A DNA stretch of 64,000 bases from NCBI RefSeq assembly GCF_005771535.1, contig NZ_VANU01000003.1:1-64000 (forward strand). Direction: 5' to 3'. This DNA comes from Arcobacter arenosus. Lineage in GTDB: Bacteria > Campylobacterota > Campylobacteria > Campylobacterales > Arcobacteraceae. Of the stretch, positions 1-64,000 are shown piece by piece. The position numbers and the translations under genes are program-made. How positions within the stretch are numbered: position 1 is the stretch's first letter; the number at the start of each line of letters is the position of its first letter. The notes beneath the pieces are model-generated. The model saw only the letters and a list, made by a program, of their open reading frames with translations, had not been told where the DNA came from and ran no database searches.

Positions 1-1
1 A

Positions 2-121
2 GTTGACTGGATGCCTTTTGGTGGTGCTAAAACTTCTGGTTTAGGTCTTGGTGGTATTCCTGACTCTATGCACGAAATGCAAAACCAAAAGCTTATGGTT
101 ATCAAATCGCCTTCTTTATAA
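2..121 (+). CDS. Aldehyde dehydrogenase, C-terminal fragment (cut by window edge)
   Basis: Only the last 39 codons are present. They contain the motif FGGAKTSGLGLGG, which is the conserved C-terminal FGG.K.SG.G element of the NAD(P)-dependent aldehyde dehydrogenase superfamily, and end in an ordinary tail. The catalytic Cys and Glu lie outside the window, so substrate and subfamily cannot be decided; the tail resembles lactaldehyde or glyceraldehyde-3-phosphate-type members more than the AldB-type enzyme at 59544. A strong terminator follows immediately, so it is the last gene of its transcript. Confidence 0.8.
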   Translation, partial: VDWMPFGGAKTSGLGLGGIPDSMHEMQNQKLMVIKSPSL

Positions 122-158
122 TAAATAAGAGGTTTTAATCCTCTTATTTACACCTTTT
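122..158 (+). terminator. Intrinsic terminator after the aldehyde dehydrogenase
   Basis: An 11-bp perfect stem (122-132 with 140-150, core AAATAAGAGG/CCTCTTATTT) and a 7-nt loop are followed by CACC and a run of T at 154. The stem begins right after the stop codon. The rest of the gap up to 407 is very AT-rich and must hold the promoter of the next gene; no site stands out there. Confidence 0.85.
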
Positions 159-407
159 TTTTCCATCTCCTTGCTTGAGATTTTTCCAATAATAAACTAT
201 TGCCAAAAAATAATATTTAGAATAATTTAAAACTCTACAAATACCATAAAATAGCTATTTTATATACAATTTTATTTACACTAAATACCCATTTATCATT
301 ATAATTTTTAACATAAATATATCATAGTTAATAAACAAAGAGGAGGCGTTAGTTTTATATAACTATTAGTATTTAAAAATGAATAAAAATAAAAGGAGAT
401 TAAATAA

Positions 408-1436
408 ATGATAAATTTATTTAAGAGCGTTAAGAGAAACTTTTTGACAACTACAGTTGTTGCGTTATTAGGTATTATGACTTTAGTAGACACAGTAAGT
501 GCGGCTGATCATAATTGGAGATTTGGTAATTTATATGGTAGAGGTACTGCCTTTGGTGAAGTTTATAAAAATCTAGCTGATGGGATTGAAAAAAGAACTG
601 GTGGAAAAATTAAGGTTGATATGAGATTTGCTGGTGAGGGTGTAGGTCAAGCAGGTTTATTAGCGGCAACAAAATCTGGACTTATTACTATGGCAGCTCC
701 ATTTCAATCAATGCATGCTGGTGAGTTACCTGCAGGTGTAGTTGAAATTGGTTTACCAGGTGGTACTTCAGATACAGACGAACTATATAAACTTTTCCAT
801 GAAGATGGTTGGGATAAGATTCTTAAAAAAGCATACGGAGCACAAGGTTTAGTTTGGTTAGAACCTTATATTCAAACTCCTGTATATATTATCACAAAAA
901 AACCTATCAACTCAGTTGAAGATTTCAAAGGTTTAAAAATTAGAGCTCCAGGTGCATATGGTAAATTCTTAAGAAACTTAGGTGCTACTCCTGTTTCATT
1001 ATCTTGGGGTGAAATCTATACAAGTTTAGCAACTGGTGTTATTGATGGTTCAATTGGTAGTAACCTAATTGACCATAGAGATGGAAACCACGTAGAAGTT
1101 GCAAAATATATGTATAAATTACCATTAGCAGGAGCTCAGGTTTTACCAATTGTTGTTAATAAAAGTGCTTGGAATAAACTAACTCCCAAACTACAAGAAG
1201 CTGTTCATGCTGCAACAGTTGACCATGCAAAAGAGCAATTAGAAAAATCTAAAAAATGGGAAGCAGAAGCAGTTGCTCAAATGGAAGCAAAAGGTTTAAA
1301 ATGGTCTCCAGAACCATCTGCTGCTGATAAAAAAGCTTGGAAAGCTGCAGGGGCTAGTCTTTGGGATGAATACTCTTCTAAAGATAAATATTGTAAAGAA
1401 TTAATTGATGTGTTAAGAGCACAAGCTAGCAAATAA
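408..1436 (+). CDS. dctP: TRAP transporter solute-binding protein, DctP family
   Basis: This is a periplasmic receptor for a tripartite ATP-independent (TRAP) transporter, of the family that binds carboxylates and related organic anions. The 342-residue protein starts with a typical signal peptide (basic MINLFKSVKR, hydrophobic core, cleavage near VSA-AD at about 32). The mature part has DctP hallmarks: the FKGLKIRAPG segment near 180, which holds the conserved carboxylate-binding Arg region, and GVIDGSIG near 215. AGGAG lies 8 nt before the ATG. It is flanked by terminators on both sides, so it is transcribed alone, and no DctQ or DctM membrane genes occur in the window. The ligand cannot be read from sequence. 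The family call is firm; the specificity is open. Confidence 0.9.
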   Translation: MINLFKSVKRNFLTTTVVALLGIMTLVDTVSAADHNWRFGNLYGRGTAFGEVYKNLADGIEKRTGGKIKVDMRFAGEGVGQAGLLAATKSGLITMAAPFQSMHAGELPAGVVEIGLPGGTSDTDELYKLFHEDGWDKILKKAYGAQGLVWLEPYIQTPVYIITKKPINSVEDFKGLKIRAPGAYGKFLRNLGATPVSLSWGEIYTSLATGVIDGSIGSNLIDHRDGNHVEVAKYMYKLPLAGAQVLPIVVNKSAWNKLTPKLQEAVHAATVDHAKEQLEKSKKWEAEAVAQMEAKGLKWSPEPSAADKKAWKAAGASLWDEYSSKDKYCKELIDVLRAQASK

Positions 1437-1438
1437 AT

Positions 1439-1474
1439 TTAAGAGGGGAAATTCCTCTCTTAAAACCTTTTTTA
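1439..1474 (+). terminator. Intrinsic terminator after dctP
   Basis: TTAAGAGGGGA (1439-1449) pairs with TTCCTCTCTTAA-type sequence up to 1463, giving 11 pairs with one G-U and a very short loop. AAAACC and seven T follow. It sits 2 nt beyond the stop codon. Confidence 0.8.
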
Positions 1475-1571
1475 AAAACTCCATAAACAGCTATTTAAGC
1501 ACATTTACATCAACATTTTGGTATAAGCTTTTATTAACAATAAATACAAACTATAATAGGAACAATTCATT

Positions 1572-2741
1572 ATGAATTTACATGAATACCAAGCAAAAAA
1601 TCTTTATAGAAAATATGATATCCCTACAACAAAAGGAAAACTTCTTACACATCCATCTCAATTAGATGATATATTAAGAACCTTAGGTGGAGATAAATGG
1701 GTTATCAAAGCACAAGTTCACGCAGGTGGACGGGGAAAAGTTGGTGGAGTAAAATTAGTTGAATCAAAAATTGAAGCCAATGAAGAGGTTAGACATCTTC
1801 TAGGAAGTAGATTAGTTACTCACCAAACTGATGAGAAAGGACAACCTGTTAACTCAATTTATATAGAACAACCTTGTGATATTGTTGATGAGATATATTT
1901 AGCATTTACAGTTGATAGAACATCTCAAAGGATTATGATAATCACATCAGGTGAAGGTGGAATGGAGATTGAAGAAGTTGCAGAAAAATTTCCAGAAAAA
2001 ATTTTAAGAAACCCAATTAACCCTGTTGTTGGTATTATGCCAGCACAATGTAGACAAATTTGTGATGACTTAGGATTAGACAAAACTTTAAGTGCACAAA
2101 TGATTGATATTATGCAAAAAATCTATAAAATGTTTATAAAAAATGATTTATCACTTGTTGAAATTAATCCATTAGTTGTAACAAAACAAGGTCACATCTT
2201 ATGCCTTGATGGGAAAGTACAAATTGATAATTCAGCACTTTATAGACAGCCAAAGATGAATGAAATTAGAGATGAATCTCAAGAAAATGAACTAGAATTA
2301 AAAGCTGAAAAACTTGATTTAAATTATGTATCTTTAGATGGAAATATTGCTTGTATGGTAAATGGAGCAGGTCTAGCTATGGCAACTATGGATTTAATTA
2401 AAACCCATGGTGGAAATCCAGCAAACTTTTTAGATGTTGGGGGAAGCGTAAATGAAAAAAGGGTTATTGAAGCCTTTGAAATTATTCTTTCTGAAAAAAA
2501 TGTAAATGGTATTTTAGTAAATATTTTTGGTGGTATTGTAAGATGTGATATCATCGCTTCAGGTATTATTAGTGCTGCACAAAAAATGCAATTGGATATC
2601 CCAATTGTAGTAAGACTTGAAGGTACTAATGCAAGTGAAGGTTTAGAATTAATTAGAAACTCAGATGTAAAAGTTTTCGAAGAAGCAAATCTTGATAAAG
2701 CAGCACAAAAAATTATTGAACTATGTGGAGGGTCAAAATAA
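1572..2741 (+). CDS. sucC: Succinyl-CoA synthetase, beta subunit (ADP-forming)
   Basis: SucC forms, with SucD, the TCA-cycle enzyme converting succinyl-CoA, ADP and phosphate to succinate, CoA and ATP. The 389 residues match the usual length. The N-terminal ATP-grasp domain begins [11 protein letters not shown] and carries the nucleotide-binding segment [13 protein letters not shown]. The C-terminal ligase/CoA domain has the GGSVNE and [10 protein letters not shown] segments. A TATAAT at 1552-1557 with AGGA just before the start suggests a short leader. The stop codon overlaps the sucD start by one base. Succinate from the prp operon at 20504-26583 enters the same part of metabolism. Confidence 0.97.
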
Positions 2742-3613
2742 TGGCTATTTTAATTGATAAAAACACAAAGGTATTAGTTCAAGGTTTAACTGGTGCACAA
2801 GCAAGTTTTCACACACAAAGAGCATTAGCATATGGAACAAGTGTTGTAAGTGGTGTAGTTCCTGGTAAGAGAGGTCAAAGACATTTAGACCTTCCAATAT
2901 ATAATACAGTTGAATGCGCAAAAAGATTAACAGGAGCAAATGCATCAATTATCTATGTTCCAGCTCCATTTTGTAAAGATGCAATTATTGAAGCAAGTGA
3001 AAATGGTATTGAAACAATTGTGTGTATTACAGAAGGTATTCCAACAATTGATATGCTTGATGTAAAAGCAGCTATTGATTTAAATGGTTCAACACTTATT
3101 GGTCCAAATTGCCCAGGGATTATCACTCCAGGTCAATGTAAAATGGGAATTATGCCAGAATCTATTCATATGCCAGGAAGTGTTGGTATTATCTCAAGGT
3201 CAGGTACTTTAACATATGAAGCAGTTAACCAATCGACACAAGCAGGATTTGGTCAAAGTACTTGTGTAGGAATTGGTGGAGATCCAGTTCCAGGAAGTGA
3301 CTTCATTGATATTTTAAGAAGATTTCAAGATGATGATGAAACTAAAGCAATTGTAATGATTGGAGAGATTGGTGGAGCTAAAGAGGAAGCTGCTGCTGAA
3401 TTTATAAAAGAATATGTAACAAAACCTGTTGTTTCTTATATCGCTGGAGTTACTGCCCCTAAGGGGAAAAGAATGGGACATGCAGGAGCTATTATTGATG
3501 GAGGAAAAGGAACTGCAGAAGAAAAATACCAAGCTTTAGATAGAGCTGGTGTTTGTACTGTTAAAACTATTACTCAAATTGGTGATGCATTAAAAGAGGT
3601 TCACCCAAAATAA
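2741..3613 (+). CDS. sucD: Succinyl-CoA synthetase, alpha subunit
   Basis: SucD carries the CoA-binding Rossmann domain (from [18 protein letters not shown]) and the phosphorylated histidine, seen in [11 protein letters not shown] near residue 245. The glycine-rich GPNCPGII segment is also present. I place the start at 2741 rather than at the in-frame ATG at 2723: this gives 290 residues, matching the family, and GGAGGG at 2727-2732 is then correctly spaced. The ATG shares one base with the sucC stop, so the two subunits are translationally coupled, as expected for an equimolar complex. Confidence 0.97.
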
Positions 3614-3625
3614 ACCTAATTAAAG

Positions 3626-3645
3626 TAAGAGGATTACTCCTCTTA
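3626..3645. terminator. Convergent hairpin between sucD and the DsrE-like gene
   Basis: TAAGAGGA and TCCTCTTA form an 8-bp stem around a TTAC loop. It lies between two convergent stop codons, so it can end both transcripts, although the T tracts on either side are interrupted. Confidence 0.6.
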
Positions 3646-3650
3646 ATTTA

Positions 3651-4073
3651 TTAATAACTTAATGTTGCAAAATCATCATTTAAAAGTTGTGCTGCTACTT
3701 TTGGTGGTTTAGCTACAGTAATTCCTTCAAGTAATACTGAGTTATCTAAACCGGCATTAGGTAAAAATAGTGGACATACTTGAACATTAGCACCTTTTTT
3801 TATTAAACCTTGAAGTAACATTTTTGGACTTACATCTTTTGGTTTTAATTTAGGACTAGGAGCACCTTTAACAGCTAAATTACCAGCTTCTGAACATAAT
3901 GTAACGTTAACCATTTTCTTTTGTTTTAATGTCATAGTTGACAAAACCATTGCCATTAATTGAGTTTGAGCGTCAGCAGCAGTAAGAACTACATTTAGTC
4001 CTTTTTTTTCACTAGCCATTGCACCAGTTGTTAATAAAGCTGAAATAGCAGCGATAGAAAGTAATTTTTTCAT
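3651..4073 (-). CDS. DsrE/DsrF-like periplasmic protein
   Basis: A 140-residue protein with a clear signal peptide (MKKLLSIAAISALLTTGAMA, cleavage near 20). The mature part resembles the DsrE/F-like sulfur-carrier fold: an N-terminal strand LNVVLTA, helix AQTQLMAMVLSTM, and the segment GANVQVCPLFLPNAG, where the Cys occupies the position of the conserved DsrE cysteine. A second Cys lies in VTLCSEAG. Such exported proteins are common in Campylobacterota, usually without a known role; a part in periplasmic sulfur or thiol chemistry is inference. It is monocistronic, with AGGA-type spacing lost in an AT-rich leader (GGAGAAAAT before ATG). Confidence 0.6.
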   Translation of the reverse strand: MKKLLSIAAISALLTTGAMASEKKGLNVVLTAADAQTQLMAMVLSTMTLKQKKMVNVTLCSEAGNLAVKGAPSPKLKPKDVSPKMLLQGLIKKGANVQVCPLFLPNAGLDNSVLLEGITVAKPPKVAAQLLNDDFATLSY

Positions 4074-4221
4074 ATTTTCTCCAAAATATTAGTTTGGATT
4101 AATTTTCATGCTAGCTGATTATAATAGATTGTACTTAAATAAATTATAAATTACTTTTTTAATTAAACTATGTGATATTAAAACTAAAGTAAAATTACCA
4201 AATTTAAACCCGTAGGAAAAT

Positions 4222-4956
4222 ATGCAACTAACTCAAAAACAATTAAATGATTTTCAGAAAAATGGCTTTTTAGTCCTTAAAAATTTTGCATCCCATGAAT
4301 TATGTGATGAAATTACAAAAAAAGCAAAAGAACACCTAGAAAAAAAAATTGCCCCAATAGAATCAGAACAAGAGTACTTAAATTTTAACGATAATAAAAT
4401 TACAATTAGAAGATTAAGACAAGTTTATGATAGAGAAGATATTTTTAAAGAATGGATGACCTACAAAAAAATAAGACCTATTTTAAAACAGCTTTTAAAT
4501 GATGATGTAGTTTTAACTTTGGCTCACCATAACTCAATTATGACAAAACTTCCCAAAGAGAGTACTAGAACTTATTGGCATCAAGATAGAAGATACTGGA
4601 GTTTTGAAAATGATAACTTAGTATCAGTTTGGCTATCCCTTGGTGATGAATTTTTGGATAATGGATTATTAGAGTTTATTCCAGGAAGTCATAAAATGAA
4701 TTTTGACTCAAATAGATTTGATGAAAATTCAAACTTTTTAGATGAAAACAATGAAAATATAAAACTAATAAAAAATAAAGTTTCAACACCCCTAAAAAAA
4801 GGTGATGTGGTTTTATTTCATTGTAAAACTTTACACCACGCAAATAAAAACAATACAGAAAATGCAAAAATCTCTTTCGTATACACAGTAAGAGGAAAAA
4901 AAAATAAACCACTTTTAAACACAAGAAGTGATTTCAAGGAAATAGAACTTGACTAA
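4222..4956 (+). CDS. Phytanoyl-CoA dioxygenase (PhyH) family protein
   Basis: A 244-residue Fe(II)/2-oxoglutarate-dependent oxygenase of the PhyH family. The iron-binding HxD is seen as WHQD (H120, D122), the distal His lies in KTLHHANKN (H205 or H206), and R224 in YTVRG fits the 2-oxoglutarate contact. The N-terminus LNDFQKNGFLVLKNF is typical of the family. The substrate is unknown; bacterial members hydroxylate small molecules, lipids or amino acids. The last 8 bp overlap the TTG start of tex, so the two genes are cotranscribed, an unusual partnership with no obvious metabolic logic. Confidence 0.8.
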   Translation: MQLTQKQLNDFQKNGFLVLKNFASHELCDEITKKAKEHLEKKIAPIESEQEYLNFNDNKITIRRLRQVYDREDIFKEWMTYKKIRPILKQLLNDDVVLTLAHHNSIMTKLPKESTRTYWHQDRRYWSFENDNLVSVWLSLGDEFLDNGLLEFIPGSHKMNFDSNRFDENSNFLDENNENIKLIKNKVSTPLKKGDVVLFHCKTLHHANKNNTENAKISFVYTVRGKKNKPLLNTRSDFKEIELD

Positions 4957-7054
4957 AAATTTAATTTCACTATTAGAAGAGAAAACTGCTCTGTCTACAA
5001 AAGTTATAAATAATATAATTAAACTACTTGATGAGGGTTGTACGATACCTTTTATAGCAAGATATAGAAAAGAATATACAAATGGTGCAACAGATGTTGA
5101 GCTTAGAATTTTTGAAGAAACATACAACTATTTTCAAAAATTTTTATCAAGAAAAGAAGAGATTGAAAACCTACTAAAAGAAAAAAATTTCTTAAATGAA
5201 AAGGTTTTAAAAAACCTAAATGAAGCTAAAACACTACAAGCTTTAGAAGATATTTATACTCCTTTTAAAGATAAAAAATCTTCAAGAACATCTGATGCTA
5301 TAGAAAAAGGCTTAGAACCTCTTGCAAATATTATCCAATGTATGAAATACTCAATTGATGATGTGGAATATAAAGCCAAATCTTTTTTAAATAAAGAAGT
5401 AAAAAGTATAAATGAAGCAATAGATGGTGCCAAGGATATTATTGCTCAAAGATATGCTGATGATTTTAAATCAAAAGAGATTATTAGAACCCTAATTGCT
5501 AATTGGGGAAGTATTGAAATAAAAGAGGGAAAGCAGTTTGACAAAAATGGACTTTACACCGCTTTTGCAAATACTACAGAAAAATTAAAATATATAAAAT
5601 CACATAGAGCCTTAGCAATTTTAAGAGCTGTAAATGAAAAACAATTATCAATCAAAATAGAGATTGATGAAAAACATATTTTAGAAAATATCAAAAAATA
5701 CAAAATCCCCTCACAGGCTAACACTTCAAAGAGTATAGTATTTGAAGCATATAAAGATGGATTAAAAAGACTTTTACTTCCAAGTTTAAAAAGAGAAGCC
5801 CTAGCAAATCTAAAAGAAAAAGCAAGCAATGAAGCAATAGAACTTTTTGGTAAAAACTTAAAAGAGTTACTCCTAACTGCACCATTAGTTAATCATGTAA
5901 TCTTAGGTATGGACCCAGGATATAAAACTGGTTGTAAATTAGCAGTTATAGATAAAAATGGAAATTTCTTAGATAGTGCAGTTATTTATCCTACAAAACC
6001 CAAAGAGGATATAATAAATTCATCTAAAACCATTCTAAACCTGATAAAAAAATATAAAATCACTTCAATTGCCATTGGAAATGGAACAGCATCAAGGGAA
6101 ACTGCAACATTTATAGATGAGCTAATCAAAAAAGAAAATCTTGATATAAACTATGCAATTGTTAGTGAAATAGGTGCAAGTGTTTATTCTGCTTCAAAAA
6201 TTGCACAAGAAGAATACCCAAATCTTGATGTTACTATTAGAGGGGCTATATCTATTGCAGGACGTCTTAGAGACCCAATGGCAACACTTGTAAAAATAGA
6301 CCCTAAATCGCTTGGGATTGGACAATACCAACATGATGTAAACCAAAAAGAATTAGCACAAAAACTTGAAAATATCACAATTGACCTTGTAAATAAAGTA
6401 GGTGTTGATTTAAATTCTGCCTCATATAAACTTCTTTCATTTGTTTCAGGTATTAGTGAAAAACTGGCAAAAAATATTGTTGAACATAGAACTAAAATCA
6501 ATAAATTTGTTTCTAAAGAGCAACTACTTGAAGTAAAAGGAATTGGAGCAAAAGCATATGAACAAGCTGTTGGCTTTTTAAGAATAAAAGAAGGGAAATC
6601 AATACTTGACAATACAGGAATCCACCCTGAAGATTTCTCCTTAACATCAAACCTGCAAAAAAACTACAAGATAGAAGAGATAAAAGATTTTGAAAAAGTA
6701 TCAATAGAATTGAATACAACACCTCTAAAACTAAAAGATATCATAGCTGAACTATTAAAGCCTGGATATGATGTAAGGGTTGAGTTTAATCAAGTGAAAT
6801 TTTCAAAGGATATTTTAAATATTGAAGATTTAAAAGAGGGTTTTACTTTAAGTGGTATTGTAAGAAACATAACTGACTTTGGAGCTTTTGTGGATGTGGG
6901 ATTAAAAAATGACGCCCTACTTCATATTTCACAAATATCAAATAAAAGAATTTCACACCCAAGTGAGGTTTTAAGTATCAATCAAAATTTAGAAAATATT
7001 AAAGTACTAAGTGTTGATTTAGAGAAACAAAGAGTTGGGTTAACATTAAAATAA
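4949..7054 (+). CDS. tex: Tex family S1 RNA-binding transcription accessory protein
   Basis: Tex is a conserved cytoplasmic nucleic-acid-binding protein linked to transcription and RNA metabolism. The 701 residues show the family layout: N-terminal HTH-like part with TIPFIARYRKE near 33, a YqgF/RNase H-like domain around 320-460 beginning ILGMDPGYKTGCKLAV, helix-hairpin-helix motifs (LLEVKGIGAKAYEQAVGFLRI near 525-545), and a C-terminal S1 domain (GIVRNITDFGAFVDVG near 630-645). The start is TTG at 4949, supported by AAGGA at 4936-4940 and by the N-terminal position of the first conserved block. It overlaps the upstream PhyH gene by 8 bp. A terminator stem includes its last codons. Confidence 0.95.
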   Translation: MTKNLISLLEEKTALSTKVINNIIKLLDEGCTIPFIARYRKEYTNGATDVELRIFEETYNYFQKFLSRKEEIENLLKEKNFLNEKVLKNLNEAKTLQALEDIYTPFKDKKSSRTSDAIEKGLEPLANIIQCMKYSIDDVEYKAKSFLNKEVKSINEAIDGAKDIIAQRYADDFKSKEIIRTLIANWGSIEIKEGKQFDKNGLYTAFANTTEKLKYIKSHRALAILRAVNEKQLSIKIEIDEKHILENIKKYKIPSQANTSKSIVFEAYKDGLKRLLLPSLKREALANLKEKASNEAIELFGKNLKELLLTAPLVNHVILGMDPGYKTGCKLAVIDKNGNFLDSAVIYPTKPKEDIINSSKTILNLIKKYKITSIAIGNGTASRETATFIDELIKKENLDINYAIVSEIGASVYSASKIAQEEYPNLDVTIRGAISIAGRLRDPMATLVKIDPKSLGIGQYQHDVNQKELAQKLENITIDLVNKVGVDLNSASYKLLSFVSGISEKLAKNIVEHRTKINKFVSKEQLLEVKGIGAKAYEQAVGFLRIKEGKSILDNTGIHPEDFSLTSNLQKNYKIEEIKDFEKVSIELNTTPLKLKDIIAELLKPGYDVRVEFNQVKFSKDILNIEDLKEGFTLSGIVRNITDFGAFVDVGLKNDALLHISQISNKRISHPSEVLSINQNLENIKVLSVDLEKQRVGLTLK

Positions 7055-7077
7055 CTAAGAATGTTAACCTTCTTTTT
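7038..7077 (+). terminator. Terminator whose stem contains the end of tex
   Basis: GGTTAACATT (7038-7047) pairs perfectly with AATGTTAACC (7060-7069); the 12-nt loop contains the tex stop codon. TTCTTTTTACTT follows. Translating ribosomes would disrupt the left arm until termination. Confidence 0.75.
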
Positions 7078-7450
7078 ACTTACTTTCAAAAATTGATGGG
7101 CTAAATTTAAGTAAGATTACCCTAAAAAATATTAGAATAGCTATAACTGCTAATATAATAAAAATCTTTTTTGAATCAAACGTATCGTTTACAATTAGCA
7201 TTATATCTCTAATAAAAAATATGATTGTTGAATCAATCATCAATCTCATTCTAATTCTATTTTCATCACTAAACATAAATTCAATTAGCATCCTAACTAA
7301 TTCTAAAATAATTATAAATTCTAGTAAAGCAACTGCAAGTTCTGAGAACTTGTCAATTTCATCCAGGTTTTTAACATTTAAAAATAAAACTAATGTAATT
7401 AAAAACTTTACAGTAGGTACAAGATTTTTCATTCTGAAAATTTCATTCAA
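7076..7450 (-). CDS. PsiE-like small integral membrane protein
   Basis: 124 residues with about four hydrophobic segments (roughly 11-25, 38-60, 72-88, 95-113) and the PsiE-type features LVRMLIEFM and R(M)RLMIDSTIIFFIRDIM. PsiE proteins are named for phosphate-starvation induction in E. coli; their function is not known. The start is taken as TTG at 7450 because AAGGA is well placed before it, while the in-frame ATG at 7432 has no ribosome site. It converges on tex with only 21 bp between stops. Confidence 0.6.
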   Translation of the reverse strand: MNEIFRMKNLVPTVKFLITLVLFLNVKNLDEIDKFSELAVALLEFIIILELVRMLIEFMFSDENRIRMRLMIDSTIIFFIRDIMLIVNDTFDSKKIFIILAVIAILIFFRVILLKFSPSIFESK

Positions 7451-7595
7451 AAATTATCCTTAATTTTTTTGCGAATTATAATTCATTAAATAAAGTTTTA
7501 CTCTTAAAAAATACTTAAATCTTAGAAGTTTTGATTTTTAAAATTTTGTAATGTAAATATACTAGAATAATTGATAGAAAAAATGTTAGTTGAAT

Positions 7596-7623
7596 AAAAA
7601 CTAGAAGAGTCCTTCTAGTTTTT
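7596..7623 (-). terminator. Terminator overlapping the ridA stop codon
   Basis: CTAGAAG (7601-7607) and CTTCTAG (7612-7618), extended by five A-T pairs on the outside, form a 12-bp stem with a 4-nt loop. The ridA stop codon (7615-7617) lies inside the stem. The minus-strand product ends in a T run. Confidence 0.75.
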
Positions 7624-7998
7624 AAATGCAATTGCATCAACTTCAACTAAAACATTTTTAGGTAAAGTTTTAACTGCTACAGTTGCTCTTGCTGGTGCTG
7701 TTTCACCATCAAAATATTGAGCATATACTTCATTGAAAGCTGCAAAGTTATCCATATCAGATAAATAACAAGTTGTTTTTAAAACATTCTCAAAAGAGCT
7801 TCCACCCTCTTCTAAAACAGCTTTTAAATTTTCCATAACCTGTTTTGTTTGAACTTTAATATCACCCTCAACTAATTCCATTGTTTCAGCAATTAACGGA
7901 ATCTGACCAGATAAAAATAATAAGTCTCCAAAAGAAGTTCCTTGATTATATGGACCAATTGCAGATGGTGCTTTTGATGTTGATATAATTTTTTTCAT
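7615..7998 (-). CDS. ridA: RidA family reactive imine deaminase
   Basis: RidA hydrolyses 2-aminoacrylate and related enamines/imines released by PLP enzymes, protecting other PLP enzymes. The 127-residue length is typical. Visible hallmarks are APSAIGPYNQG at 10-20, LFLSGQIPL, and the substrate-binding Arg in APARATVAV (R104), followed by the C-terminal VEVDAIA. AAGGAAAC precedes the ATG. It is followed 15 bp upstream in the genome by the sensor kinase fragment on the same strand, so the two may be read together. Confidence 0.93.
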   Translation of the reverse strand: MKKIISTSKAPSAIGPYNQGTSFGDLLFLSGQIPLIAETMELVEGDIKVQTKQVMENLKAVLEEGGSSFENVLKTTCYLSDMDNFAAFNEVYAQYFDGETAPARATVAVKTLPKNVLVEVDAIAFKN

Positions 7999-8013
7999 TT
8001 GTTTCCTTTAAAA

Positions 8014-8709
8014 TTAAATTACATAATCAATATTAAGTGGTAATTCTATAAAAAACTTAGCTCCATGCTCAGTATTTTCCACAAAAAGTTTTCCACCTAA
8101 TTTGTTAACTACAATATCATAACTAGAATATAATCCTATACCTGTACTATATTCATAATCTTTTGTTGTAAAATATGAATCAAAGATTTTATCTATGATT
8201 TTTTCATCTACCCCTCCAGCATTATCTTCTATTGTAATTTGCAGAGAATACTCTTTTTTTATTAACTCATACTTAATCCACTTATCTTTGATTTTATTTT
8301 CCAATAAGGCATCTTTTGCATTTGTTAAAATTGAGATAAGAACTTGTAGTAATTCCCCTAAAATCAATCTAAAAGGAATTTTTTCTTTTTCAACAAAACC
8401 TTCAATAATTTTAATATTATGTAAAGAGAAAGATGATTCAATTAAGCTAATTGCCATTTTTAATCTATCTTGAATAATAATCTCTTTTTTCTTATTTGTA
8501 AACTCTATATAATCTCTAAATTCGTCTATAGTTTTTGAAAGGTATACTGAATTTTCAAGAATTGATTCTGAATAATTTAAAAAATCTTTATCATTTAAAA
8601 CACCCATCTCTTTTTTTAATTTCATACCACTTGCAGCAGTAGAAATCACACATAAAGGTTTTCTCCATTGGTGGGCAATATTACCAATCAATTCTCCCAT
8701 TTGAGACAT
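8014..8709 (-). CDS. Sensor histidine kinase, kinase core only; no normal start codon for the full frame
   Basis: The frame encodes a complete kinase core of the type common in Arcobacter. The phospho-acceptor helix reads GNIAHQWRKPL, the N box ISILTNAKDALLENK, the G1 box EDNAGGV and the G2 box STGIGLYSS. The first ATG (8709) lies at the very start of the dimerisation helix and has no good ribosome site. The reading frame stays open upstream to 8871 and encodes a plausible coiled coil (heptads of E, K, L, I, Q), but contains no ATG, GTG or TTG. AGGGAG stands 6 nt before an in-frame ATC at 8845-8847. So this is either an N-terminally truncated remnant or a gene with a rare start. There is no response regulator beside it and no membrane or sensory domain. 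Confidence 0.6.
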   Translation of the reverse strand: MSQMGELIGNIAHQWRKPLCVISTAASGMKLKKEMGVLNDKDFLNYSESILENSVYLSKTIDEFRDYIEFTNKKKEIIIQDRLKMAISLIESSFSLHNIKIIEGFVEKEKIPFRLILGELLQVLISILTNAKDALLENKIKDKWIKYELIKKEYSLQITIEDNAGGVDEKIIDKIFDSYFTTKDYEYSTGIGLYSSYDIVVNKLGGKLFVENTEHGAKFFIELPLNIDYVI

Positions 8710-8953
8710 TTTAATTTGCTCAAAAATCTTTTTTTCTTTTTGAGAATTTTGTTGTTTTATTTGATTTATTTCAGCTTTAAGATCTTTTATTATTAATTCT
8801 AATTTCTTATTTTCTGTTTCTAACTCGTATAATTTATCGTTTAAGATATTAAGCTCCCTCGTTTTGTCGCGTTAGAATATTATTATATATATTAATTTTT
8901 AAGTCCTTATTAAAATTAATTTATTTATTAAAGGGATTTATTAAAATTACTTA

Positions 8954-9709
8954 TTATAAATATAATTCAATATTCTTTTTAAAATTTTTTAGGAACTCAG
9001 GTTCATTTAGATTTAAGCCATTATTTTTTATTGCAGCTCTTACAATATTCTTTGAAAATTCTGGCATTGAGTTATCATTTAAGTACAAAGATACATCAAT
9101 CCATTTTGCTTCTTCAATCTCATTAATATCTTGTATATTAATATCAAAACTTAATGGTTTTGCTAAACAAGCAATATATAAATTTGATTTATGAAATTGA
9201 TGGGGATATAAATGACTTATTGAGATTACAGATTTAAACTCTATTTTTATACCAGTTTCTTCAAAAACTTCTCTAATACAAGCTTGGGAAATCATCTCTT
9301 TATTATCTATATGCCCACCTGGGAGTTTAAATACCTTTGAATAGAGCTTTTCTTTTATCACTAAAAGTTCATTTTTTTCATTTATTACAACTGCCCCAAC
9401 ACCTAAGGTATGGTTTGCTGCCGTTGGAATAATTGAGTTTTCTTTTAATCTTTTTACAACTAATACATAGTTTTCATCACAAGAGTGGAAGAAAAAACCA
9501 TTTTTAGTTGCAATTGGTATAAAATCTGATTTTGAAATATCGATATATATCCAAATCAAATTTCTTCTTTTTATAGTTTGTTTTATTAACAAATTTAAAT
9601 TTTTTTCAAACTCTTCTTTTGAGTTTGGTAATGATTCTATCTCTATTGTTATTCCATTATATGGGTCTAAAATAGTTTTAAAACACCCAATAATCTCAAC
9701 TGATTCCAA
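8954..9709 (-). CDS. Nudix hydrolase, NUDT6-like with N-terminal pre-Nudix domain
   Basis: The Nudix box is complete: G132-HIDNK-E138-MISQACI-RE-VFEE-TGI, within residues 132-154, giving the loop-helix-loop metal site that hydrolyses nucleoside diphosphates linked to another moiety. The ~90 residues before it (from VEIIGCFKT to YVLVVKRL) match the GNAT-like pre-Nudix domain of NUDT6-type proteins. The C-terminal ~60 residues are helical. The substrate is not predictable. It lies 8 bp downstream of the LysE-type gene on the same strand, so it probably belongs to the transporter operon running from 13490 to 8954. Confidence 0.8.
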   Translation of the reverse strand: MESVEIIGCFKTILDPYNGITIEIESLPNSKEEFEKNLNLLIKQTIKRRNLIWIYIDISKSDFIPIATKNGFFFHSCDENYVLVVKRLKENSIIPTAANHTLGVGAVVINEKNELLVIKEKLYSKVFKLPGGHIDNKEMISQACIREVFEETGIKIEFKSVISISHLYPHQFHKSNLYIACLAKPLSFDINIQDINEIEEAKWIDVSLYLNDNSMPEFSKNIVRAAIKNNGLNLNEPEFLKNFKKNIELYL

Positions 9710-9717
9710 AATTTATC

Positions 9718-10335
9718 CTATTTAATTAAATCAATTAAAGAAAATGCTATAAATAGCATAAATATTCCAATTGTAATATCAAGTATTTTCCATGTTATAG
9801 GCTTTTTAAATAAGGGAATTAAAACCCTAGCTCCAAAACCTAAAGTTGAAAACCAAATTGCTGAAGCACTTACAGCACCTAAAAGAAAATACAATTTCAT
9901 ACTTGATTCAATATTAGCACCAATTCCACCAATTAAAAGTACTGTATCTAAATATGTATGTGGATTTAAATAAGTAAATACAAAAAGCATTGTAAGTACT
10001 TCTCTAATAGGATTCGTTTTAACATTATCATCTATTTGTAATGATTCATTTTTAAAAGCACTTTTAAAAGATTTAAAAGCGTAAAAGCATAAGAAAACAA
10101 TCCCAAAAATAGCAATACTATTTATAAAAATTTGTTTTCCTTGGATAAAAAACCCTAGTCCTAAAACACCTGCACTTATAAGTATAAAATCTGAAAAAGT
10201 ACAAAATAAAACTGCTTTTAAAACATGTTGTCTTAAAAGTCCTAGTTTTAGTACATAAGCATTTTGAGCACCTATTGCAACTATTAAAGAAAAGGTTACA
10301 ATAAAACCTTTTATCAGGATATCAATCTCACTCAT
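9718..10335 (-). CDS. LysE/ArgO family amino acid exporter
   Basis: A 205-residue inner-membrane protein with about six hydrophobic segments. The N-terminal GFIVTFSLIVAIGAQNAYVLKLG is the LysE/ArgO signature, and the segment YLNPHTYLDTVLLIG carries the second conserved motif (NPH.YLD). ArgO-type members export arginine, lysine or related amino acids by proton motive force. The start overlaps the marC-like gene by 4 bp. Its position behind a polar amino acid importer suggests balancing of the same amino acid pool (inference). Confidence 0.88.
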   Translation of the reverse strand: MSEIDILIKGFIVTFSLIVAIGAQNAYVLKLGLLRQHVLKAVLFCTFSDFILISAGVLGLGFFIQGKQIFINSIAIFGIVFLCFYAFKSFKSAFKNESLQIDDNVKTNPIREVLTMLFVFTYLNPHTYLDTVLLIGGIGANIESSMKLYFLLGAVSASAIWFSTLGFGARVLIPLFKKPITWKILDITIGIFMLFIAFSLIDLIK

Positions 10336-10952
10336 AGATAGCTTTTCCCTAAGTGAACAACCCCTGAGATTATAAATTGAACTGCAATAGCCCCTACAAT
10401 AAGTCCCATAAGTTTTGTAATAATATTTTGACCTGTTAATCCTAAATATTTTTTAATATAAATTGAATTTTTCAAGATTACATAAAACAATAAAGCATTT
10501 ACACAAAAAGCAGAAATGATTGATAAAACATCTAAAAAAGTTTCTGCTTGGTGTTTAAAAATTACAATAGTTGTAAAAAGTCCTGTCCCAAAAGCAATTG
10601 GAATACCAATGGGTATTACAGCTAACTCTTCATCATTTTTTGTTTCATCATCTTTTTTAGTTTCGCCACTTCCACTAACCATTGATATTGCCATTAAAAG
10701 TAAGATTATTCCACCCATAACTTTTAATGAATCTTCACCTATACCAAATAGTTTTAAAACTAAATCACCGGTTATTAAAACAACAGTAAATGCAATTAAA
10801 ATAGTAAATGTAGATTTCTTTGCAATTGTAGAAATTTGACTTTTTGTGATGTTTGTACTTAAAAGAGATAGTGCTATTGCACTAACTCCTATTGGGTCCA
10901 TAATAGCAAAGAAAGTAATACTTTGTTGAAGAAAATTTTGAATAAGTTCCAA
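10332..10952 (-). CDS. MarC family integral membrane protein
   Basis: 206 residues with six predicted hydrophobic segments; the opening FFAIMDPIGVSAIALSLL is the MarC/NAAT family signature, repeated in degenerate form near IPIGIPIAFGTG in the second half. The family was once linked to multiple antibiotic resistance, but its function is unsettled; archaeal members move neutral amino acids. The start is TTG at 10952, directly against the permease stop codon, with GGTGGA inside the end of the permease gene as ribosome site. A charged loop GSGETKKDDETKNDEE near 95-110 separates the halves. Confidence 0.85.
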   Translation of the reverse strand: MELIQNFLQQSITFFAIMDPIGVSAIALSLLSTNITKSQISTIAKKSTFTILIAFTVVLITGDLVLKLFGIGEDSLKVMGGIILLLMAISMVSGSGETKKDDETKNDEELAVIPIGIPIAFGTGLFTTIVIFKHQAETFLDVLSIISAFCVNALLFYVILKNSIYIKKYLGLTGQNIITKLMGLIVGAIAVQFIISGVVHLGKSYL

Positions 10953-11918
10953 TTAACTCATTCCACCTTTTGCTTGCATATTTTTTTCTATTCTATGACC
11001 AATGAAACTTAAAACAGATGTAATACATAAATATAAAAGAGCAACTACAATCCATGTTTCAAAGGGAGAAAAGGTATTTGCAACAATCTCTTTACCAACT
11101 TTTGTTAAGTCTGTAATTGATATAACAGAAACTAAAGATGAATCTTTTACAAGTGCAATCATCTCACCTACAAGTGTTGGTAAAGCCCTTTTAAAAGCTT
11201 GTGGTAAGATAATATAACGCATAGCTTGAAAATTTGAAATACCAAGTGATCTTGCAGCTTCAAGTTGCCCTTTATCAATAGATTGAATAGCACCCCTTAA
11301 AATCTCTGCCATATAAGCACCAAAGAAAATACCAAGAGAAAGTACCCCTGCTACAAATCTTTCTAATTCAAATATATTTGCAACTATAAAATAAAATAGA
11401 AATATTTGAACAAGTAATGGTGTACCCCTAACAACTGTAATATAAACAGTTGCAATACTTCGTAAAAAGCTTAAAGAAGATAATTTCATAAAAGCAACAA
11501 TAATACCTATAAAAAAAGTTAGAATAGCTGAAAAAAATGAAATTTTTAAAGTAACCCAAAGACCATTTAATATAGGACCTGCTTTAGTTTCCTTTTTTGA
11601 AGCAATATAATCATATTGATAGATATTGTCTCCAACTTTATATTCAAATGAAAAACTACTATCCAATTTAGGTAAAGCTACTTTCTCGTCACCATCTAAA
11701 AAATATTTACCATCTTCTAATACTAGTTTTCCATCTATTGGTGCTTCTACATTAGTAATCTCTTCATATGCAAAATATTTAGGAACAGAATTCCATTTCC
11801 AAACATAATTCATATTTGAAGCTGCTACATAAAAGAAATATCCTACTGCGATATAAAACACTAGGGCAATTAAATGCCCTGTGTTTTTATTTTGTGTCCA
11901 TGATTGTTTTTTAGCCAT
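10953..11918 (-). CDS. Polar amino acid ABC transporter, permease
   Basis: The permease domain occupies the C-terminal ~200 residues: TMs starting at GLWVTLKISFFSAILTFF and the EAA loop EAARSLGISNFQAMRYIILPQA, which contacts the ATPase. HisM/GlnP-type permeases are usually near 220 residues; this one has 321 because a first TM (about 13-30) is followed by an approximately 75-residue non-membrane insert (about 38-115) before the normal domain. That insert should lie outside the membrane. The gene is between the binding-protein gene (3 bp upstream) and marC (0 bp downstream), clearly one operon. Confidence 0.92.
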   Translation of the reverse strand: MAKKQSWTQNKNTGHLIALVFYIAVGYFFYVAASNMNYVWKWNSVPKYFAYEEITNVEAPIDGKLVLEDGKYFLDGDEKVALPKLDSSFSFEYKVGDNIYQYDYIASKKETKAGPILNGLWVTLKISFFSAILTFFIGIIVAFMKLSSLSFLRSIATVYITVVRGTPLLVQIFLFYFIVANIFELERFVAGVLSLGIFFGAYMAEILRGAIQSIDKGQLEAARSLGISNFQAMRYIILPQAFKRALPTLVGEMIALVKDSSLVSVISITDLTKVGKEIVANTFSPFETWIVVALLYLCITSVLSFIGHRIEKNMQAKGGMS

Positions 11919-11921
11919 GAA

Positions 11922-12731
11922 TTATTGAACTCTTTTTAACCAATCAGTATCTCTTAGCCATTTTTGATTTAAGTTATCGTAGAAACCAACAACTTTATCT
12001 TCTTTTACTTGTCTTAAGAAATTATTTAACCAGTTAAGAAAATCTGGGTCACCTTTTCTAATAGCCCATCCTAATGGTTCATATGTTAATGGTGCATCTA
12101 AGTGAACTAATTTACCCTTACCTTTATCACTCATAAATAAAATGTTATAAGGTTGGTCATAAACAAAAGCGTCAGCTTTACCATTTAATACTTCTGCAGC
12201 AGCATCAGCTTCAGTTTCAAAAGTTACAATTTTTGCATTTTTAAAGAATTTTTTTGTAGCAATTTCACCAGTTACACCAAGTTTTGTAACAATTGTATAT
12301 TCTGGTTTATCTAAATCTTTAGCAGTTTTAGCTGGAAGACCTTTTTTCATTAAAATAGTTTGTCCTACAACAACATATGGATCAGCAAAGTTAATTTTTA
12401 AATTTCTTTGTTGAGTAATTGTCATACCAGACATGATAATATCACATTTACCAGTAACTAATGCAGCAATAATACCATCCCAAGCAGTTGGAAGAAGATT
12501 TAATTTAACTCCCATATCTTTAGCCATTCTTTTAGCCATATCTACATCATAACCAATGATTCTACCTTTTTTGTCTTTCATTTCAAAAGGCATATAACCT
12601 GGTTCTAAACATACTTGTAATTCACCTCTTTGAAGAATCTGGTTTAATGTAGACTTCTTCCATAAATTTATGTCATCAGCAAATAAATTTGCCGTAACAA
12701 ACACCATAAGTGCTAAGATTAATTTTTTCAC
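11922..12731 (-). CDS. Polar amino acid ABC transporter, periplasmic binding protein
   Basis: A family 3 solute-binding protein of 269 residues with a signal peptide ending near LFA-DD (about 18). The family signature is present as GYDVDMAKRMAKDMG, preceded by CLEPGYMPFEMKDK, and the ligand-binding Asp-rich region DIIMSGMTIT follows. It delivers a polar amino acid to the permease next door. The two Cys (one in LQVCLEPG, one in GKCDIIMSG) could form a disulfide. Which amino acid is bound cannot be told. Confidence 0.92.
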   Translation of the reverse strand: MKKLILALMVFVTANLFADDINLWKKSTLNQILQRGELQVCLEPGYMPFEMKDKKGRIIGYDVDMAKRMAKDMGVKLNLLPTAWDGIIAALVTGKCDIIMSGMTITQQRNLKINFADPYVVVGQTILMKKGLPAKTAKDLDKPEYTIVTKLGVTGEIATKKFFKNAKIVTFETEADAAAEVLNGKADAFVYDQPYNILFMSDKGKGKLVHLDAPLTYEPLGWAIRKGDPDFLNWLNNFLRQVKEDKVVGFYDNLNQKWLRDTDWLKRVQ

Positions 12732-12746
12732 ATTTACTCCTTAATA

Positions 12747-13490
12747 TTAGTGTGTTAAAATTTCTTTTAAAAAGTTTTTTGCCCTATCAGATTTTGGGTT
12801 CTCAAAAAATGCTTTTGGTGTATTCTCTTCAACAATTACACCATGATCCATAAATACAATTCTATCCCCTACTTCTTTAGCAAATCCCATTTCATGCGTT
12901 ACACATACAATAGTAAATTTTTCTTTTGCTAAATCTTTCATAACTGATAATACATCTCCAATTGTTTCAGGGTCTAAAGCTGATGTTGGTTCATCAAATA
13001 AAATCACTTTAGGTTTCATAGCAAGACTTCTTGCAATTGCAACTCTTTGTTTTTGCCCACCAGATAAATCTGCTGGATATGAATTAGCTTTATCAGATAA
13101 CTTAACTTTTTTTAAAAGTGACATTGCAATTTTTTCAGCTTCATCTTTTTTTACATTTTTTACTAACCCAGGGGCTAAAGTAATATTTTCTAATATAGTA
13201 AGATGGGGAAAAAGATTAAAATGTTGAAATACCATACCAACTTCACTTCTTATTGATTGCATATTTTTCTTGCTTGCATGAATATCAATATCATCAACAA
13301 TAATAGTTCCATCATCAATATCTTCAAGACCATTAATACATCTAATTAATGTAGATTTACCTGATCCAGATGGTCCACATACAACCACAATTTCACCTTG
13401 TTTTACGTAGAAGTTGATATTTTTAAGAACATGAAAATCATCATAAAACTTATTGATTTTTTCCATATTTATAATATTGTTATTACTCAT
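12747..13490 (-). CDS. Polar amino acid ABC transporter, ATP-binding protein
   Basis: A GlnQ/HisP-type ATPase of 247 residues. Walker A is GPSGSGKST (near 39-47), the signature is [16 protein letters not shown], Walker B is [12 protein letters not shown], and the switch His is in [14 protein letters not shown]. It is first in the operon ATPase–binding protein–permease–marC–lysE–Nudix. The 144-bp gap to the divergent EamA gene holds both promoters. Confidence 0.95.
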
Positions 13491-13634
13491 AGTCTCTCTT
13501 TTTTAAGTCTCAAAGTTATTATATTATAACAATTACAATTAATCTAAAATATAAATGTGTAACAATTATACAATTTTTGTGAAATTTTTATCTTCTTTTA
13601 AATATAATCCTTTCTTTTAAAATAGGAGATATTA

Positions 13635-14513
13635 TTGACAAAAAGTAAATTACTTGAATTTCGTGCAGATTTTCTTTTATTAACTGTCGCAATTGCTTGG
13701 GGTGTAACTTTTTTAATGGTTCAAGATGCTATTAAAACTGTTCCAGTTTATGCTTTTTTGTTTTACAGATTTTCACTTGCTACAATATTAATGGGAATAA
13801 TCGCCTTTAAATTTTTTAAAACAATAAATAAAGAAACTATTCTTTTTGGAATAATTTTAGGATTTTTTTTATTTGGAGGTTTTGCTACACAAACCTTTGG
13901 TTTAGCATATACTAAAAGTTCTATTATTGCTTTTTTAACCGGACTTAATGTAATTATTGTACCGTTTATTGCCTATGTAATATTTAAACAACATGTTAGA
14001 CCTATGGTTTTTATAGGCTCTTTATTAGCAGTAGCAGGTTTATATTTATTAACTATGAGTGGTGAGTTAAGTCTTGCATTTGGTGAAGCTTTAGGTTTGA
14101 TATGTGCAGTATTTTTTGCCTTACAAATTGCCTATACAGATATTTTTTCAAAAAAAGTAAATGTCTTTTTATTAGTTTTTTTCCAATTTTTAACGGTATC
14201 AATTCTATCTTTAGTTTTTTCACTATTTGTTGATGATGTTACTTTTAATGTAGGATTAGATTATACATTTTTAAAAGCATTAATAATCACTGCAATATTT
14301 GCAACTGTTTATGCTTTTTTAATCCAAACATATATGCAACAATTTACAACTCCAACTAAAACAGCAATAATATTTACAATGGAACCTGTAAGTGCAGGAT
14401 TTTTTGGTTATTTTGTTGGTAATGAGTTATTAACAATGACACAAATCTTTGGCGCAACATTAATCATATTTGCTGTTTTATTAGCAGAGATAAAATTTAA
14501 AAGAAGTAAATAA
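13635..14513 (+). CDS. EamA/DMT family transporter
   Basis: A 292-residue drug/metabolite transporter with ten hydrophobic segments and two EamA repeats (about 12-140 and 150-285). The first repeat opens LLTVAIAWGVTFLMVQDA and the second carries the end motif FTMEPVSAGFFGYFVGNE, which is typical (MEPV). The start is TTG at 13635 with TAGGAG 5-6 nt upstream. Substrate unknown; such proteins commonly export amino acids or their derivatives. It is divergent from the amino acid ABC operon. Confidence 0.88.
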   Translation: MTKSKLLEFRADFLLLTVAIAWGVTFLMVQDAIKTVPVYAFLFYRFSLATILMGIIAFKFFKTINKETILFGIILGFFLFGGFATQTFGLAYTKSSIIAFLTGLNVIIVPFIAYVIFKQHVRPMVFIGSLLAVAGLYLLTMSGELSLAFGEALGLICAVFFALQIAYTDIFSKKVNVFLLVFFQFLTVSILSLVFSLFVDDVTFNVGLDYTFLKALIITAIFATVYAFLIQTYMQQFTTPTKTAIIFTMEPVSAGFFGYFVGNELLTMTQIFGATLIIFAVLLAEIKFKRSK

Positions 14514-14542
14514 ACTAAAATAGATTTCTCTATTTTAGTTTA
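14511..14542. terminator. Bidirectional terminator between eamA and the alcohol dehydrogenase
   Basis: A 13-bp stem (TAAACTAAAATAG with CTATTTTAGTTTA) and a 6-nt loop lie between convergent genes; the left arm includes the end of the EamA stop codon. Confidence 0.75.
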
Positions 14543-14546
14543 AAGT

Positions 14547-15713
14547 TTAAAAATCAACCTCTTTTTTATAATAAGTACATATAAAAAGTTTTTTCATCTT
14601 TTCATCATCAATCTCTCTAGGATTTGCCCCTGTACAAGCATCTAATACGGCATTATGAGATATAAACTCTAAATGTTCATTAAATTCACTCTCTTCTATT
14701 CCATACTCTTGCATAGAATGCGGAATATCTAATTTATTATTTAAGTCATCTATTAAAGCAATAAAAGAATCAACTAACTCTTCTTTAGTTTTTCCTTCTA
14801 ATTCTAAATATCTTGCAATATCTGCATATCTATCTTCACATGCTTTTCTATTATATGAAATAACATAAGGTAAAAATATTGCATTTGCACATCCATGGGG
14901 AATTCCAAATACTGCTCCAACTTTATGAGCCATTGAATGGGTTATACCAAGTAAAGCATTTGAAAAAGCCATTCCTGCTAGACATTGTGCTTCATGCATA
15001 ATCTCTTTTGCTTCTTCATTATCATTATATGAATCAACTAAACTTTTCTTTATCATAGCCAAAGCTTTTAAAGCTAATGGATCGGAAAAATTACTATGTA
15101 ATGCTGCAACATATGCTTCTGTTGCATGGGTCAAAGCATCCATACCTGTATGAGCTATAAGTTTTTTTGGCATAGTTTTTGCAATATTAGGGTCAATTAT
15201 TGCAATATCAGGAGTAATATTAAAATCTGCCAAAGGATATTTTATCTTCTCTTTATAATCAGTAATTACTGAAAAAGCTGTTACTTCTGTTGCAGTACCA
15301 CTTGTTGAAGGGATAGCAACAAAGATTGCTTTTTGTCTTAATGTTGGTAAATTAAAAGGAATAACTGCTTCTTTAAAAGTAAAGTCAGGATATTCATAAA
15401 ATATCCACATAGCTTTTGCTGCATCAATAGCTGAACCACCACCAATTGATACAATAATATCAGGTTCAAAATTAAGCATTTTTTTTGCTCCATCCATTAC
15501 TGTATCAACTCCAGGATCAGGTTCAACCCCTTCTATTGTTTCAACTTCTAAACCTGCTTGTTTTAAGTAATCTATAGTTTTATCAAGAAAACCAAACTTC
15601 TTCATAGAACTTCCACCCGTAACAACTATTGCTTTTTTACCTTTTAAATTTTTTAATTCTTCTAAAGAGCCTGCACCATGGTATATATCTCTTGGTAAAG
15701 TAAAACGTAACAT
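14547..15713 (-). CDS. Iron-containing alcohol dehydrogenase
   Basis: A 388-residue group III dehydrogenase, NAD(P)-dependent. The dinucleotide site is seen as SIGGGSAIDAAKAM near 89-102. Metal ligands fit D192 and H196 (TGMDALTHATEAY), H259 (GITHSMAHKVGA) and H273 (FGIPHGCAN), the family pattern. It oxidises or reduces short-chain alcohols/aldehydes; substrate preference is not evident. It is monocistronic, with a GGAGGATAA leader before ATG. A possible partner in the alcohol/aldehyde metabolism coded at the right end is inference only. Confidence 0.93.
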   Translation of the reverse strand: MLRFTLPRDIYHGAGSLEELKNLKGKKAIVVTGGSSMKKFGFLDKTIDYLKQAGLEVETIEGVEPDPGVDTVMDGAKKMLNFEPDIIVSIGGGSAIDAAKAMWIFYEYPDFTFKEAVIPFNLPTLRQKAIFVAIPSTSGTATEVTAFSVITDYKEKIKYPLADFNITPDIAIIDPNIAKTMPKKLIAHTGMDALTHATEAYVAALHSNFSDPLALKALAMIKKSLVDSYNDNEEAKEIMHEAQCLAGMAFSNALLGITHSMAHKVGAVFGIPHGCANAIFLPYVISYNRKACEDRYADIARYLELEGKTKEELVDSFIALIDDLNNKLDIPHSMQEYGIEESEFNEHLEFISHNAVLDACTGANPREIDDEKMKKLFICTYYKKEVDF

Positions 15714-15863
15714 TTATTTATCCTCCTTATAATTAATATAAGAGTATTATATCTTAATTTTAATTTAATTTAAATATTTAATACCATTATTTTATAAATA
15801 AAAATGCTTTGTTATTGCGACTATTTGGTAATATAATTTCTAAAATACTTTTAGGAGTTATGC

Positions 15864-16976
15864 ATGGAAAAAATTTTATATATTACAGACCAAGATGAAT
15901 ATACAGATCACAGTTTTATAGGCCCACTTTTTGAAAAATATTTAAAAGAGTTTTATGAAGTTAATATTGTATATTTTAGTGAATTTAAAGCGGAGTTTGA
16001 AAAAAAAGATGAACATAGATTTATTTTACCCATTGCAAGAAAAGATAAATCTATACAGGAATTAAATAATAGAGGTATTGATATCTCTTCTTATTCATAT
16101 GTATTTGTTAGAAACTCAGCACAAATACTTAAAAATGTACTTTCTTTAAGTGGTCAATACAATTATAAAGTTGGATATAGACTATCTTTCCCTAAAAGAA
16201 TAGCAAAAATACAAGTAGATGAAGCAAACAATAAATCAAGCTTTCTAGGATATATAAATAATAAACTTTCAACATTTTCTGAAACAAGAATGATAAACCA
16301 ATGTGATATCTTTTTGCCAACTTCAAAAGGGATGCAAGAGGAATATTTTAGTGGCGTAAATATAAAAACTTTTATTTGTCCACCAGCAATAGACCCAGAA
16401 GTTTTACATAAAAATATCCAACATGAAGGGGAAGAAAAAAGATTTTTTTATGCTGGAACATTAGATAAATTAAGAGAATTTGAAACAGTTTTAGAAGCCT
16501 TCAATGAATTAGAAACAACAAACTGGAAACTAACAATATCAACTAAAGATCCAGAATATGCAGTTGATGTAGTTCATAATTATTCAAATATTGCAGCAAA
16601 TGTAGAGATTAACAATGCGAAAACAAAAAAAGAATTATTAGAGTTTATTGCTAAAGCAGATATTGGGATATCAGTTTTACCAGAAATTGCTCTGTTTAAT
16701 ACCTCAACACCAGTTAAAATAATGGATTATTATTCATCTGCTGTTCCATGTATCATGACAAATAATGCAAACAATAATACAATCTTTACAGATGAACATG
16801 ATGCTTGGTTTTGTAAATTTGACAAAGATTCTATAAAAAAGAAACTTGAATATATTATAGGACTTTCAAAAGAAGATGTAGCAAAAGTTGGTGAAAGAGG
16901 TCAAGAAAGACTTCTTGATATTAGAAACTACAAAAGAATTGCTGCTGATTTAGCACACCAATTAAATGTGCTTTAG
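15864..16976 (+). CDS. Glycosyltransferase, GT-B fold
   Basis: A 370-residue protein with the two-domain layout of GT4-type enzymes. The C-terminal half starts at KRFFYAGTLDKLREFETVLEAF, the usual first strand and helix of the donor domain, and continues with ADIGISVLPEIALFNTSTPVKIMDYYSSAVPCIMT, in which the TPVKIMDY part corresponds to the donor-binding E.fG..-type segment (E replaced). Acceptor and donor are unknown. It stands alone, with AGGAG before the start and a terminator behind, outside any recognisable glycan cluster. Confidence 0.75.
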   Translation: MEKILYITDQDEYTDHSFIGPLFEKYLKEFYEVNIVYFSEFKAEFEKKDEHRFILPIARKDKSIQELNNRGIDISSYSYVFVRNSAQILKNVLSLSGQYNYKVGYRLSFPKRIAKIQVDEANNKSSFLGYINNKLSTFSETRMINQCDIFLPTSKGMQEEYFSGVNIKTFICPPAIDPEVLHKNIQHEGEEKRFFYAGTLDKLREFETVLEAFNELETTNWKLTISTKDPEYAVDVVHNYSNIAANVEINNAKTKKELLEFIAKADIGISVLPEIALFNTSTPVKIMDYYSSAVPCIMTNNANNNTIFTDEHDAWFCKFDKDSIKKKLEYIIGLSKEDVAKVGERGQERLLDIRNYKRIAADLAHQLNVL

Positions 16977-16980
16977 TCTA

Positions 16981-17008
16981 TTTAAAAAGGGATATATCCC
17001 TTTTTAAA
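16981..17008. terminator. Bidirectional terminator
   Basis: TTTAAAAAGGGA and TCCCTTTTTAAA form a 12-bp stem with a 4-nt loop, flanked by A/T runs on both strands; it separates the convergent glycosyltransferase and folA. Confidence 0.85.
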
Positions 17009-17012
17009 AAAA

Positions 17013-17555
17013 TTAATCTTTTTTAATCCAAACTTTAAATTTCCAAGCTGGAGTTTTAACACTACCATCTTCATTTAAAATTGCATCATAATCTTTTTGT
17101 TCAGTTAAGTCCCAAGTAGAAAAGTCAATCTCTTTCAAATAAGCATCAGCTTCACCGTCATAATCAACTTCAGATAAATACATTTTATCAACATATGGGA
17201 AAAGTGTTTCATAAATATTTGCTCCACCTATGATAAATAATTCCTCTTCTGCATTAGCACGTGCAAAATTAAATGCTTCTTGAACATCAGAAAAGGTATA
17301 AACGTCATCATGTTTAAATTCACCTCTAGTTAGAACTAATGAAGTTCTATTTGGAAGTGGTTTTCCAACTCCAGAACTACTGTGTTTTGCAGAAATACTA
17401 AGAATAGATTCAAAAGTTTTTCTTCCCATTAATATATGATGACCTGAGGTAATAGCTTTAAAGTTCTTAAAATCTTCTGGAATATGCCAAGGCATCTGAT
17501 TGTTAATACCAATCTTCCAGTTTTTTCCATATGCAACTATCATTGAGATTTTCAT
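17013..17555 (-). CDS. folA: Dihydrofolate reductase
   Basis: FolA reduces dihydrofolate with NADPH and regenerates the cofactor consumed by ThyA. The 180 residues show the opening MKISMIVAYGKNWKIGINNQ, the substrate region MPWHIPEDFKNFK with the catalytic acidic residue, the NADPH site HILMGRKTFESI, and PLPNRTSLVLTR. The C-terminus FKVWIKKD is as expected. It follows thyA by 9 bp and is read from the same transcript. Confidence 0.95.
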   Translation of the reverse strand: MKISMIVAYGKNWKIGINNQMPWHIPEDFKNFKAITSGHHILMGRKTFESILSISAKHSSSGVGKPLPNRTSLVLTRGEFKHDDVYTFSDVQEAFNFARANAEEELFIIGGANIYETLFPYVDKMYLSEVDYDGEADAYLKEIDFSTWDLTEQKDYDAILNEDGSVKTPAWKFKVWIKKD

Positions 17556-17564
17556 TCTTTTTCC

Positions 17565-18428
17565 TTACACAGCCATTACAGCTTTAATTGGTTCATCACA
17601 CTCATAACCAACAAGTTCAAAATCACTCATTTTAAAATTGTTTATATCTTTGATATCTGGATTTATCTTCATAGTTGGTAGTTTATGTGGTGTTCTACTT
17701 AATTGTAAATTTACTTGCTCCATATGATTTGAATAAATATGTGCATCCCCAAAAGTATGTACAAAATCTCCAACTTCTAAATCACAAACTTGAGCAATCA
17801 TCATTGTTAAAAGTGCATAAGAAGCAATATTAAAAGGTACCCCTAAAAATACATCCGCACTTCTTTGATAAAGTTGACAAGATAATTTTCCATCAGCAAC
17901 ATAAAACTGGAAAAAAGTATGGCATGGTGGTAAAGCCATGTTTTCAATCTCAGCTACATTCCATGCATTTAATATAATTCTTCTTGAATCTGGATTTGTT
18001 TTTATTTGATTTATAACATCAGCAAGTTGATCATAAGATTTTCCATTTGCACCTTTCCAACTTCTCCACTGAGCTCCATAAACAGGACCTAATTCTTTTA
18101 TTGTGTCAGTATTTGTATAACCTAAAGCTTTACCTTGAGCATCTGCATTTGCTGTCCAAACTGTATTTTTACCTATAATGTTTGATGCTTTGTCACCATA
18201 ATGAATTTCAGCAAGTCTTCTTTCATCAGTACTACCTTCTATAAACCATAAAAGTTCACTTATGATACCTTTTAAAAAAGTCTTTTTTGTAGTAACTAAT
18301 GGAAAACCTTGGCTTAAATCAAATCTCATTTGATATCCAAAAACTGAAGTTGTTCCTGTTCCTGTTCTATCCTCTTTTGTAGTTCCATTGTCCAAAATAT
18401 ATTGCAGTAAGTCTAAATATTGCTTCAA
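17565..18428 (-). CDS. thyA: Thymidylate synthase
   Basis: ThyA methylates dUMP to dTMP using methylenetetrahydrofolate. Key elements are the N-terminal [17 protein letters not shown], the nucleophile Cys in [13 protein letters not shown], the dUMP-binding Arg segment [20 protein letters not shown], and the C-terminal [14 protein letters not shown]. At 287 residues it is slightly longer than E. coli ThyA (264). Many Campylobacterota use ThyX instead, so thyA-folA together fit an organism with the classical folate route. A terminator separates it from the small unit upstream. Confidence 0.96.
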
Positions 18429-18518
18429 GTTTTTTCCTTGATTTTATTAATTTGAATTGTTTATTGTATTAAAATAATTTGTAAGAGCGGTTTAAGTAGG
18501 AGATAAAATTAAATATTG

Positions 18519-18550
18519 AAAATTCTAAATTTTACGAATAAAATTTAGAA
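18519..18550 (-). terminator. Terminator of the 30-residue peptide gene
   Basis: On the minus strand an 11-bp perfect stem (arms 18540-18550 and 18523-18533) with a 6-nt loop is followed by TTTT at 18519-18522. The peptide's stop codon (18532-18534) lies in the loop/stem junction. It isolates the small gene from thyA. Confidence 0.75.
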
Positions 18551-18624
18551 CCTTCTGATAACATCATTGCAACTAATGTAGCAAGTGTAAAACTATAAAC
18601 TACAATTCCAATAAATTTTTTCAT
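18532..18624 (-). CDS. 30-residue single-span membrane peptide under TetR-type operators
   Basis: An ATG at 18622-18624 follows AAAGGA with good spacing and opens 30 codons: MKKFIGIVVYSFTLATLVAM then MLSEGSKFYS. The layout is a basic N-terminus, an 18-20-residue hydrophobic stretch (4-22) and a short polar tail, as in small regulatory membrane proteins. It could also read as a signal-peptide-like remnant, but it has its own consensus promoter, three operators and a terminator, so expression is well supported. I do not recognise a family. Confidence 0.6.
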   Translation of the reverse strand: MKKFIGIVVYSFTLATLVAMMLSEGSKFYS

Positions 18625-18658
18625 GGCATATCCTTTTAAAATTGTTTTCATAAAGCTC

Positions 18659-18674
18659 TTGACTAACCAGTCAA
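18659..18674. promoter_or_regulatory. TetR-type operator, copy 1
   Basis: TTGACTAACCAGTCAA: perfect 6-bp arms around a 4-bp spacer. Proximal to the peptide start, within its leader. Same design as copies 2 and 3. Confidence 0.65.
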
Positions 18675-18695
18675 TTTTTGAGACGAAAGAAGATC

Positions 18696-18711
18696 TTGAC
18701 TGATTGGTCAA
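18696..18711. promoter_or_regulatory. TetR-type operator, copy 2
   Basis: TTGACTGATTGGTCAA: same palindrome with one mismatch in the right arm. It starts 4 bp downstream of the -10 box, at the expected transcription start. Centre is 37 bp from copy 1. Confidence 0.65.
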
Positions 18712-18715
18712 AGAA

Positions 18716-18744
18716 ATTATAACAATTTTTGACTATTTAGTCAA
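18716..18744 (-). promoter_or_regulatory. Consensus sigma-70 promoter for the 30-residue peptide
   Basis: On the minus strand TTGACT (18739-18744), a 17-bp spacer and TATAAT (18716-18721). This is one of the closest matches to consensus in the window. The -35 box lies inside operator copy 3. Confidence 0.8.
18729..18744. promoter_or_regulatory. TetR-type operator, copy 3
   Basis: TTGACTATTTAGTCAA: perfect 6-bp arms, covering the -35 element. Centre is 33 bp from copy 2. Bound repressor would block RNA polymerase directly. Confidence 0.65.
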
Positions 18745-18759
18745 GATATTTTAAAAATT

Positions 18760-19332
18760 TTATGATTTAATTTTTATTTTTTCAAAATAGTAGGCTAATT
18801 GCTCTATACAATTTGCAAAGATCTTTCCATCTTGACTCTTTTTTGAAGTTGATAAACACCCCTCAATAGATGCAACAACGAAGATAGCAAGTTCTTTTAT
18901 ATCTGGATGTTCTATCTCTTTATTTTGCTCAGCTTTTTTTAAAACTCTATAAATAATATCTTCAAAATTTAAATAAACTTTTTCTAAAGCTTTTTTAAAA
19001 TCGTCATCATGGTGAGATAATTCTTGAACTAATGAGTTTAATCTACACCCCAAAGTATGATTAAATGAATCTGTGTTTCTTAAAACATTAAACATAGAAT
19101 CAATATAGTTTTCTTCTACATCTAAGATTGCACTATATTTTTTATCAATATAACCATAAACATGTACATCAATAACCGCTAAAACCAACTCTTTTTTTGA
19201 TTTAAAATAATGATACATACTACCTTTATTAAGTTCCGCTTTTTTTAATATTTTGTCAACTGAGACAGAATAATACCCATTTTTATATATCTCCTCAAAG
19301 GTTACAGCTAACAATTTTTCCTTTGTTGTCAT
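18760..19332 (-). CDS. TetR family transcriptional regulator
   Basis: A 190-residue TetR repressor. The N-terminal HTH spans about 8-50 with the signature VDKILKKAELNKGSMYHYFKSK. The ligand domain contains LGCRLNSLVQELS, typical of AcrR-like C-terminal domains. I choose ATG 19332 (MTTKEKLL) because AGGTGGGAG precedes it; the GTG four codons earlier is inside that ribosome site. The gene lies 16 bp behind the HTH gene and immediately before three palindromes and the 30-residue peptide, which makes that peptide its likeliest target. Ligand unknown. Confidence 0.88.
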   Translation of the reverse strand: MTTKEKLLAVTFEEIYKNGYYSVSVDKILKKAELNKGSMYHYFKSKKELVLAVIDVHVYGYIDKKYSAILDVEENYIDSMFNVLRNTDSFNHTLGCRLNSLVQELSHHDDDFKKALEKVYLNFEDIIYRVLKKAEQNKEIEHPDIKELAIFVVASIEGCLSTSKKSQDGKIFANCIEQLAYYFEKIKIKS

Positions 19333-19348
19333 TATCTCTCCCACCTAA

Positions 19349-20326
19349 TTAATTTCTTTTTTGTCCTGGTTTTGGTTGACTTACTTGTTTTTGTAAGTCT
19401 AATGATAAGTTATTATAAAATAGTTCACCATAATCAGTTGTTCTATTAATAGTTTCATATGCTTGAATAATACTATTGTTATATCTTACTGCATCTTGTA
19501 ATACCTTTAAAATCTTAACTGATTCTAAAAAGTTTACATGAGATGGTGCTTCAATTGGTGATGAATAATATTTATGCATCCTTTCAACTAAATTTTTATT
19601 TCTAATTTCAATAAAAACAGATTCAATAGGCGATTTGAAAAATAAAATCTTCTGTTTTACATTAATAGATATATATGTAGTGTCCATACCATATATTTTT
19701 CTTGAAAAGGAATCAAATAAAAACAATTTTTTATTATAGTTATTATTAAACAATTCATACATCAATTCTAAAATCTTGATTTTTTCCTCTTTTGTATAAA
19801 AGTTACCAAAGTTAGCAAAACAGAAAATTAGAACTGATTTAATTGAATACCACTCTGTAGTATCATAATCATATCTTAACATCTGTTCAATTCTTAACTG
19901 TTTTAATTCTTCTATTTCCGTTGATGTTCTTGTTCTATAAACTTTTTTTACAGCAGTATCTCTATACATTGGTCCAGGGAATTGCGCTTGAATTACAAAT
20001 CTTCTATTTTTTTCAAGATCCATAATATATTTTAATCTTCCCTCATAGTCTTCGTCAATAATTCTTACCTCTTTTTGAGGAATCTGACTAATTGACTTTA
20101 TAAACTCTTCCCCTGTACATCCTTCTTCCCAGATAAAATCTGGATATCTAAACACCTGACAAATTTTGTTTTTAACATCATCGTTTGGCTCAATATCAGA
20201 AACATGATCTATCCAAGACGTAACTGTACGTCTATCTTTTTGTATTAAAGAGGCAAATTTTGATATACTTAAATTTGATCTTTTAAAAATCTCTATAAAT
20301 TTTTCTATTCCATTTTTATATGTCAT
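19349..20326 (-). CDS. HTH regulator-like protein divergent from the methylcitrate operon
   Basis: 325 residues. Residues ~7-60 look like an XRE/lambda-repressor-type HTH: IEIFKRSNLSISKFASLIQ followed by the recognition-like segment KDRRTVTSWIDHV. The remaining 260 residues belong to no family I recognise; they are mixed helical/strand with YRTRTSTEIEELKQLRIEQM near 130-150 and a polar tail QPKPGQKRN. There is no HExxH or PrpR-type sigma-54 AAA+ domain. It is divergent from prpB across 177 bp and lies upstream of a TetR gene. Control of the prp genes is inferred from position only. Confidence 0.65.
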   Translation of the reverse strand: MTYKNGIEKFIEIFKRSNLSISKFASLIQKDRRTVTSWIDHVSDIEPNDDVKNKICQVFRYPDFIWEEGCTGEEFIKSISQIPQKEVRIIDEDYEGRLKYIMDLEKNRRFVIQAQFPGPMYRDTAVKKVYRTRTSTEIEELKQLRIEQMLRYDYDTTEWYSIKSVLIFCFANFGNFYTKEEKIKILELMYELFNNNYNKKLFLFDSFSRKIYGMDTTYISINVKQKILFFKSPIESVFIEIRNKNLVERMHKYYSSPIEAPSHVNFLESVKILKVLQDAVRYNNSIIQAYETINRTTDYGELFYNNLSLDLQKQVSQPKPGQKRN

Positions 20327-20356
20327 TTTAACGCCCTAATAATTTTCTTGAAATTT

Positions 20357-20423
20357 ATTGTACCATTAGTATACATAAGAACAAATATTGTACAAATTTT
20401 CTATTTATTAAAAAAAATTGTAA
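20357..20423. promoter_or_regulatory. Three ATTGTA repeats at exact 30-bp spacing before prpB
   Basis: ATTGTAC begins at 20357 and 20387, and ATTGTAA at 20417. The second copy extends to the palindrome TTGTACAA. A reverse copy (ATACAAT) is at 20441-20447. Thirty bp is close to three helical turns, so the copies share one DNA face. They are candidate sites for the divergent HTH protein or the TetR. Confidence 0.45.
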
Positions 20424-20467
20424 TTTCTAAATCAAAAACTATACAATCCCACCTTTACAAAGAGTAG

Positions 20468-20473
20468 TATAAT
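20468..20473 (+). promoter_or_regulatory. -10 box for prpB
   Basis: TATAAT 31 bp before the prpB ATG. No acceptable -35 hexamer is found 16-19 bp upstream, which fits an activator-dependent promoter. Confidence 0.5.
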
Positions 20474-20503
20474 TATTATCACTTAATTTATATAAGGATT
20501 CAT

Positions 20504-21388
20504 ATGAGCGCAGGAAAAAAATTTAGAGAGGCATTAAAAGAAGAATCTCCACTACAAATCGTAGGGACTATCAATGCTTACCAAGCATTACAAGCTACTA
20601 AAGTTGGATACAAAGCTATCTATTTATCAGGTGGTGGTATTGCTAACGCTTCATACGGTTTACCAGATTTAGGTATGACTATGATTGAAGATGTATGTAT
20701 TGATATTAGAAGAGTTACTTCTATTTGTGATACTCCACTAATTGTTGATGCAGATACAGGTTGGGGACATGCATTCAACGTAGCTAGAACTGTAAAAGAA
20801 TTTATCAGATCTGGTGCTGCTGGATTACATATCGAAGATCAAGTTGCTGCAAAAAGATGTGGTCACAGACCTAATAAAGAATTAGTTTCTACTGAAGAGA
20901 TGTGTGACAGAATTAGAGCTGCAGTTGATGCTAAAATGCAATTAGACCCAGATTTCTACATTATTGCTAGAACTGATGCACACGCATCTGAAGGTCAAGA
21001 AGCTGCAATCGCTAGAGCTAAAGCATATGTTGAAGCTGGTGCAGATGCAATTTTCGCTGAAGCAGTTCACACTTTAAAAGAGTATAAAGAATTTACTGAT
21101 CAAATGGATGTTCCAGTATTAGCAAACATTACTGAGTTTGGGGCAACTCCAATGTTTACTACTGAAGAATTAGGTTCAGTTGGGATTGAAATGGTTCTTT
21201 ATCCATTATCAGCATTTAGAGCGATGAATAAAGCTGCATTAAATGTATATAAAGAACTAAGAGAAAAAGGTACACAAGAGAGTGTTCTTGATACTATGCA
21301 AACAAGAATGGAACTATACGATATGTTAGGATACCATGACTATGAGCAAAAAATGGACGAGTTATTTTCTAAGGGAAAAGCTAAGTAA
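20504..21388 (+). CDS. prpB: Methylisocitrate lyase
   Basis: PrpB cleaves 2-methylisocitrate to pyruvate and succinate, the last step of the methylcitrate cycle. The 294 residues include the active-site loop [12 protein letters not shown] with the catalytic Cys, the Mg site [16 protein letters not shown], and [12 protein letters not shown]. It is the first gene of prpB-prpC-acnD-prpF; AAGGAT precedes the start. Codon use is skewed to the AT-rich but strongly expressed type (TTA, GCA, GGT), as in the next two genes. Confidence 0.96.
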
Positions 21389-21447
21389 TTAGGCTTAAAA
21401 AAGTAAAAATAAAAAAACTAGGGAAAAGTTTACAAAAGGAGAAATTT

Positions 21448-22596
21448 ATGAGTACTACTACGGGATTTAAACCAAAAAAATCTGTTGCTTTATCAGGGCA
21501 CGCTGCAGGTAACACTGCTATTTGTACAGTTGGAAAAAGTGGAAATGACTTACACTATAGAGGATATGACATTTTAGAATTTGCTAAAACAGCAGAATTT
21601 GAAGAAATTGCATACTTAATTGTACATGAAAAATTACCTAATAAAGCAGAATTAGCTGCTTATAAAGAAAAACTACAAGGGATGAGAGATATTCCAGATG
21701 GTGTAAAAGTTGCATTAGAGCAATTACCAAAAACTGCACACCCAATGGATGTTATGAGAACTGGTTGTTCAGTTCTTGGAGCGATTATGTCTGAAGATGA
21801 ATCTCACCCAAAAGATGAAGCTCAAAATATAGTTGACAAATTAATGGCTTGTTTTGGTTCTATGTTATGTTACTGGTACCACTATGCATATAATGGAAAA
21901 AGAATTGATGTAGTAACTGATGATGATTCAGTTGGTGGACACTTCTTACACCTATTACATGGTGAAAAACCAAGAGAATCTTGGGTTAGAGCTATGCATA
22001 CATCATTAATTTTATATGCTGAGCACGAATTTAATGCATCAACATTTACTTCAAGAGTTATCTCTGGTACTAACTCAGATATGTTCTCATGTATCACTGG
22101 TGCAATTGGAGCATTAAGAGGTCCAAAACATGGTGGAGCAAATGAAGTTGCATTCTACATCCAAGAAAGATATTCTTCAGCTGATGAAGCAGAAAAAGAT
22201 ATTAGAGAAAGAATGGCTAGAAAAGAGATTATTATCGGTTTCGGTCACCCAGTTTATTCAATCTGTGACCCAAGAAACGTTGTAATTAAAGAAGTAGCTA
22301 AAACATTATCAGAAGAAAACAATAATACATTAATGTATGATGTTGCTGAAAGAATTGAATCTGTAATGTGGGAAGAGAAGAAAATGTTCCCTAACTTAGA
22401 CTGGTTCTCAGCAGTTTCTTATAACCAAATGGGAATCCCAACAGATATGTTTACTCCAATCTTCATTATCTCAAGGGTAACTGGATGGGGAGCACATGCA
22501 ATTGAGCAAAGAGAAGATGGAAAAATCATTAGACCATCTGCAAACTATACTGGTCCAGAAGGTTTAACTTACGTTCCTTTAGAAGAAAGAGAATAA
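21448..22596 (+). CDS. prpC: 2-Methylcitrate synthase
   Basis: PrpC condenses propionyl-CoA and oxaloacetate to 2-methylcitrate. The 382-residue protein has the citrate synthase-type active site: the first His region around [16 protein letters not shown], the second His in [15 protein letters not shown] and the catalytic Asp near [14 protein letters not shown]. The position directly behind prpB and the short length favour PrpC over GltA. AAAGGAGAA precedes the ATG by 6 nt. Confidence 0.94.
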
Positions 22597-22617
22597 TCAA
22601 AAGATTATTGAAGACTT

Positions 22618-22650
22618 AAAAGCCATCAATTCTTTTGATGGCTTTTTTTT
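22618..22650 (+). terminator. Strong intrinsic terminator inside the prp operon
   Basis: AAAAGCCATCAA (22618-22629) pairs with TTGATGGCTTTT (22635-22646); 12 bp, 5-nt loop, T run to 22650. It lies 22 bp behind prpC and 33 bp before acnD, with little room for another promoter. Confidence 0.9.
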
Positions 22651-22683
22651 ATAGATTACAAAATATATTAGATAGGTATAAAT

Positions 22684-25278
22684 ATGACAAACGAAAAATA
22701 TCTTAAAGACCTTCCAGGTGTTGATGGTGTTAAATTCTACGATGTTAAATCTGCTGTAGAAGACATTACTCCTGGTTCATTTGAAAAATTAAACTACACT
22801 TCAAGAGTTTTAGCAGAAAACTTAATTAGAAAGTGTCCAAGTGAAGATTTAGAAGATTCATTAGTACAATTAATTGAAAAAAGAACAGACAAAGATTTCC
22901 CTTGGTTTCCATCAAGAGTTATTTGTCACGATATCTTAGGATTAACTGCATTTGTTGACTTAGCAGGTCTTAGAGAAGCAGTAGCTTCAAAAGGTGGTAA
23001 TCCAGATAAAGTTAATCCAGTTGTTCCAACTCAATTAATCGTTGACCACTCATTAGCAGTAGAGTGTGGTGGATTTGATCCAGATGCATTTCAAAAAAAT
23101 AGAGATATCGAAGATAGAAGAAATGCAGATAGATTCCACTTTATTAACTGGACTAAAGAAGCATTTGACAATGTTGATGTTATTCCTCCAGGTAATGGTA
23201 TTATGCACCAAATCAACTTAGAGAAAATGTCACCAGTTGTACATTTAAATGATGGAGTAGCATCTCCTGATACATTAGTTGGAACTGATTCACATACTCC
23301 TCATGTTGATGCACTTGGTGTTATCGCTGTTGGTGTTGGTGGATTAGAAGCTGAAAACGTAATGCTTGGAAACCCATCTTATATGAGAGTTCCAGAAATT
23401 ATTGGTGTTGAAATTGTAGGGGACAGAGCTCCTGGAATTACTGCAACTGATATTGCATTATCTATGACTTCATTCTTAAGAGAAAACAATGTTATCTCTG
23501 CATATTTAGAATTCTTTGGACCTGGTATTAAATACCTTAACTTAGGGGATAGAGCAACTATTGCAAATATGACTCCTGAATATGGAGCATCTGCTGGTAT
23601 GTTCGCTATTGATGAACAAACTATTTCTTACTTAAAAGTAACAGGTAGAGAGCAAAAACAATGTGAGTTAGTTGAAGCTTATGCAAAAGCTAATGGTTTA
23701 TGGGCAGATCAATTTGAAAATGCTACATATGCTAGAACAATCCAATTTGACTTATCTAAAGTAACTAGATCTTTAGCAGGTCCTTCTAAACCACATAAAT
23801 TAGTTCCAACTTCTACTTTAAAAGAAGAAGGTATTGTAAAAGAGTGGACTCAAGAGGGTGATTTAATTCCTGATGGTGGTATTTTAATTGCTGCTATTAC
23901 TTCATGTACAAATACTTCAAACCCAAGAAACGTTATTGCTGCAGGGCTTTTAGCTAAAAAAGCAAATGAGCTTGGATTAACTAGAAAACCATGGGTTAAG
24001 TCTTCATTGGCACCAGGTTCAAAAGTAATTGAAGTTTATTTAAAAGAAGCTGGTTTATTACCTGAATTAGAAAAATTAGGATTTGGTGTAGTTGGTTTTG
24101 CATGTACTACTTGTAATGGTATGTCAGGTGCTTTAGATCCAAAAATCCAACAAGAAGTTATTGATAGAGATATCTATTCAACTGCAGTTCTTTCTGGAAA
24201 CAGAAACTTTGATGGTAGAATCCATCCATATGTAAAAGAAGCATTCTTAGCATCACCTGCATTAGTTGTTGCATATGCATTAGCTGGTACTGTTAGATTT
24301 GATATTGAAAATGATTCTTTAGGTAAAGATGCAAATGGAAATGAGATTAAATTAGCTGATTTATGGCCATCAGATGCCCAAATTGATGCAATTGAAAAAG
24401 AGTATGTTAGACCTGAAATGTATAATGCTATTTATGAGCCAATGTTTGCTAGAAATCCATTAGGTGATATTAAAGTAGATCCATTCTATAAATGGAATAC
24501 AAATTCAACATATATTAACAAACCTCCTTATTGGGAAGATGAATATATGCAAATGCCAGCACTTAAAGGTATGAGACCATTAGGTGTATTCCCTGATAAC
24601 ATTACAACAGACCACTTATCTCCATCAAATGCGATTTTACCAACATCTGCATCTGGTGAGTATTGTTTATCAAAAGGTCTTCCAGTTGAAGACTTAAACT
24701 CATATGCAACACATAGAGGGGATCACAATACAGCAAGTAGAGCTACTTTAGCAAATCCAAAATTATTTAACGAAATGGTTAAAAATGAAGATGGAACTGT
24801 TAAACAAGGTTCATTAACTAAGATTATGCCAGAAGGTAAAGAATCTAGAATGTGGGAAGCTATTGAAGAGTATACAAATAGAAAACAACCACTTATTATT
24901 ATTGCTGGAACTAACTATGGTCAAGGTTCATCAAGAGACTGGGCAGCTAAAGGTGTAAGATTAGCTGGTGTTGAAGTTTTAATTGCTGAATCAATTGAAA
25001 GAATCCATAGAACTAACCTAGTTGGAATGGGTGTATTACCATTACAATTCAAAGAGGGTGATACTAGATTTACTTATGAAATTGATGGAAGTGAAACTTT
25101 TGATATCGAAGGTGAAATCACTCCAAGATGTGACTTAACAGTTGTTATGACTAGAGCAAACGGTGAAGTTGTTAAATTCGATGTTTTATGTAGATTAGAT
25201 ACTTCAGCTGAAGTTGAAGTTTACAAAAATGGTGGTATTTTACAAAAATTCGCTAAAGATGTTGTTGCTGAAGGGTAA
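22684..25278 (+). CDS. acnD: Fe/S-dependent 2-methylisocitrate dehydratase AcnD
   Basis: AcnD dehydrates 2-methylcitrate to the trans isomer of 2-methylaconitate, working with PrpF in place of PrpD. It is an aconitase-family protein of 864 residues. The [4Fe-4S] ligands fit C408 (TSCTNTSNP), C474 and C477 (CTTCNG). The swivel domain carries ITTDHLSPSNAI and NYGQGSSRDWAAKG. The neighbouring prpF decides the assignment against housekeeping AcnA. It is separated from prpC by a strong terminator, so it probably depends on read-through. Confidence 0.94.
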   Translation: MTNEKYLKDLPGVDGVKFYDVKSAVEDITPGSFEKLNYTSRVLAENLIRKCPSEDLEDSLVQLIEKRTDKDFPWFPSRVICHDILGLTAFVDLAGLREAVASKGGNPDKVNPVVPTQLIVDHSLAVECGGFDPDAFQKNRDIEDRRNADRFHFINWTKEAFDNVDVIPPGNGIMHQINLEKMSPVVHLNDGVASPDTLVGTDSHTPHVDALGVIAVGVGGLEAENVMLGNPSYMRVPEIIGVEIVGDRAPGITATDIALSMTSFLRENNVISAYLEFFGPGIKYLNLGDRATIANMTPEYGASAGMFAIDEQTISYLKVTGREQKQCELVEAYAKANGLWADQFENATYARTIQFDLSKVTRSLAGPSKPHKLVPTSTLKEEGIVKEWTQEGDLIPDGGILIAAITSCTNTSNPRNVIAAGLLAKKANELGLTRKPWVKSSLAPGSKVIEVYLKEAGLLPELEKLGFGVVGFACTTCNGMSGALDPKIQQEVIDRDIYSTAVLSGNRNFDGRIHPYVKEAFLASPALVVAYALAGTVRFDIENDSLGKDANGNEIKLADLWPSDAQIDAIEKEYVRPEMYNAIYEPMFARNPLGDIKVDPFYKWNTNSTYINKPPYWEDEYMQMPALKGMRPLGVFPDNITTDHLSPSNAILPTSASGEYCLSKGLPVEDLNSYATHRGDHNTASRATLANPKLFNEMVKNEDGTVKQGSLTKIMPEGKESRMWEAIEEYTNRKQPLIIIAGTNYGQGSSRDWAAKGVRLAGVEVLIAESIERIHRTNLVGMGVLPLQFKEGDTRFTYEIDGSETFDIEGEITPRCDLTVVMTRANGEVVKFDVLCRLDTSAEVEVYKNGGILQKFAKDVVAEG

Positions 25279-25304
25279 TAAAAACTCACGCAATATCTAC
25301 ACTT

Positions 25305-25328
25305 ATTCCCAAGTTACAGCTTGGGAAT
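25305..25328 (+). other. Intercistronic hairpin between acnD and prpF
   Basis: ATTCCCAAG and CTTGGGAAT form a 9-bp stem with a 6-nt loop. No T run follows, so it is more likely an mRNA processing or stabilising element than a terminator. The remainder of the 129-bp gap shows nothing else. Confidence 0.5.
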
Positions 25329-25407
25329 GAGATTAAAAATATAAAGTTTTTTCTAGAGAATCAAAAGTATGATTTTTTAGTAAGAATTTACAATAAGGGA
25401 AAAGATT

Positions 25408-26583
25408 ATGGCTTACAAACCACAATTTAAAGTTAAAGCTACATATATGAGAGGTGGTACATCAAAGGGTACATTTTTCAATATTGCAGATTTACCAGAA
25501 GAAGCAAAAAATGATCCAAGAAAAAGAGATAAATTATTGCAAAGAATAGTTGGTTCTCCAGATTTATATAAAAAACAAATTGATGGTATGGGTGGAGCAA
25601 CTTCATCTACTTCAAAAGCTATTTTAGTTGGGAAATCTGATGTTCCAAATCATGATGTTGATTACTATTTCTGTCAAGTAGCTATTGATAAAGACTTTGT
25701 TGATATGAGTGGGAACTGTGGAAACTTATCTTCTGCAGTTGGTCCTTTCGCTATACATGAAGGATTAGTAGATAATGTGCCTGAAAATGGTGTATGTTGT
25801 GTAAGAATTTGGCAAGCAAATATCAAAAAAACTATTCTATGTTATGTAACTATGGAAAATGGAATGGTTAAAGAGATGGGTGATTATGAAATTGATGGTG
25901 TTGCATTCCCTGCTGAAGAAATCGTATTAGAGTTTGTTGAACCAGTAGATCCAAGTGAAGAGTTATTTCCAACTGGAAACCTAGTAGATGATTTAGAAGT
26001 AGAAGGTATTGGAACTTTTAAAGCTACTATGATAACTGCTGGTATTCCAACTGTATTTTTAAATGCAAATGAGATTGGATATAAAGGAACTGAACTTCAA
26101 GGTGATATTAACTCTGATGAAGAAGCACTTGAGAGATTTGAGAAAATCAGAATTGCAGGTGCTCTTAAAATGGGTGTGATGAAATCACCAGAAGATGCAG
26201 TAACTCAACAACATACGCCTAAAATTGCATTTGTATCTCCAGCACAAGATTTTACCACATCTTCAGGAAAAGAAGTAAAAGCAGAAGAGATGGATTTACA
26301 TGTAAGAGCATTATCTATGCAACAATTACACCATGCAATGATGGGAACAGCTTCAGTTGCTATTGGAGTTGCTGCTTGTATTCCAGGAACATTAGTTAAT
26401 ATTGCTGCAGGTGGTGGTGAAAAAAGTGCTGTTACTTTTGGTCATCCAAGTGGTGCAATTAAAGTTGGTGCAACTTTATCTAAAGATGGTGATAAATACA
26501 TTGTTGAAAAAGCTAGTATGAGTAGAAGTGCTAGAATTATAATGGATGGAAATGTTCATGTTCCAGCTGGTACTATGGACTAA
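25408..26583 (+). CDS. prpF: 2-Methylaconitate isomerase PrpF
   Basis: PrpF isomerises trans-2-methylaconitate from AcnD to the cis form, which aconitase can then hydrate. The 391-residue protein opens FKVKATYMRGGTSKGTFF, the family hallmark with the catalytic region, and has DMSGNCGNLSSAVGPFAI, comparable to the Cys-containing active site of the diaminopimelate-epimerase-like fold. The C-terminus holds GHPSGAIKVGA and MDGNVHVP. AAGGGAAAAG precedes the ATG. It ends the operon, before a strong terminator. Confidence 0.95.
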   Translation: MAYKPQFKVKATYMRGGTSKGTFFNIADLPEEAKNDPRKRDKLLQRIVGSPDLYKKQIDGMGGATSSTSKAILVGKSDVPNHDVDYYFCQVAIDKDFVDMSGNCGNLSSAVGPFAIHEGLVDNVPENGVCCVRIWQANIKKTILCYVTMENGMVKEMGDYEIDGVAFPAEEIVLEFVEPVDPSEELFPTGNLVDDLEVEGIGTFKATMITAGIPTVFLNANEIGYKGTELQGDINSDEEALERFEKIRIAGALKMGVMKSPEDAVTQQHTPKIAFVSPAQDFTTSSGKEVKAEEMDLHVRALSMQQLHHAMMGTASVAIGVAACIPGTLVNIAAGGGEKSAVTFGHPSGAIKVGATLSKDGDKYIVEKASMSRSARIIMDGNVHVPAGTMD

Positions 26584-26613
26584 ATCTCTTTTCTCTACTA
26601 AGGACGTTTAATT

Positions 26614-26650
26614 AAAAGGGGTAAGAGTACATTCTCTTACCCCTTTTTTT
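26614..26650 (+). terminator. Terminator of the prp operon
   Basis: A 14-bp perfect stem (AAAAGGGGTAAGAG with CTCTTACCCCTTTT), 6-nt loop and T run. Confidence 0.92.
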
Positions 26651-26671
26651 ATATATAAAAAAAGGATAGTT

Positions 26672-27058
26672 TTAAAAACTATCCTCATCATTTAAAACCT
26701 TAAGAATATTCTCTTTTTTTTGATACCCTTGAAACTCATATAAAATGATTAACTCACCATCACTTTTTTCAATAACATAAGAAGTGGGAAAATATTTTAT
26801 AGAAAAAGAATATTTTTTTAAAAGTTTTTTAAAAATATCACTTGAATCATTAACATAAAACATATATAAATCATCTCTAATTATGTCAATCTCTTCAAGT
26901 ACTCTTTTTTGTTTTGCGCACCAAGGGCAATAATCTGTACTAAACATAAGAAAGTTTTTTTTATCTTCTTTAATATCATCAAAAGTTTTTAACTCTTTAA
27001 TTTCTGAAGAGATTAAAAAACTTGATAACATAAAAATTAAAAAAACAATCTTTCCCAT
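26672..27058 (-). CDS. Exported thioredoxin-fold protein (CPWC)
   Basis: A 128-residue protein with an N-terminal signal or anchor (hydrophobic 3-18, ending ISS) and a thioredoxin-like domain: FLMFSTDYCPWCAKQKRVLEE with the CxxC at C44/C47 and a cis-Pro in YFPTSYVI. It resembles SoxW/thiol reductase-type periplasmic proteins. I use ATG 27058, which has AAAAGGG at a spacing of 7, instead of the TTG two codons earlier. The isochorismatase-like gene ends 12 bp before this start, so they form an operon. Confidence 0.75.
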   Translation of the reverse strand: MGKIVFLIFMLSSFLISSEIKELKTFDDIKEDKKNFLMFSTDYCPWCAKQKRVLEEIDIIRDDLYMFYVNDSSDIFKKLLKKYSFSIKYFPTSYVIEKSDGELIILYEFQGYQKKENILKVLNDEDSF

Positions 27059-27070
27059 AATCAAGCCCTT

Positions 27071-27613
27071 TTATTTTACCAGTTTTGAAATCTCTTTAAA
27101 TACTGGATTTTTCGCATTTACAGTTAACTCAAATAATAATGATTCATAAGTTGTTGGAATCACTCCTGCTTGAATCATTCTTTGTATTGCCATCTCTTTA
27201 TCTTTTTCTTTTCTAGAGTTAACACAATCAGTTACTAAAACTACTTGTAAGCCCTCTTCTAATAAATCAAGTGCTGTTTGTAAAACACATACATGAGTCT
27301 CAATACCAGCTAAAATAACAATCTTTTTACCTGTGTCTTTTATTGCACAAAGTCCATCTTCATTTCCACAACATGAAAAAGTTGTCTTTTCAAAATGGGG
27401 ATAGATATCAGTTAACTCTTTTAAACTAACTATTGTTTCACCAATACCTTTTTTATATTGTTCATTTACAATCATAGGAATTTCATGTAATTGTAAACCT
27501 TTTACTAATGTTACTAAGTTTTTTTCTAACTCTTCATTGTTTTGAATATGAGGGAATAATCTTTCTTGTACATCAACTTGAACAAATACACAATCTTCTG
27601 CTTTAATTCTCAT
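27071..27613 (-). CDS. Isochorismatase-like cysteine hydrolase
   Basis: 180 residues of the isochorismatase/nicotinamidase superfamily. The catalytic triad is visible: D14 (FVQVDVQERL), K76 (HFEKTTFSC) and C109 (LAGIETHVCVLQTA), with the conserved non-proline cis-peptide region IET. It resembles YcaC-type hydrolases of unknown substrate. The hydrolase fold is clear; the substrate is not. Confidence 0.85.
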   Translation of the reverse strand: MRIKAEDCVFVQVDVQERLFPHIQNNEELEKNLVTLVKGLQLHEIPMIVNEQYKKGIGETIVSLKELTDIYPHFEKTTFSCCGNEDGLCAIKDTGKKIVILAGIETHVCVLQTALDLLEEGLQVVLVTDCVNSRKEKDKEMAIQRMIQAGVIPTTYESLLFELTVNAKNPVFKEISKLVK

Positions 27614-27698
27614 TAACTACTCCTAAAAATAGCCCCTATTTTTTAGGGACTTAAAATTTATTTTATATTACCAAAACTTCGTAACATTAAACTAGCAT

Positions 27699-28640
27699 CT
27701 AATCTTCAAATGCTACTTTTTCAGCACGAGCTAATAACTCTTTTGCACCTTGGTCAATAAATATTTGAGCTAAATTTTTACCTACATTTTCGAAATCTTC
27801 AATGTTTGCAACGATATCTTCTTGAATATATTCACTTCCATCAGGCATACCAACTATTGCTTTTACATCAATAGAGTTTTCATCTAAAATAGTTGCTTTT
27901 ACACCAATTGGAACTTGACAACCACCCTCTAAGGTTCTTACAAAATCTCTTTCAATAGTTGATTCAATATGTGCATTTTTATCATGTAAAACAGAAACTA
28001 AATCGATAATCTCTTTGTTATCTAAAGTTTCAATACCTAGTGTAGCTTGTCCCATAGATGGAATCATATCATCAGTTGAAATAGGTTTGAAATATTTCAC
28101 TTCATCTTCTATTTGAAGTTTTTGTAATCCAGTTGCGGCAAGAATAATTGCATCATACTCACCATCTTTTAACTTAGCAATTCTAGTATTAATATTTCCC
28201 CTTAAATCTTTTAAAACAATATCAGGTCTTAATAACTTTAATTCTAATCTTCTTCTTAAACTTGTTGTACCAATTACTGCACCCTTCGGTAAATCATGAA
28301 TACCTTCATATTTTTCACTTAAAAAAGCATCCCTTGGGTCAAATCTTTTTGTAACTGCTGCTAGTGCAAAACCCTCTTCAAAATTAACAGGAACATCTTT
28401 TAAACTATGTACTGCAATATGAGCTTCTTTTGAAGCAAGTGCAATCTCAAGCTCTTTAGTAAATAATCCCTTACCACCTATTTTAGCTAAAGGAACATCT
28501 AAAATCTTATCAGCCCTTGTAGAAAATGTTTTTAACTCAACTTCCATATCTGGGTAATGTTTATTTAATTCAGCTTTTATATACTCACTTTGCCATAGGG
28601 CTAATTTACTTTTTCTTGTTGCAATTATTAATTTTTCCAT
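27699..28640 (-). CDS. hemC: Porphobilinogen deaminase (hydroxymethylbilane synthase)
   Basis: HemC joins four porphobilinogens into hydroxymethylbilane in haem synthesis. The 313 residues show the opening LIIATRKSKLALWQSEYIK, the catalytic loop VHSLKDVPV with Asp, the Arg cluster GTTSLRRRLELK, DLRGNINTR, and the dipyrromethane cofactor Cys in LEGGCQVPIGV. The ATG lies 1 bp after the stop of the thioredoxin-fold gene upstream, so both share a transcript. Confidence 0.97.
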   Translation of the reverse strand: MEKLIIATRKSKLALWQSEYIKAELNKHYPDMEVELKTFSTRADKILDVPLAKIGGKGLFTKELEIALASKEAHIAVHSLKDVPVNFEEGFALAAVTKRFDPRDAFLSEKYEGIHDLPKGAVIGTTSLRRRLELKLLRPDIVLKDLRGNINTRIAKLKDGEYDAIILAATGLQKLQIEDEVKYFKPISTDDMIPSMGQATLGIETLDNKEIIDLVSVLHDKNAHIESTIERDFVRTLEGGCQVPIGVKATILDENSIDVKAIVGMPDGSEYIQEDIVANIEDFENVGKNLAQIFIDQGAKELLARAEKVAFED

Positions 28641-28641
28641 T

Positions 28642-29478
28642 TTAATTTCCTAACATTTCATATTTTAATTTTGATTTATCTTGCTCACCATTTACAAAAA
28701 TAGTTGGTGTTCCTTGAACCATCACATTATCCCCTTTAGAGATATCAGCTGATAATTCATCTCCAATTTTTTCATTTTTTATATCATTTATTGTGTAAGC
28801 TGTATTAAACTCTTTATTAAATCCATCAATAACTTTTTGAGCATCTGTTTCATTTGATTTAAAATATTTATCCCAATCTGCTTTATATACTTTTAATTCA
28901 ATATCTGCCATCCCATCTTTTTTAGCTACTATCATAAGAGCAGATAAAGGAGCAGACGCTGGATGAATTCTTAATAATGGAAAATGATAATAATATAAAG
29001 CTATACTATCGTTGTTTTCTTTCACATAATTTATTACATCAGGTAAATAGTCCATACAAAAAGGGCATAAAGGGTCTGAAAATACAACTAATTTATCCTT
29101 TGCATTAGGATTTCCTGCAATTAATTTTTTTTCATCATAATAATCTTTAGTTAATGTTGGATTCATCAAATCTTTTAATGCCATACCAGTTTTTATATCA
29201 AAAAGTTCTGGGGCGATCAATTCACCATTTGAAAAAATCACATCCTTAGCTTTTATCTCTTTTCCTGCCATTTTTGCATCTAAATCTATAATATATCCAT
29301 ACCAACCTTTTTGTGGCATCTCTTTTTTTGTATTTATTTTTACACTATTAATTTCTACTCTTTTATTTTTTGAAAATCTTTCTTTTTCAAATTTAAGTAC
29401 TCTATCATCAACAGTATCACTAGCTAGTATAGTTCCAAACATTAGTGCAGTTGCACCAATAATTGATATTAATTTCAT
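28642..29478 (-). CDS. Periplasmic thiol:disulfide interchange protein, DsbA/DsbC-like
   Basis: 278 residues with a signal peptide (MKLISIIGATALMFGTILAS). An N-terminal ~110-residue part (strands such as VEINSVKIN and the segment GYIIDLDAKMAGK) precedes a thioredoxin domain with VFSDPLCPFCMDYLP (C138, C141) and the cis-Pro loop VQGTPTIFVNG. The N-terminal part plus CPFC fits a DsbC/DsbG-like isomerase or a DsbA-like reductant used in cytochrome c or protein folding. I cannot choose between these by reading. Confidence 0.8.
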   Translation of the reverse strand: MKLISIIGATALMFGTILASDTVDDRVLKFEKERFSKNKRVEINSVKINTKKEMPQKGWYGYIIDLDAKMAGKEIKAKDVIFSNGELIAPELFDIKTGMALKDLMNPTLTKDYYDEKKLIAGNPNAKDKLVVFSDPLCPFCMDYLPDVINYVKENNDSIALYYYHFPLLRIHPASAPLSALMIVAKKDGMADIELKVYKADWDKYFKSNETDAQKVIDGFNKEFNTAYTINDIKNEKIGDELSADISKGDNVMVQGTPTIFVNGEQDKSKLKYEMLGN

Positions 29479-29542
29479 TTATATCCTTTCATAGTCTTTT
29501 CATATCTTAAGCCAAGAATTATATTCTTAACAAACTTAAGAG

Positions 29543-31660
29543 TTAAGTTTTGGTCTTAACTGTAATTTTTTTAATATGAAACAATTCTTTTGTTGTATTT
29601 AATTGACTAGAATTTAGTATATCATTTAACTGTAATTCTTTTTGAGAAGCAGTTGGATTAGCTGTTTTTTGCATATCTGCAACACAACCTGAACCAATCT
29701 CTATATCTTCAATCATTGAGCCTGAATCATTATTTGTTTCTTCCAAAGTATCAGGCTTTTCATTACTTTGGAAGTTATCCTTTTTTGCAACAGTTTCCGG
29801 TTTTGATTCTTCTTTTATAAATTCGATTTCAATATTTTCACCAAAAATATCATATATAAAAAGTTTTAATATCCCATAATGTTTTAATAAAAACTTTCTT
29901 TCATCACCTTGCGCATAAGAACTGATTTCAAGTTTATTATCTGAAAAGTTTTTATAAACAAAGTTCTTTTCAAATGCTTCACCTAACTCATCGTCCCTTT
30001 CATAAACCTTAGCAATTAGTTGTTTATATGCCTTTGTATTTTCATCAATTATTTCAGGAACACTTTGTGGTATTGGTTCATAAACTGGTTCTTCTACAAT
30101 TGGCTCTTGGACAATCTCTTGAACTGTTTCATTAGGTATTTCATCTATTGTTTCAGAACTTATTTCTACTTGTTCTTCTTGTTTTTCCTCTACTGCAGAA
30201 GCCATATTTGAAACAGGCTCTTCAATCATCTGATTATGTTCTTTTTCTAAAGGTGCATTAAACTCTTCATCAAAAGGGTTTGGAAAAGGGTTGGTGTTTT
30301 GTTCAACAACTTCAATAGGTTCAACGGTAGGTATTGCATTTATACTATCTGTTGAAATAGTTGTCTCAGTTTCAATCTCTATTAGTTCTTCAATTTCATC
30401 AATTTCATCAACTACTTCAATTTCATTTTTTTCAATTTCTATTGGTTTGCTTTCATTTAAGGCCTTTTTATTTTCCATAAAAGTTTCATCAACCTTCACC
30501 ACTACATCATCATAGGCATGGTTAATATCATTATGTGCATGTTCTACAACTTTTTGTGTTGAAATAACTTCTTTCATAATTGGCTTAACTTCAATCTCTT
30601 GAACTTGATTTATAATCTCATCAATAGTTTTTAAATTTGTTGCTTCAACCATTTTTGATAAGGTTAAAATTAATACAAATCCTCCATCAGAATTTATTGC
30701 CAACAAATGTTTTGCATCACTTAATATTCTAAAAAATCTATCAAATAAAAGAATATTAAATTTTGCATCTTTTTCAAGCATTTTTTGTTTTAAATAAATT
30801 GTCATTTCATCACAAACTTGTGATATCTCATAGTTTTCTAATTCTTGTACTAATTTTGTAAAATCTTGTTTTTTTAATATAGTATCAAAAAGTTCATCCA
30901 TTAATTTTGGTTCAATAAGTCCCAACATATCAACAACTGCTGTTGTAGTAATTTTTCCCTTTGAAAAGATAATTGCTTGGTCTAACAAAGTTAAAGTATC
31001 CCTTAAACTTCCTTGTCCAGTTCTTGTTAATATCTCTAAAGCATCAGTTTCAAAATCAATATTTTCTTCATTTAAAATATGTGATAAATGATGCATCACA
31101 TCAGAATTTGCAATTTTATTAAATCTAAAATGTTGAGTTCTACTTAAAATAGTTGCTGGTAGTTTAAGTGGATCTGTTGTTGCAAGTATAAACTTTACAA
31201 AACCTGGAGGTTCTTCTAGTGTTTTAAGTAAGGCATTAAATGCTTGAGTTGTAAGCATATGAACCTCATCGATTATAAACACTTTAAATCGGGCACTACT
31301 TGGTTTATATTTTGTGTGTTCAATTAAATCTTTAATATCATCAATACCTCTATTTGAAGCGGCATCCATCTCTATAATATCAAGATGTTTATTTGTGTTT
31401 GCACTTTGACAATTTTCACACACTTCACAAGGTCTTGAGGTAGGTCCATTTGAACATAAAAGTGCCTTTGCCATAATTCTAGCAGTTGAAGTTTTACCAC
31501 TTCCCCTTAATCCACTAAAAAGATATGCATGGGATAATCTACTTGAATCTAAAGCTAAAGATAAAGTTTGAGAAATTGTTGTTTGTCCAACTAAATCCTC
31601 AAATCTTTTTGGTCTATATTTTAATGCTAACACCCTATTCTCTACAATTTTTTCATCCAT
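29543..31660 (-). CDS. dnaX: DNA polymerase III subunits gamma and tau
   Basis: DnaX is the clamp-loader ATPase. The 705-residue protein has Walker A GLRGSGKTS (50-58), zinc ligands C69, C78, C81 and C84, Walker B/DEAH-like DEVHML, and the sensor/arginine-finger region SRTQHFRFNK. After ~365 comes a long acidic, Glu/Val/Pro-rich linker (about 370-560) and a C-terminal domain. A heptamer AAAAAAG with a downstream stem-loop at codons 625-640 suggests a -1 frameshift giving a 628-residue gamma-like form. The start overlaps the murI end by 8 bp. Confidence 0.96.
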   Translation of the reverse strand: MDEKIVENRVLALKYRPKRFEDLVGQTTISQTLSLALDSSRLSHAYLFSGLRGSGKTSTARIMAKALLCSNGPTSRPCEVCENCQSANTNKHLDIIEMDAASNRGIDDIKDLIEHTKYKPSSARFKVFIIDEVHMLTTQAFNALLKTLEEPPGFVKFILATTDPLKLPATILSRTQHFRFNKIANSDVMHHLSHILNEENIDFETDALEILTRTGQGSLRDTLTLLDQAIIFSKGKITTTAVVDMLGLIEPKLMDELFDTILKKQDFTKLVQELENYEISQVCDEMTIYLKQKMLEKDAKFNILLFDRFFRILSDAKHLLAINSDGGFVLILTLSKMVEATNLKTIDEIINQVQEIEVKPIMKEVISTQKVVEHAHNDINHAYDDVVVKVDETFMENKKALNESKPIEIEKNEIEVVDEIDEIEELIEIETETTISTDSINAIPTVEPIEVVEQNTNPFPNPFDEEFNAPLEKEHNQMIEEPVSNMASAVEEKQEEQVEISSETIDEIPNETVQEIVQEPIVEEPVYEPIPQSVPEIIDENTKAYKQLIAKVYERDDELGEAFEKNFVYKNFSDNKLEISSYAQGDERKFLLKHYGILKLFIYDIFGENIEIEFIKEESKPETVAKKDNFQSNEKPDTLEETNNDSGSMIEDIEIGSGCVADMQKTANPTASQKELQLNDILNSSQLNTTKELFHIKKITVKTKT
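29740..29786 (-). promoter_or_regulatory. Programmed -1 ribosomal frameshift cassette in dnaX
   Basis: On the coding strand codons 625-627 read GCA AAA AAG, giving the slippery heptamer A AAA AAG (29780-29786). After a 5-nt spacer an 11-bp perfect stem follows: CTTCCAAAGTA (29764-29774) with TACTTTGGAAG (29740-29750), 13-nt loop. A -1 slip reads GGA then TAA, so the product ends one residue later. This copies the E. coli dnaX design (same heptamer and phase, near stop, stem-loop). A weak SD-like GGA lies about 10 nt upstream. Confidence 0.75.
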
Positions 31661-32450
31661 TAATATCCCTTACTTTTATCTTTCCACCAATTGTATATTT
31701 ATCTAAAATTAAATTAACCATATTTAAATTTATATCTTTTGTATAATAAAGTTTGATATCTAATTCTCCCTCATTTATATGCCCTTTTTTAGAGCTTAAA
31801 TCTTCAAGTCTTTTTGCTATTGCAAAACCAGTTTCAATTAAATTTATATCTTTGCCCATATAATCTTTTATAATATCTGAAACTAATGGGTAGTGAGTAC
31901 AACCTAAAACAATTGTATCTACCCCACTTTTTTTCATAGGCTCTAACCAGCTTTTTAACATTTCGTGGGTTTTATTATCTTCAATCATTCCATTTTCAAT
32001 CTTCTCAACTAAACCTGGACATGCTTGTTCAAATAATCTTATCTCTTTTAAAATAGCTAAATCATTAAGTAACGTTTGGTATTTTTGCCCCTTTAAAGTA
32101 GCACTTGTTGCTAGAACTCCTACATTATTACTTTTTGTCATTGTTATAGCAGGTTTAATACCAGGTTCTGTGCCAATAACAATTAAATCTTTGAACTCCA
32201 TTCTAAGTTCTTTTACTGCAGCTGATGTAGCTGTATTACAAGCAATAATTAAAGCTTCTATATTATGATTTTTTATCAAATATTTAGTAATAGATAAAGA
32301 GTGTTCTAAAATCTCATCTTTACTTTTTTCTCCATATGGAGCATATTCAGTATCAGCTATATAAAAAATTTCTCCACCTTTAAAAAGCTTTGAAATCTCT
32401 TTTACAACTGTTAAACCACCAAGACCTGAATCAAAAATCCCAACTTTCAA
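31653..32450 (-). CDS. murI: Glutamate racemase
   Basis: MurI makes D-glutamate for peptidoglycan. The 265-residue protein starts MKVGIFDSGLGGLTVVKEI and has both catalytic cysteines: C71 in IIACNTATSAA and C184 in VLGCTHYPL. DTEYAPYGEK matches the substrate loop. It overlaps dnaX by 8 bp, so murI comes first and the pair is translationally linked. Confidence 0.97.
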   Translation of the reverse strand: MKVGIFDSGLGGLTVVKEISKLFKGGEIFYIADTEYAPYGEKSKDEILEHSLSITKYLIKNHNIEALIIACNTATSAAVKELRMEFKDLIVIGTEPGIKPAITMTKSNNVGVLATSATLKGQKYQTLLNDLAILKEIRLFEQACPGLVEKIENGMIEDNKTHEMLKSWLEPMKKSGVDTIVLGCTHYPLVSDIIKDYMGKDINLIETGFAIAKRLEDLSSKKGHINEGELDIKLYYTKDINLNMVNLILDKYTIGGKIKVRDING

Positions 32451-32542
32451 TAAATACCTTTATTTAAATTAGCAAAGATTATATCAAAAAAGTTATAACT
32501 AATTTGTTAAAATAAAATATATAGATGTACTAAAGGAGTTTT

Positions 32543-33208
32543 ATGTTTTTTCATTTTCATCCATATAAACCTTTTTTGAATAAAGATACTAAAACTATAA
32601 TAATGGGAACTCTACCACCACCTAGATTTTGTAAAGGGGAATACAAAAAAGAAGATGTGCTTTTTTGTTATGGTTCAAAAGACAATCTTCTTTGGAAAGT
32701 CCTTAATGAAATTTACAATTTAAATCTACTTTTCGATAATTCAAATGAAGCAGTAGAACAAAGAAAATCATTTTTGCTAAAAAACAATATTGGTGTCTGT
32801 GATATAGTAGAGTCATGCCAAAGAAAAAAGATTGATGCTAGTGATATAGGTATGGAAAATATTGAGCTAAGAGATATTTTATATTATCTTCAAAAGTTTG
32901 ATAAAATCACAAGCATTATTTTTACAGGAGGCTTTTGTAAAAACTCTCCAGAATATTTTTTAAGAAAAATTTTTAAAGAAAACAATATTGATTTTAAAAA
33001 AATAAAAGAAGATATCCCAAAAATTCATAGCTTTGAATTTGAGAAAAGAATAATAAAAACTATTAGCTTAACATCACCATCTAATGCAGCCAATAGAAGT
33101 ATTGGGGCAAATAATAAATTTAAAGAAAAAAAGAGAGTTAATGAGAATTATTCAACCTTTGATTTTAGAGTTGAACAATATAAAGAGGTTTTTAAATTAG
33201 TTAAATAA
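32543..33208 (+). CDS. Uracil-DNA glycosylase-like protein (MUG/family 6 type)
   Basis: 221 residues with motifs placed as in small single-domain UDG-superfamily enzymes: motif I-like KTIIMGTLPPPRFCKG near 17-32, the central NIGVCDIVESCQRKK, and motif II-like ISLTSPSNAANRSIG near 174-188, corresponding to SPS.AN of hypoxanthine/uracil glycosylases. It probably removes deaminated bases from DNA; base preference is open. A long basic C-terminal region follows. AAGGAG precedes the ATG. Confidence 0.7.
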   Translation: MFFHFHPYKPFLNKDTKTIIMGTLPPPRFCKGEYKKEDVLFCYGSKDNLLWKVLNEIYNLNLLFDNSNEAVEQRKSFLLKNNIGVCDIVESCQRKKIDASDIGMENIELRDILYYLQKFDKITSIIFTGGFCKNSPEYFLRKIFKENNIDFKKIKEDIPKIHSFEFEKRIIKTISLTSPSNAANRSIGANNKFKEKKRVNENYSTFDFRVEQYKEVFKLVK

Positions 33209-33247
33209 TTTAAATTTTATTTAAGTATAAGTTTAATTTTTTTTTAT

Positions 33248-33270
33248 TATAATTATGAATGATTATTCAT
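33248..33270 (+). promoter_or_regulatory. -10 box followed by a 16-bp palindrome
   Basis: TATAAT at 33248-33253, then ATGAATGATTATTCAT (33255-33270) with perfect 6-bp arms at the expected transcription start of the 31-residue gene. The palindrome resembles the ATGAATGA-type operators of FadR-like TetR proteins and, less well, a Fur box. Confidence 0.5.
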
Positions 33271-33289
33271 TAACATTTAGGAGAGAGAA

Positions 33290-33385
33290 ATGTTTATACA
33301 AGAAACACTGTTATTCGTGGTATTTGGACTAGCCGTTTTTACTGCAGCTTCGTGGTTAATTACTTTTTTTGTGAAAGAAAATTAA
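33290..33385 (+). CDS. 31-residue single-span membrane protein
   Basis: AGGAGAGAG is placed 5-6 nt before the ATG, a very good ribosome site. The product is MFIQETLLFVVFGLAVFTAA then SWLITFFVKEN: one hydrophobic helix (about 7-28) with a charged KEN tail. Size and layout resemble small subunits of membrane complexes, but I recognise no family. It is flanked by a promoter with a palindrome and a hairpin, so it is an independent gene. Confidence 0.65.
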   Translation: MFIQETLLFVVFGLAVFTAASWLITFFVKEN

Positions 33386-33390
33386 TTTTT

Positions 33391-33425
33391 AAGAGCCATT
33401 TGAAAAGCTTCCAAATGGCTCTTTA
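33391..33425. terminator. Hairpin between the 31-residue gene and metQ
   Basis: AAGAGCCATTTG and CAAATGGCTCTT form a 12-bp stem with a loop of about 9 nt. It lies between convergent genes; T tracts on either strand are short. Confidence 0.7.
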
Positions 33426-33427
33426 CT

Positions 33428-34249
33428 TTAAAATGCTTCTACAATAGCCCCATTATATTTTTCAAGGATGAATTTTTTAATATCTTCTGAGTTTAATACT
33501 TCATCTAAAACTTTTATATATTCTTTATTTTCATTACCAGCTTTTACTGCAACAATATTTGCATATGGAGAATCTTTTGATTCAATAACTAATGCATCTT
33601 TTAATGGATTTAAATTTGCAGCTAATGCATAGTTTGTATTAATAATTGCAGCATCAACTTCATCAATAACTCTTGGTAATTGAGGTGCATCTAATTCTTT
33701 AATTTGTAAATTCTTTGGATTTTCTATAATATCAAGTGCAGTTTTAAACTCTACATCTTTAAATTTTAATAAACCTTGTTTAACTAAAATATCCAATGCT
33801 CTACTTCCATTTGTTGGGTCATTTGGAACAGCAATAGTTGCGCCATCAGCTAATTCAGAAATATCTTTGATTTTTTTTGAATATAATCCCATTGGTTCTA
33901 AGTGAACGTTTACTGTTTTTACAATATTAGTATTTTTGTTTTTATTAAACTCTTCTAAATATGGCAAGTGTTGGAAAAAGTTAGCATCTAACTCACCCTC
34001 ATCAACAGCTATATTTGGAGTAACATAATCAGTAAATTCAACAATCTCTAAATCATAACCTTTTTTCTTTAATAAAGGTTTCGCAGCTTCTAAAATCTCT
34101 GCATGAGGTACTGGTGTAGCACCAACTTTGATTACAGTTTTTTTCTCTTCAACTTTTGCAACTTCTTTTTTTTCTTCACCACCTGTACAAGCAGTTAAAC
34201 CTAAAGCAACTGCACCAGCAATTGCAAATTTTAAAATATTTTTTATCAT
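33428..34249 (-). CDS. metQ: Methionine ABC transporter, substrate-binding lipoprotein
   Basis: A NlpA/MetQ-family lipoprotein of 273 residues. The lipobox is LTAC with lipidated C21. The mature part has the hallmarks VGATPVPHAEIL, VNVHLEPMGLYS and VPNDPTNGSRAL, and DAAIINTNYAL. It binds methionine (often D- or L-) and hands it to MetI/MetN. It is the last gene of metN-metI-metQ, 9 bp behind metI. Confidence 0.93.
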   Translation of the reverse strand: MIKNILKFAIAGAVALGLTACTGGEEKKEVAKVEEKKTVIKVGATPVPHAEILEAAKPLLKKKGYDLEIVEFTDYVTPNIAVDEGELDANFFQHLPYLEEFNKNKNTNIVKTVNVHLEPMGLYSKKIKDISELADGATIAVPNDPTNGSRALDILVKQGLLKFKDVEFKTALDIIENPKNLQIKELDAPQLPRVIDEVDAAIINTNYALAANLNPLKDALVIESKDSPYANIVAVKAGNENKEYIKVLDEVLNSEDIKKFILEKYNGAIVEAF

Positions 34250-34258
34250 TTATATCCT

Positions 34259-34897
34259 TTATTTTTTAGTTTTTTTATAAATATAATCACCAGCACTTTG
34301 ACATACTTGCACTAAGGCAATTAGTATTAGTACTGTATAAATCATAGTTTCAGTTTGGAATCTATAATAACCATATTTAATGGCAACATCTCCTAAACCT
34401 CCACCACCAACAGCTCCAGCCATAGCAGAAAATCCAATTACCGTAATCAGAGTTAATGTAATTGCAGAAATAATACTAGGCAATGCTTCAACAAGCATTA
34501 CTTTAAAGATTATTTGAAAATCACTTGCTCCAAATGATTTTGCAGCTTCTATTACCCCTTGGTCTACTTCTTTAAAAGCACTTTCAATAAGTCTTGCTAT
34601 AAAAGGAGCAGCTCCAATTGTAAGAGGTATAATTGCTGCTGTTGTACCAATACTTTTTCCTATTAAAAATTTTGTTAAAGGAAATAACACAATCATCAAA
34701 ATAATAAAAGGAAATGACCTTAAAGTATTAATTACCACATCAAGAACTGAATAGATTTTTAGATTCTCTTTTAAACCACCTTTTGAAGTAAGAATTAATA
34801 TGATACTTAATAAGAATCCAATCAATACCGCAAAAAATGTAGATACAAAAGACATATAAATTGTTTCACCTAAAGCAGGTAATAAAATATCAACCAT
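34259..34897 (-). CDS. metI: Methionine ABC transporter, permease
   Basis: 212 residues with five to six TMs and the EAA loop EAAKSFGASDFQIIFKVMLVEALPS. The N-terminus LGETIYMSFVSTFFAVLIGF and GFSAMAGAVGGGGLGDVAIKYGY are characteristic of MetI. The start overlaps the metN stop by 1 bp. Confidence 0.95.
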   Translation of the reverse strand: MVDILLPALGETIYMSFVSTFFAVLIGFLLSIILILTSKGGLKENLKIYSVLDVVINTLRSFPFIILMIVLFPLTKFLIGKSIGTTAAIIPLTIGAAPFIARLIESAFKEVDQGVIEAAKSFGASDFQIIFKVMLVEALPSIISAITLTLITVIGFSAMAGAVGGGGLGDVAIKYGYYRFQTETMIYTVLILIALVQVCQSAGDYIYKKTKK

Positions 34898-35853
34898 TAT
34901 AATACCTCCCAGATAATGTCATGATTTTTAATATAATCAGTAACTATTTTTTTATCTTCTTCATTTATATTTATAACCATATTTCCAACAATATGAGTAT
35001 TTATCTCTTCAAGTTTTCCCCAAACAATATTAAAATCCATATTTAATTCTCTAGCCATTTTTGTAATAAATGATTGATACGCATTATCCTTTGGAAAGTA
35101 AAGTTTTATATTTACTCCATTATTTGGTATCACTTCATTTTCCCCAAGAAAATGTTTCATTTTCTTATCAGGTTTCAAAAACAACTCTTCTGTATCATCA
35201 AATCCGATAATATTTCCATGCTCAAGTAATAATGCTTTTTGGGCAATTTGTTTAACAACATCCATCTCATGAGTAACTAAAACTATTGTAATGTTTAGTT
35301 TTTCATTTATCTGTTTTAATAGATTTAAAATAGATGTAGTAGTGTTTGGATCAAGTGCAGAAGTTGCCTCATCTGAAAGTAAAATATCTGGCTCTAGTGT
35401 TAATGCTCTTGCTATAGCAACACGTTGTTTTTGTCCGCCACTTAACTCTTTTGGATAAGAATTAAATTTTTGTTCAAGTCCAACCAATGTTAATAACTCT
35501 TTTACTTTTTTATCAATACTACTTTTATCGTATCCCCAAAGTTGCATTGGTAAAGTAACATTTTCATAAACAGTTTTTCTTTGAATTAAAGAAAAATGTT
35601 GAAAAATCATCCCAATATTTTTTCTAAACTCTTTTAGTTCTTTTTTATTTAAAGACTTAATCTCTCTATTATTAACCTTTAATGAACCATCACTATATTC
35701 TTCAAGACCATTAATACATCTAAGAAGTGTAGATTTTCCAGCACCACTATGTCCAACAATAGCAAATATTTCACCTTTTTTTATATCAATTGAAATATCA
35801 TCTAAAACTTTTGTTTTTCCATAATACTTATTTAAATTTTTAATATTAATCAT
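34897..35853 (-). CDS. metN: Methionine ABC transporter, ATP-binding protein with NIL domain
   Basis: 318 residues: ABC ATPase (Walker [10 protein letters not shown] near 33-41, signature [15 protein letters not shown], Walker [15 protein letters not shown], switch VTHEMDVV) and a C-terminal NIL domain (about 245-318) that binds methionine and inhibits transport. The SDEATSALD form of Walker B is normal for MetN. No S-box or Met-box structure is visible in the leader. Confidence 0.95.
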
Positions 35854-35965
35854 AATAGATCCTTATAAGCTCGGAATACTATTAAAAAAAGAATAAGTTT
35901 TAAATTAAATGAGCAATTTATATGCAACTTTTTAAAAAATTTACAAAATTAGAAAGATTGGAGAA

Positions 35966-35999
35966 AATAGCAGTTTTCTTTTTAAAGAAAACTGCTATT
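35966..35999 (-). terminator. Terminator of rho
   Basis: A 15-bp perfect stem (AATAGCAGTTTTCTT with AAGAAAACTGCTATT), 4-nt loop and minus-strand TTTT. It separates rho from metN on the same strand. Confidence 0.9.
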
Positions 36000-36016
36000 A
36001 AAAAAAGGTATTTAAA

Positions 36017-37363
36017 CTATTCGTTCATAGAAGCAAAAAAATCTTCATTGTTTTTCGTTTTTTGCATTTTTGAATATAAGAATTTTAATGCTTCAACTTC
36101 ATCCATTTGTGAAATTGCATTTCTCAATATCCAAGTTTTTTGTAAAATATCAGGAGACAATAATAACTCTTCTTTTCTAGTACCAGATTTAATAATATCA
36201 AGAGCTGGGTAAACTCTTCTATTAGCTGCATTTCTACTTAATACAACCTCTGAGTTACCAGTACCTTTAAACTCTTCAAAAATAACTTCATCCATTTTTG
36301 AACCAGTTTCAATAAGTGCTGTTGAGATAATAGTTAAAGAACCACCCTCTTCAATATTTCTAGCAGCACCAAAAAATCTTTTTGGTTTATGTAGTGCATT
36401 TGCATCAACTCCCCCTGAAAGAACTTTTCCAGAACTTGGAGTAACTGTGTTGTACGCTCTTGCTAATCTTGTGATTGAGTCAAGTAAGATTACTACATCT
36501 TTTTTCATCTCAACAAGTCTTTTCGCTTTTTCAATAACAATTTCAGCAACTCTTACATGGTTTTGTGCAGGAAGGTCAAATGTAGAAGAATAAACTTCCC
36601 CTTTTACACTTCTTTGCATATCAGTTACCTCTTCAGGTCTCTCATCAATTAATAAAACCATTAAATGTGTATCAGGATGATTTCTACTTATACCATGAGC
36701 TAACTCTTTTAAAAGTTCTGTTTTACCAGTTTTAGGAGGGGCAACAATAAGTCCCCTTTGACCTTTACCCATTGGAGCAAAAAGGTCAAGCATTCTTCCT
36801 GTCATTCTATTTTGATCATACTCAAATGTAAATCTTTCAGTAGAATATAGTGGAGTTAAGTTATCAAATAGTGGTCTGTTTTTTGATTCATTTATAGGTA
36901 AGTAATTAATCGCTTCGATTTTTAATAAAGCATTATACTTTTCACTATCTTTATTTGGAGGTCGAACTTGTCCTGTAACAATATCCCCTGTTCTTAATGC
37001 AAACTTTCTAATTTGTGTTGCAGATACATAAGAATCATTTGAAGTATCAGAGAAGTTTCCATCAATTGCTCTTAAAAATCCAAATCCACCCTCTTTGATT
37101 TCAAGGATTCCAGTAAATAGAATAAATCCACCAGCATCGATTTGATGTTGTAGGATGCTAAACATTAAATCTTGTCTTTTTAATTCTTGAGGATTTTCTA
37201 CATCTAATTCTTTTGCAATTTTAAGAAGATCATTTAAAGGTAGTTCTCTTAGTTGTTCGATTTTGTAACCTTCAACAGGAACATGAGTTCTTGCTTTTCT
37301 AGAGTTCCCGTTTGAGTGCGAGCCTCTTGCTTTAGTTTTAGTTTGAGTTTTTGACTCTTCCAT
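36017..37363 (-). CDS. rho: Transcription termination factor Rho
   Basis: Rho is the hexameric RNA helicase ending untranslated transcripts. The 448 residues show a basic, Ser/Gly/Asn-rich N-terminal extension (1-30), the RHO_N segment [14 protein letters not shown], the cold-shock-type RNA-binding domain ([15 protein letters not shown]), Walker [12 protein letters not shown], Walker [17 protein letters not shown], the Q loop SGGVDANAL and secondary RNA-binding region. A very strong intrinsic terminator ends its own gene. Confidence 0.97.
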
Positions 37364-37496
37364 GAGTTTATTTTGCCTTTTTTTGATTTACATATTAAGT
37401 TATGTGTTTTGTAGTTTCGTCTAGTATATTTTTTTAAGTCTTGTAATTTTAGTGTTTATTTAAAAAAAAGTCAATTAATTAACTTGAGTTGAGGGT

Positions 37497-37520
37497 AAAA
37501 AGCGCCATATGGCGCTTTTT
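37497..37520 (-). terminator. Terminator after peroxiredoxin 1
   Basis: AAAAAGCGCC and GGCGCTTTTT form a 10-bp stem with loop ATAT, symmetric and GC-rich at the core. Confidence 0.88.
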
Positions 37521-37532
37521 AAGGAAAAGATA

Positions 37533-38129
37533 TTATAAGTTACCTTCGTTTTTACCTAAGTATTCAGCTACACCTTCAGTAGATGGCTTCATACCTTCGT
37601 CACCTTTAGTCCATCCAGCAGGACAAACTTCACCATGCTCATTAGTAAAAATCATTGTATCTACCATTCTAATCATTTCATCAATGTTTCTACCTAATGG
37701 TAAATCGTTAATTACAGCGTGTCTTACAGTTCCATCTTTGTCAATTAAGAATGAACCTCTTAATGCAACAGAATCACCAAATAATACATCATAGTCTCTT
37801 GAGATTTGTTTTGAAAGGTCAGCAACTAGAGGGAATTTAACTCTACCAATACCACCATTTTCAATTGGAGTTTCTCTCCATGCAAAGTGAGAGAATTGTG
37901 AATCTACAGAACAACCAATTACATTGATTCCTCTTGAAGTGAACTCTTCAATTCTTTTTGAGAATGCAATAATTTCTGATGGACAAACGAAAGTAAAATC
38001 TAGTGGGTAGAAAAATAATACCGCACCTTTTTCACCAATATTGTCATATAAATTAAAATCTTCAACGATTTGACCATCTGCAAGTACAGCTGTTGCTGTG
38101 AAATCTGGAGCTTTTTTTGTAACTAACAT
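37533..38129 (-). CDS. Typical 2-Cys peroxiredoxin, copy 1
   Basis: A Prx1/AhpC-class peroxidase of 198 residues reducing H2O2 and organic peroxides. The peroxidatic Cys is C49 in FYPLDFTFVCPSEI and the resolving Cys is C169 in EHGEVCPAGW; the Arg partner lies in RGSFLIDKDG. No AhpF is nearby, so thioredoxin is the probable reductant. A near-identical copy is at 57330. The ~290-bp gap to the ferredoxin gene holds both divergent promoters but no recognised operator. Confidence 0.96.
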   Translation of the reverse strand: MLVTKKAPDFTATAVLADGQIVEDFNLYDNIGEKGAVLFFYPLDFTFVCPSEIIAFSKRIEEFTSRGINVIGCSVDSQFSHFAWRETPIENGGIGRVKFPLVADLSKQISRDYDVLFGDSVALRGSFLIDKDGTVRHAVINDLPLGRNIDEMIRMVDTMIFTNEHGEVCPAGWTKGDEGMKPSTEGVAEYLGKNEGNL

Positions 38130-38418
38130 GTAATTTCCTTTATTATAAATTGTTTTGTGAGTGAAAGTATAGTATAATTTTTTTAAACAATATTATGTAT
38201 AAAATATAAATTTTTAAATTTAAGATAGATTTTATTTTTGGAAAAATTTTATCCCTTAATAGATAATAGTTCAATTTTATTCTTGATAACTGTAATTACT
38301 TTCATTATCTAGAAATACCTATTTTTGGGAATTATAAAGCCAGCTTATAACAATCCTCATTTAAAGTTAAATTTATTTTTTGTGTGATAAAGTTGAATAA
38401 ATTTTTCAAGGAGTTAGA

Positions 38419-38688
38419 ATGGCAGTAAAAATTACTGATATTTGTATTAACTGTGATGCTTGTTTAGATGAGTGTCCAACAGAATCAATTGTTGATAACG
38501 ATGAGAATCCTACAGGTGAAGATATTTATTATGTAAACCCAGAAACTTGTACTGAGTGTATCGGTGATCATGACGAGCCAGCATGTGCTGAAGCATGCCC
38601 TACTGAAGGATGTATTGTTTGGGACGCTAGAGAAGGTGATAATATTAGAGAAGGAATGACTGCTGGTGAACCAGTTGTAGAAGACTAA
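38419..38688 (+). CDS. fdxA: 2[4Fe-4S] ferredoxin
   Basis: An 89-residue low-potential ferredoxin. Cluster ligands occur as CINCDACLDECPTES and CTECIGDHDEPACAEACPTE; the second motif has the long insertion between Cys residues typical of Allochromatium/Campylobacterota-type ferredoxins. It is very acidic and probably serves pyruvate and 2-oxoglutarate oxidoreductases. AAGGAG precedes the ATG. The same neighbour order fdx–ndk is familiar from Campylobacter. Confidence 0.94.
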   Translation: MAVKITDICINCDACLDECPTESIVDNDENPTGEDIYYVNPETCTECIGDHDEPACAEACPTEGCIVWDAREGDNIREGMTAGEPVVED

Positions 38689-38716
38689 TCTTTATATCAT
38701 TTTAATTAATTTTAAC

Positions 38717-38756
38717 AAAAAGGTAAGTAATTATTCAAATTGCTTGCCTTTTTTTA
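38717..38756 (+). terminator. Terminator after the ferredoxin
   Basis: AAAAAGGTAAG pairs with CTTGCCTTTTT (one G-T pair), extended inward by A-T pairs, and ends in a T run. ndk begins 51 bp later with its own promoter (AGGTATAATCCG). Confidence 0.85.
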
Positions 38757-38807
38757 TTTTTTTAGGTATAATCCGCGGCTTAAAAAATAAAAGAGGAATG
38801 AATACCT

Positions 38808-39221
38808 ATGGAACAAACACTTTCAATCATTAAACCTGATGCAGTGGCAAAGAACGTTGTTGGTAAAATCTTAGATAGATTTGAATCTGCTGGATTAAGA
38901 ATTGCAGCTACAAAAAAAGTTCAATTAAGTAAAGCTGATGCTGAAGCATTTTATGCAGTACATGCAGAAAGACCTTTTTTTGGTGAATTAGTAGACTTCA
39001 TGATTTCTGGACCAGTTGTAGTTTCAGTACTTGAAGGTGAAAATGCAATGACTAAAAATAGAGAATTAATGGGTGCAACTAATCCAAAAGAAGCAGCAGC
39101 TGGAACAATTAGAGCAGATTTCGCTGACTCTATTGATGCAAATGCAGTACACGGTTCTGATTCATTAGAAAACGCAGCAATTGAAATTAAATTTTTCTTC
39201 TCAGACAGAGAGATTTGCTAG
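38808..39221 (+). CDS. ndk: Nucleoside diphosphate kinase
   Basis: Ndk transfers the gamma phosphate among nucleoside triphosphates. The 137 residues are full length; the phosphorylated His is H115 in [13 protein letters not shown], and [13 protein letters not shown] opens the protein. It heads the unit ndk–DUF177–rpmF–plsX–fabH. Confidence 0.97.
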
Positions 39222-39230
39222 TATTTTCAC

Positions 39231-39614
39231 ATGAAAATAGAATTTAGAAAAGTACCTTTTACTCCAAAAGAGTTTAAAACTGAATCTAATTCAGTTAAAA
39301 TTGAAGGTACTTTTTGTAAAATATCGCCATCTTTAGTCAAAATTGACAGTAAACTTACAGGGAACACCACTGTAAATTGCATTAGATGCGGTGAAGAAGA
39401 TACAATTACATTAAATGAAAATATGAATTTTTTACTTAGTGATGGTATCTATAAGTCTGATTCACATAACGATGAAGAATTAGACATCATAGAAATAGAT
39501 GATAATATTATTGATTTTGATGAAATTATTGAAAGCGAAATATCATCTATTTATACAGATTATCACATTTGTTCAAATTGTGCAGATAGTGATTTTATCG
39601 AAAAAGAATATTAA
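39231..39614 (+). CDS. YceD/DUF177-family protein
   Basis: 127 residues, acidic. Two CxxC pairs (CIRC near 50 and CSNC near 117) could bind zinc. YceD proteins almost always precede rpmF and are linked to 23S rRNA maturation in several bacteria; the molecular role is not settled. Position, size and Cys pairs support the family call although the sequence is diverged. Confidence 0.75.
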   Translation: MKIEFRKVPFTPKEFKTESNSVKIEGTFCKISPSLVKIDSKLTGNTTVNCIRCGEEDTITLNENMNFLLSDGIYKSDSHNDEELDIIEIDDNIIDFDEIIESEISSIYTDYHICSNCADSDFIEKEY

Positions 39615-39627
39615 ATAAGGAGAAAAC

Positions 39628-39780
39628 ATGGCAGTACCTAAGAGAAGAGTATCACATACTAGAGCAGCTAAGAGAAGAACTCACTATAAAATTACTTTAA
39701 AAAGACCAGTAAAAGATAGTGATGGAACTTGGAAAATGCCTCACATGGTTAACCCAAATACTGGTGAATATAAAGCATAA
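39628..39780 (+). CDS. rpmF: 50S ribosomal protein L32
   Basis: A 50-residue gene with AAGGAGAAAAC before ATG. The product starts [20 protein letters not shown], the universal L32 N-terminus, and ends in the Campylobacterota-type [16 protein letters not shown]. No zinc-binding Cys are present. Its stop shares one base with the plsX start. Confidence 0.97.
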
Positions 39781-40778
39781 TGCTAAGAATAGCAATTGAT
39801 GCAATGGGAGGGGATTTCGGTCCTCAACCTATAATGGAGGGACTTATTTCAGCCCTTCGACATAATACTACGTTTACTGCAATAGCAGTAGGTGATGAAA
39901 AAGAACTTAAACCTCTTATCCCTCCATACTTAATTGATAGAATTGAAATATTACATACAACTGATGTAATTAGTATGACTGATTCAGCTACAGATGCACT
40001 TAAAAGAAAAGAATCTACAATATTTAAAGCAATAGAATTGGTAAAAGAAGGAAAAGCAGATGCTGTTGTTTCTGCTGGACACTCTGGAGCTTCTATGTCT
40101 TTAGCAACACTTAGAATTGGTAGAATCAAAGGTGTAAGTAGACCTGCAATTGCAACATTAATGCCTACAAGCGAAAATCAAAATACTTTGGTTTTAGATG
40201 TTGGAGCAAATGTTGATTGTGATGCTAAAAACCTATTTGAATTTGCAATTATGGGACAAGTTTATGCACAAGATGTATTACAACTTGATGAACCTTTAGT
40301 TGGACTACTAAGTAATGGTGAAGAGGAAAGTAAAGGTAATGAGATTACAAAAGAAGCATTTACTATGCTTTCAAAGATTCCTAATTTTGCTGGGAATGTT
40401 GAAGGTAGCGATGTATTTAAAGGTACAGTAGATGTTGTTGTTTGTGATGGATTTATTGGTAATATTTTACTAAAAACTGCTGAAGGTGTTGCAGATACAA
40501 TTGGTAAAATTATAAAAAAAGATTTAAAAAGATCTCTTATCTCTATTGCTGGTGCAGTATTGATGAGAAAAGTATTCAAAAATCTAAAAGTAAGAGTTGA
40601 TTATGCAGAATATGGTGGAGCTCCATTATTAGGAGTTAAAGCCCCAGTTATTATTGCCCATGGTAAATCAAATAATAAAGCAATTCAAAATGCAATTTAC
40701 CAAGCAATTAATGCAGCTAGCTCAAACTTAGACTCTGATATTGAAGAAAGATTAAAACTATACGCAATTGAAAAATAG
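39780..40778 (+). CDS. plsX: Phosphate acyltransferase PlsX
   Basis: PlsX converts acyl-ACP to acyl-phosphate for phospholipid synthesis. The 332 residues open [21 protein letters not shown], the family hallmark, with [19 protein letters not shown] and [18 protein letters not shown] in the middle and [16 protein letters not shown] near the end. The ATG overlaps the rpmF stop, linking membrane lipid and ribosome synthesis. Confidence 0.97.
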
Positions 40779-40806
40779 CGTATTAGTTTTTTAAGGAAAT
40801 TTTATA

Positions 40807-41805
40807 ATGGCATATGCAGCATTTAGATCAATAGGGGCTTATGTTCCTTCTAAAGTTATGACCAACGTTGACTTTGAAAAAATCATTGATACTAATGATG
40901 AATGGATCACAAAAAGAACTGGTATAAAAGAAAGAAGATACGCAGAAGAGAATGAAAACCCTTCTGATATGGGTGCAAAAGCGGCTTCTCAAGCAATTGA
41001 GAGAGCAGGTATTGCTAAAGAAGATATTGATTTAGTAATCTGTGCTACAGTAACTCCTGACTATTTATGTATGCCTTCAACGGCATGTCTTATTGCTTCA
41101 AAACTAGGACTTCCTCCTGCACAAGCTTTTGATATAAGCGCTGCTTGTACAGGTTTTGTTTATGCAACCTCAATTGCAAAAGCATTTATTGAAGCAGGTA
41201 TGAAAAAAAATGTACTTATTGTTGGTGCTGAGAAATATACTTCTATTTTAGATTTTACAGACCGAACAACTTGTTTTATCTTTGGAGATGGAGCAGGTGC
41301 AGCAATTATCTCTGCAACTGACAAAAAAGAAGAAGCAATTATAGATGTAAATTGTTCAAGTGATGGAAACTATGATGATTTAATAAAAACTCCAGGTGGA
41401 GGAAGTAAACATCCTTGTTCTCAAGAAGTACTTGATGCAAAAATGGCTTGTATTCAAATGAAAGGGAATGAAACTTTCAAACTAGCTGTTAAAACTTTAA
41501 CATCTGATGTTGAAGATATGTTAGAAAAACACAATATTCAAAGTGAAGATATAAATCACTTTATTCCTCATCAAGCTAACTATAGAATTATTTCTGCAGT
41601 TGGAAAAGCATTAGGCTTTAATGAAGATCAAACTGTTGTAACTGTAGATAAATATGGTAATACATCAGCTGCTTCTATTCCTATGGCTATGAATTATGCT
41701 TATGAACAAGGTAAAATAAAAGCTGGAGATAAAATTTTATTTGATGCCTTTGGTGGTGGACTTACTTGGGGTTCTGCACTTTTCCCTTTTTCTCCAAAAA
41801 AGTAA
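40807..41805 (+). CDS. fabH: 3-Oxoacyl-ACP synthase III
   Basis: FabH starts fatty acid synthesis by joining acetyl-CoA and malonyl-ACP. The 332-residue protein has the catalytic triad: C114 (SAACTGFVYA), His in HFIPHQANYRI and Asn in KYGNTSAASIP. DRTTCFIFGDGAGAAII and the C-terminal AFGGGLTWGSALF are typical. AAGGAAATTTT precedes the start. It ends the operon. Confidence 0.97.
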   Translation: MAYAAFRSIGAYVPSKVMTNVDFEKIIDTNDEWITKRTGIKERRYAEENENPSDMGAKAASQAIERAGIAKEDIDLVICATVTPDYLCMPSTACLIASKLGLPPAQAFDISAACTGFVYATSIAKAFIEAGMKKNVLIVGAEKYTSILDFTDRTTCFIFGDGAGAAIISATDKKEEAIIDVNCSSDGNYDDLIKTPGGGSKHPCSQEVLDAKMACIQMKGNETFKLAVKTLTSDVEDMLEKHNIQSEDINHFIPHQANYRIISAVGKALGFNEDQTVVTVDKYGNTSAASIPMAMNYAYEQGKIKAGDKILFDAFGGGLTWGSALFPFSPKK

Positions 41806-41811
41806 TTAGTT

Positions 41812-41831
41812 AAAGAGGTTTAAACCTCTTT
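41812..41831. terminator. Bidirectional terminator after fabH
   Basis: AAAGAGG-TTTAAA-CCTCTTT, a 7-bp stem between fabH and the convergent azlD, with GCACTTTTAT behind it on the plus strand. Confidence 0.6.
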
Positions 41832-41837
41832 GCACTT

Positions 41838-42158
41838 TTATAAATACTGAACTAATCCCATATAAAATATTGTTCCAAAAAATATTGAAATCAAGTAGTT
41901 TTTAACACTTAAATGTAAAACCAAAGTGAAAAATATCCCACAAATCTCTTTTAAACCATATGGATATAAAGCAAAATCAACATCCTTTAAAGTATAAAAA
42001 ATCAAAATTGTCATAATTGTAGGTGGAAAGAATTTTTCAATAAAAACCAATGGTTTTGGTAATTCATTTTTCCTAAAAAACAAAAAAGGGAAAACTCTAG
42101 TAAATAGGTTAACTAATGACATAACTAAAATAGCTAAAAATAATTCTAAATTACCCAT
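41838..42158 (-). CDS. azlD: AzlD-type branched-chain amino acid exporter subunit
   Basis: 106 residues with four hydrophobic segments; RVFPFLFFRKNELPKPLVFIEKFFPPTIMT carries the AzlD pattern with a conserved Arg and Pro-rich loop. It is the small partner of AzlC, forming a two-component exporter of branched-chain amino acids. The start overlaps azlC by 8 bp. Confidence 0.88.
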   Translation of the reverse strand: MGNLELFLAILVMSLVNLFTRVFPFLFFRKNELPKPLVFIEKFFPPTIMTILIFYTLKDVDFALYPYGLKEICGIFFTLVLHLSVKNYLISIFFGTIFYMGLVQYL

Positions 42159-42840
42159 TGTCTTCCAACTTTCTTCTAAAAGTAAACAATAAAACCAATG
42201 ATAAAAAGATAGAAACCACTAACATCTTATCTGAAGGTATAAAAATCAAAGAGATAATAGAAACAAAAGCACCAATAAAAAAAGGTATTGGATTTTTTAA
42301 ACTTTTATATTGTTCTACACATAAAACTACAAATAATGCAGTTAAAGAGAACTCTAAGCCAGCTGTATTAAATTTTATATTAGAGCCAACAATTGCACCT
42401 AAGGTAGAACCTAAGAACCAATAACTTTGATTAAAAGCTGCAAGGAAAAAGTAGTACCAATGTTTTTTTAAATTTTCATCATCTTTTAAAGTTGTTAATA
42501 AAGCATAGGTTTCATCTGTAAGTGCAAAAATTAAATAGGGTTTTAATTTACCACTTTTTTTAAATCTTTTTAATAAAGATAGTCCATAAAAAGATTGTCT
42601 AAGATTTACAAACCATGAAGCAATTGCTATATCAACTAAACCAGCTTTTACATTAAAAAAGTTTATGGCAACAAATTGTAAAGCTCCAGCATAAATAAAA
42701 AGACTCATAATAGGAGCTAAGTACCAACTATAATTAAAGGAAACTAATAATAATCCAAAGGCAAACCCTAAAACTCCATAACCCATCATAACAGGAATAG
42801 AGACTTTAAAAGCAGCCCTAATTTCTCTTTCGTATCTCAA
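42151..42840 (-). CDS. azlC: AzlC-type branched-chain amino acid exporter subunit
   Basis: 229 residues, about seven to eight hydrophobic segments. AAFKVSIPVMMGYGVLGFAFG, FAGALQF-like IYAGALQFVAINFF, and NLRQSFYGLSLL match the AzlC family. It follows the unrecognised gene at 42851 by 10 bp and is probably expressed with it. Confidence 0.9.
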   Translation of the reverse strand: MRYEREIRAAFKVSIPVMMGYGVLGFAFGLLLVSFNYSWYLAPIMSLFIYAGALQFVAINFFNVKAGLVDIAIASWFVNLRQSFYGLSLLKRFKKSGKLKPYLIFALTDETYALLTTLKDDENLKKHWYYFFLAAFNQSYWFLGSTLGAIVGSNIKFNTAGLEFSLTALFVVLCVEQYKSLKNPIPFFIGAFVSIISLIFIPSDKMLVVSIFLSLVLLFTFRRKLEDNG

Positions 42841-42850
42841 TTAAAAACTT

Positions 42851-43288
42851 TTATTTAATTAATTTTTTATTATTTGGATTGTTTTTAAAAATATTGTATG
42901 ATTTTTCTTTTGTATTTTTATTAAACTTATCCACCGTAGCAACAGAGTTAACAAAAAGTATTGACTCTTCAACAACTATTTGAAATACTGCATGATATGG
43001 TATTTTTACAGTTGAACCAAAGTTTTCACTTCCAAAACCTGCTTCAAAGGTTAAATATCCATCCTCTAAGCTAATTGTTGAGTAAGTATAGTTAGATAGG
43101 ATAAATAAAGAAAACTTTGATAACTGTTGAAAAGTTGCACTTGGCAATTCAGGGTTGAATCTTACCGCATCCAAATTTGCAGTTATAGCAAACTCTTGAT
43201 TTTGATTTAATAAAAATTTCATAGTCTCTTTTACTTGTGAACTTACTAAATCTTTATATTCACTATTTTCAATAATATTATTTATCAT
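42851..43288 (-). CDS. Unrecognised small protein with a remote SspB-like look
   Basis: 145 residues from ATG 43288, chosen because TTAGGA stands 6 nt upstream; the ATG six codons earlier has no such site. The middle segment (YLTFEAGFGSENFGSTVKIPYHAVFQIVVEESI) reads like the strand pair of SspB (adaptor of ClpXP), where a glycine-rich strand is followed by IP..AV. The polar, Lys/Asn-rich C-terminal tail (about 120-145) resembles the flexible ClpX-binding tail in arrangement only. This is a guess from pattern; no function is claimed. Confidence 0.5.
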   Translation of the reverse strand: MINNIIENSEYKDLVSSQVKETMKFLLNQNQEFAITANLDAVRFNPELPSATFQQLSKFSLFILSNYTYSTISLEDGYLTFEAGFGSENFGSTVKIPYHAVFQIVVEESILFVNSVATVDKFNKNTKEKSYNIFKNNPNNKKLIK

Positions 43289-43328
43289 TTTTAATCCTAA
43301 GTTCATTTTCGCTTAGTTATTATAACGT

Positions 43329-43982
43329 ATGAAACAAATGCTTTTACTTATTTTTCTATCATCAATATGCTTACATTCAAAAAGTATTACTTTAAATGAA
43401 AATGATTTAAAAACAATTGATAATTCTAAGGATTCAAAAGCTATTAAAATAAGACTAGTTAAATATGTAAACCTAAAACAGAAAGTAAGACCTTTTACAA
43501 ACACATTAAAAAAGCTATCCCATGTAAATTCATTTTATAACAAAATACTTCCTGTTAATGACTCAACAAAATATAATGTTGATGACCACTGGGCAACCCC
43601 AAAGGAGTTTTTAATAAATGGTAAAGGGGATTGTGAAGATTATGCAATTGCTAAATATTTCACTTTATTGGAAGTAGGTATTCCAAAAGAAAAACTTTAT
43701 TTTGGTATTGTAAAAGTAAAAGGTGAAACAAACTACCATATGGTTTTATTATATTTTGAAAATAAAAAATCTATACCATTAGTTTTAGATAATCTAAGTT
43801 TTAAAGTTGTTCCTTTTGATATTAGGAAAAGACTTGAACCCAAGGTTGTCTTTAATGAATTTGCAAGTTATACATTAAAAAATAAAAAAATTTATAAAAA
43901 AGTAAGAATCAATTGGGGTAAAAATAAAGATGATAATAAATGGGAAAAACTATTAAATAGAGTTTATTCAAAAAATGAATAA
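43329..43982 (+). CDS. Transglutaminase-like cysteine peptidase (LapG family)
   Basis: 217 residues with a signal peptide (MKQMLLLIFLSSICLHSKS). The catalytic triad of the BTLCP family is present: C102 (NGKGDCEDYAIAKY), H137 (TNYHMVLLYF) and D154 (PLVLDNLS). The nearby acidic residues around DCED fit the calcium site of LapG. LapG cleaves large adhesins at the cell surface and is controlled by LapD; neither LapD nor an adhesin is in the window. The 3' end overlaps the convergent aminotransferase gene by 19 bp. Confidence 0.8.
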   Translation: MKQMLLLIFLSSICLHSKSITLNENDLKTIDNSKDSKAIKIRLVKYVNLKQKVRPFTNTLKKLSHVNSFYNKILPVNDSTKYNVDDHWATPKEFLINGKGDCEDYAIAKYFTLLEVGIPKEKLYFGIVKVKGETNYHMVLLYFENKKSIPLVLDNLSFKVVPFDIRKRLEPKVVFNEFASYTLKNKKIYKKVRINWGKNKDDNKWEKLLNRVYSKNE

Positions 43983-44527
43983 TCCTCTAAAATATCAAAA
44001 TCTATCATAGCATTCATCAAGGCTATTTTTTTTGCATTTTTTAACATATTTAAATCAATATTTGACTCGATAATATCTTTATTCTCAAGTAATCTATTTC
44101 TTGTAGTACCTTCAAGTAAAGGCTTTTTAGGTGTTAACCAATTATCACCATCAAATATAGCTATATTAGCAATAGAGGTATCAGTTAAAAAACCATTTTT
44201 AAAAATCATTATCTCATCAGCAGATTCTTTTTCTAAAAATAATTTATCAATACAGCTTCTATCTAAAAACTTTTTTGAGTAATCAATCCCATCATCAAAT
44301 AGAAGTTTAAAACTTTTAATTTCCCTTTTTTTATACTCAAAAAACTCTACATTAATAACTTCATTTTCATCATAAATGAGTTTACATCTTAAAAGTTTGT
44401 TTGATGGTGGATAGATATAATCTTGTAGATTTAAATTTAAGCCCACTGTTTTAGCAACACGATTTTCATGGAAATGAAGATTGAAAATTTCATAATCTTC
44501 ACATTTAATAGTTTCAAAATATTTCAT
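43964..44527 (-). CDS. Class IV PLP aminotransferase, PabC-like
   Basis: 187 residues. Class IV features are the segment HFHENRVAKT near 18-27 (R.. phosphate/substrate region), the PLP Lys candidate in SFKLLFDDGIDYSKKF, DEIMIFKNGFLTDTSIANIAIFDGDNWLTP (the E...T..N.. cofactor loop) and LLEGTTRNRLL. The small size and these features fit 4-amino-4-deoxychorismate lyase, partner of the PabB at 50272. Branched-chain aminotransferases would be much longer. Confidence 0.7.
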   Translation of the reverse strand: MKYFETIKCEDYEIFNLHFHENRVAKTVGLNLNLQDYIYPPSNKLLRCKLIYDENEVINVEFFEYKKREIKSFKLLFDDGIDYSKKFLDRSCIDKLFLEKESADEIMIFKNGFLTDTSIANIAIFDGDNWLTPKKPLLEGTTRNRLLENKDIIESNIDLNMLKNAKKIALMNAMIDFDILEDYSFFE

Positions 44528-44564
44528 AAAAGTATAATATCAAATTTTTTATTTTAATAATATC

Positions 44565-44585
44565 TTGTGAGGAGATTCCTCACAA
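44565..44585 (-). terminator. Hairpin after the fructose PTS operon
   Basis: TTGTGAGGA and TCCTCACAA form a 9-bp stem with a 3-nt loop, 4 bp behind the fruA stop on the minus strand, then an A/T-rich tail. Confidence 0.75.
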
Positions 44586-44589
44586 AATA

Positions 44590-45981
44590 TTAAGAAGGTA
44601 TTGGTTTTTTAAGAATCATTAACATAATAGCAGTAACTAATGCACCTGCTGCAATTGATAATCCATACATTGCTAAATTTGTAACTGCATTTGGAATTGC
44701 AAGTACAAAAATACCTCCATGTGGAGCTGCTAATTTACAACCAAATGCCATACTCATAGCACCAGCAACTGCAGAACCAGCCATTAGAGATGGGATAACT
44801 CTTAATGGGTCTTTTACGGCAAAAGGAATAGCACCTTCAGTAATAAAACAAATACCTAAAACACCTGCTGCTTTTCCAGCTTGTAGTTCAGATTTTTCAA
44901 ATCTATTTTTTGCAATCATTGTTGCTATAAAAATACCAAGGGGCGGAGTCATACCAGCTGCCATTGCTGCAGCAATTGGTCCGGTAACACCACTTGCAAG
45001 TAATCCAACTGATACAGTATATGCTGCTTTATTAACAGGTCCTCCCATATCAAAAGCCATCATCAGACCAATAATAAGTCCAACTAAAACAGCATTTGAA
45101 CCACTCATACTCTCTAGGAAATTTTTTAATGAATCATTGATATATCCAACTGGTCCACCAACAATATAAATCATCACTAAACCAACAACTAAAGTTGCTA
45201 GCAATGGTACAACTAATACAGGCATTAATCCTTCAAAGTTTTCAGGTAGTTTGATATTTTCAACAATCCATTTTGTTACATAACCTGCTAAAAAACCAGC
45301 AACAATACCACCTAAGAAACCAGCAGCTATATTAGAAGCTAACATACCACCAATAAGTCCAGGGGCAAGTCCAGGTCTATCAGCAATAGAAAAGGCAATA
45401 TATCCAGAAAGAACTGCTACCATAATATGGAAAGCTGCACCACCTCCAATATCCATTAAAGCTGCTGCTAATGTACCTTTTTCTTTAAAAGCTTCAATAC
45501 CAAAAATAAATGATAATGCAATTAAAAGTCCACCAGCAACAACAACTGGAAGCATATATGATACGCCAGTTAAAAGATGTTTATATGCACCCGTAGTTTG
45601 TGCTTTTCTTTCACTTTTAATCTCTGCTACTTGCTCTTTTAATACAGATGAATCTTTACCACTATTTGAGTGAACTGTTGTTGAGGCAAGTGCACTACTA
45701 ATTACCTCATTAGTATTTTTTATTGCTTCACCTGTTGAAGTTTCATAATATTTTTTACCTTCAAATCTTGTCATTTCAACATGAGTATCTGCTGCAATTA
45801 ATACAACATCTGCATTTGAAATTTCCTCTTCAGTTAGTGTATTTTTTGCTCCAACTGAACCTTGTGTTTCTACTTTTATTTCATGTCCATTGTCAGCTGC
45901 AATCTTCTCTAATGCGGAAGCTGCCATAAATGTATGTGCTATACCTGTAGGACAAGCTGTAATTGCCACAATTTTTGCCAT
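44590..45981 (-). CDS. fruA: PTS fructose transporter, EIIBC
   Basis: EIIBC imports fructose and phosphorylates it to fructose 1-phosphate. The 463-residue protein starts with a single IIB domain (1-~100; phosphorylated C10 in [15 protein letters not shown]), a polar linker (~105-130) and an EIIC domain with about nine TMs, including [13 protein letters not shown] and [18 protein letters not shown], the sugar-binding regions. E. coli FruA carries an additional degenerate IIB domain that is missing here. It is last in fruB-fruK-fruA order. Confidence 0.94.
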
Positions 45982-46004
45982 AATTTTCCCCTTTTGTAAA
46001 ATTT

Positions 46005-46949
46005 TTAATCCAAACTTATTGGCATAATGTCAAGATCATTACTTAGTTTTTTCAACTCCTCCTTGGATGATAGGTAGGCACCTATAGTTTTTAATGCATT
46101 TAATGAATAAGTTGATGCAAGTTTAATACTCTCTTCTAAAGACAATTTATTTATTTTTGAATATACAAGTCCTGAAAGTAAAGCATCCCCTGCACCAACT
46201 GTTGTATTAACCTCAGCTTTTAATGCTACAGCATGGAAAGCTTCTTTTTTATTTACAATTAAAGAACCCTTTTCACCCATAGAAACACATACAGTTTCAA
46301 TTCCATCATTAATTAAATCTCTTGCTATAGGTAAAATCTCTTTTATATCACATGAAATATTTTTTGATAAAAGTTGTGAAAGTTCATGATTATTTGGTTT
46401 TATTAATTCAGGTTTTGCTTTTATACCATATATCAAAGCCTCACCACTTGCATCAAAGGCAACTTTTACACCTAAATCGTGGGCTTTTTTTATCCATTTT
46501 TCATATATATTATTATCTATTCCCTTTGGTAAACTTCCTGAAAAAACATACCATGAGGCTTCTTTTTTTGAAAAAAGTTTTTTCTCTAATTTATTTAAAT
46601 TCTCTTCGTCTATTTCAAAACCCATTTGATTTACATCAGTAACTGTTTTGTTTTTTGAATCAACAATTTTAACATTCACTCTAGTTTGAGTATCTAAATA
46701 TATAAACCTATTTTCTATATTTTGTTTTTTAAAAAACTCTTCAAAAATCTCGCAGTTCTTTGAACCTAAAAAACCCGTTGCTCCAACTTTTAAATCTGAA
46801 CTTGCTAAATATGAAGCTACATTTACACCTTTTCCAGCCGCACTATTTTGGAGTTTTTCAACCCTATTTACATTATCAATTTTAAAATCATTAATATTTA
46901 CTGTTTGATCAATTGCTGGGTTTAATGTTACTGTTAATACATCTAACAT
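46005..46949 (-). CDS. fruK: 1-Phosphofructokinase
   Basis: FruK phosphorylates fructose 1-phosphate to fructose 1,6-bisphosphate. The 314-residue PfkB-family kinase opens [19 protein letters not shown] and has the [10 protein letters not shown] substrate motif and the catalytic [12 protein letters not shown]. It sits 5 bp behind the PTS fusion gene. Its product enters glycolysis below the 6-phosphofructokinase step, which Campylobacterota usually lack. Confidence 0.95.
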
Positions 46950-46954
46950 AACAA

Positions 46955-49402
46955 TTACTCTTCTAAAGATCTTACTTCATCAGAAGTTTGAAGACTTAAT
47001 GCTTTTAAAGCAAGCTCTTCACACTCTTTAAGTGAAGTTTTTCGAATCTCTGATTTTATATTTGCTATAGAAGAAGCAGTTACAGACAACTCTTTTACGC
47101 CAAGTCCTGTTAAAATTTTAGCAGCAAGTGGATTTGCGGCTAAATTTCCACATACACCAACCCATTTATTCTCTTTTTTTGCAGCATCGCAAGTCATTTT
47201 AATCATCTTTAAAACAGCAGGATGTAAAGCATCTGCTTTTTTTGCTAAACCTTGATGACCTCTATCCATTGATAACACATATTGAGTTAAATCATTTGTT
47301 CCAATTGAAAAAAAGTCAGCTTCTTTTATAAAATGTTCAGCCATTAAAACTGCACTTGGAACTTCAATCATCATACCAATATCAATTTTTGAAGCACCAA
47401 CTTCAACTCTAACCTCTTCAGCTATTTTTGAAGCTTCTCTAAACTCTTCTAATAATCCTACCATCGGGAACATAATTTTTATTGGACCATATTTACTAGC
47501 TTGATATATAGCTCTTAATTGCTCTTTAAATAAGTCTTTATACTCAAGACATAATCTAATTCCTCTAATACCTAAAAATGGATTGTCTTCCTTAGGCATA
47601 TTTAAATAAGAAACCTCTTTATCTCCACCAATATCTAAAGTTCTTATAATTAAAGGTAGTCCATTTAAATGTTGAACCATTTTTTTATAAGCTTGAAATT
47701 GTTCTGTTTCATTTGGAGCACTATCTCTTTCTAAAAATAAAAACTCTGTTCTTAAAAGTCCAACACCCTCAGCTCCATTATTAACTGCTTCTAAAGCGCC
47801 ATCTGCATTGGCAATGTTTGCAACCACTTCCATTCTATGTTTATCAGTTGTAACTGCTGGTGCAAACCTTTTAGAAAACTCTTTTTCTTTTTTAATATCT
47901 TCTTGTTCTCTTATTTTTTTAGCTAAGTCTAAATCATTTTTTGTAGGATTTATAACTAAAATTCCTGAATCACCATCAGCGATTGCATTTTTTGAATTGA
48001 TATTTAAAACACCCTCACCTGCACCAGCAATTGATGGTATCCCCATAGATCTTGCTAAAATTGCTGTGTGGGAAGTACTTCCACCCTTTGCAGTTACTAT
48101 TGCTAAAACCTTTTGTTTATCAAGTTTTGAAGTTTCAGATGGTGTCATATCTAAAGATATTAAAATTGAAGGTTCTTTTATATCAACTTTTGTAGATTTA
48201 ATTGCATTTTCATCTAAATATCTTAAAACTCTTTTACCAATATCTTTAATATCATTTGCCCTTTGGGATAACCTTAAATCATTTAATGAACTTAATGCTT
48301 TCATTTCATCTTTTATAATTTCCCACCATGTATACTCAGCACTTACTCCATCAACAATAGAGTTTAAAGCTTTGTTTTGAAGTTCTGGGTCTTTTATTAA
48401 AGCCAAATGGGCAATAAAAATATCCATTCTATTTTTATCAACTGTTTCATGTTTTTTATGTAACCATTGATTTAAATCATGGGCAGCTTTATCTAGTGCA
48501 TTTCTTAGTTTTTTTCTTTCTTCGTGAGAAGTTTTTCCCTCTTTTTTAATCTCAATTGTATCTTCATTTAAAACAACAACGGGACCTATTGCCATACCAG
48601 GAGCTGCTGGGATTCCTTCTATTTTTTCACCTTGGTATTCTCTTTTTGAGATTTCCATTTTAACTTCTTCAGAAGTTTCTTCACCCATTCCACTATTTAC
48701 TAAATTAACTAAAGCTTTTAATGCTTTATCTTCATCATTTCCTTTTGTTGCTATTGCAAAGGTACTTTTCCCTGTAATTCCCAATTTTAAAATAGAAGCT
48801 ACAGATTTTCCATTTGCAACTTTTTTATTAAACTCTATTTGAACTTCACAATTGTATTTATTAGCTTCTTCAACAAATAAAGATGCAGGTCTTGCGTGAA
48901 AACCAACAGTGCCAGGGAATATAACTTCTTTTTTTGTTTCAAAATATTCTACTACTTCATTATCTTCTTTTTTTTCATTTGAATTTAAAGTATTTAGTAT
49001 AAGGTTGATATCTTTTGTAGTAGCTAATTTTTTTGCTTCTTCTTCATCCATTAAAAGATTTGTAAGTTGCGATAAAATCTCAATATGTTCATCACTTTTT
49101 GCTGCAATTCCTACTATTATATGTGCTTTTTCATCATCTTTCCATATTACACCATTGGGAATTTGTAAAACAGCAATTCCAGTTTTTAATATAAGGTTTC
49201 TATTTTCTTGAAGCCCATGGGGGATACAAATACCATTTCCTAAATATGTATTAGAAATCTCTTCCCTACCGAAAATTGAATCAATATAAGCAGTTTTTAT
49301 ATAACCACCATCAACAAGAAGTTTCCCAACCTCTTCTATTGCTTTCTTTTTTGAATCAATATTTGATCCTAATTTGACCATATTTTTTTCTAGTTTAAGC
49401 AT
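46955..49402 (-). CDS. Fused PTS protein EIIA(Fru)-HPr-EI
   Basis: An 815-residue triple fusion supplying all soluble phosphotransfer steps for fructose. Domains in order are EIIA (1-~145; H62 in GICIPHGLQ), HPr (~156-245; H169 in GTVGFHARPAS) and enzyme I (~258-815; H445 in AKGGSTSHTAILARS, then the PEP-binding TIM barrel with LRTEFLFLERD and EVPSAVLMAEHF). GAGGG precedes the ATG. With fruK and fruA this is a self-contained system. Its leader faces a divergent TetR gene. Confidence 0.94.
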   Translation of the reverse strand: MLKLEKNMVKLGSNIDSKKKAIEEVGKLLVDGGYIKTAYIDSIFGREEISNTYLGNGICIPHGLQENRNLILKTGIAVLQIPNGVIWKDDEKAHIIVGIAAKSDEHIEILSQLTNLLMDEEEAKKLATTKDINLILNTLNSNEKKEDNEVVEYFETKKEVIFPGTVGFHARPASLFVEEANKYNCEVQIEFNKKVANGKSVASILKLGITGKSTFAIATKGNDEDKALKALVNLVNSGMGEETSEEVKMEISKREYQGEKIEGIPAAPGMAIGPVVVLNEDTIEIKKEGKTSHEERKKLRNALDKAAHDLNQWLHKKHETVDKNRMDIFIAHLALIKDPELQNKALNSIVDGVSAEYTWWEIIKDEMKALSSLNDLRLSQRANDIKDIGKRVLRYLDENAIKSTKVDIKEPSILISLDMTPSETSKLDKQKVLAIVTAKGGSTSHTAILARSMGIPSIAGAGEGVLNINSKNAIADGDSGILVINPTKNDLDLAKKIREQEDIKKEKEFSKRFAPAVTTDKHRMEVVANIANADGALEAVNNGAEGVGLLRTEFLFLERDSAPNETEQFQAYKKMVQHLNGLPLIIRTLDIGGDKEVSYLNMPKEDNPFLGIRGIRLCLEYKDLFKEQLRAIYQASKYGPIKIMFPMVGLLEEFREASKIAEEVRVEVGASKIDIGMMIEVPSAVLMAEHFIKEADFFSIGTNDLTQYVLSMDRGHQGLAKKADALHPAVLKMIKMTCDAAKKENKWVGVCGNLAANPLAAKILTGLGVKELSVTASSIANIKSEIRKTSLKECEELALKALSLQTSDEVRSLEE

Positions 49403-49501
49403 CTCTTTTCCCTCAATTTACTAAAAACTTATAAAACATAACTTTAATTATAACGTCTTATATTCAAATTATGACAACAATGAATTTAATAGAAACTTAA
49501 A

Positions 49502-49528
49502 CAAACGTTTGAATTAAACAATTGTTTA
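49502..49528. promoter_or_regulatory. Two palindromes between the fructose operon and the TetR gene
   Basis: CAAACGTTTG (49502-49511) and TAAACAATTGTTTA (49515-49528), centres 15 bp apart. The second ends 17 bp before the TATAAT at 49546-49551 that should drive the TetR gene, so a bound protein would cover its -35. The first has the central CG of LacI/FruR-type operators. Confidence 0.55.
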
Positions 49529-49581
49529 TATAAACTTTTATTTGATATAATCGTAAATAATAAACAAAAAAGAGAAAAAAA

Positions 49582-50283
49582 TTGTTTGAAATTAAAGATA
49601 ATCATTTAAAACTGTTCGAAGAATTTAATCTTGAAAATACAAGAGATAGACTTATTAAAACTGCTATGGAGATGTTTGCTGAACAAGGTTTTGATAAAAC
49701 CTCTGTTAGAGAACTTGCAAAAAAAGCAAATGCAAATATTGCAGCAATAAACTATCACTTTGGTGGGAAAGAGGGACTTTATCAAGCTGTACTTGAATAT
49801 ATAATAGATTATATGGATTCTTGGGCAATGCCACTTGTGGATGCCTATGATACTTTTTTAAAAGAGCAAAATGGAACTTTTGAGATGAATAAAACAATCA
49901 ATTGGATTGAAGAGTTTATTGATACTTTTATAACAAGAGCTTTTGAGTCATACGAATCAAATATCTTACTTCATAAAATCATTGTTAGAGAACAATTAAA
50001 ACCAAGTTTAGGCTTTAACAAAATTTATAGTATGGCTTCTTTGAAATTAGCTGAACATATTATTAGTGACTTATTAAATAAAATTTCAGATACAACAGAT
50101 ACAGATAAAATTATCATCTATACAAATTCTATAATAGGTCTAATGCATAGATTTGTTTCTGCAAATAGTTCTGTTAGAGCAGAATTAAATGTTAAAGATT
50201 TTACTGAATCTCAAAAAAAAGATATTAAAGAACTTATTATCTATCAAGTAAAAAATACCCTTTTACAATTTTTAAAAGGGTAA
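49582..50283 (+). CDS. TetR family regulator (CecR/DUF1956-like)
   Basis: 233 residues. The HTH (about 20-68) contains TSVRELAKKANANIAAINYHFGGKEGLYQAVLEYI, with the NIAAINYHFG.K form seen in CecR/YbiH-type regulators, whose C-terminal domain fits the remaining 160 residues. The start is TTG at 49582; only a weak ribosome site (AGAG) is visible. Promoter TATAAT lies at 49546-49551, with palindromes upstream. It may control itself and perhaps the divergent fructose genes, though CecR-type regulators usually control efflux pumps. It converges on pabB, overlapping by 12 bp. Confidence 0.85.
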   Translation: MFEIKDNHLKLFEEFNLENTRDRLIKTAMEMFAEQGFDKTSVRELAKKANANIAAINYHFGGKEGLYQAVLEYIIDYMDSWAMPLVDAYDTFLKEQNGTFEMNKTINWIEEFIDTFITRAFESYESNILLHKIIVREQLKPSLGFNKIYSMASLKLAEHIISDLLNKISDTTDTDKIIIYTNSIIGLMHRFVSANSSVRAELNVKDFTESQKKDIKELIIYQVKNTLLQFLKG

Positions 50284-51225
50284 ATATATTTTATCAATAA
50301 GTTCTTCAAACTCACTTGTAGCATCGGAATCACAAGTTATTCCTCCCCCACTTTTATAAAAAAACTCCCCATCTTTATTTTTTTCAATAAAACGAATCAT
50401 AACTGCACTATTTAAAGTTTTATTTTCATAAACACCAAAAACTCCAGTATAAAAATCTCTTTCATAGTTTTCACAATTTTTTAAAATCTCAACTGTTTTT
50501 TTCTTTGGGCATCCAGTAATAGAGCCAGCAGGTAAAATAGAAGTTAAAATATCCCCTATTTTTTCATTCCAATTCTCCTCAAGATGTCCTGAAATTTTTG
50601 AACTTACTTGTAGAAGTTTTTTCTCCCCTGCATTGATTTTTTCGATATATCTAAACTTATCAACTCTTATTTTTTTTGCAACAATTCCTAAGTCATTTCT
50701 TAGTAAATCTACAACCATAGTATGTTCAGCCATCTCTTTTTTATCACCTAAGATCATAGCTTCTGCATTTGGGATTTTTGAATCAATTGTCCCTTTCATT
50801 GGGTGAGTATATATTTTATTTTTTTTAATTTCGATGAATTTTTCAGGAGAAAAGCATACAAAATCATCAAAAAATTTTAATTTAAACTTCGCTCTTGATT
50901 TTTCATAAATCTCATCAAGGGATAGTTTTGGATCAATTTTAGTTTGAGAGGTTAAGTTTAAAAGATATGAATTTCCAGCTTTAATATGCTCTTGTATAAA
51001 ATCAAATCTTTTTTTATACTCTTCATAAGATATTGGTTCTTTTATAATCCTATGTTTTTTTGCAATTTTAGAAGAAACTTTTTCATTAATACTATATTTT
51101 ATATCAGGAGGAAGTTCTTTTAAAGGTTTTACAAAAAATTTTGATAAGTCATATGAGATACAAAAAAAGAATGGCTCATTTAAAGAGCCATTCTTATTTA
51201 ATATATTTTTTAGTTCTTCGTTCAA
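50272..51225 (-). CDS. pabB: Aminodeoxychorismate synthase component I
   Basis: A chorismate-binding enzyme of 317 residues. It contains IKAGNSYLLNLTSQTKI, CFSPEKFIEI, THPMKGTID (the PIKGT motif), VDLLRNDLGIVAK and GSITGCPKKKTVEIL. The short N-terminal part and the final GGGITCDSDATSEFEEL fit PabB better than TrpE. Together with PabC-like 43964 it makes p-aminobenzoate for folate, which FolA/ThyA then use. It starts 3 bp after pyrB's stop. Confidence 0.88.
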   Translation of the reverse strand: MNEELKNILNKNGSLNEPFFFCISYDLSKFFVKPLKELPPDIKYSINEKVSSKIAKKHRIIKEPISYEEYKKRFDFIQEHIKAGNSYLLNLTSQTKIDPKLSLDEIYEKSRAKFKLKFFDDFVCFSPEKFIEIKKNKIYTHPMKGTIDSKIPNAEAMILGDKKEMAEHTMVVDLLRNDLGIVAKKIRVDKFRYIEKINAGEKKLLQVSSKISGHLEENWNEKIGDILTSILPAGSITGCPKKKTVEILKNCENYERDFYTGVFGVYENKTLNSAVMIRFIEKNKDGEFFYKSGGGITCDSDATSEFEELIDKIYLPF

Positions 51226-51228
51226 ATC

Positions 51229-52116
51229 TTATTTTTTTTGGTCTACAACAAGCTTTTTTAAAACTGCCATTCTAACTGCAACACCATTTCTAACTTGCTC
51301 TAATATTTTATTTCTTGGGTCTACTAACATCTCATCCGAGATATCAACATTTCTATTTACAGGACCTGGGTGAAGAAGTAAAATATCTCTATCTCCAAAA
51401 GTATCTTTTGTAATACAGTAATCTTTTGCATAATCATGTAAAGACTGGAAATATATCTCATTATGTCTTTCTAATTGTGTTCTTAAACTCATAACAACAT
51501 CAATCTCATCTATAATCTCAGAGATATTATCAACTTGTCTATATTCTGTATCTTCAGATTTAAAACAATCAGGAGCAACAAAAACAACTTCCATACCAAA
51601 TCTTGGTAATAATTTTTTATTTGACCCAGCAACTCTAGATGATTTTATATCTCCAACAATTGCAACTTTTTTACCTTCTGTTTGACCATCAAAGTGTTCT
51701 GTAATTGTAAAAAGGTCTAATAAAGCTTGAGTAGGATGAGCATTTTTACCTGCACCGGCATTAATAATTGGACAATCAACATAATCTACAAGTGTTCGAT
51801 GAAAGTTACAATCAGAGTGTCTAATAATAATAGCATCAGGCCTCATCGCATTGATATTCATAACTGTATCAAAGATAGTCTCACCCTTTGCTGTTGAAGA
51901 AGTTCCTACATCCAAAGAGATTACACTTGCACCTAATCTTTTAGCGGCCATTTCAAAAGCGCCTCTTGTTCTTGTAGAATTTTCAAAGAATAAATTAACT
52001 ATTACTTTACCCTTTAAAACTTCACTTCCTTCCATATCTAGGAAGATTCTAGCGTCATCAAATAGCTTTAAGATTTCATCTTTTGTAAAATCTCCTGTAG
52101 AAATTAAATGCTGCAT
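51229..52116 (-). CDS. pyrB: Aspartate carbamoyltransferase, catalytic subunit
   Basis: PyrB makes carbamoyl aspartate in pyrimidine synthesis. The 295 residues include the carbamoyl phosphate motif FFENSTRTRGAFE, AGAGKNAHPTQALLDLFTI, and the C-terminal LLHPGPVNRNVDIS. No pyrI gene is adjacent, as expected for this lineage. The leader can form two exclusive hairpins, one of which takes in the start codon. Confidence 0.97.
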   Translation of the reverse strand: MQHLISTGDFTKDEILKLFDDARIFLDMEGSEVLKGKVIVNLFFENSTRTRGAFEMAAKRLGASVISLDVGTSSTAKGETIFDTVMNINAMRPDAIIIRHSDCNFHRTLVDYVDCPIINAGAGKNAHPTQALLDLFTITEHFDGQTEGKKVAIVGDIKSSRVAGSNKKLLPRFGMEVVFVAPDCFKSEDTEYRQVDNISEIIDEIDVVMSLRTQLERHNEIYFQSLHDYAKDYCITKDTFGDRDILLLHPGPVNRNVDISDEMLVDPRNKILEQVRNGVAVRMAVLKKLVVDQKK

Positions 52117-52157
52117 TTTTCACCTTTAATTTTGATTTTGATTTTATCAAAATGCAG
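52111..52157 (-). promoter_or_regulatory. Possible start-codon-sequestering leader of pyrB
   Basis: On the minus strand CTGCATTTT (52149-52157) is complementary to AAAATGCAG (52111-52119), which contains the pyrB ATG; the SD AAAGGTG lies in the loop. A second hairpin, TTTTGAT-AAA-ATCAAAA (52136-52152), uses four of the same bases, so the two exclude each other. Confidence 0.4.
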
Positions 52158-52418
52158 TTTAATAACAATTTACATAAATGGTATTTTAATAAATAAATTT
52201 AATTATTAATGTACCAATAAATTCATTATTTTCTAAAATTGATAAAATAATTCTAAATAATAGATTTAAAAGGAAACTTTATTTTGCCATTTTAAATATT
52301 TAAATGTTTTTTATAGTTATAACTACATAAATTAAATTCATTATATTGTTCATCAATTGATTAACATTTTGTTTAAATAAATTAGATATAATTTCACTTA
52401 ATTAAATAAGGACAATTT
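52158..52418. other. AT-rich divergent promoter region pyrB/argD
   Basis: No gene is visible. A TATAAT (within AGATATAATTTC, about 52387) with AAGGACA before the argD ATG gives the argD promoter. I see no ARG-box palindrome or other repeated operator. Confidence 0.5.
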
Positions 52419-53603
52419 ATGTTAGAACAATTAGATAAACAGTATGTATTAAATACCTATCCTAGAAATTACGTAAATTTTAAAAAAGGTATAAATGCAA
52501 CACTTTATGATGAAAACAATAAAGATTATATAGATTTTACTTCAGGTATTGGAGTTGTATCTGTAGGTCATGGAAATAAAGAAGTAGCTGATGCAATTTA
52601 TGAACAAGTAAAAAATATCACACATATTTCAAATCTATATGCAATAGAACCACAAGCTAAATTAGGTGAAAAAATAGCCAAATTATCAAATATGGATGTA
52701 GCAACATTTTTTGCAAATTCAGGAGCTGAAGCAAATGAAGGTGCTATTAAATTAGCAAGAAAATATGGTGAAACTAAATTTGAGAATAAAAGATATAAAG
52801 TTATCACTTTAGAACATTCATTTCATGGAAGAACAATTACAACTGTAAAAGCAACTGGTCAAAGCTCTTTTCATAGTCCAAGTTTTGCACCATACCCAGA
52901 TGGATTTTCATTTAATCCTGCAATTGAAGATATTTATAACTCAATTGATGATGAAACTGTTGCAGTTATGATTGAACTTGTTCAAGGAGAAGGTGGAGTT
53001 CAACCATTTGATAAAAAAGAGATTCAAGAATTAGCAAAATTTTTAAAAGAACAAAACATACTTTTAATTATAGATGAAGTACAAACAGGTATATATAGAA
53101 CTGGTGAATTTTTAGCAACTAACCTTTATGAGATTGAACCAGATATTATAACTTTAGCAAAAGGTTTAGGTGGTGGTGTTCCAATTGGAGCAGTTGTAAC
53201 TAAACACAAAGATATATTTACTCCTGGTGACCATGGTTCAACATTTGGAGGAAATTACCTTTCAACTGCAAGTGCAAATAAAGTTTTAGATATTTTAGAA
53301 GATTATAAAAATACTGGTGCTTTAGATGAAGCTATAATCTATTTTGGGAACAAATTATCAGAAATATACAAAAAATATCCAAATATATTTACTGCCCAAG
53401 TTGGTTTAGGATTAATGAGAGGATTAAGAGCAAAAGATGGTGAAACTCTTCAAGAAGTTATTAAAAAATGTTTTGAAGAGGGTGTTCTTGTTCTAAAAGC
53501 AGGGAAAAATACTATGAGACTTTTACCTCCATTAACAATTACAAAAGATGAGATTAATATAGGATTTGAAAGGCTAGATAATGCACTCTCAAAAATTAAA
53601 TAG
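52419..53603 (+). CDS. argD: Acetylornithine aminotransferase
   Basis: A class III PLP aminotransferase of 394 residues in arginine synthesis (and often succinyl-diaminopimelate formation). Motifs: FTSGIGVVSVGHGN, ANSGAEANEGAIKLARKYG, VITLEHSFHGRT, IIDEVQTGIYRTGEF, and the PLP Lys in LAKGLGGGVPIGAV. TFGGNYLSTASA follows as usual. The last 23 bp overlap the TolC-like gene. Confidence 0.95.
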   Translation: MLEQLDKQYVLNTYPRNYVNFKKGINATLYDENNKDYIDFTSGIGVVSVGHGNKEVADAIYEQVKNITHISNLYAIEPQAKLGEKIAKLSNMDVATFFANSGAEANEGAIKLARKYGETKFENKRYKVITLEHSFHGRTITTVKATGQSSFHSPSFAPYPDGFSFNPAIEDIYNSIDDETVAVMIELVQGEGGVQPFDKKEIQELAKFLKEQNILLIIDEVQTGIYRTGEFLATNLYEIEPDIITLAKGLGGGVPIGAVVTKHKDIFTPGDHGSTFGGNYLSTASANKVLDILEDYKNTGALDEAIIYFGNKLSEIYKKYPNIFTAQVGLGLMRGLRAKDGETLQEVIKKCFEEGVLVLKAGKNTMRLLPPLTITKDEINIGFERLDNALSKIK

Positions 53604-54768
53604 TCTATTTTTAGTATCTTTTTTAACATTTTCTTTAGGCTTAAACGCCCAAGATAAATTAGATGAAAATATACTTTCAGAAGATAGGCTTAATCTTTTT
53701 GAATATAATAGTAAAAAAAACGAAGAGAACAGTTCAAAATTAAAAAAAGATTGGGTTAATCCTATAACCCTATCTTATGCGAAAAGTTACACCGATACAA
53801 ACAACACTACAACTAGTTCTATAAGTATAAATCAACCTATATTTAAAAGTGGAGGAATCTATTCAGCTATTAAATATGCAAATGCAAATTATGAGTATAA
53901 TAACTTTGATATAGAACTTCAAAAAAAAGAGTTAATTAAAACAGCAACTACTTTACTTTTTAATTTAAATATTATTGATTTAAATATTCAAAAAAATGAG
54001 CTTTTATTAAAAAATGCAAATATAGATGTCCAAAGGAAAAAAGAGCAAGTTTTAACGGGCTTTTTAGATACGTCTACTTTAGATAATGCTATTATTGATG
54101 CTAACTCAATAAAAAACAATCTTGCAGACTTGTATTACCAAAAACAGGAATTAAACTATAACTTTACAAATATTGCAAGCGGTGATTATAGAAGTTTTGA
54201 ACTTCCAGTTTTATCTTTAAATGATGAAAATACATATTTACAAAACAATTTAGAATTAGCAAAAGCAAAGGCAGATATTAAACAAAATGATAATTTTGTA
54301 GATATGACTATCTCAAAATATTTACCTCAAGTAAATGCAAACTTTAACCATAAACAAAACCATGAAAAAGATAATGGACTGCCAATAAATGAAAATGTTA
54401 ATAGCTATGGTTTTTCAGTTTCAATCCCTTTAGATATTAGAACTTTTAATGATATTGAAACACAAAGAATAAATTATCTAAGTTCGAAATTAAACCTAAA
54501 GAATCAAGAGTTAGAAGAAAAAAACTTTTATAGAACTAAACTTTCTAAAATAAAAATGTATGATAATAAAAAAGAGATTGCAAAAAGTGATTATGAACTT
54601 TACAGTTCTTTATTAGAAGTTATTATTGAAGAAAAAAATGCAGAATTAAAAACACAAAGTGATGTTAATATTTTGAAAAACTCTCAAGAGATTAGATCAA
54701 TAGAGTTAAAAATTTTAGAACTTCAAAAACAAATAGAATTGCTTGAATTATACGCTAAAATGAGCTAA
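53581..54768 (+). CDS. TolC-like outer membrane channel protein
   Basis: 395 residues with a signal peptide (to about 24, LGLNAQ) and the OEP pattern: alternating beta (ISLSYAKSYTD-like, SISINQPIF) and long coiled helices (about 110-165 and 300-390, rich in K, E, L, I). SINQPIFKSGGI and YGFSVSIPLDIRTF match the two beta regions of TolC-type repeats. It is short for TolC and stands without an inner-membrane pump or membrane fusion protein in the window. It starts inside argD, so it is cotranscribed. Confidence 0.75.
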   Translation: MHSQKLNSLFLVSFLTFSLGLNAQDKLDENILSEDRLNLFEYNSKKNEENSSKLKKDWVNPITLSYAKSYTDTNNTTTSSISINQPIFKSGGIYSAIKYANANYEYNNFDIELQKKELIKTATTLLFNLNIIDLNIQKNELLLKNANIDVQRKKEQVLTGFLDTSTLDNAIIDANSIKNNLADLYYQKQELNYNFTNIASGDYRSFELPVLSLNDENTYLQNNLELAKAKADIKQNDNFVDMTISKYLPQVNANFNHKQNHEKDNGLPINENVNSYGFSVSIPLDIRTFNDIETQRINYLSSKLNLKNQELEEKNFYRTKLSKIKMYDNKKEIAKSDYELYSSLLEVIIEEKNAELKTQSDVNILKNSQEIRSIELKILELQKQIELLELYAKMS

Positions 54769-54796
54769 AGATAAGAAGTTGTTACTTCTTATCTTT
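54767..54796. terminator. Convergent terminator
   Basis: A 13-bp stem (AAAGATAAGAAGT with ACTTCTTATCTTT) and 4-nt loop covering the stop codons of both the TolC-like gene and pyk. Confidence 0.85.
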
Positions 54797-56242
54797 TGGT
54801 AATTCTAAATAATATTTCAACTCTGATGGAGTTAAAATTTTAATAGTATTTGTACTTCCTGGAACACCAACTGGGTATCCAAATGTAGCAATATATGTTG
54901 CTGATTTATCTAAGTAACCTTTTTCATCTAAAAGTTTTAACATTTTTTGTATCATTTTTGAAGCACCAGCTTCTTTAATTTTTGCAATTGGTTCAACACC
55001 CCATAATCCACACATTGGATTTAATACTCTTCTTTGATGTGTAAACATATAAATATTTGTTTTAGGTCTATATCTTGAGATTTTTCTACCAGATAAACCT
55101 GAACTTGTTAATGCAATAATACCTTTAGCACCAATATCATCAGCTAGTTTTGTTGCTGTTCCTTGAATAACATCAAAACTATCATGATAAGATAATTTAT
55201 TGTGTTTATCATAAGGATAAATCTCTTCAGTTTTTGCAATAATATTTGCCATTGTTCTAACTGTATTAATTGGATCTATACCAACTGCACTCTCTTCTGA
55301 AAGCATAACAGCATCAGTCCCATCAAGTACGGCATTTGCAACATCTGAAATTTCTGCTCTTGTAGCTCTTTCATTGTGAGTCATTGATAAAAGCATTTGT
55401 GTTGCAGTAATTACAGGAATGCAAGCTTCATTTGCTTTTTTAATAAGTGTTTTTTGGATTGTTGGAACCTCATAATAAGGAACTTCAATTCCTAAGTCAC
55501 CCCTTGCAACCATTAGTCCATCAGAAACTTCAATAATCTCATCAATATTTTCAACGGCATCAAACTTTTCAATTTTTGCAATAAGTTTACCTTGATAATC
55601 TCCAAGAAGTTTTCTTGCACTTAACATATCGTTTTTATTTTGTACAAAAGAAATTGCAAAGTAATCAACTTTGTTTTTAACACCCCATGCAATATCCTCT
55701 TCATCTTTTCTTGTAATTACATTAATATCAATTACAGTATTTGGGAAGTTAATACCTTTTTTTGATGTTAAAGTACCATGATTTTCAACAACTGCAACTA
55801 CTTTTTCACCTGTTTTAATAACTTTAGCTCTAATTGTTCCATCGTATAAATAGATATATTCGTCAACTTTTACTTTGTCTAATAGTTCTGGATAGTTTGT
55901 AGAAACAATATATTTTTTATCTGATTCTTTATATCCTACAATCTCTTCTTTTAAAAATGTTATTTCATCACCTTGAAAAAGTTCAAACTTCTCTTTTAAT
56001 TCACCAATTCTTACTTTTGGTCCTGAAATATCTTGTAAAACTCCAATTGTTACATCAAGTTTATTCATTACAGTTCTAATATTTTTTAAAGTTTCTTCAT
56101 GATATTCATGTGAACCGTGAGAAAAATTCAATCTAAACATATTTGCACCAGCTTTAACTAGTCCTTCAATTACCTCTACACTATTACTTGCAGGTCCAAG
56201 TGTAGCCAATATCTTAGTTTTTTTATAGCCTGTTTTATACAC
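54782..56242 (-). CDS. pyk: Pyruvate kinase
   Basis: Pyk converts PEP and ADP to pyruvate and ATP. The 486 residues start KTKILATLGPASNS and include FRLNFSHGSHEYH, the active-site signature LIAKIEKFDAVENIDEII with the catalytic Lys, MVARGDLGIEVP, and VLDGTDAVMLSEESAVG. The C-terminal regulatory domain is shorter than in PykF. In Campylobacterota glycolysis is often incomplete; with FruK in the window, this enzyme fits a working lower branch. Confidence 0.96.
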   Translation of the reverse strand: MYKTGYKKTKILATLGPASNSVEVIEGLVKAGANMFRLNFSHGSHEYHEETLKNIRTVMNKLDVTIGVLQDISGPKVRIGELKEKFELFQGDEITFLKEEIVGYKESDKKYIVSTNYPELLDKVKVDEYIYLYDGTIRAKVIKTGEKVVAVVENHGTLTSKKGINFPNTVIDINVITRKDEEDIAWGVKNKVDYFAISFVQNKNDMLSARKLLGDYQGKLIAKIEKFDAVENIDEIIEVSDGLMVARGDLGIEVPYYEVPTIQKTLIKKANEACIPVITATQMLLSMTHNERATRAEISDVANAVLDGTDAVMLSEESAVGIDPINTVRTMANIIAKTEEIYPYDKHNKLSYHDSFDVIQGTATKLADDIGAKGIIALTSSGLSGRKISRYRPKTNIYMFTHQRRVLNPMCGLWGVEPIAKIKEAGASKMIQKMLKLLDEKGYLDKSATYIATFGYPVGVPGSTNTIKILTPSELKYYLELPKDKK

Positions 56243-56424
56243 TTTTGGCTCCTTTTAAATTTTCTAAACCATATTGTACCATAATTAAACTAGTATATTA
56301 GTTATATATATTAGTTTAATAACTAAGTTTAATTACATACCAATTACATCTAATTAATTTTTTTCACTTTTATTTCACAATATGATTGTTATAATAATCT
56401 TATACAAAAAAAAGGATACATACC

Positions 56425-57162
56425 ATGAAAAAGTTATCACTTTTTAAACAAATCAGTTCAATCTCAGTTGTAGTAGCAATTTTATCAGGATGTGCTGCAA
56501 CACAAGGTACAAACACATCATCAAATAGTACGTCAATGAATAAGACCCAATCAGGAGCACTAATTGGTGGTATTTTAGGAGCTGTTATTGGTGCTTCTAC
56601 ATCTGGAGGTGGTACAAAAAGAGCTGTAATAGGTGGTGCAATTGGTGCTGCTGTGGGTGGTGGTATTGGTTACTCTATGGACCAACAAGCAAAAGAAGTT
56701 GCACAGGAATTAAATACTAATGTAAATAATAATCCAAATGCCGCATTAGACCCAAATTCAGATTTAATTGTTTCAAATACCGATAAATATGTAAAAATTA
56801 TGCTAAGAGATAGTATGGTGTTTGAAACAAACTCTGCTATACCAACGGCAACAGCAGCGAGAAAAATCTCTAAAATTTCTGATGTATTAAGAAAATACCC
56901 AAATACAATTGTTCAAGTTGTAGGTTTTACAGATAATAGAGGTTCATATGAATATAATCAGAAACTGTCAAATCAAAGAGCAGCAAATGTTGGAAATACA
57001 ATCTATAATAGTGGTATACAAAATCAAATATTTTCAAAAGGTTGTTCTTACAATAAACCAATTGCTCCAAATAATACAGCTCAAAATATGGGTCTAAATA
57101 GAAGAGTAGAGATTTACCTCTATGCAAACCAACAATCTATTATTGATGCTTGTGTGGAATAA
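56425..57162 (+). CDS. OmpA-type lipoprotein with glycine zipper
   Basis: 245 residues. The lipobox is LSGC (C23). A glycine-zipper region (about 43-85: SGALIGGILGAVIGAS and AVIGGAIGAAVGGGIG) likely inserts in the membrane. The C-terminal OmpA domain (about 120-235) has VQVVGFTDNRGSYEYNQKLS and LNRRVEIYL with the diaminopimelate-binding Asp/Arg pair, so it should hold the outer membrane to peptidoglycan. It resembles YiaD-type proteins. TTGTTATAATAATC upstream supplies a -10 box. Confidence 0.9.
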   Translation: MKKLSLFKQISSISVVVAILSGCAATQGTNTSSNSTSMNKTQSGALIGGILGAVIGASTSGGGTKRAVIGGAIGAAVGGGIGYSMDQQAKEVAQELNTNVNNNPNAALDPNSDLIVSNTDKYVKIMLRDSMVFETNSAIPTATAARKISKISDVLRKYPNTIVQVVGFTDNRGSYEYNQKLSNQRAANVGNTIYNSGIQNQIFSKGCSYNKPIAPNNTAQNMGLNRRVEIYLYANQQSIIDACVE

Positions 57163-57175
57163 TCGTAAATAAAAA

Positions 57176-57200
57176 GTAAAAGGGATTTTTTCCCTTTTAC
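57176..57200 (+). terminator. Hairpin after the OmpA-type lipoprotein
   Basis: GTAAAAGGGA and TCCCTTTTAC, 10-bp stem with a T5 loop. No T run follows, so termination would be weak. Confidence 0.55.
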
Positions 57201-57329
57201 AATACTTTCAAAGAATCTTTCTTCACAAAGGAAAAAAATTATCCTTTACTAAAATTTATTAAGAATAGTTTAAATTTATATGTGTACAATTACACATCTT
57301 AAAAGAAAAAAATTATTAAAGGAAATAAA

Positions 57330-57926
57330 ATGTTAGTAACAAAGAAAGCTCCAGATTTTACAGCAACAGCTGTAATGGCAGATGGTCAAATCAAAGAGGA
57401 TTTTAATTTATATAATAATATTGGTGAGAAAGGTGCAGTTTTATTTTTCTGGCCTTTAGATTTTACTTTTGTTTGTCCATCAGAAATTATTGCATTCTCA
57501 AAAAGAGTAACTGATTTTGAAGAAAGGGGAATTCAAGTTATTGGGTGTTCAATTGATTCGGAATTTTCTCACTTTGCATGGAGAGAAACAGCTATTGAAA
57601 ATGGTGGTATTGGTAGAGTAAAATTCCCAATGGTAGCAGATATCACAAAACAAATTTCAAGAGATTATGATGTATTATTTGGGGAATCTGTTGCATTAAG
57701 AGGTTCATTCTTAATTGACAAAGATGGGACAGTAAGACACGCAGTTATAAATGATTTACCATTAGGTAGAAACATCGATGAAATGATTAGAATGGTTGAT
57801 ACTATGTTATTTACTAATGAACATGGTGAAGTTTGTCCTGCTGGATGGAGTAAAGGTGATGAAGGTATGAAAGCATCTACGGAAGGTGTTGCTGAGTATT
57901 TAGGTAAAAATGAAAATAAACTATAA
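57330..57926 (+). CDS. Typical 2-Cys peroxiredoxin, copy 2
   Basis: 198 residues, same length as copy 1 (37533) with about 22 differences by eye. Both catalytic Cys (C49 in FWPLDFTFVCPSEI, C169) are kept. One notable change is Tyr41 to Trp beside the active site; the others cluster in 60-78 (the helix after the peroxidatic loop). Residues 122-158 are identical. It is on the other strand with different flanks, so it is an old dispersed duplication. AAAGGA precedes the ATG. Confidence 0.95.
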   Translation: MLVTKKAPDFTATAVMADGQIKEDFNLYNNIGEKGAVLFFWPLDFTFVCPSEIIAFSKRVTDFEERGIQVIGCSIDSEFSHFAWRETAIENGGIGRVKFPMVADITKQISRDYDVLFGESVALRGSFLIDKDGTVRHAVINDLPLGRNIDEMIRMVDTMLFTNEHGEVCPAGWSKGDEGMKASTEGVAEYLGKNENKL

Positions 57927-57938
57927 TATTTTTTAAAC

Positions 57939-57963
57939 AAAAGTGCCTTTTGGGGCACTTTTT
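57939..57963 (+). terminator. Terminator after peroxiredoxin 2
   Basis: AAAAGTGCC and GGCACTTTT, 9-bp stem, 6-nt loop, T run. Confidence 0.88.
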
Positions 57964-57977
57964 GCTAAACTAAATTT

Positions 57978-58988
57978 ATGAAAAATCAAAAATTTAGTGA
58001 ATACTTTAACTCTTGGCTATATGGCAAAGATGGTTATTACGCAAACTACAAACAAATAGGAAAACAAGGAGACTTCTACACCTCAGTATCAAGTTCTTCT
58101 TTTTTTGGTGGTAGTATTGCAAAAAGAATAGTTGACAAGATTAATTCTGATGAGCTTCCAAACAATACAACAATCTTAGAGATTGGTGCACATCATGGTT
58201 ATTTATTGGCCGATATAATTCAATTTATTTATACTTTAAAACCTGAACTTTTAAGTACTCTAACCTTTGCTATAATTGAAAGATTCGATTCTTTAAAACA
58301 AAAACAAAAAGAATACTTACAACAATCCTTTGGTGAAGCTATAAAGTTAGTTCATTATGATGATATTAGTAAGGTTAAACTACCCCACGCTTTTTTAGTA
58401 GCAAATGAGATATTTGATGCCTTTCCTTGTGAACTTGTTTTCACAAAAAATGATCAACTTCAATTAGCATATGTGCAAGATCATAAAATAGATTTTAAAA
58501 AATGTGAAGATAAAAATATAATTGAACATTGCAAAAAATATAAAATTACAAAAGGTGAAATTGGGATTGGATACAAAGAGTTTGCTAATACAATATGTAC
58601 TAATATAAAAAAATTTGAATTTGTAACTTTTGATTATGGAGATAATTATCCTAGAAATGATTTCTCAACTAGAATCTATGCAAAACATGAAGTATTTCCA
58701 ATATTTGAAAAAAATCTAGAATTAAGTTCATTGTATGCAAATTCAGATATTACTTACGATGTAAACTTCAAATACTTAGAAGATATTTTTAAAGAATTGA
58801 ATGTTGAACTAGTAGAATACAAAACCCAAATGACTGCACTTGTAGATTTTGGTATTATAGATTTATTAGAAATATTAAAAATAAACAGTGATGAAAATAC
58901 TTACTTAAGAGAGTCTGCTAAAGTAAAAACTTTACTCGAACCAACTGGTATGGGTGACAGATTCAAAGCTTTAATAATAAGAAAATAG
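57978..58988 (+). CDS. MidA/NDUFAF7-family SAM-dependent methyltransferase
   Basis: 336 residues. The SAM-binding glycine motif is ILEIGAHHGYLLADII near 62-77, and VANEIFDAFPCELV (about 141-154) is the family hallmark (NE.fDA.P). GDFYTSVSSSSFFGGSIAKRI near the N-terminus is also typical. NDUFAF7/MidA methylates an Arg of a respiratory complex I subunit in mitochondria; the bacterial target is not known. It begins in the terminator tail of peroxiredoxin 2 and has no clear ribosome site. Confidence 0.85.
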   Translation: MKNQKFSEYFNSWLYGKDGYYANYKQIGKQGDFYTSVSSSSFFGGSIAKRIVDKINSDELPNNTTILEIGAHHGYLLADIIQFIYTLKPELLSTLTFAIIERFDSLKQKQKEYLQQSFGEAIKLVHYDDISKVKLPHAFLVANEIFDAFPCELVFTKNDQLQLAYVQDHKIDFKKCEDKNIIEHCKKYKITKGEIGIGYKEFANTICTNIKKFEFVTFDYGDNYPRNDFSTRIYAKHEVFPIFEKNLELSSLYANSDITYDVNFKYLEDIFKELNVELVEYKTQMTALVDFGIIDLLEILKINSDENTYLRESAKVKTLLEPTGMGDRFKALIIRK

Positions 58989-59014
58989 AAAGTTTTAACC
59001 TTCTATTTTCTTTA
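58981..59014. terminator. Convergent terminator
   Basis: GAAAATAGAA and TTCTATTTTC form a 10-bp stem containing the ends of both the methyltransferase and the DUF779 gene; TTT follows. Confidence 0.7.
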
Positions 59015-59372
59015 ACTCTTCATACTCTTCATCAGTAAAAATTCTTGACCGTGTTAGAAACTGATACCCCTCATCAATCTCTAATGAAAAAGAGTTTCCA
59101 AAGGCACCTTTTTCCTCTTTCACATCAACAATTATTTGAGAATGTCTAAAATATTCAAACTGTTCATGGTCAATAAAAAACTCTACCCCACAAATTTCAC
59201 CAAGTTTTACATTTCTACTTGGAACATAAAAGTCAGCTTTTTCATAACACATTGGAGCTGTTCCATCACAACAACCACCGCTTTGATTAAATACTAATTC
59301 CCCATTTTTTTCAATTAACATTTCGATAACTTTTTGTGCTTCAGGAGTTGCTATTACTCTTCTAATATCCAT
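58995..59372 (-). CDS. DUF779 family protein
   Basis: 125 residues. The Cys-rich block NQSGGCCDGTAPMCY (about 29-43) and the segment ICGVEFFIDHEQFEYF are the family hallmarks. DUF779 genes commonly lie next to acetaldehyde-type dehydrogenases, as here. The Cys suggest metal binding or redox action; the function is not established. The gene lies downstream of the dehydrogenase and is separated from it by a GC-rich hairpin. AAAGGATTAG precedes the ATG. Confidence 0.88.
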   Translation of the reverse strand: MDIRRVIATPEAQKVIEMLIEKNGELVFNQSGGCCDGTAPMCYEKADFYVPSRNVKLGEICGVEFFIDHEQFEYFRHSQIIVDVKEEKGAFGNSFSLEIDEGYQFLTRSRIFTDEEYEELKKIEG

Positions 59373-59475
59373 AACTAATCCTTTGTAATTTTTTAATTGC
59401 GGGAATTTGTAGAAAATCCCTTTAAATACAATTTTAGTTAATTTTATTTAAAGAGACTTGAGGTTATAAAATTAA

Positions 59476-59521
59476 GGCCAGGGAGGCTGAGGAAAGTAAA
59501 AATGGAGGGGCCTCCCTGGCC
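59476..59521 (-). terminator. GC-rich 12-bp hairpin between the dehydrogenase and DUF779 genes
   Basis: GGCCAGGGAGGC (59476-59487) pairs perfectly with GCCTCCCTGGCC (59510-59521); the loop is 22 nt. On the minus strand TTAATTTT follows, so it could terminate or attenuate. The arms are 83% GC in a very AT-rich genome, and the minus-strand loop contains CCCTCC, complementary to a Shine-Dalgarno sequence. Confidence 0.6.
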
Positions 59522-59543
59522 CGAAAATAAAGTTTAAAATCTA

Positions 59544-61037
59544 TTAAAAGAATCCTAAAGCATTTTTGCTATAAGAAGTTAAAATATTTTTAGTATGTCT
59601 GTAAGAGTTTAACATCATCATGTGAGTTTCTCTACCAATACCAGATTTTTTATATCCACCGAATGATGCATGTGATGGATACATGTGGTAACAGTTAACC
59701 CAAACTCTACCAGCTTCGATTCCTCTTGAGAAATAATGTAACTCATGAGCATCTCTTGACCATACACCTGAACCTAATCCATAGATTGTGTCATTTGCAA
59801 TTTCTAATGCTTCTTCTGCAGTTTTAAATGTAGTCACTGCTAATACAGGTCCAAAAATCTCTTCTTGGAAGATTCTCATTTTGTTGTGACCTTTGAATAA
59901 TGTTGGTTGAATATAAAATCCATTTGGATATTTTTCAGACTCATAAGCATCACCACCGATTAAACACTCAGCTCCTTCTTCTTTACCAATTTTAATATAT
60001 TCCATAATTTTTTCTTTTTGGTTAGAAGAACATTGAGCACCCATCATATTTGCAGGATCTAAAGGATCACCAAGTTTAATTGCTTTAACTCTTTCAAGTA
60101 CTCTTGCAATAAATGGCTCATAGATATCTTCGTGGATTAATGCTCTTGAAGGACAAGTACAAACTTCACCAGAGTTAAATGCGAATAATACTAAACCTTC
60201 GATTGCTTTATCAAAGAACTCATCATCTGCATCCATAATTGATGGCATGAAGATATTTGGAGATTTACCACCAAGCTCTAATGTAGAAGGGATAATATTC
60301 TCAGTTGCATATTGCATAATTAATTGACCAGTAGTAGTTTCACCAGTAAATCCTACTTTTTTAACATCTGGGTGAGTTGATAAGAATTTACCAATTTTTC
60401 CACCAGAACCATTAATAATATTTACTGTACCAGCTGGTAATACTTCTTGAATTGCTTCCATCATTAATAAAATTGACATTGGAGTAGCTGATGCTGGTTT
60501 CATAACAACACAGTTACCTGCTGCTAATGCAGGAGCTAATTTCCAAGCTGCCATTAATAATGGGAAGTTCCATGGAATAATTTGAGCAACAACACCATAT
60601 GGCTCATAAATTTCTTGAGAAATTGTATTTTCATCTAAATCTGAAACAGTACCAGACTCAGCTCTAATTACTGATGCAAAATATCTAAAGTGATCAACAA
60701 CTAAAGGAACGTCAGCAGCTAAAGTTTCTCTAATAGTTTTACCATTATCTAGAGTTTCAGCAATAGCTAAAGTTTCTAATTTAGCTTCAATAGCATCAGC
60801 AACTTTAAATAACATTGTAGATCTTTCTACAACTGAAGTATGTTTGAATGATTCGAATGCAGTTTTTGCAGCTTGAATTGCTAATTCAACATCTTCTTCG
60901 TTTGATCTTGGAATTTTTGTAAGTACTTCACCATCAACTGGAGAAATATTATCAAAATACTCACCACTTTTTGGAGCAACCCACTCTCCACCGATAAAAT
61001 TCTCATATTGAGCTTTATATTCTGGTTTACTATACAT
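59544..61037 (-). CDS. NAD-dependent aldehyde dehydrogenase, AldB/ExaC type
   Basis: A 497-residue aldehyde dehydrogenase, starting at ATG 61037 (AAGGAAAAAAG before it; the longer frame from 61079 lacks a ribosome site). E254 (TLELGGKSPN) and C293 (NSGEVCTCPSRAL) are catalytic. EVCTCPSR and GYKKSGIGRE are characteristic of AldB/ExaC, which oxidise acetaldehyde to acetate. Close partners are DUF779, a two-component system and pqqE, the setting of bacterial ethanol oxidation. Confidence 0.95.
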   Translation of the reverse strand: MYSKPEYKAQYENFIGGEWVAPKSGEYFDNISPVDGEVLTKIPRSNEEDVELAIQAAKTAFESFKHTSVVERSTMLFKVADAIEAKLETLAIAETLDNGKTIRETLAADVPLVVDHFRYFASVIRAESGTVSDLDENTISQEIYEPYGVVAQIIPWNFPLLMAAWKLAPALAAGNCVVMKPASATPMSILLMMEAIQEVLPAGTVNIINGSGGKIGKFLSTHPDVKKVGFTGETTTGQLIMQYATENIIPSTLELGGKSPNIFMPSIMDADDEFFDKAIEGLVLFAFNSGEVCTCPSRALIHEDIYEPFIARVLERVKAIKLGDPLDPANMMGAQCSSNQKEKIMEYIKIGKEEGAECLIGGDAYESEKYPNGFYIQPTLFKGHNKMRIFQEEIFGPVLAVTTFKTAEEALEIANDTIYGLGSGVWSRDAHELHYFSRGIEAGRVWVNCYHMYPSHASFGGYKKSGIGRETHMMMLNSYRHTKNILTSYSKNALGFF

Positions 61038-61120
61038 ATCTTTTTTCCTTTTATTTATTATGTAAAAACAAATACTCAAGGCATCTATTTTTTGAATATT
61101 GAAATCTTACATGATAATTA

Positions 61121-61158
61121 TAGCGTCAGTTTAGCAGTTGCGTAGCATTAACGTAGCA
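61121..61158. promoter_or_regulatory. Four direct repeats at 11-bp period
   Basis: TAGCG at 61121 and TAGCA at 61132, 61143 and 61154, each exactly 11 bp apart (consensus TAGCAnTTnCG). Tandem 11-bp half-sites are the binding form of OmpR/PhoB-family regulators, and such a regulator is coded at 63139. The array is 84 bp before the aldehyde dehydrogenase ATG and 92 bp before the kinase ATG. Confidence 0.65.
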
Positions 61159-61169
61159 ATTATAAATAA

Positions 61170-61185
61170 ATGGTAACATTACCAT
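61170..61185. promoter_or_regulatory. Inverted repeat beside the 11-bp array
   Basis: ATGGTA-ACAT-TACCAT, perfect 6-bp arms. It starts 11 bp after the last direct repeat and could be the site of a second regulator. Confidence 0.4.
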
Positions 61186-61249
61186 AAAATAGGGGTTCCA
61201 GCAATTAATTTTTTGACAAAAAAATAAAAAATTATGCTACACTTTTTTT

Positions 61250-63142
61250 ATGAAAACATATAACTACACATTTTTCAATAACAATCTAAGTGATTTAATT
61301 GATTATAATATATATAAAGATGAAAAAAATATTCTAATTCAGATATTTTGTGGACATGATTTAAGTGCATTAGAATTAATTACTAAAACATTAATGACAA
61401 ATATTCCTCAAGCAGTTTGTTTAGGAACAACAACAGATGGAGAGATATGTGAATCAAAAATCTCTACACTTAAAACTATTATATCAATTTCAGTTTTTGA
61501 TAATACCTTTTTAAAGGCACACTATTTAAAAGGTGATGATGCCTTTAATATAGGATATGAAATTGCAAAAAATATAGTAACTGACAATACAAAATTAATA
61601 ATTACTTTTACTGATGGAACAGGAACAAATGCCGAAGAGTATTTAAAAGGTATAGAAAAATATGATAATTCTATAATGGTATGTGGGGGAATGGCAGGAG
61701 ACAATGGAGTATTTAAACAAACATTTATCTCTTTAGGTGATCAAATATATCCAAAAGGTCATATAGCAGTTTCTCTTAACTCAGATGTATTAAAAGTTAC
61801 AAACGCAAGAAAATTTGACTGGGTTCCTATTGGTTTAGAACATACAATAGATGAAGTTGAAGGAAATAGAATATATAAAATCTCAGGAATGAGTCCTTCA
61901 GAGTTTTACAAAAAATATTTAGGAGAGAGTGTTGCCCAAACAGAATTTCCTTTAATAGTTGAAAGAAATGGAATACCAACAGCAAGAGCAGTTTTAGAAC
62001 AACACAAAGACGGAAGTTTAAGTTGTGGGGGAAATTTAAGAAAAGGGGATATAGTTAGACTTGGGTTTGGTGATGCTGAATCTATTATGAATAATCCACT
62101 AAGTGCTTTAGATACAAGTTTTGATCATCCAATAGAAACTTTTTTCTTATATTCTTGTATGGCAAGAAGAAGATATCTAAGGGAATTAATAAAACTTGAA
62201 ACTCAACCCTTTGCAGTAATTGCTCCAACTTCTGGATTTTTTACTTATTCTGAATTTTTCCATAGAGATGGACATAATGAATTACTAAATCAAACATTAA
62301 CAGTAGTAGCATTAAGTGAATATGATGAAAAGGTTAATGCATTAGAGATTTATCCAGAAAAACAAACAAGTTCAAAAAAAGATGCTGCCTTTGCTAGGAC
62401 TTTAAAATCTTTAACTCACTTGGTACAAAAAAGTACCGATGATTATCAAGAGCAATCAAAAAGTTTAAAGGAATCAGAAGTATATGCACAAAATCTGCTA
62501 ACTTCACAAAAACAATTTTTAAAACATGCAGTTCATGAAACAAATACTCCACTTTCTATAATAATGGCAAATATTGAATTATACGAAATGGAAAATGGCA
62601 AAAATAAATATTTGTCAAATATTGAAGTTGCCATGAAAAATCTTTTTTCTATATATGATGATTTAAGCTATTTAGTAAAAAAAGACCAAATAGATTATCC
62701 TGAACATAAAATCGATTTTAAAGATTTTGTTAGAAGTAGAGTTGAATTTTTTAATCAAGTTGCAACAAAGGTTAAATCAAAATTTGTTTTTAAAGCACCA
62801 AAAGAAAAAATGATACTTTTTTTCAATGAATCAAAACTACAAAGAATAATTGATAACAATCTTACAAATGCAATAAAATATACCTATGAAAACGAAGATA
62901 TTTTTGTAACATTAAAGAAAGAAGAAGATTATTTAAAACTTATGGTTTCAAGCCATTCAAAAAAAATCCAAGATCCAGATAAAATATTTAAAGAATATTA
63001 TCGGGAAGAAAAATCAAAAGATGGATTTGGATTAGGATTAAATTTAGTAAAAAGAATATGTGATGAAGAAGGTGTTGAAATATATTTAGAATCTAATGAA
63101 TATTTCACATCATTTGTTTATCTATTTAAAGGGGAAAGATGA
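61250..63142 (+). CDS. FIST-domain sensor histidine kinase
   Basis: 630 residues, cytoplasmic (no TM). FIST_N spans about 25-215 (AVCLGTTTDGEICESK, MVCGGMAGDNGVF) and FIST_C about 215-360 (FYKKYLGES, FFLYSCMARRRYL, APTSGFFTYSEF). A coiled linker (about 385-415) leads to the kinase: phospho-acceptor H429 in HAVHETNTPLSII, N box IIDNNLTNAIKY and G2 DGFGLGLNL. FIST domains are ligand sensors. No ribosome site precedes the ATG; TATGCT at 61233-61238 implies an almost leaderless mRNA. It overlaps the regulator gene by 4 bp. Confidence 0.92.
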   Translation: MKTYNYTFFNNNLSDLIDYNIYKDEKNILIQIFCGHDLSALELITKTLMTNIPQAVCLGTTTDGEICESKISTLKTIISISVFDNTFLKAHYLKGDDAFNIGYEIAKNIVTDNTKLIITFTDGTGTNAEEYLKGIEKYDNSIMVCGGMAGDNGVFKQTFISLGDQIYPKGHIAVSLNSDVLKVTNARKFDWVPIGLEHTIDEVEGNRIYKISGMSPSEFYKKYLGESVAQTEFPLIVERNGIPTARAVLEQHKDGSLSCGGNLRKGDIVRLGFGDAESIMNNPLSALDTSFDHPIETFFLYSCMARRRYLRELIKLETQPFAVIAPTSGFFTYSEFFHRDGHNELLNQTLTVVALSEYDEKVNALEIYPEKQTSSKKDAAFARTLKSLTHLVQKSTDDYQEQSKSLKESEVYAQNLLTSQKQFLKHAVHETNTPLSIIMANIELYEMENGKNKYLSNIEVAMKNLFSIYDDLSYLVKKDQIDYPEHKIDFKDFVRSRVEFFNQVATKVKSKFVFKAPKEKMILFFNESKLQRIIDNNLTNAIKYTYENEDIFVTLKKEEDYLKLMVSSHSKKIQDPDKIFKEYYREEKSKDGFGLGLNLVKRICDEEGVEIYLESNEYFTSFVYLFKGER

Positions 63143-63801
63143 AAATTTTATTATTAGAAGATGATATTATGTTAAATGAGGCAATAACTCAATATTTAGG
63201 AACAATAGGTCATTCTGTTCAATCTGTAAAAGATGGAGATGAGTGTCTAAAAAAATTAGATGAAGAGAAATTTGACCTTCTAGTTTTTGATATTAATGTT
63301 CCAAGTATTGATGGTCTTACTATTTTAGAAGATTTACACAAAAAGAAAAGAATGGTACCAACTATTTTTATCTCTGCACTTATAGACATTGAAGATATCT
63401 CAAGAGCTTTTGATATTGGATGCCATGATTATTTAAAAAAACCTTTTCATTTAAAAGAGTTAAATCTTAGAATAGAAAAAATCCTAAAAACACGAACTGC
63501 ACCAATGAGCCATAAAAGATTATCAAAATCGTATAGTTTTGATAGTGAAAGTATGACTTTATATTTTAACAATGAACCTCATATTTTACCAAAAAGACAA
63601 CTTCAAATTATTGAACTACTTACAAATAATAGAAGTTTAGTTTGTAACTATGATATGTTTAGGGATTATGTTTGGAATGATGACTTTATTGATAATGCAA
63701 CAATTAGAGCCGAAGTAAATAGAGTTAAAAAAGTTTTAAAAGAGGATTTTATTGTAAATGTTAGGGGTATTGGATATATGGTTGAAAGACCTAGTTCTTA
63801 A
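63139..63801 (+). CDS. OmpR-family response regulator
   Basis: 220 residues. The receiver domain (1-~115) has the acidic pair ED at 7-8, phospho-Asp D51 (LLVFDINVPS), S79 and K101 (KKPF). The winged-helix DNA-binding domain (about 125-220) includes LPKRQLQIIELLTNN and DNATIRAEVNRVKKVL, ending in VRGIGYMVE, all typical. It is the cognate partner of the FIST kinase, and OmpR-type regulators bind tandem 11-bp repeats like those at 61121. Confidence 0.95.
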   Translation: MKILLLEDDIMLNEAITQYLGTIGHSVQSVKDGDECLKKLDEEKFDLLVFDINVPSIDGLTILEDLHKKKRMVPTIFISALIDIEDISRAFDIGCHDYLKKPFHLKELNLRIEKILKTRTAPMSHKRLSKSYSFDSESMTLYFNNEPHILPKRQLQIIELLTNNRSLVCNYDMFRDYVWNDDFIDNATIRAEVNRVKKVLKEDFIVNVRGIGYMVERPSS

Positions 63802-63818
63802 GTGAAATACTTAAGAAC
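63794..63818. terminator. Convergent terminator holding both stop codons
   Basis: GTTCTTAAGT and ACTTAAGAAC, 10-bp stem, 5-nt loop. The regulator stop (63799-63801) is in the left arm and the pqqE stop (63811-63813) in the right arm. Confidence 0.75.
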
Positions 63819-64000
63819 AACAGGTTTTATTTTCAATAAATTTTAAAGAGTTTTGTTTATTTCTATAAATTGGTAATTTATCACTTTTATTTGCATTTTC
63901 AACTATTTTTTTAACAACTCCATGATATGCTGACTTATCACAAACAGGATCAGCTTCATGCATATCTTTAGTTAAAGCATATGCTTGACATCTACATCCA
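63811..64000 (-). CDS. pqqE: PqqE-like radical SAM enzyme, C-terminal fragment (cut by window edge)
   Basis: The last 62 codons. GCRCQAYALTKDMHEADPVC matches the C-terminal Cys-rich end of PqqE (CRCQAFAL....DPVC), the SPASM radical SAM enzyme that links Glu and Tyr of PqqA in pyrroloquinoline quinone synthesis. The cysteines are ligands of an auxiliary iron-sulfur cluster. A ~35-residue tail follows, ending KTCCS. The motif is specific; the rest of the gene, and any pqqABCD genes, lie outside the window. Confidence 0.75.
   Translation of the reverse strand, partial: GCRCQAYALTKDMHEADPVCDKSAYHGVVKKIVENANKSDKLPIYRNKQNSLKFIENKTCCS

Follow-up and report, generated by a model that had tools for sequence, protein, structure and literature searches.

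The dnaX gene of Arcobacter arenosus very probably has two protein products: a −1 slip is predicted at a site near its 3' end, and in related species other signals at the same place would lead to the same outcome. We further consider it likely that three interchangeable mechanisms (−1 and +1 ribosomal frameshifting and transcriptional slippage) serve the dnaX genes of the family Arcobacteraceae at this one fixed place, and that the predominant mechanism represents a new class of cellular +1 frameshift, composed of a Shine-Dalgarno sequence and NCC_N without a stop codon in the A site, which would exploit rare codons that have no tRNA with G34. The phase of this +1 element would have flipped at least three times, so that depending on the species the shift would make either tau or gamma.

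The window, i.e., the whole stretch of 64,000 nucleotides analyzed here, includes dnaX on its minus strand (Table 1). The N-terminal part of the gene product matches TIGR02397 at 401.6 bits (cut-off, 250), and no other match in the genome exceeds this cut-off. An initial annotation, made from the sequence alone, had described a slippery heptamer, a 5-nt spacer, an 11-bp stem, and a 13-nt loop in this gene, and its coordinates for these elements proved exact to the base. The phase of the heptamer was likewise confirmed on the minus strand, where the −1 frame reads GGA (29780-29778) and then TAA (29777-29775). The predicted slip product has 627 + 1 = 628 residues and ends in VAKKG, which is 78 residues fewer than in the 705-residue product of frame 0. 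In the mechanism that we propose for the window, most ribosomes would read on in frame 0 and produce the tau-like protein of 705 residues, while a fraction would slip back by one base at A_AAA_AAG, aided by the stem 5 nt downstream, add one glycine, and stop, yielding a gamma-like protein of 628 residues without the C-terminal helices that putatively hold the polymerase.

Table 1. Features of the dnaX gene and its putative −1 frameshift cassette in the window
Feature	Position	Strand	Basis or remark
dnaX coding sequence, clamp-loader subunit gamma/tau, 705 aa in frame 0	29543..31660	−	TIGR02397, Pfam DNA_pol3_delta2 and DNAX_ATPase_lid
Slippery heptamer A_AAA_AAG, phase GCA AAA AAG	29780..29786	−	Present in 7 of the 16 species of the genus
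Spacer GATAA, 5 nt; the −1 frame, from the final G of the heptamer on, is GGA TAA	29775..29779	−	
Stem, 5' arm, CTTCCAAAGTA, 11 bp	29764..29774	−	Folding and covariation
Loop, 13 nt	29751..29763	−	Relatives differ in loop length and sequence
Stem, 3' arm, TACTTTGGAAG	29740..29750	−	Folding and covariation
Weak Shine-Dalgarno-like element, GGAA, ahead of the heptamer	29795..29798	−	Putative function
Folded C-terminal domain, residues about 536-618, helix-helix-strand-strand-helix-helix-strand, in both forms	29807..30055	−	Structure model
Tail, residues 628-705, long form only, ending GSGCVADM...ILNSxxLNxxKELFxxKKITVKTKT	29546..29779	−	Conserved across Campylobacterales
Two predicted tail helices, residues 671-694, presumed to bind polymerase by analogy with E. 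coli tau	29579..29650	−	Structure model

The −1 cassette of the window is above chance level. Its perfect stem is the predicted minimum-energy structure (−12.2 kcal/mol; z = −2.9), and 2 of 200 shuffled sequences fold equally well. As a background, we used 117,907 codons from seven genomes of the family, comprising the window and twenty 20-kb stretches of the six other genomes. The heptamer and a nearby −1 stop are by themselves not rare, since this background holds 60 in-frame A_AAA_AAG heptamers, of which 18 are followed by a −1 stop no more than 2 codons away. These counts favor the view that heptamer and stem are adventitious in an AT-rich gene, that they have no function, and that only full-length DnaX matters. 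However, the dnaX site is the only one among the 60 heptamers that combines a −1 stop within 2 codons with a perfect downstream stem of at least 8 bp. The stem also covaries across seven aligned species, and both partners have changed in 3 of the 11 pairs; 92% of the aligned stem cells are paired, compared with 39 to 57% when the 3' partner is slid by 1 to 3 columns. As one of three recoding elements further lies at this same place in 89 of 95 family members, we regard an adventitious origin as very unlikely.

The initial annotation had named conservation among relatives as one check of the signal, and six of the 15 other species of the genus (G001, G003, G006, G011, G014, and G015) indeed keep all four elements, namely, the heptamer, its spacing to the stem (5 to 6 nt), the stem with compensatory changes, and the −1 stop. 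Across the family, nine sites are of the −1 type, seven in the genus of the window (g1) plus those of G050 and G084, and the −1 stop is located exactly one codon past the slip in all nine. The downstream stem is strong at the G084 site and weaker at that of G050. It is this comparative evidence that argues for the dnaX of the window as a two-product gene.

A short form could also arise in the window by transcriptional slippage on the six A residues of the site, which would give mixed mRNAs. The gamma protein of Thermus is made by slippage (PMC5009743), and runs of A10 to A12, with both other frames closed, occupy the same place in 21 relatives. However, the run in the window has only six A residues, whereas proposed slip sites usually have 8 or more (PMC3711429). 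In addition, a downstream stem and a stop specific to the −1 frame are what a ribosomal −1 shift needs, and a covarying stem would be left unselected by slippage. We therefore give slippage at this site very little credence and favor a ribosomal −1 shift.

The cassette, presented in the initial annotation as a signal in a Campylobacterota dnaX, is kept in the six congeners noted above; the nine other species of the same genus lack it and apparently have a +1 site, their tail continuing in the +1 frame. The −1 cassette is therefore better seen as one of several interchangeable solutions than as a conserved trait of Campylobacterota, and we accordingly took the analysis of dnaX to the whole family. 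We searched 104 Arcobacteraceae genomes, found dnaX in 98, and could classify 95. A recoding element occurs at the same place, directly behind the folded domain ending in ...IEF or ...LDF, in 89 of the 95 classified genes, and six genomes show none. By type, the genes comprise 9 with a −1 site, 21 with an A10 to A12 run, 47 with a +1 element and a long frame 0, and 12 with an inverted +1 arrangement. The A10 to A12 runs, which would act by transcriptional slippage, are spread over 8 genera, and both other frames stop within 0 to 5 codons of them. On the dnaX tree (a one-gene tree), the five states need 13 changes, compared with a mean of 43.7 when shuffled. Taken together, the explanation that we favor, in which selection acts on the place and the outcome and not on the signal, appears very likely to be correct.

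Some relatives bear on how the types may have replaced one another. Within g1, species with a −1 site and species with an inverted +1 element intermingle on the tree of the dnaX 5' part, with AU p values for a single origin of 0.08 for the −1 type and 0.14 for the inverted type, so that monophyly of either is neither established nor rejected. The domain alleles in the 3' part of dnaX in this genus (loci L001 and L014-L028) look mosaic, and, together with the interleaved types, they may reflect recombination of the recoding region within g1. Two sister species outside g1 carry GAA AAA AAA AAG GAT GAA, with an A10 run (G085, L104), versus GAA AAA AAG GAT GAA with a strong stem (G084, L077); these are possibly a slippage site of the poly-A kind and a −1 site, one codon apart. 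A10 runs were also observed in dnaX genes outside Arcobacteraceae, in families f5 (L159, L163, and L164), f4 (L146), and f7 (L197), about 140 to 210 nt ahead of the stop and with both other frames closing within 0 to 6 codons. Slippage-type dnaX may thus be older than Arcobacteraceae.

The most frequent type in the family is defined by AAAGGA-N4-NCC, found in the phase AAG GAN NNN NCC at the homologous place in 59 genomes and not once in that phase in the 117,907 background codons. Because this motif was first spotted by eye and then searched for, its fixed letters are not independent evidence; the distances to stop codons and the inverted genes are. In all 47 genes whose frame 0 is long, a +1 stop follows after no more than 6 codons (median, 2; mean, 2.1). 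At random upstream places in the same 47 genes, the mean distance to a +1 stop is 9.6 codons, and none of 20,000 draws was as low. The −1 frame shows no comparable closure at these elements (mean, 6.2), and the +1 stops vary by genus (TAG or TAA) and lie in unrelated sequence. The slip codon encodes proline in 30 cases, alanine in 27, and serine in 2 (CCC, GCC, and TCC, respectively), with 7 changes on the tree, and its third base is C in 59 of 59, although only 1 to 11% of the codons used in the NCN boxes for Pro, Ala, and Ser end in C. The following codon is rare in 53 of the 59 and is CAA or CAG in the remaining six. No conserved structure was supported downstream of the +1 element (mean z, −0.7).

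In the 12 inverted genes, the relation of the frames is reversed: frame 0 ends 1 to 5 codons past the slip codon, and in the +1 frame 74 to 108 codons remain open and lead through the conserved tail motif. In nine species of g1, for example, frame 0 ends at the site (e.g., ...IKEDPSTRGA stop) and the tail is found in the +1 frame. The inverted genes fall into three separate parts of the tree (g1; G091 of g19; and G058 and G062 of g8), always with the same NCC. Several of the surveyed genomes are drafts, but an assembly error is not the cause of the inversion, since G002 and G091 are single-contig genomes. Because the +1 site would work at either phase, frame 0 can encode the long form, as in 47 genomes, or the short form, as in 12, and in the inverted species the long form would require the +1 shift. 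The inverted +1 type was also observed outside Arcobacteraceae, at L201 in G142 of the Campylobacterales family f2, with the element AAGGACTTACCCC; frame 0 of this dnaX closes 5 codons past the slip codon, and its +1 frame, 143 open codons long, ends in a tail resembling the tails found in relatives of G142.

The same genes could be read without any recoding, with NCC as part of an ordinary protein motif in the acidic linker (...KEE-P/A-S/T) and the inverted genes as truncations whose tail is decaying or is a separate protein. Frame 0 of the inverted species does, by itself, encode a complete protein of ATPase plus folded domain, as this reading would have it. Yet the amino acid at the slip codon varies (P, A, or S) and the fourfold-degenerate third position is fixed as C throughout. 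The tails of the inverted species also keep the family motif, and their differences fall mainly at third positions of the +1 frame (47, versus 18 and 12 at the other two positions, in the only two pairs compared). Further, the near +1 stops in all 47 other genes would be left unexplained. We consider this reading improbable, and AAAGGA-N4-NCC is best read as a prfB-like +1 frameshift element.

In the mechanism envisaged for these relatives, AAAGGA would pair as a Shine-Dalgarno sequence placed 4 nt ahead of NCC_N, and the peptidyl-tRNA on the rare NCC codon would release and move one base forward. Alternatively, the next tRNA may read the overlapping CCN codon directly, with no tRNA slip. The anti-Shine-Dalgarno end of the 16S rRNA is canonical. 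In prfB, pairing beside the P-site codon puts the mRNA under tension, which helps the peptidyl-tRNA to slip (PMC8710568), and tRNA-Pro(UGG) shifts +1 at CCC-N (PMC4519876). An Rfam tRNA search of the window genome (G000) and of G017 (loci L236-L284) recovered a single Pro tRNA, with UGG, and UGC as the only Ala anticodon; the Ser tRNAs carry UGA and GCU, and those for Thr include GGU. In neither genome did the search recover a G34 tRNA for the NCC codons of Pro, Ala, or Ser, and, lacking such a partner, CCC, GCC, and TCC must be read by U34. ACC, whose amino acid, Thr, has the GGU tRNA, is never the slip codon among the 59 elements. At GCC and TCC, re-pairing in the +1 frame is imperfect. An enlarged anticodon loop in tRNA-Pro was considered as a cause of the +1 shift and was rejected, as the loop has 7 nt. 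We infer the occurrence of the shifts, their efficiency, and the P-site slip model from the sequences.

The position of the site determines what the two forms would share. The initial annotation placed it near the C terminus, with the acidic linker retained in the short form; this is borne out, and the short form further keeps a folded domain and loses only the tail. In a structure model of the C-terminal 191 residues, this domain occupies model residues 26 to 102 at a pLDDT of about 96; the slip falls at model residue 113 and is followed by a disordered stretch and then by two helices at 157 to 180. A fold search with the domain returned a DnaA-domain-I/KH-like arrangement (best match, 4tps; Z = 8.8), and E. 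coli tau appeared as a weak Foldseek match (5fkv_E, rank 20). By position, the domain is likely the counterpart or homologue of domain V of tau. Comparing the C-terminal sequence with proteins of solved structure gave no match. In E. coli tau, the last ~26 residues form the polymerase-binding end (PMC11470591 and PMC4703070), and removal of the last 25 abolishes polymerase binding and leaves a protein that is gamma-like in binding (PMC11470591). The tail in the window closes with a helical motif comparable to that end. An hhalign comparison of the tail with E. coli tau found the right register but was not significant, and for this reason we only infer, by analogy, that the short form loses polymerase binding.

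A short form could in principle be made by proteolysis, as in Caulobacter, where gamma is a proteolytic cleavage product of tau (PMC5009743), the nucleotide elements then being relics. Covarying stems, stops specific to one phase, and the open frames of the inverted genes are, however, not expected of relics, which makes this origin extremely unlikely, and recoding of the mRNA or of its translation is the reading that we retain.

The E. coli dnaX cassette includes a Shine-Dalgarno stimulator about 10 nt upstream. The initial annotation had found the window cassette to agree with that of E. coli, and this stands for the gene, the heptamer and its phase, the spacing of 5 to 6 nt, the stem, and the placement of the −1 stop one codon past the slip, as well as for the predicted short form without the polymerase-binding end. 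The upstream element is weak or absent in the window, where only CCGGAA and no AGGAG-type Shine-Dalgarno sequence was found ahead of the heptamer; three congeners (G001, G014, and G015) have CAGGAG there. The agreement does not extend to the Rfam model of the E. coli-type element, RF00382, which gave no match to the window site at E values up to 10, although it finds the E. coli element at 96.8 bits; an Rfam search of the site returned chance matches only. The sites also differ in position: the slip in the window would occur at codon 627 of 705, after the folded domain, and would cost only the 78-residue tail, whereas the E. coli site is at about codon 430 of 643. Because of this different place in the protein and the lack of a match to RF00382, the resemblance to E. 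coli lies in the mechanism and is probably convergent. A plasmid search for the window region gave no match.

Other known systems resemble one or another of the types in the family. The 21 Arcobacteraceae genes with a poly-A run are like Thermus thermophilus dnaX in having A10 to A12, the other frames stopped, and a long frame 0, but they differ in the position of the run, and slippage is only predicted in Arcobacteraceae; the window itself is not of the Thermus type, as its run is only A6 and the type calls for 9 or more A residues. The two-ORF dnaX of Chlorobi and others (17 genes) needs recoding for tau, through a −1 shift at poly-A (PMC3711429). The 12 inverted genes likewise require recoding for tau but would obtain it through a +1 shift at a Shine-Dalgarno sequence plus NCC. 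The +1 element resembles prfB in its internal Shine-Dalgarno sequence, a short distance ahead of the slip codon, and in the predicted direction of shift; unlike prfB, it has NCC in place of CUU, a mostly rare sense codon in place of UGA in the A site, and AAAGGA at 4 nt, and it serves a different gene and purpose. The A-site codon after NCC is a sense codon, and the prfB-type combination of CUU_U and in-frame UGA is absent. In Listeria phage PSA, cps shifts +1 at CCC_UCC (PMC5009743), the same slip motif with a rare CCC in a low-GC bacterium, but there in a phage structural gene; the Arcobacteraceae element differs in having a Shine-Dalgarno sequence. Pseudoknot stimulators have been reported for bacterial +1 cases (PMC5009743). 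In the five genomes tested (G000, G002, G017, G059, and G094; loci L285-L289), prfB is one uninterrupted frame, and the dnaX of this group would thus carry a +1 device that its prfB lacks.

The RF2 (prfB) +1 frameshift is common in bacteria, and dnaX is the textbook example of a cellular gene subject to recoding, in which the importance of gamma has long been debated. The −1, slippage, and inverted −1/poly-A types of dnaX are already known; what appears to be new here is the +1 type and the swapping of modes, for which we found no report. Among open-licence papers, specifically, we found none describing +1 recoding of dnaX, dnaX recoding in Campylobacterota, or all three dnaX recoding modes replacing one another within one family. 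If true, the +1 element would join prfB as a second +1 frameshift that is widespread on bacterial chromosomes. It would be simpler to dissect than prfB, because no release factor competes, and the inverted species make the +1 shift directly testable, because full-length and presumably essential tau would exist only with the shift. Gene annotation is affected as well, since in 12 species a DnaX translated solely from frame 0 lacks the tail. As the signal appears to have been replaced repeatedly while its position and outcome stayed constant, these genes offer strong evidence that both forms of DnaX are under selection in Arcobacteraceae.
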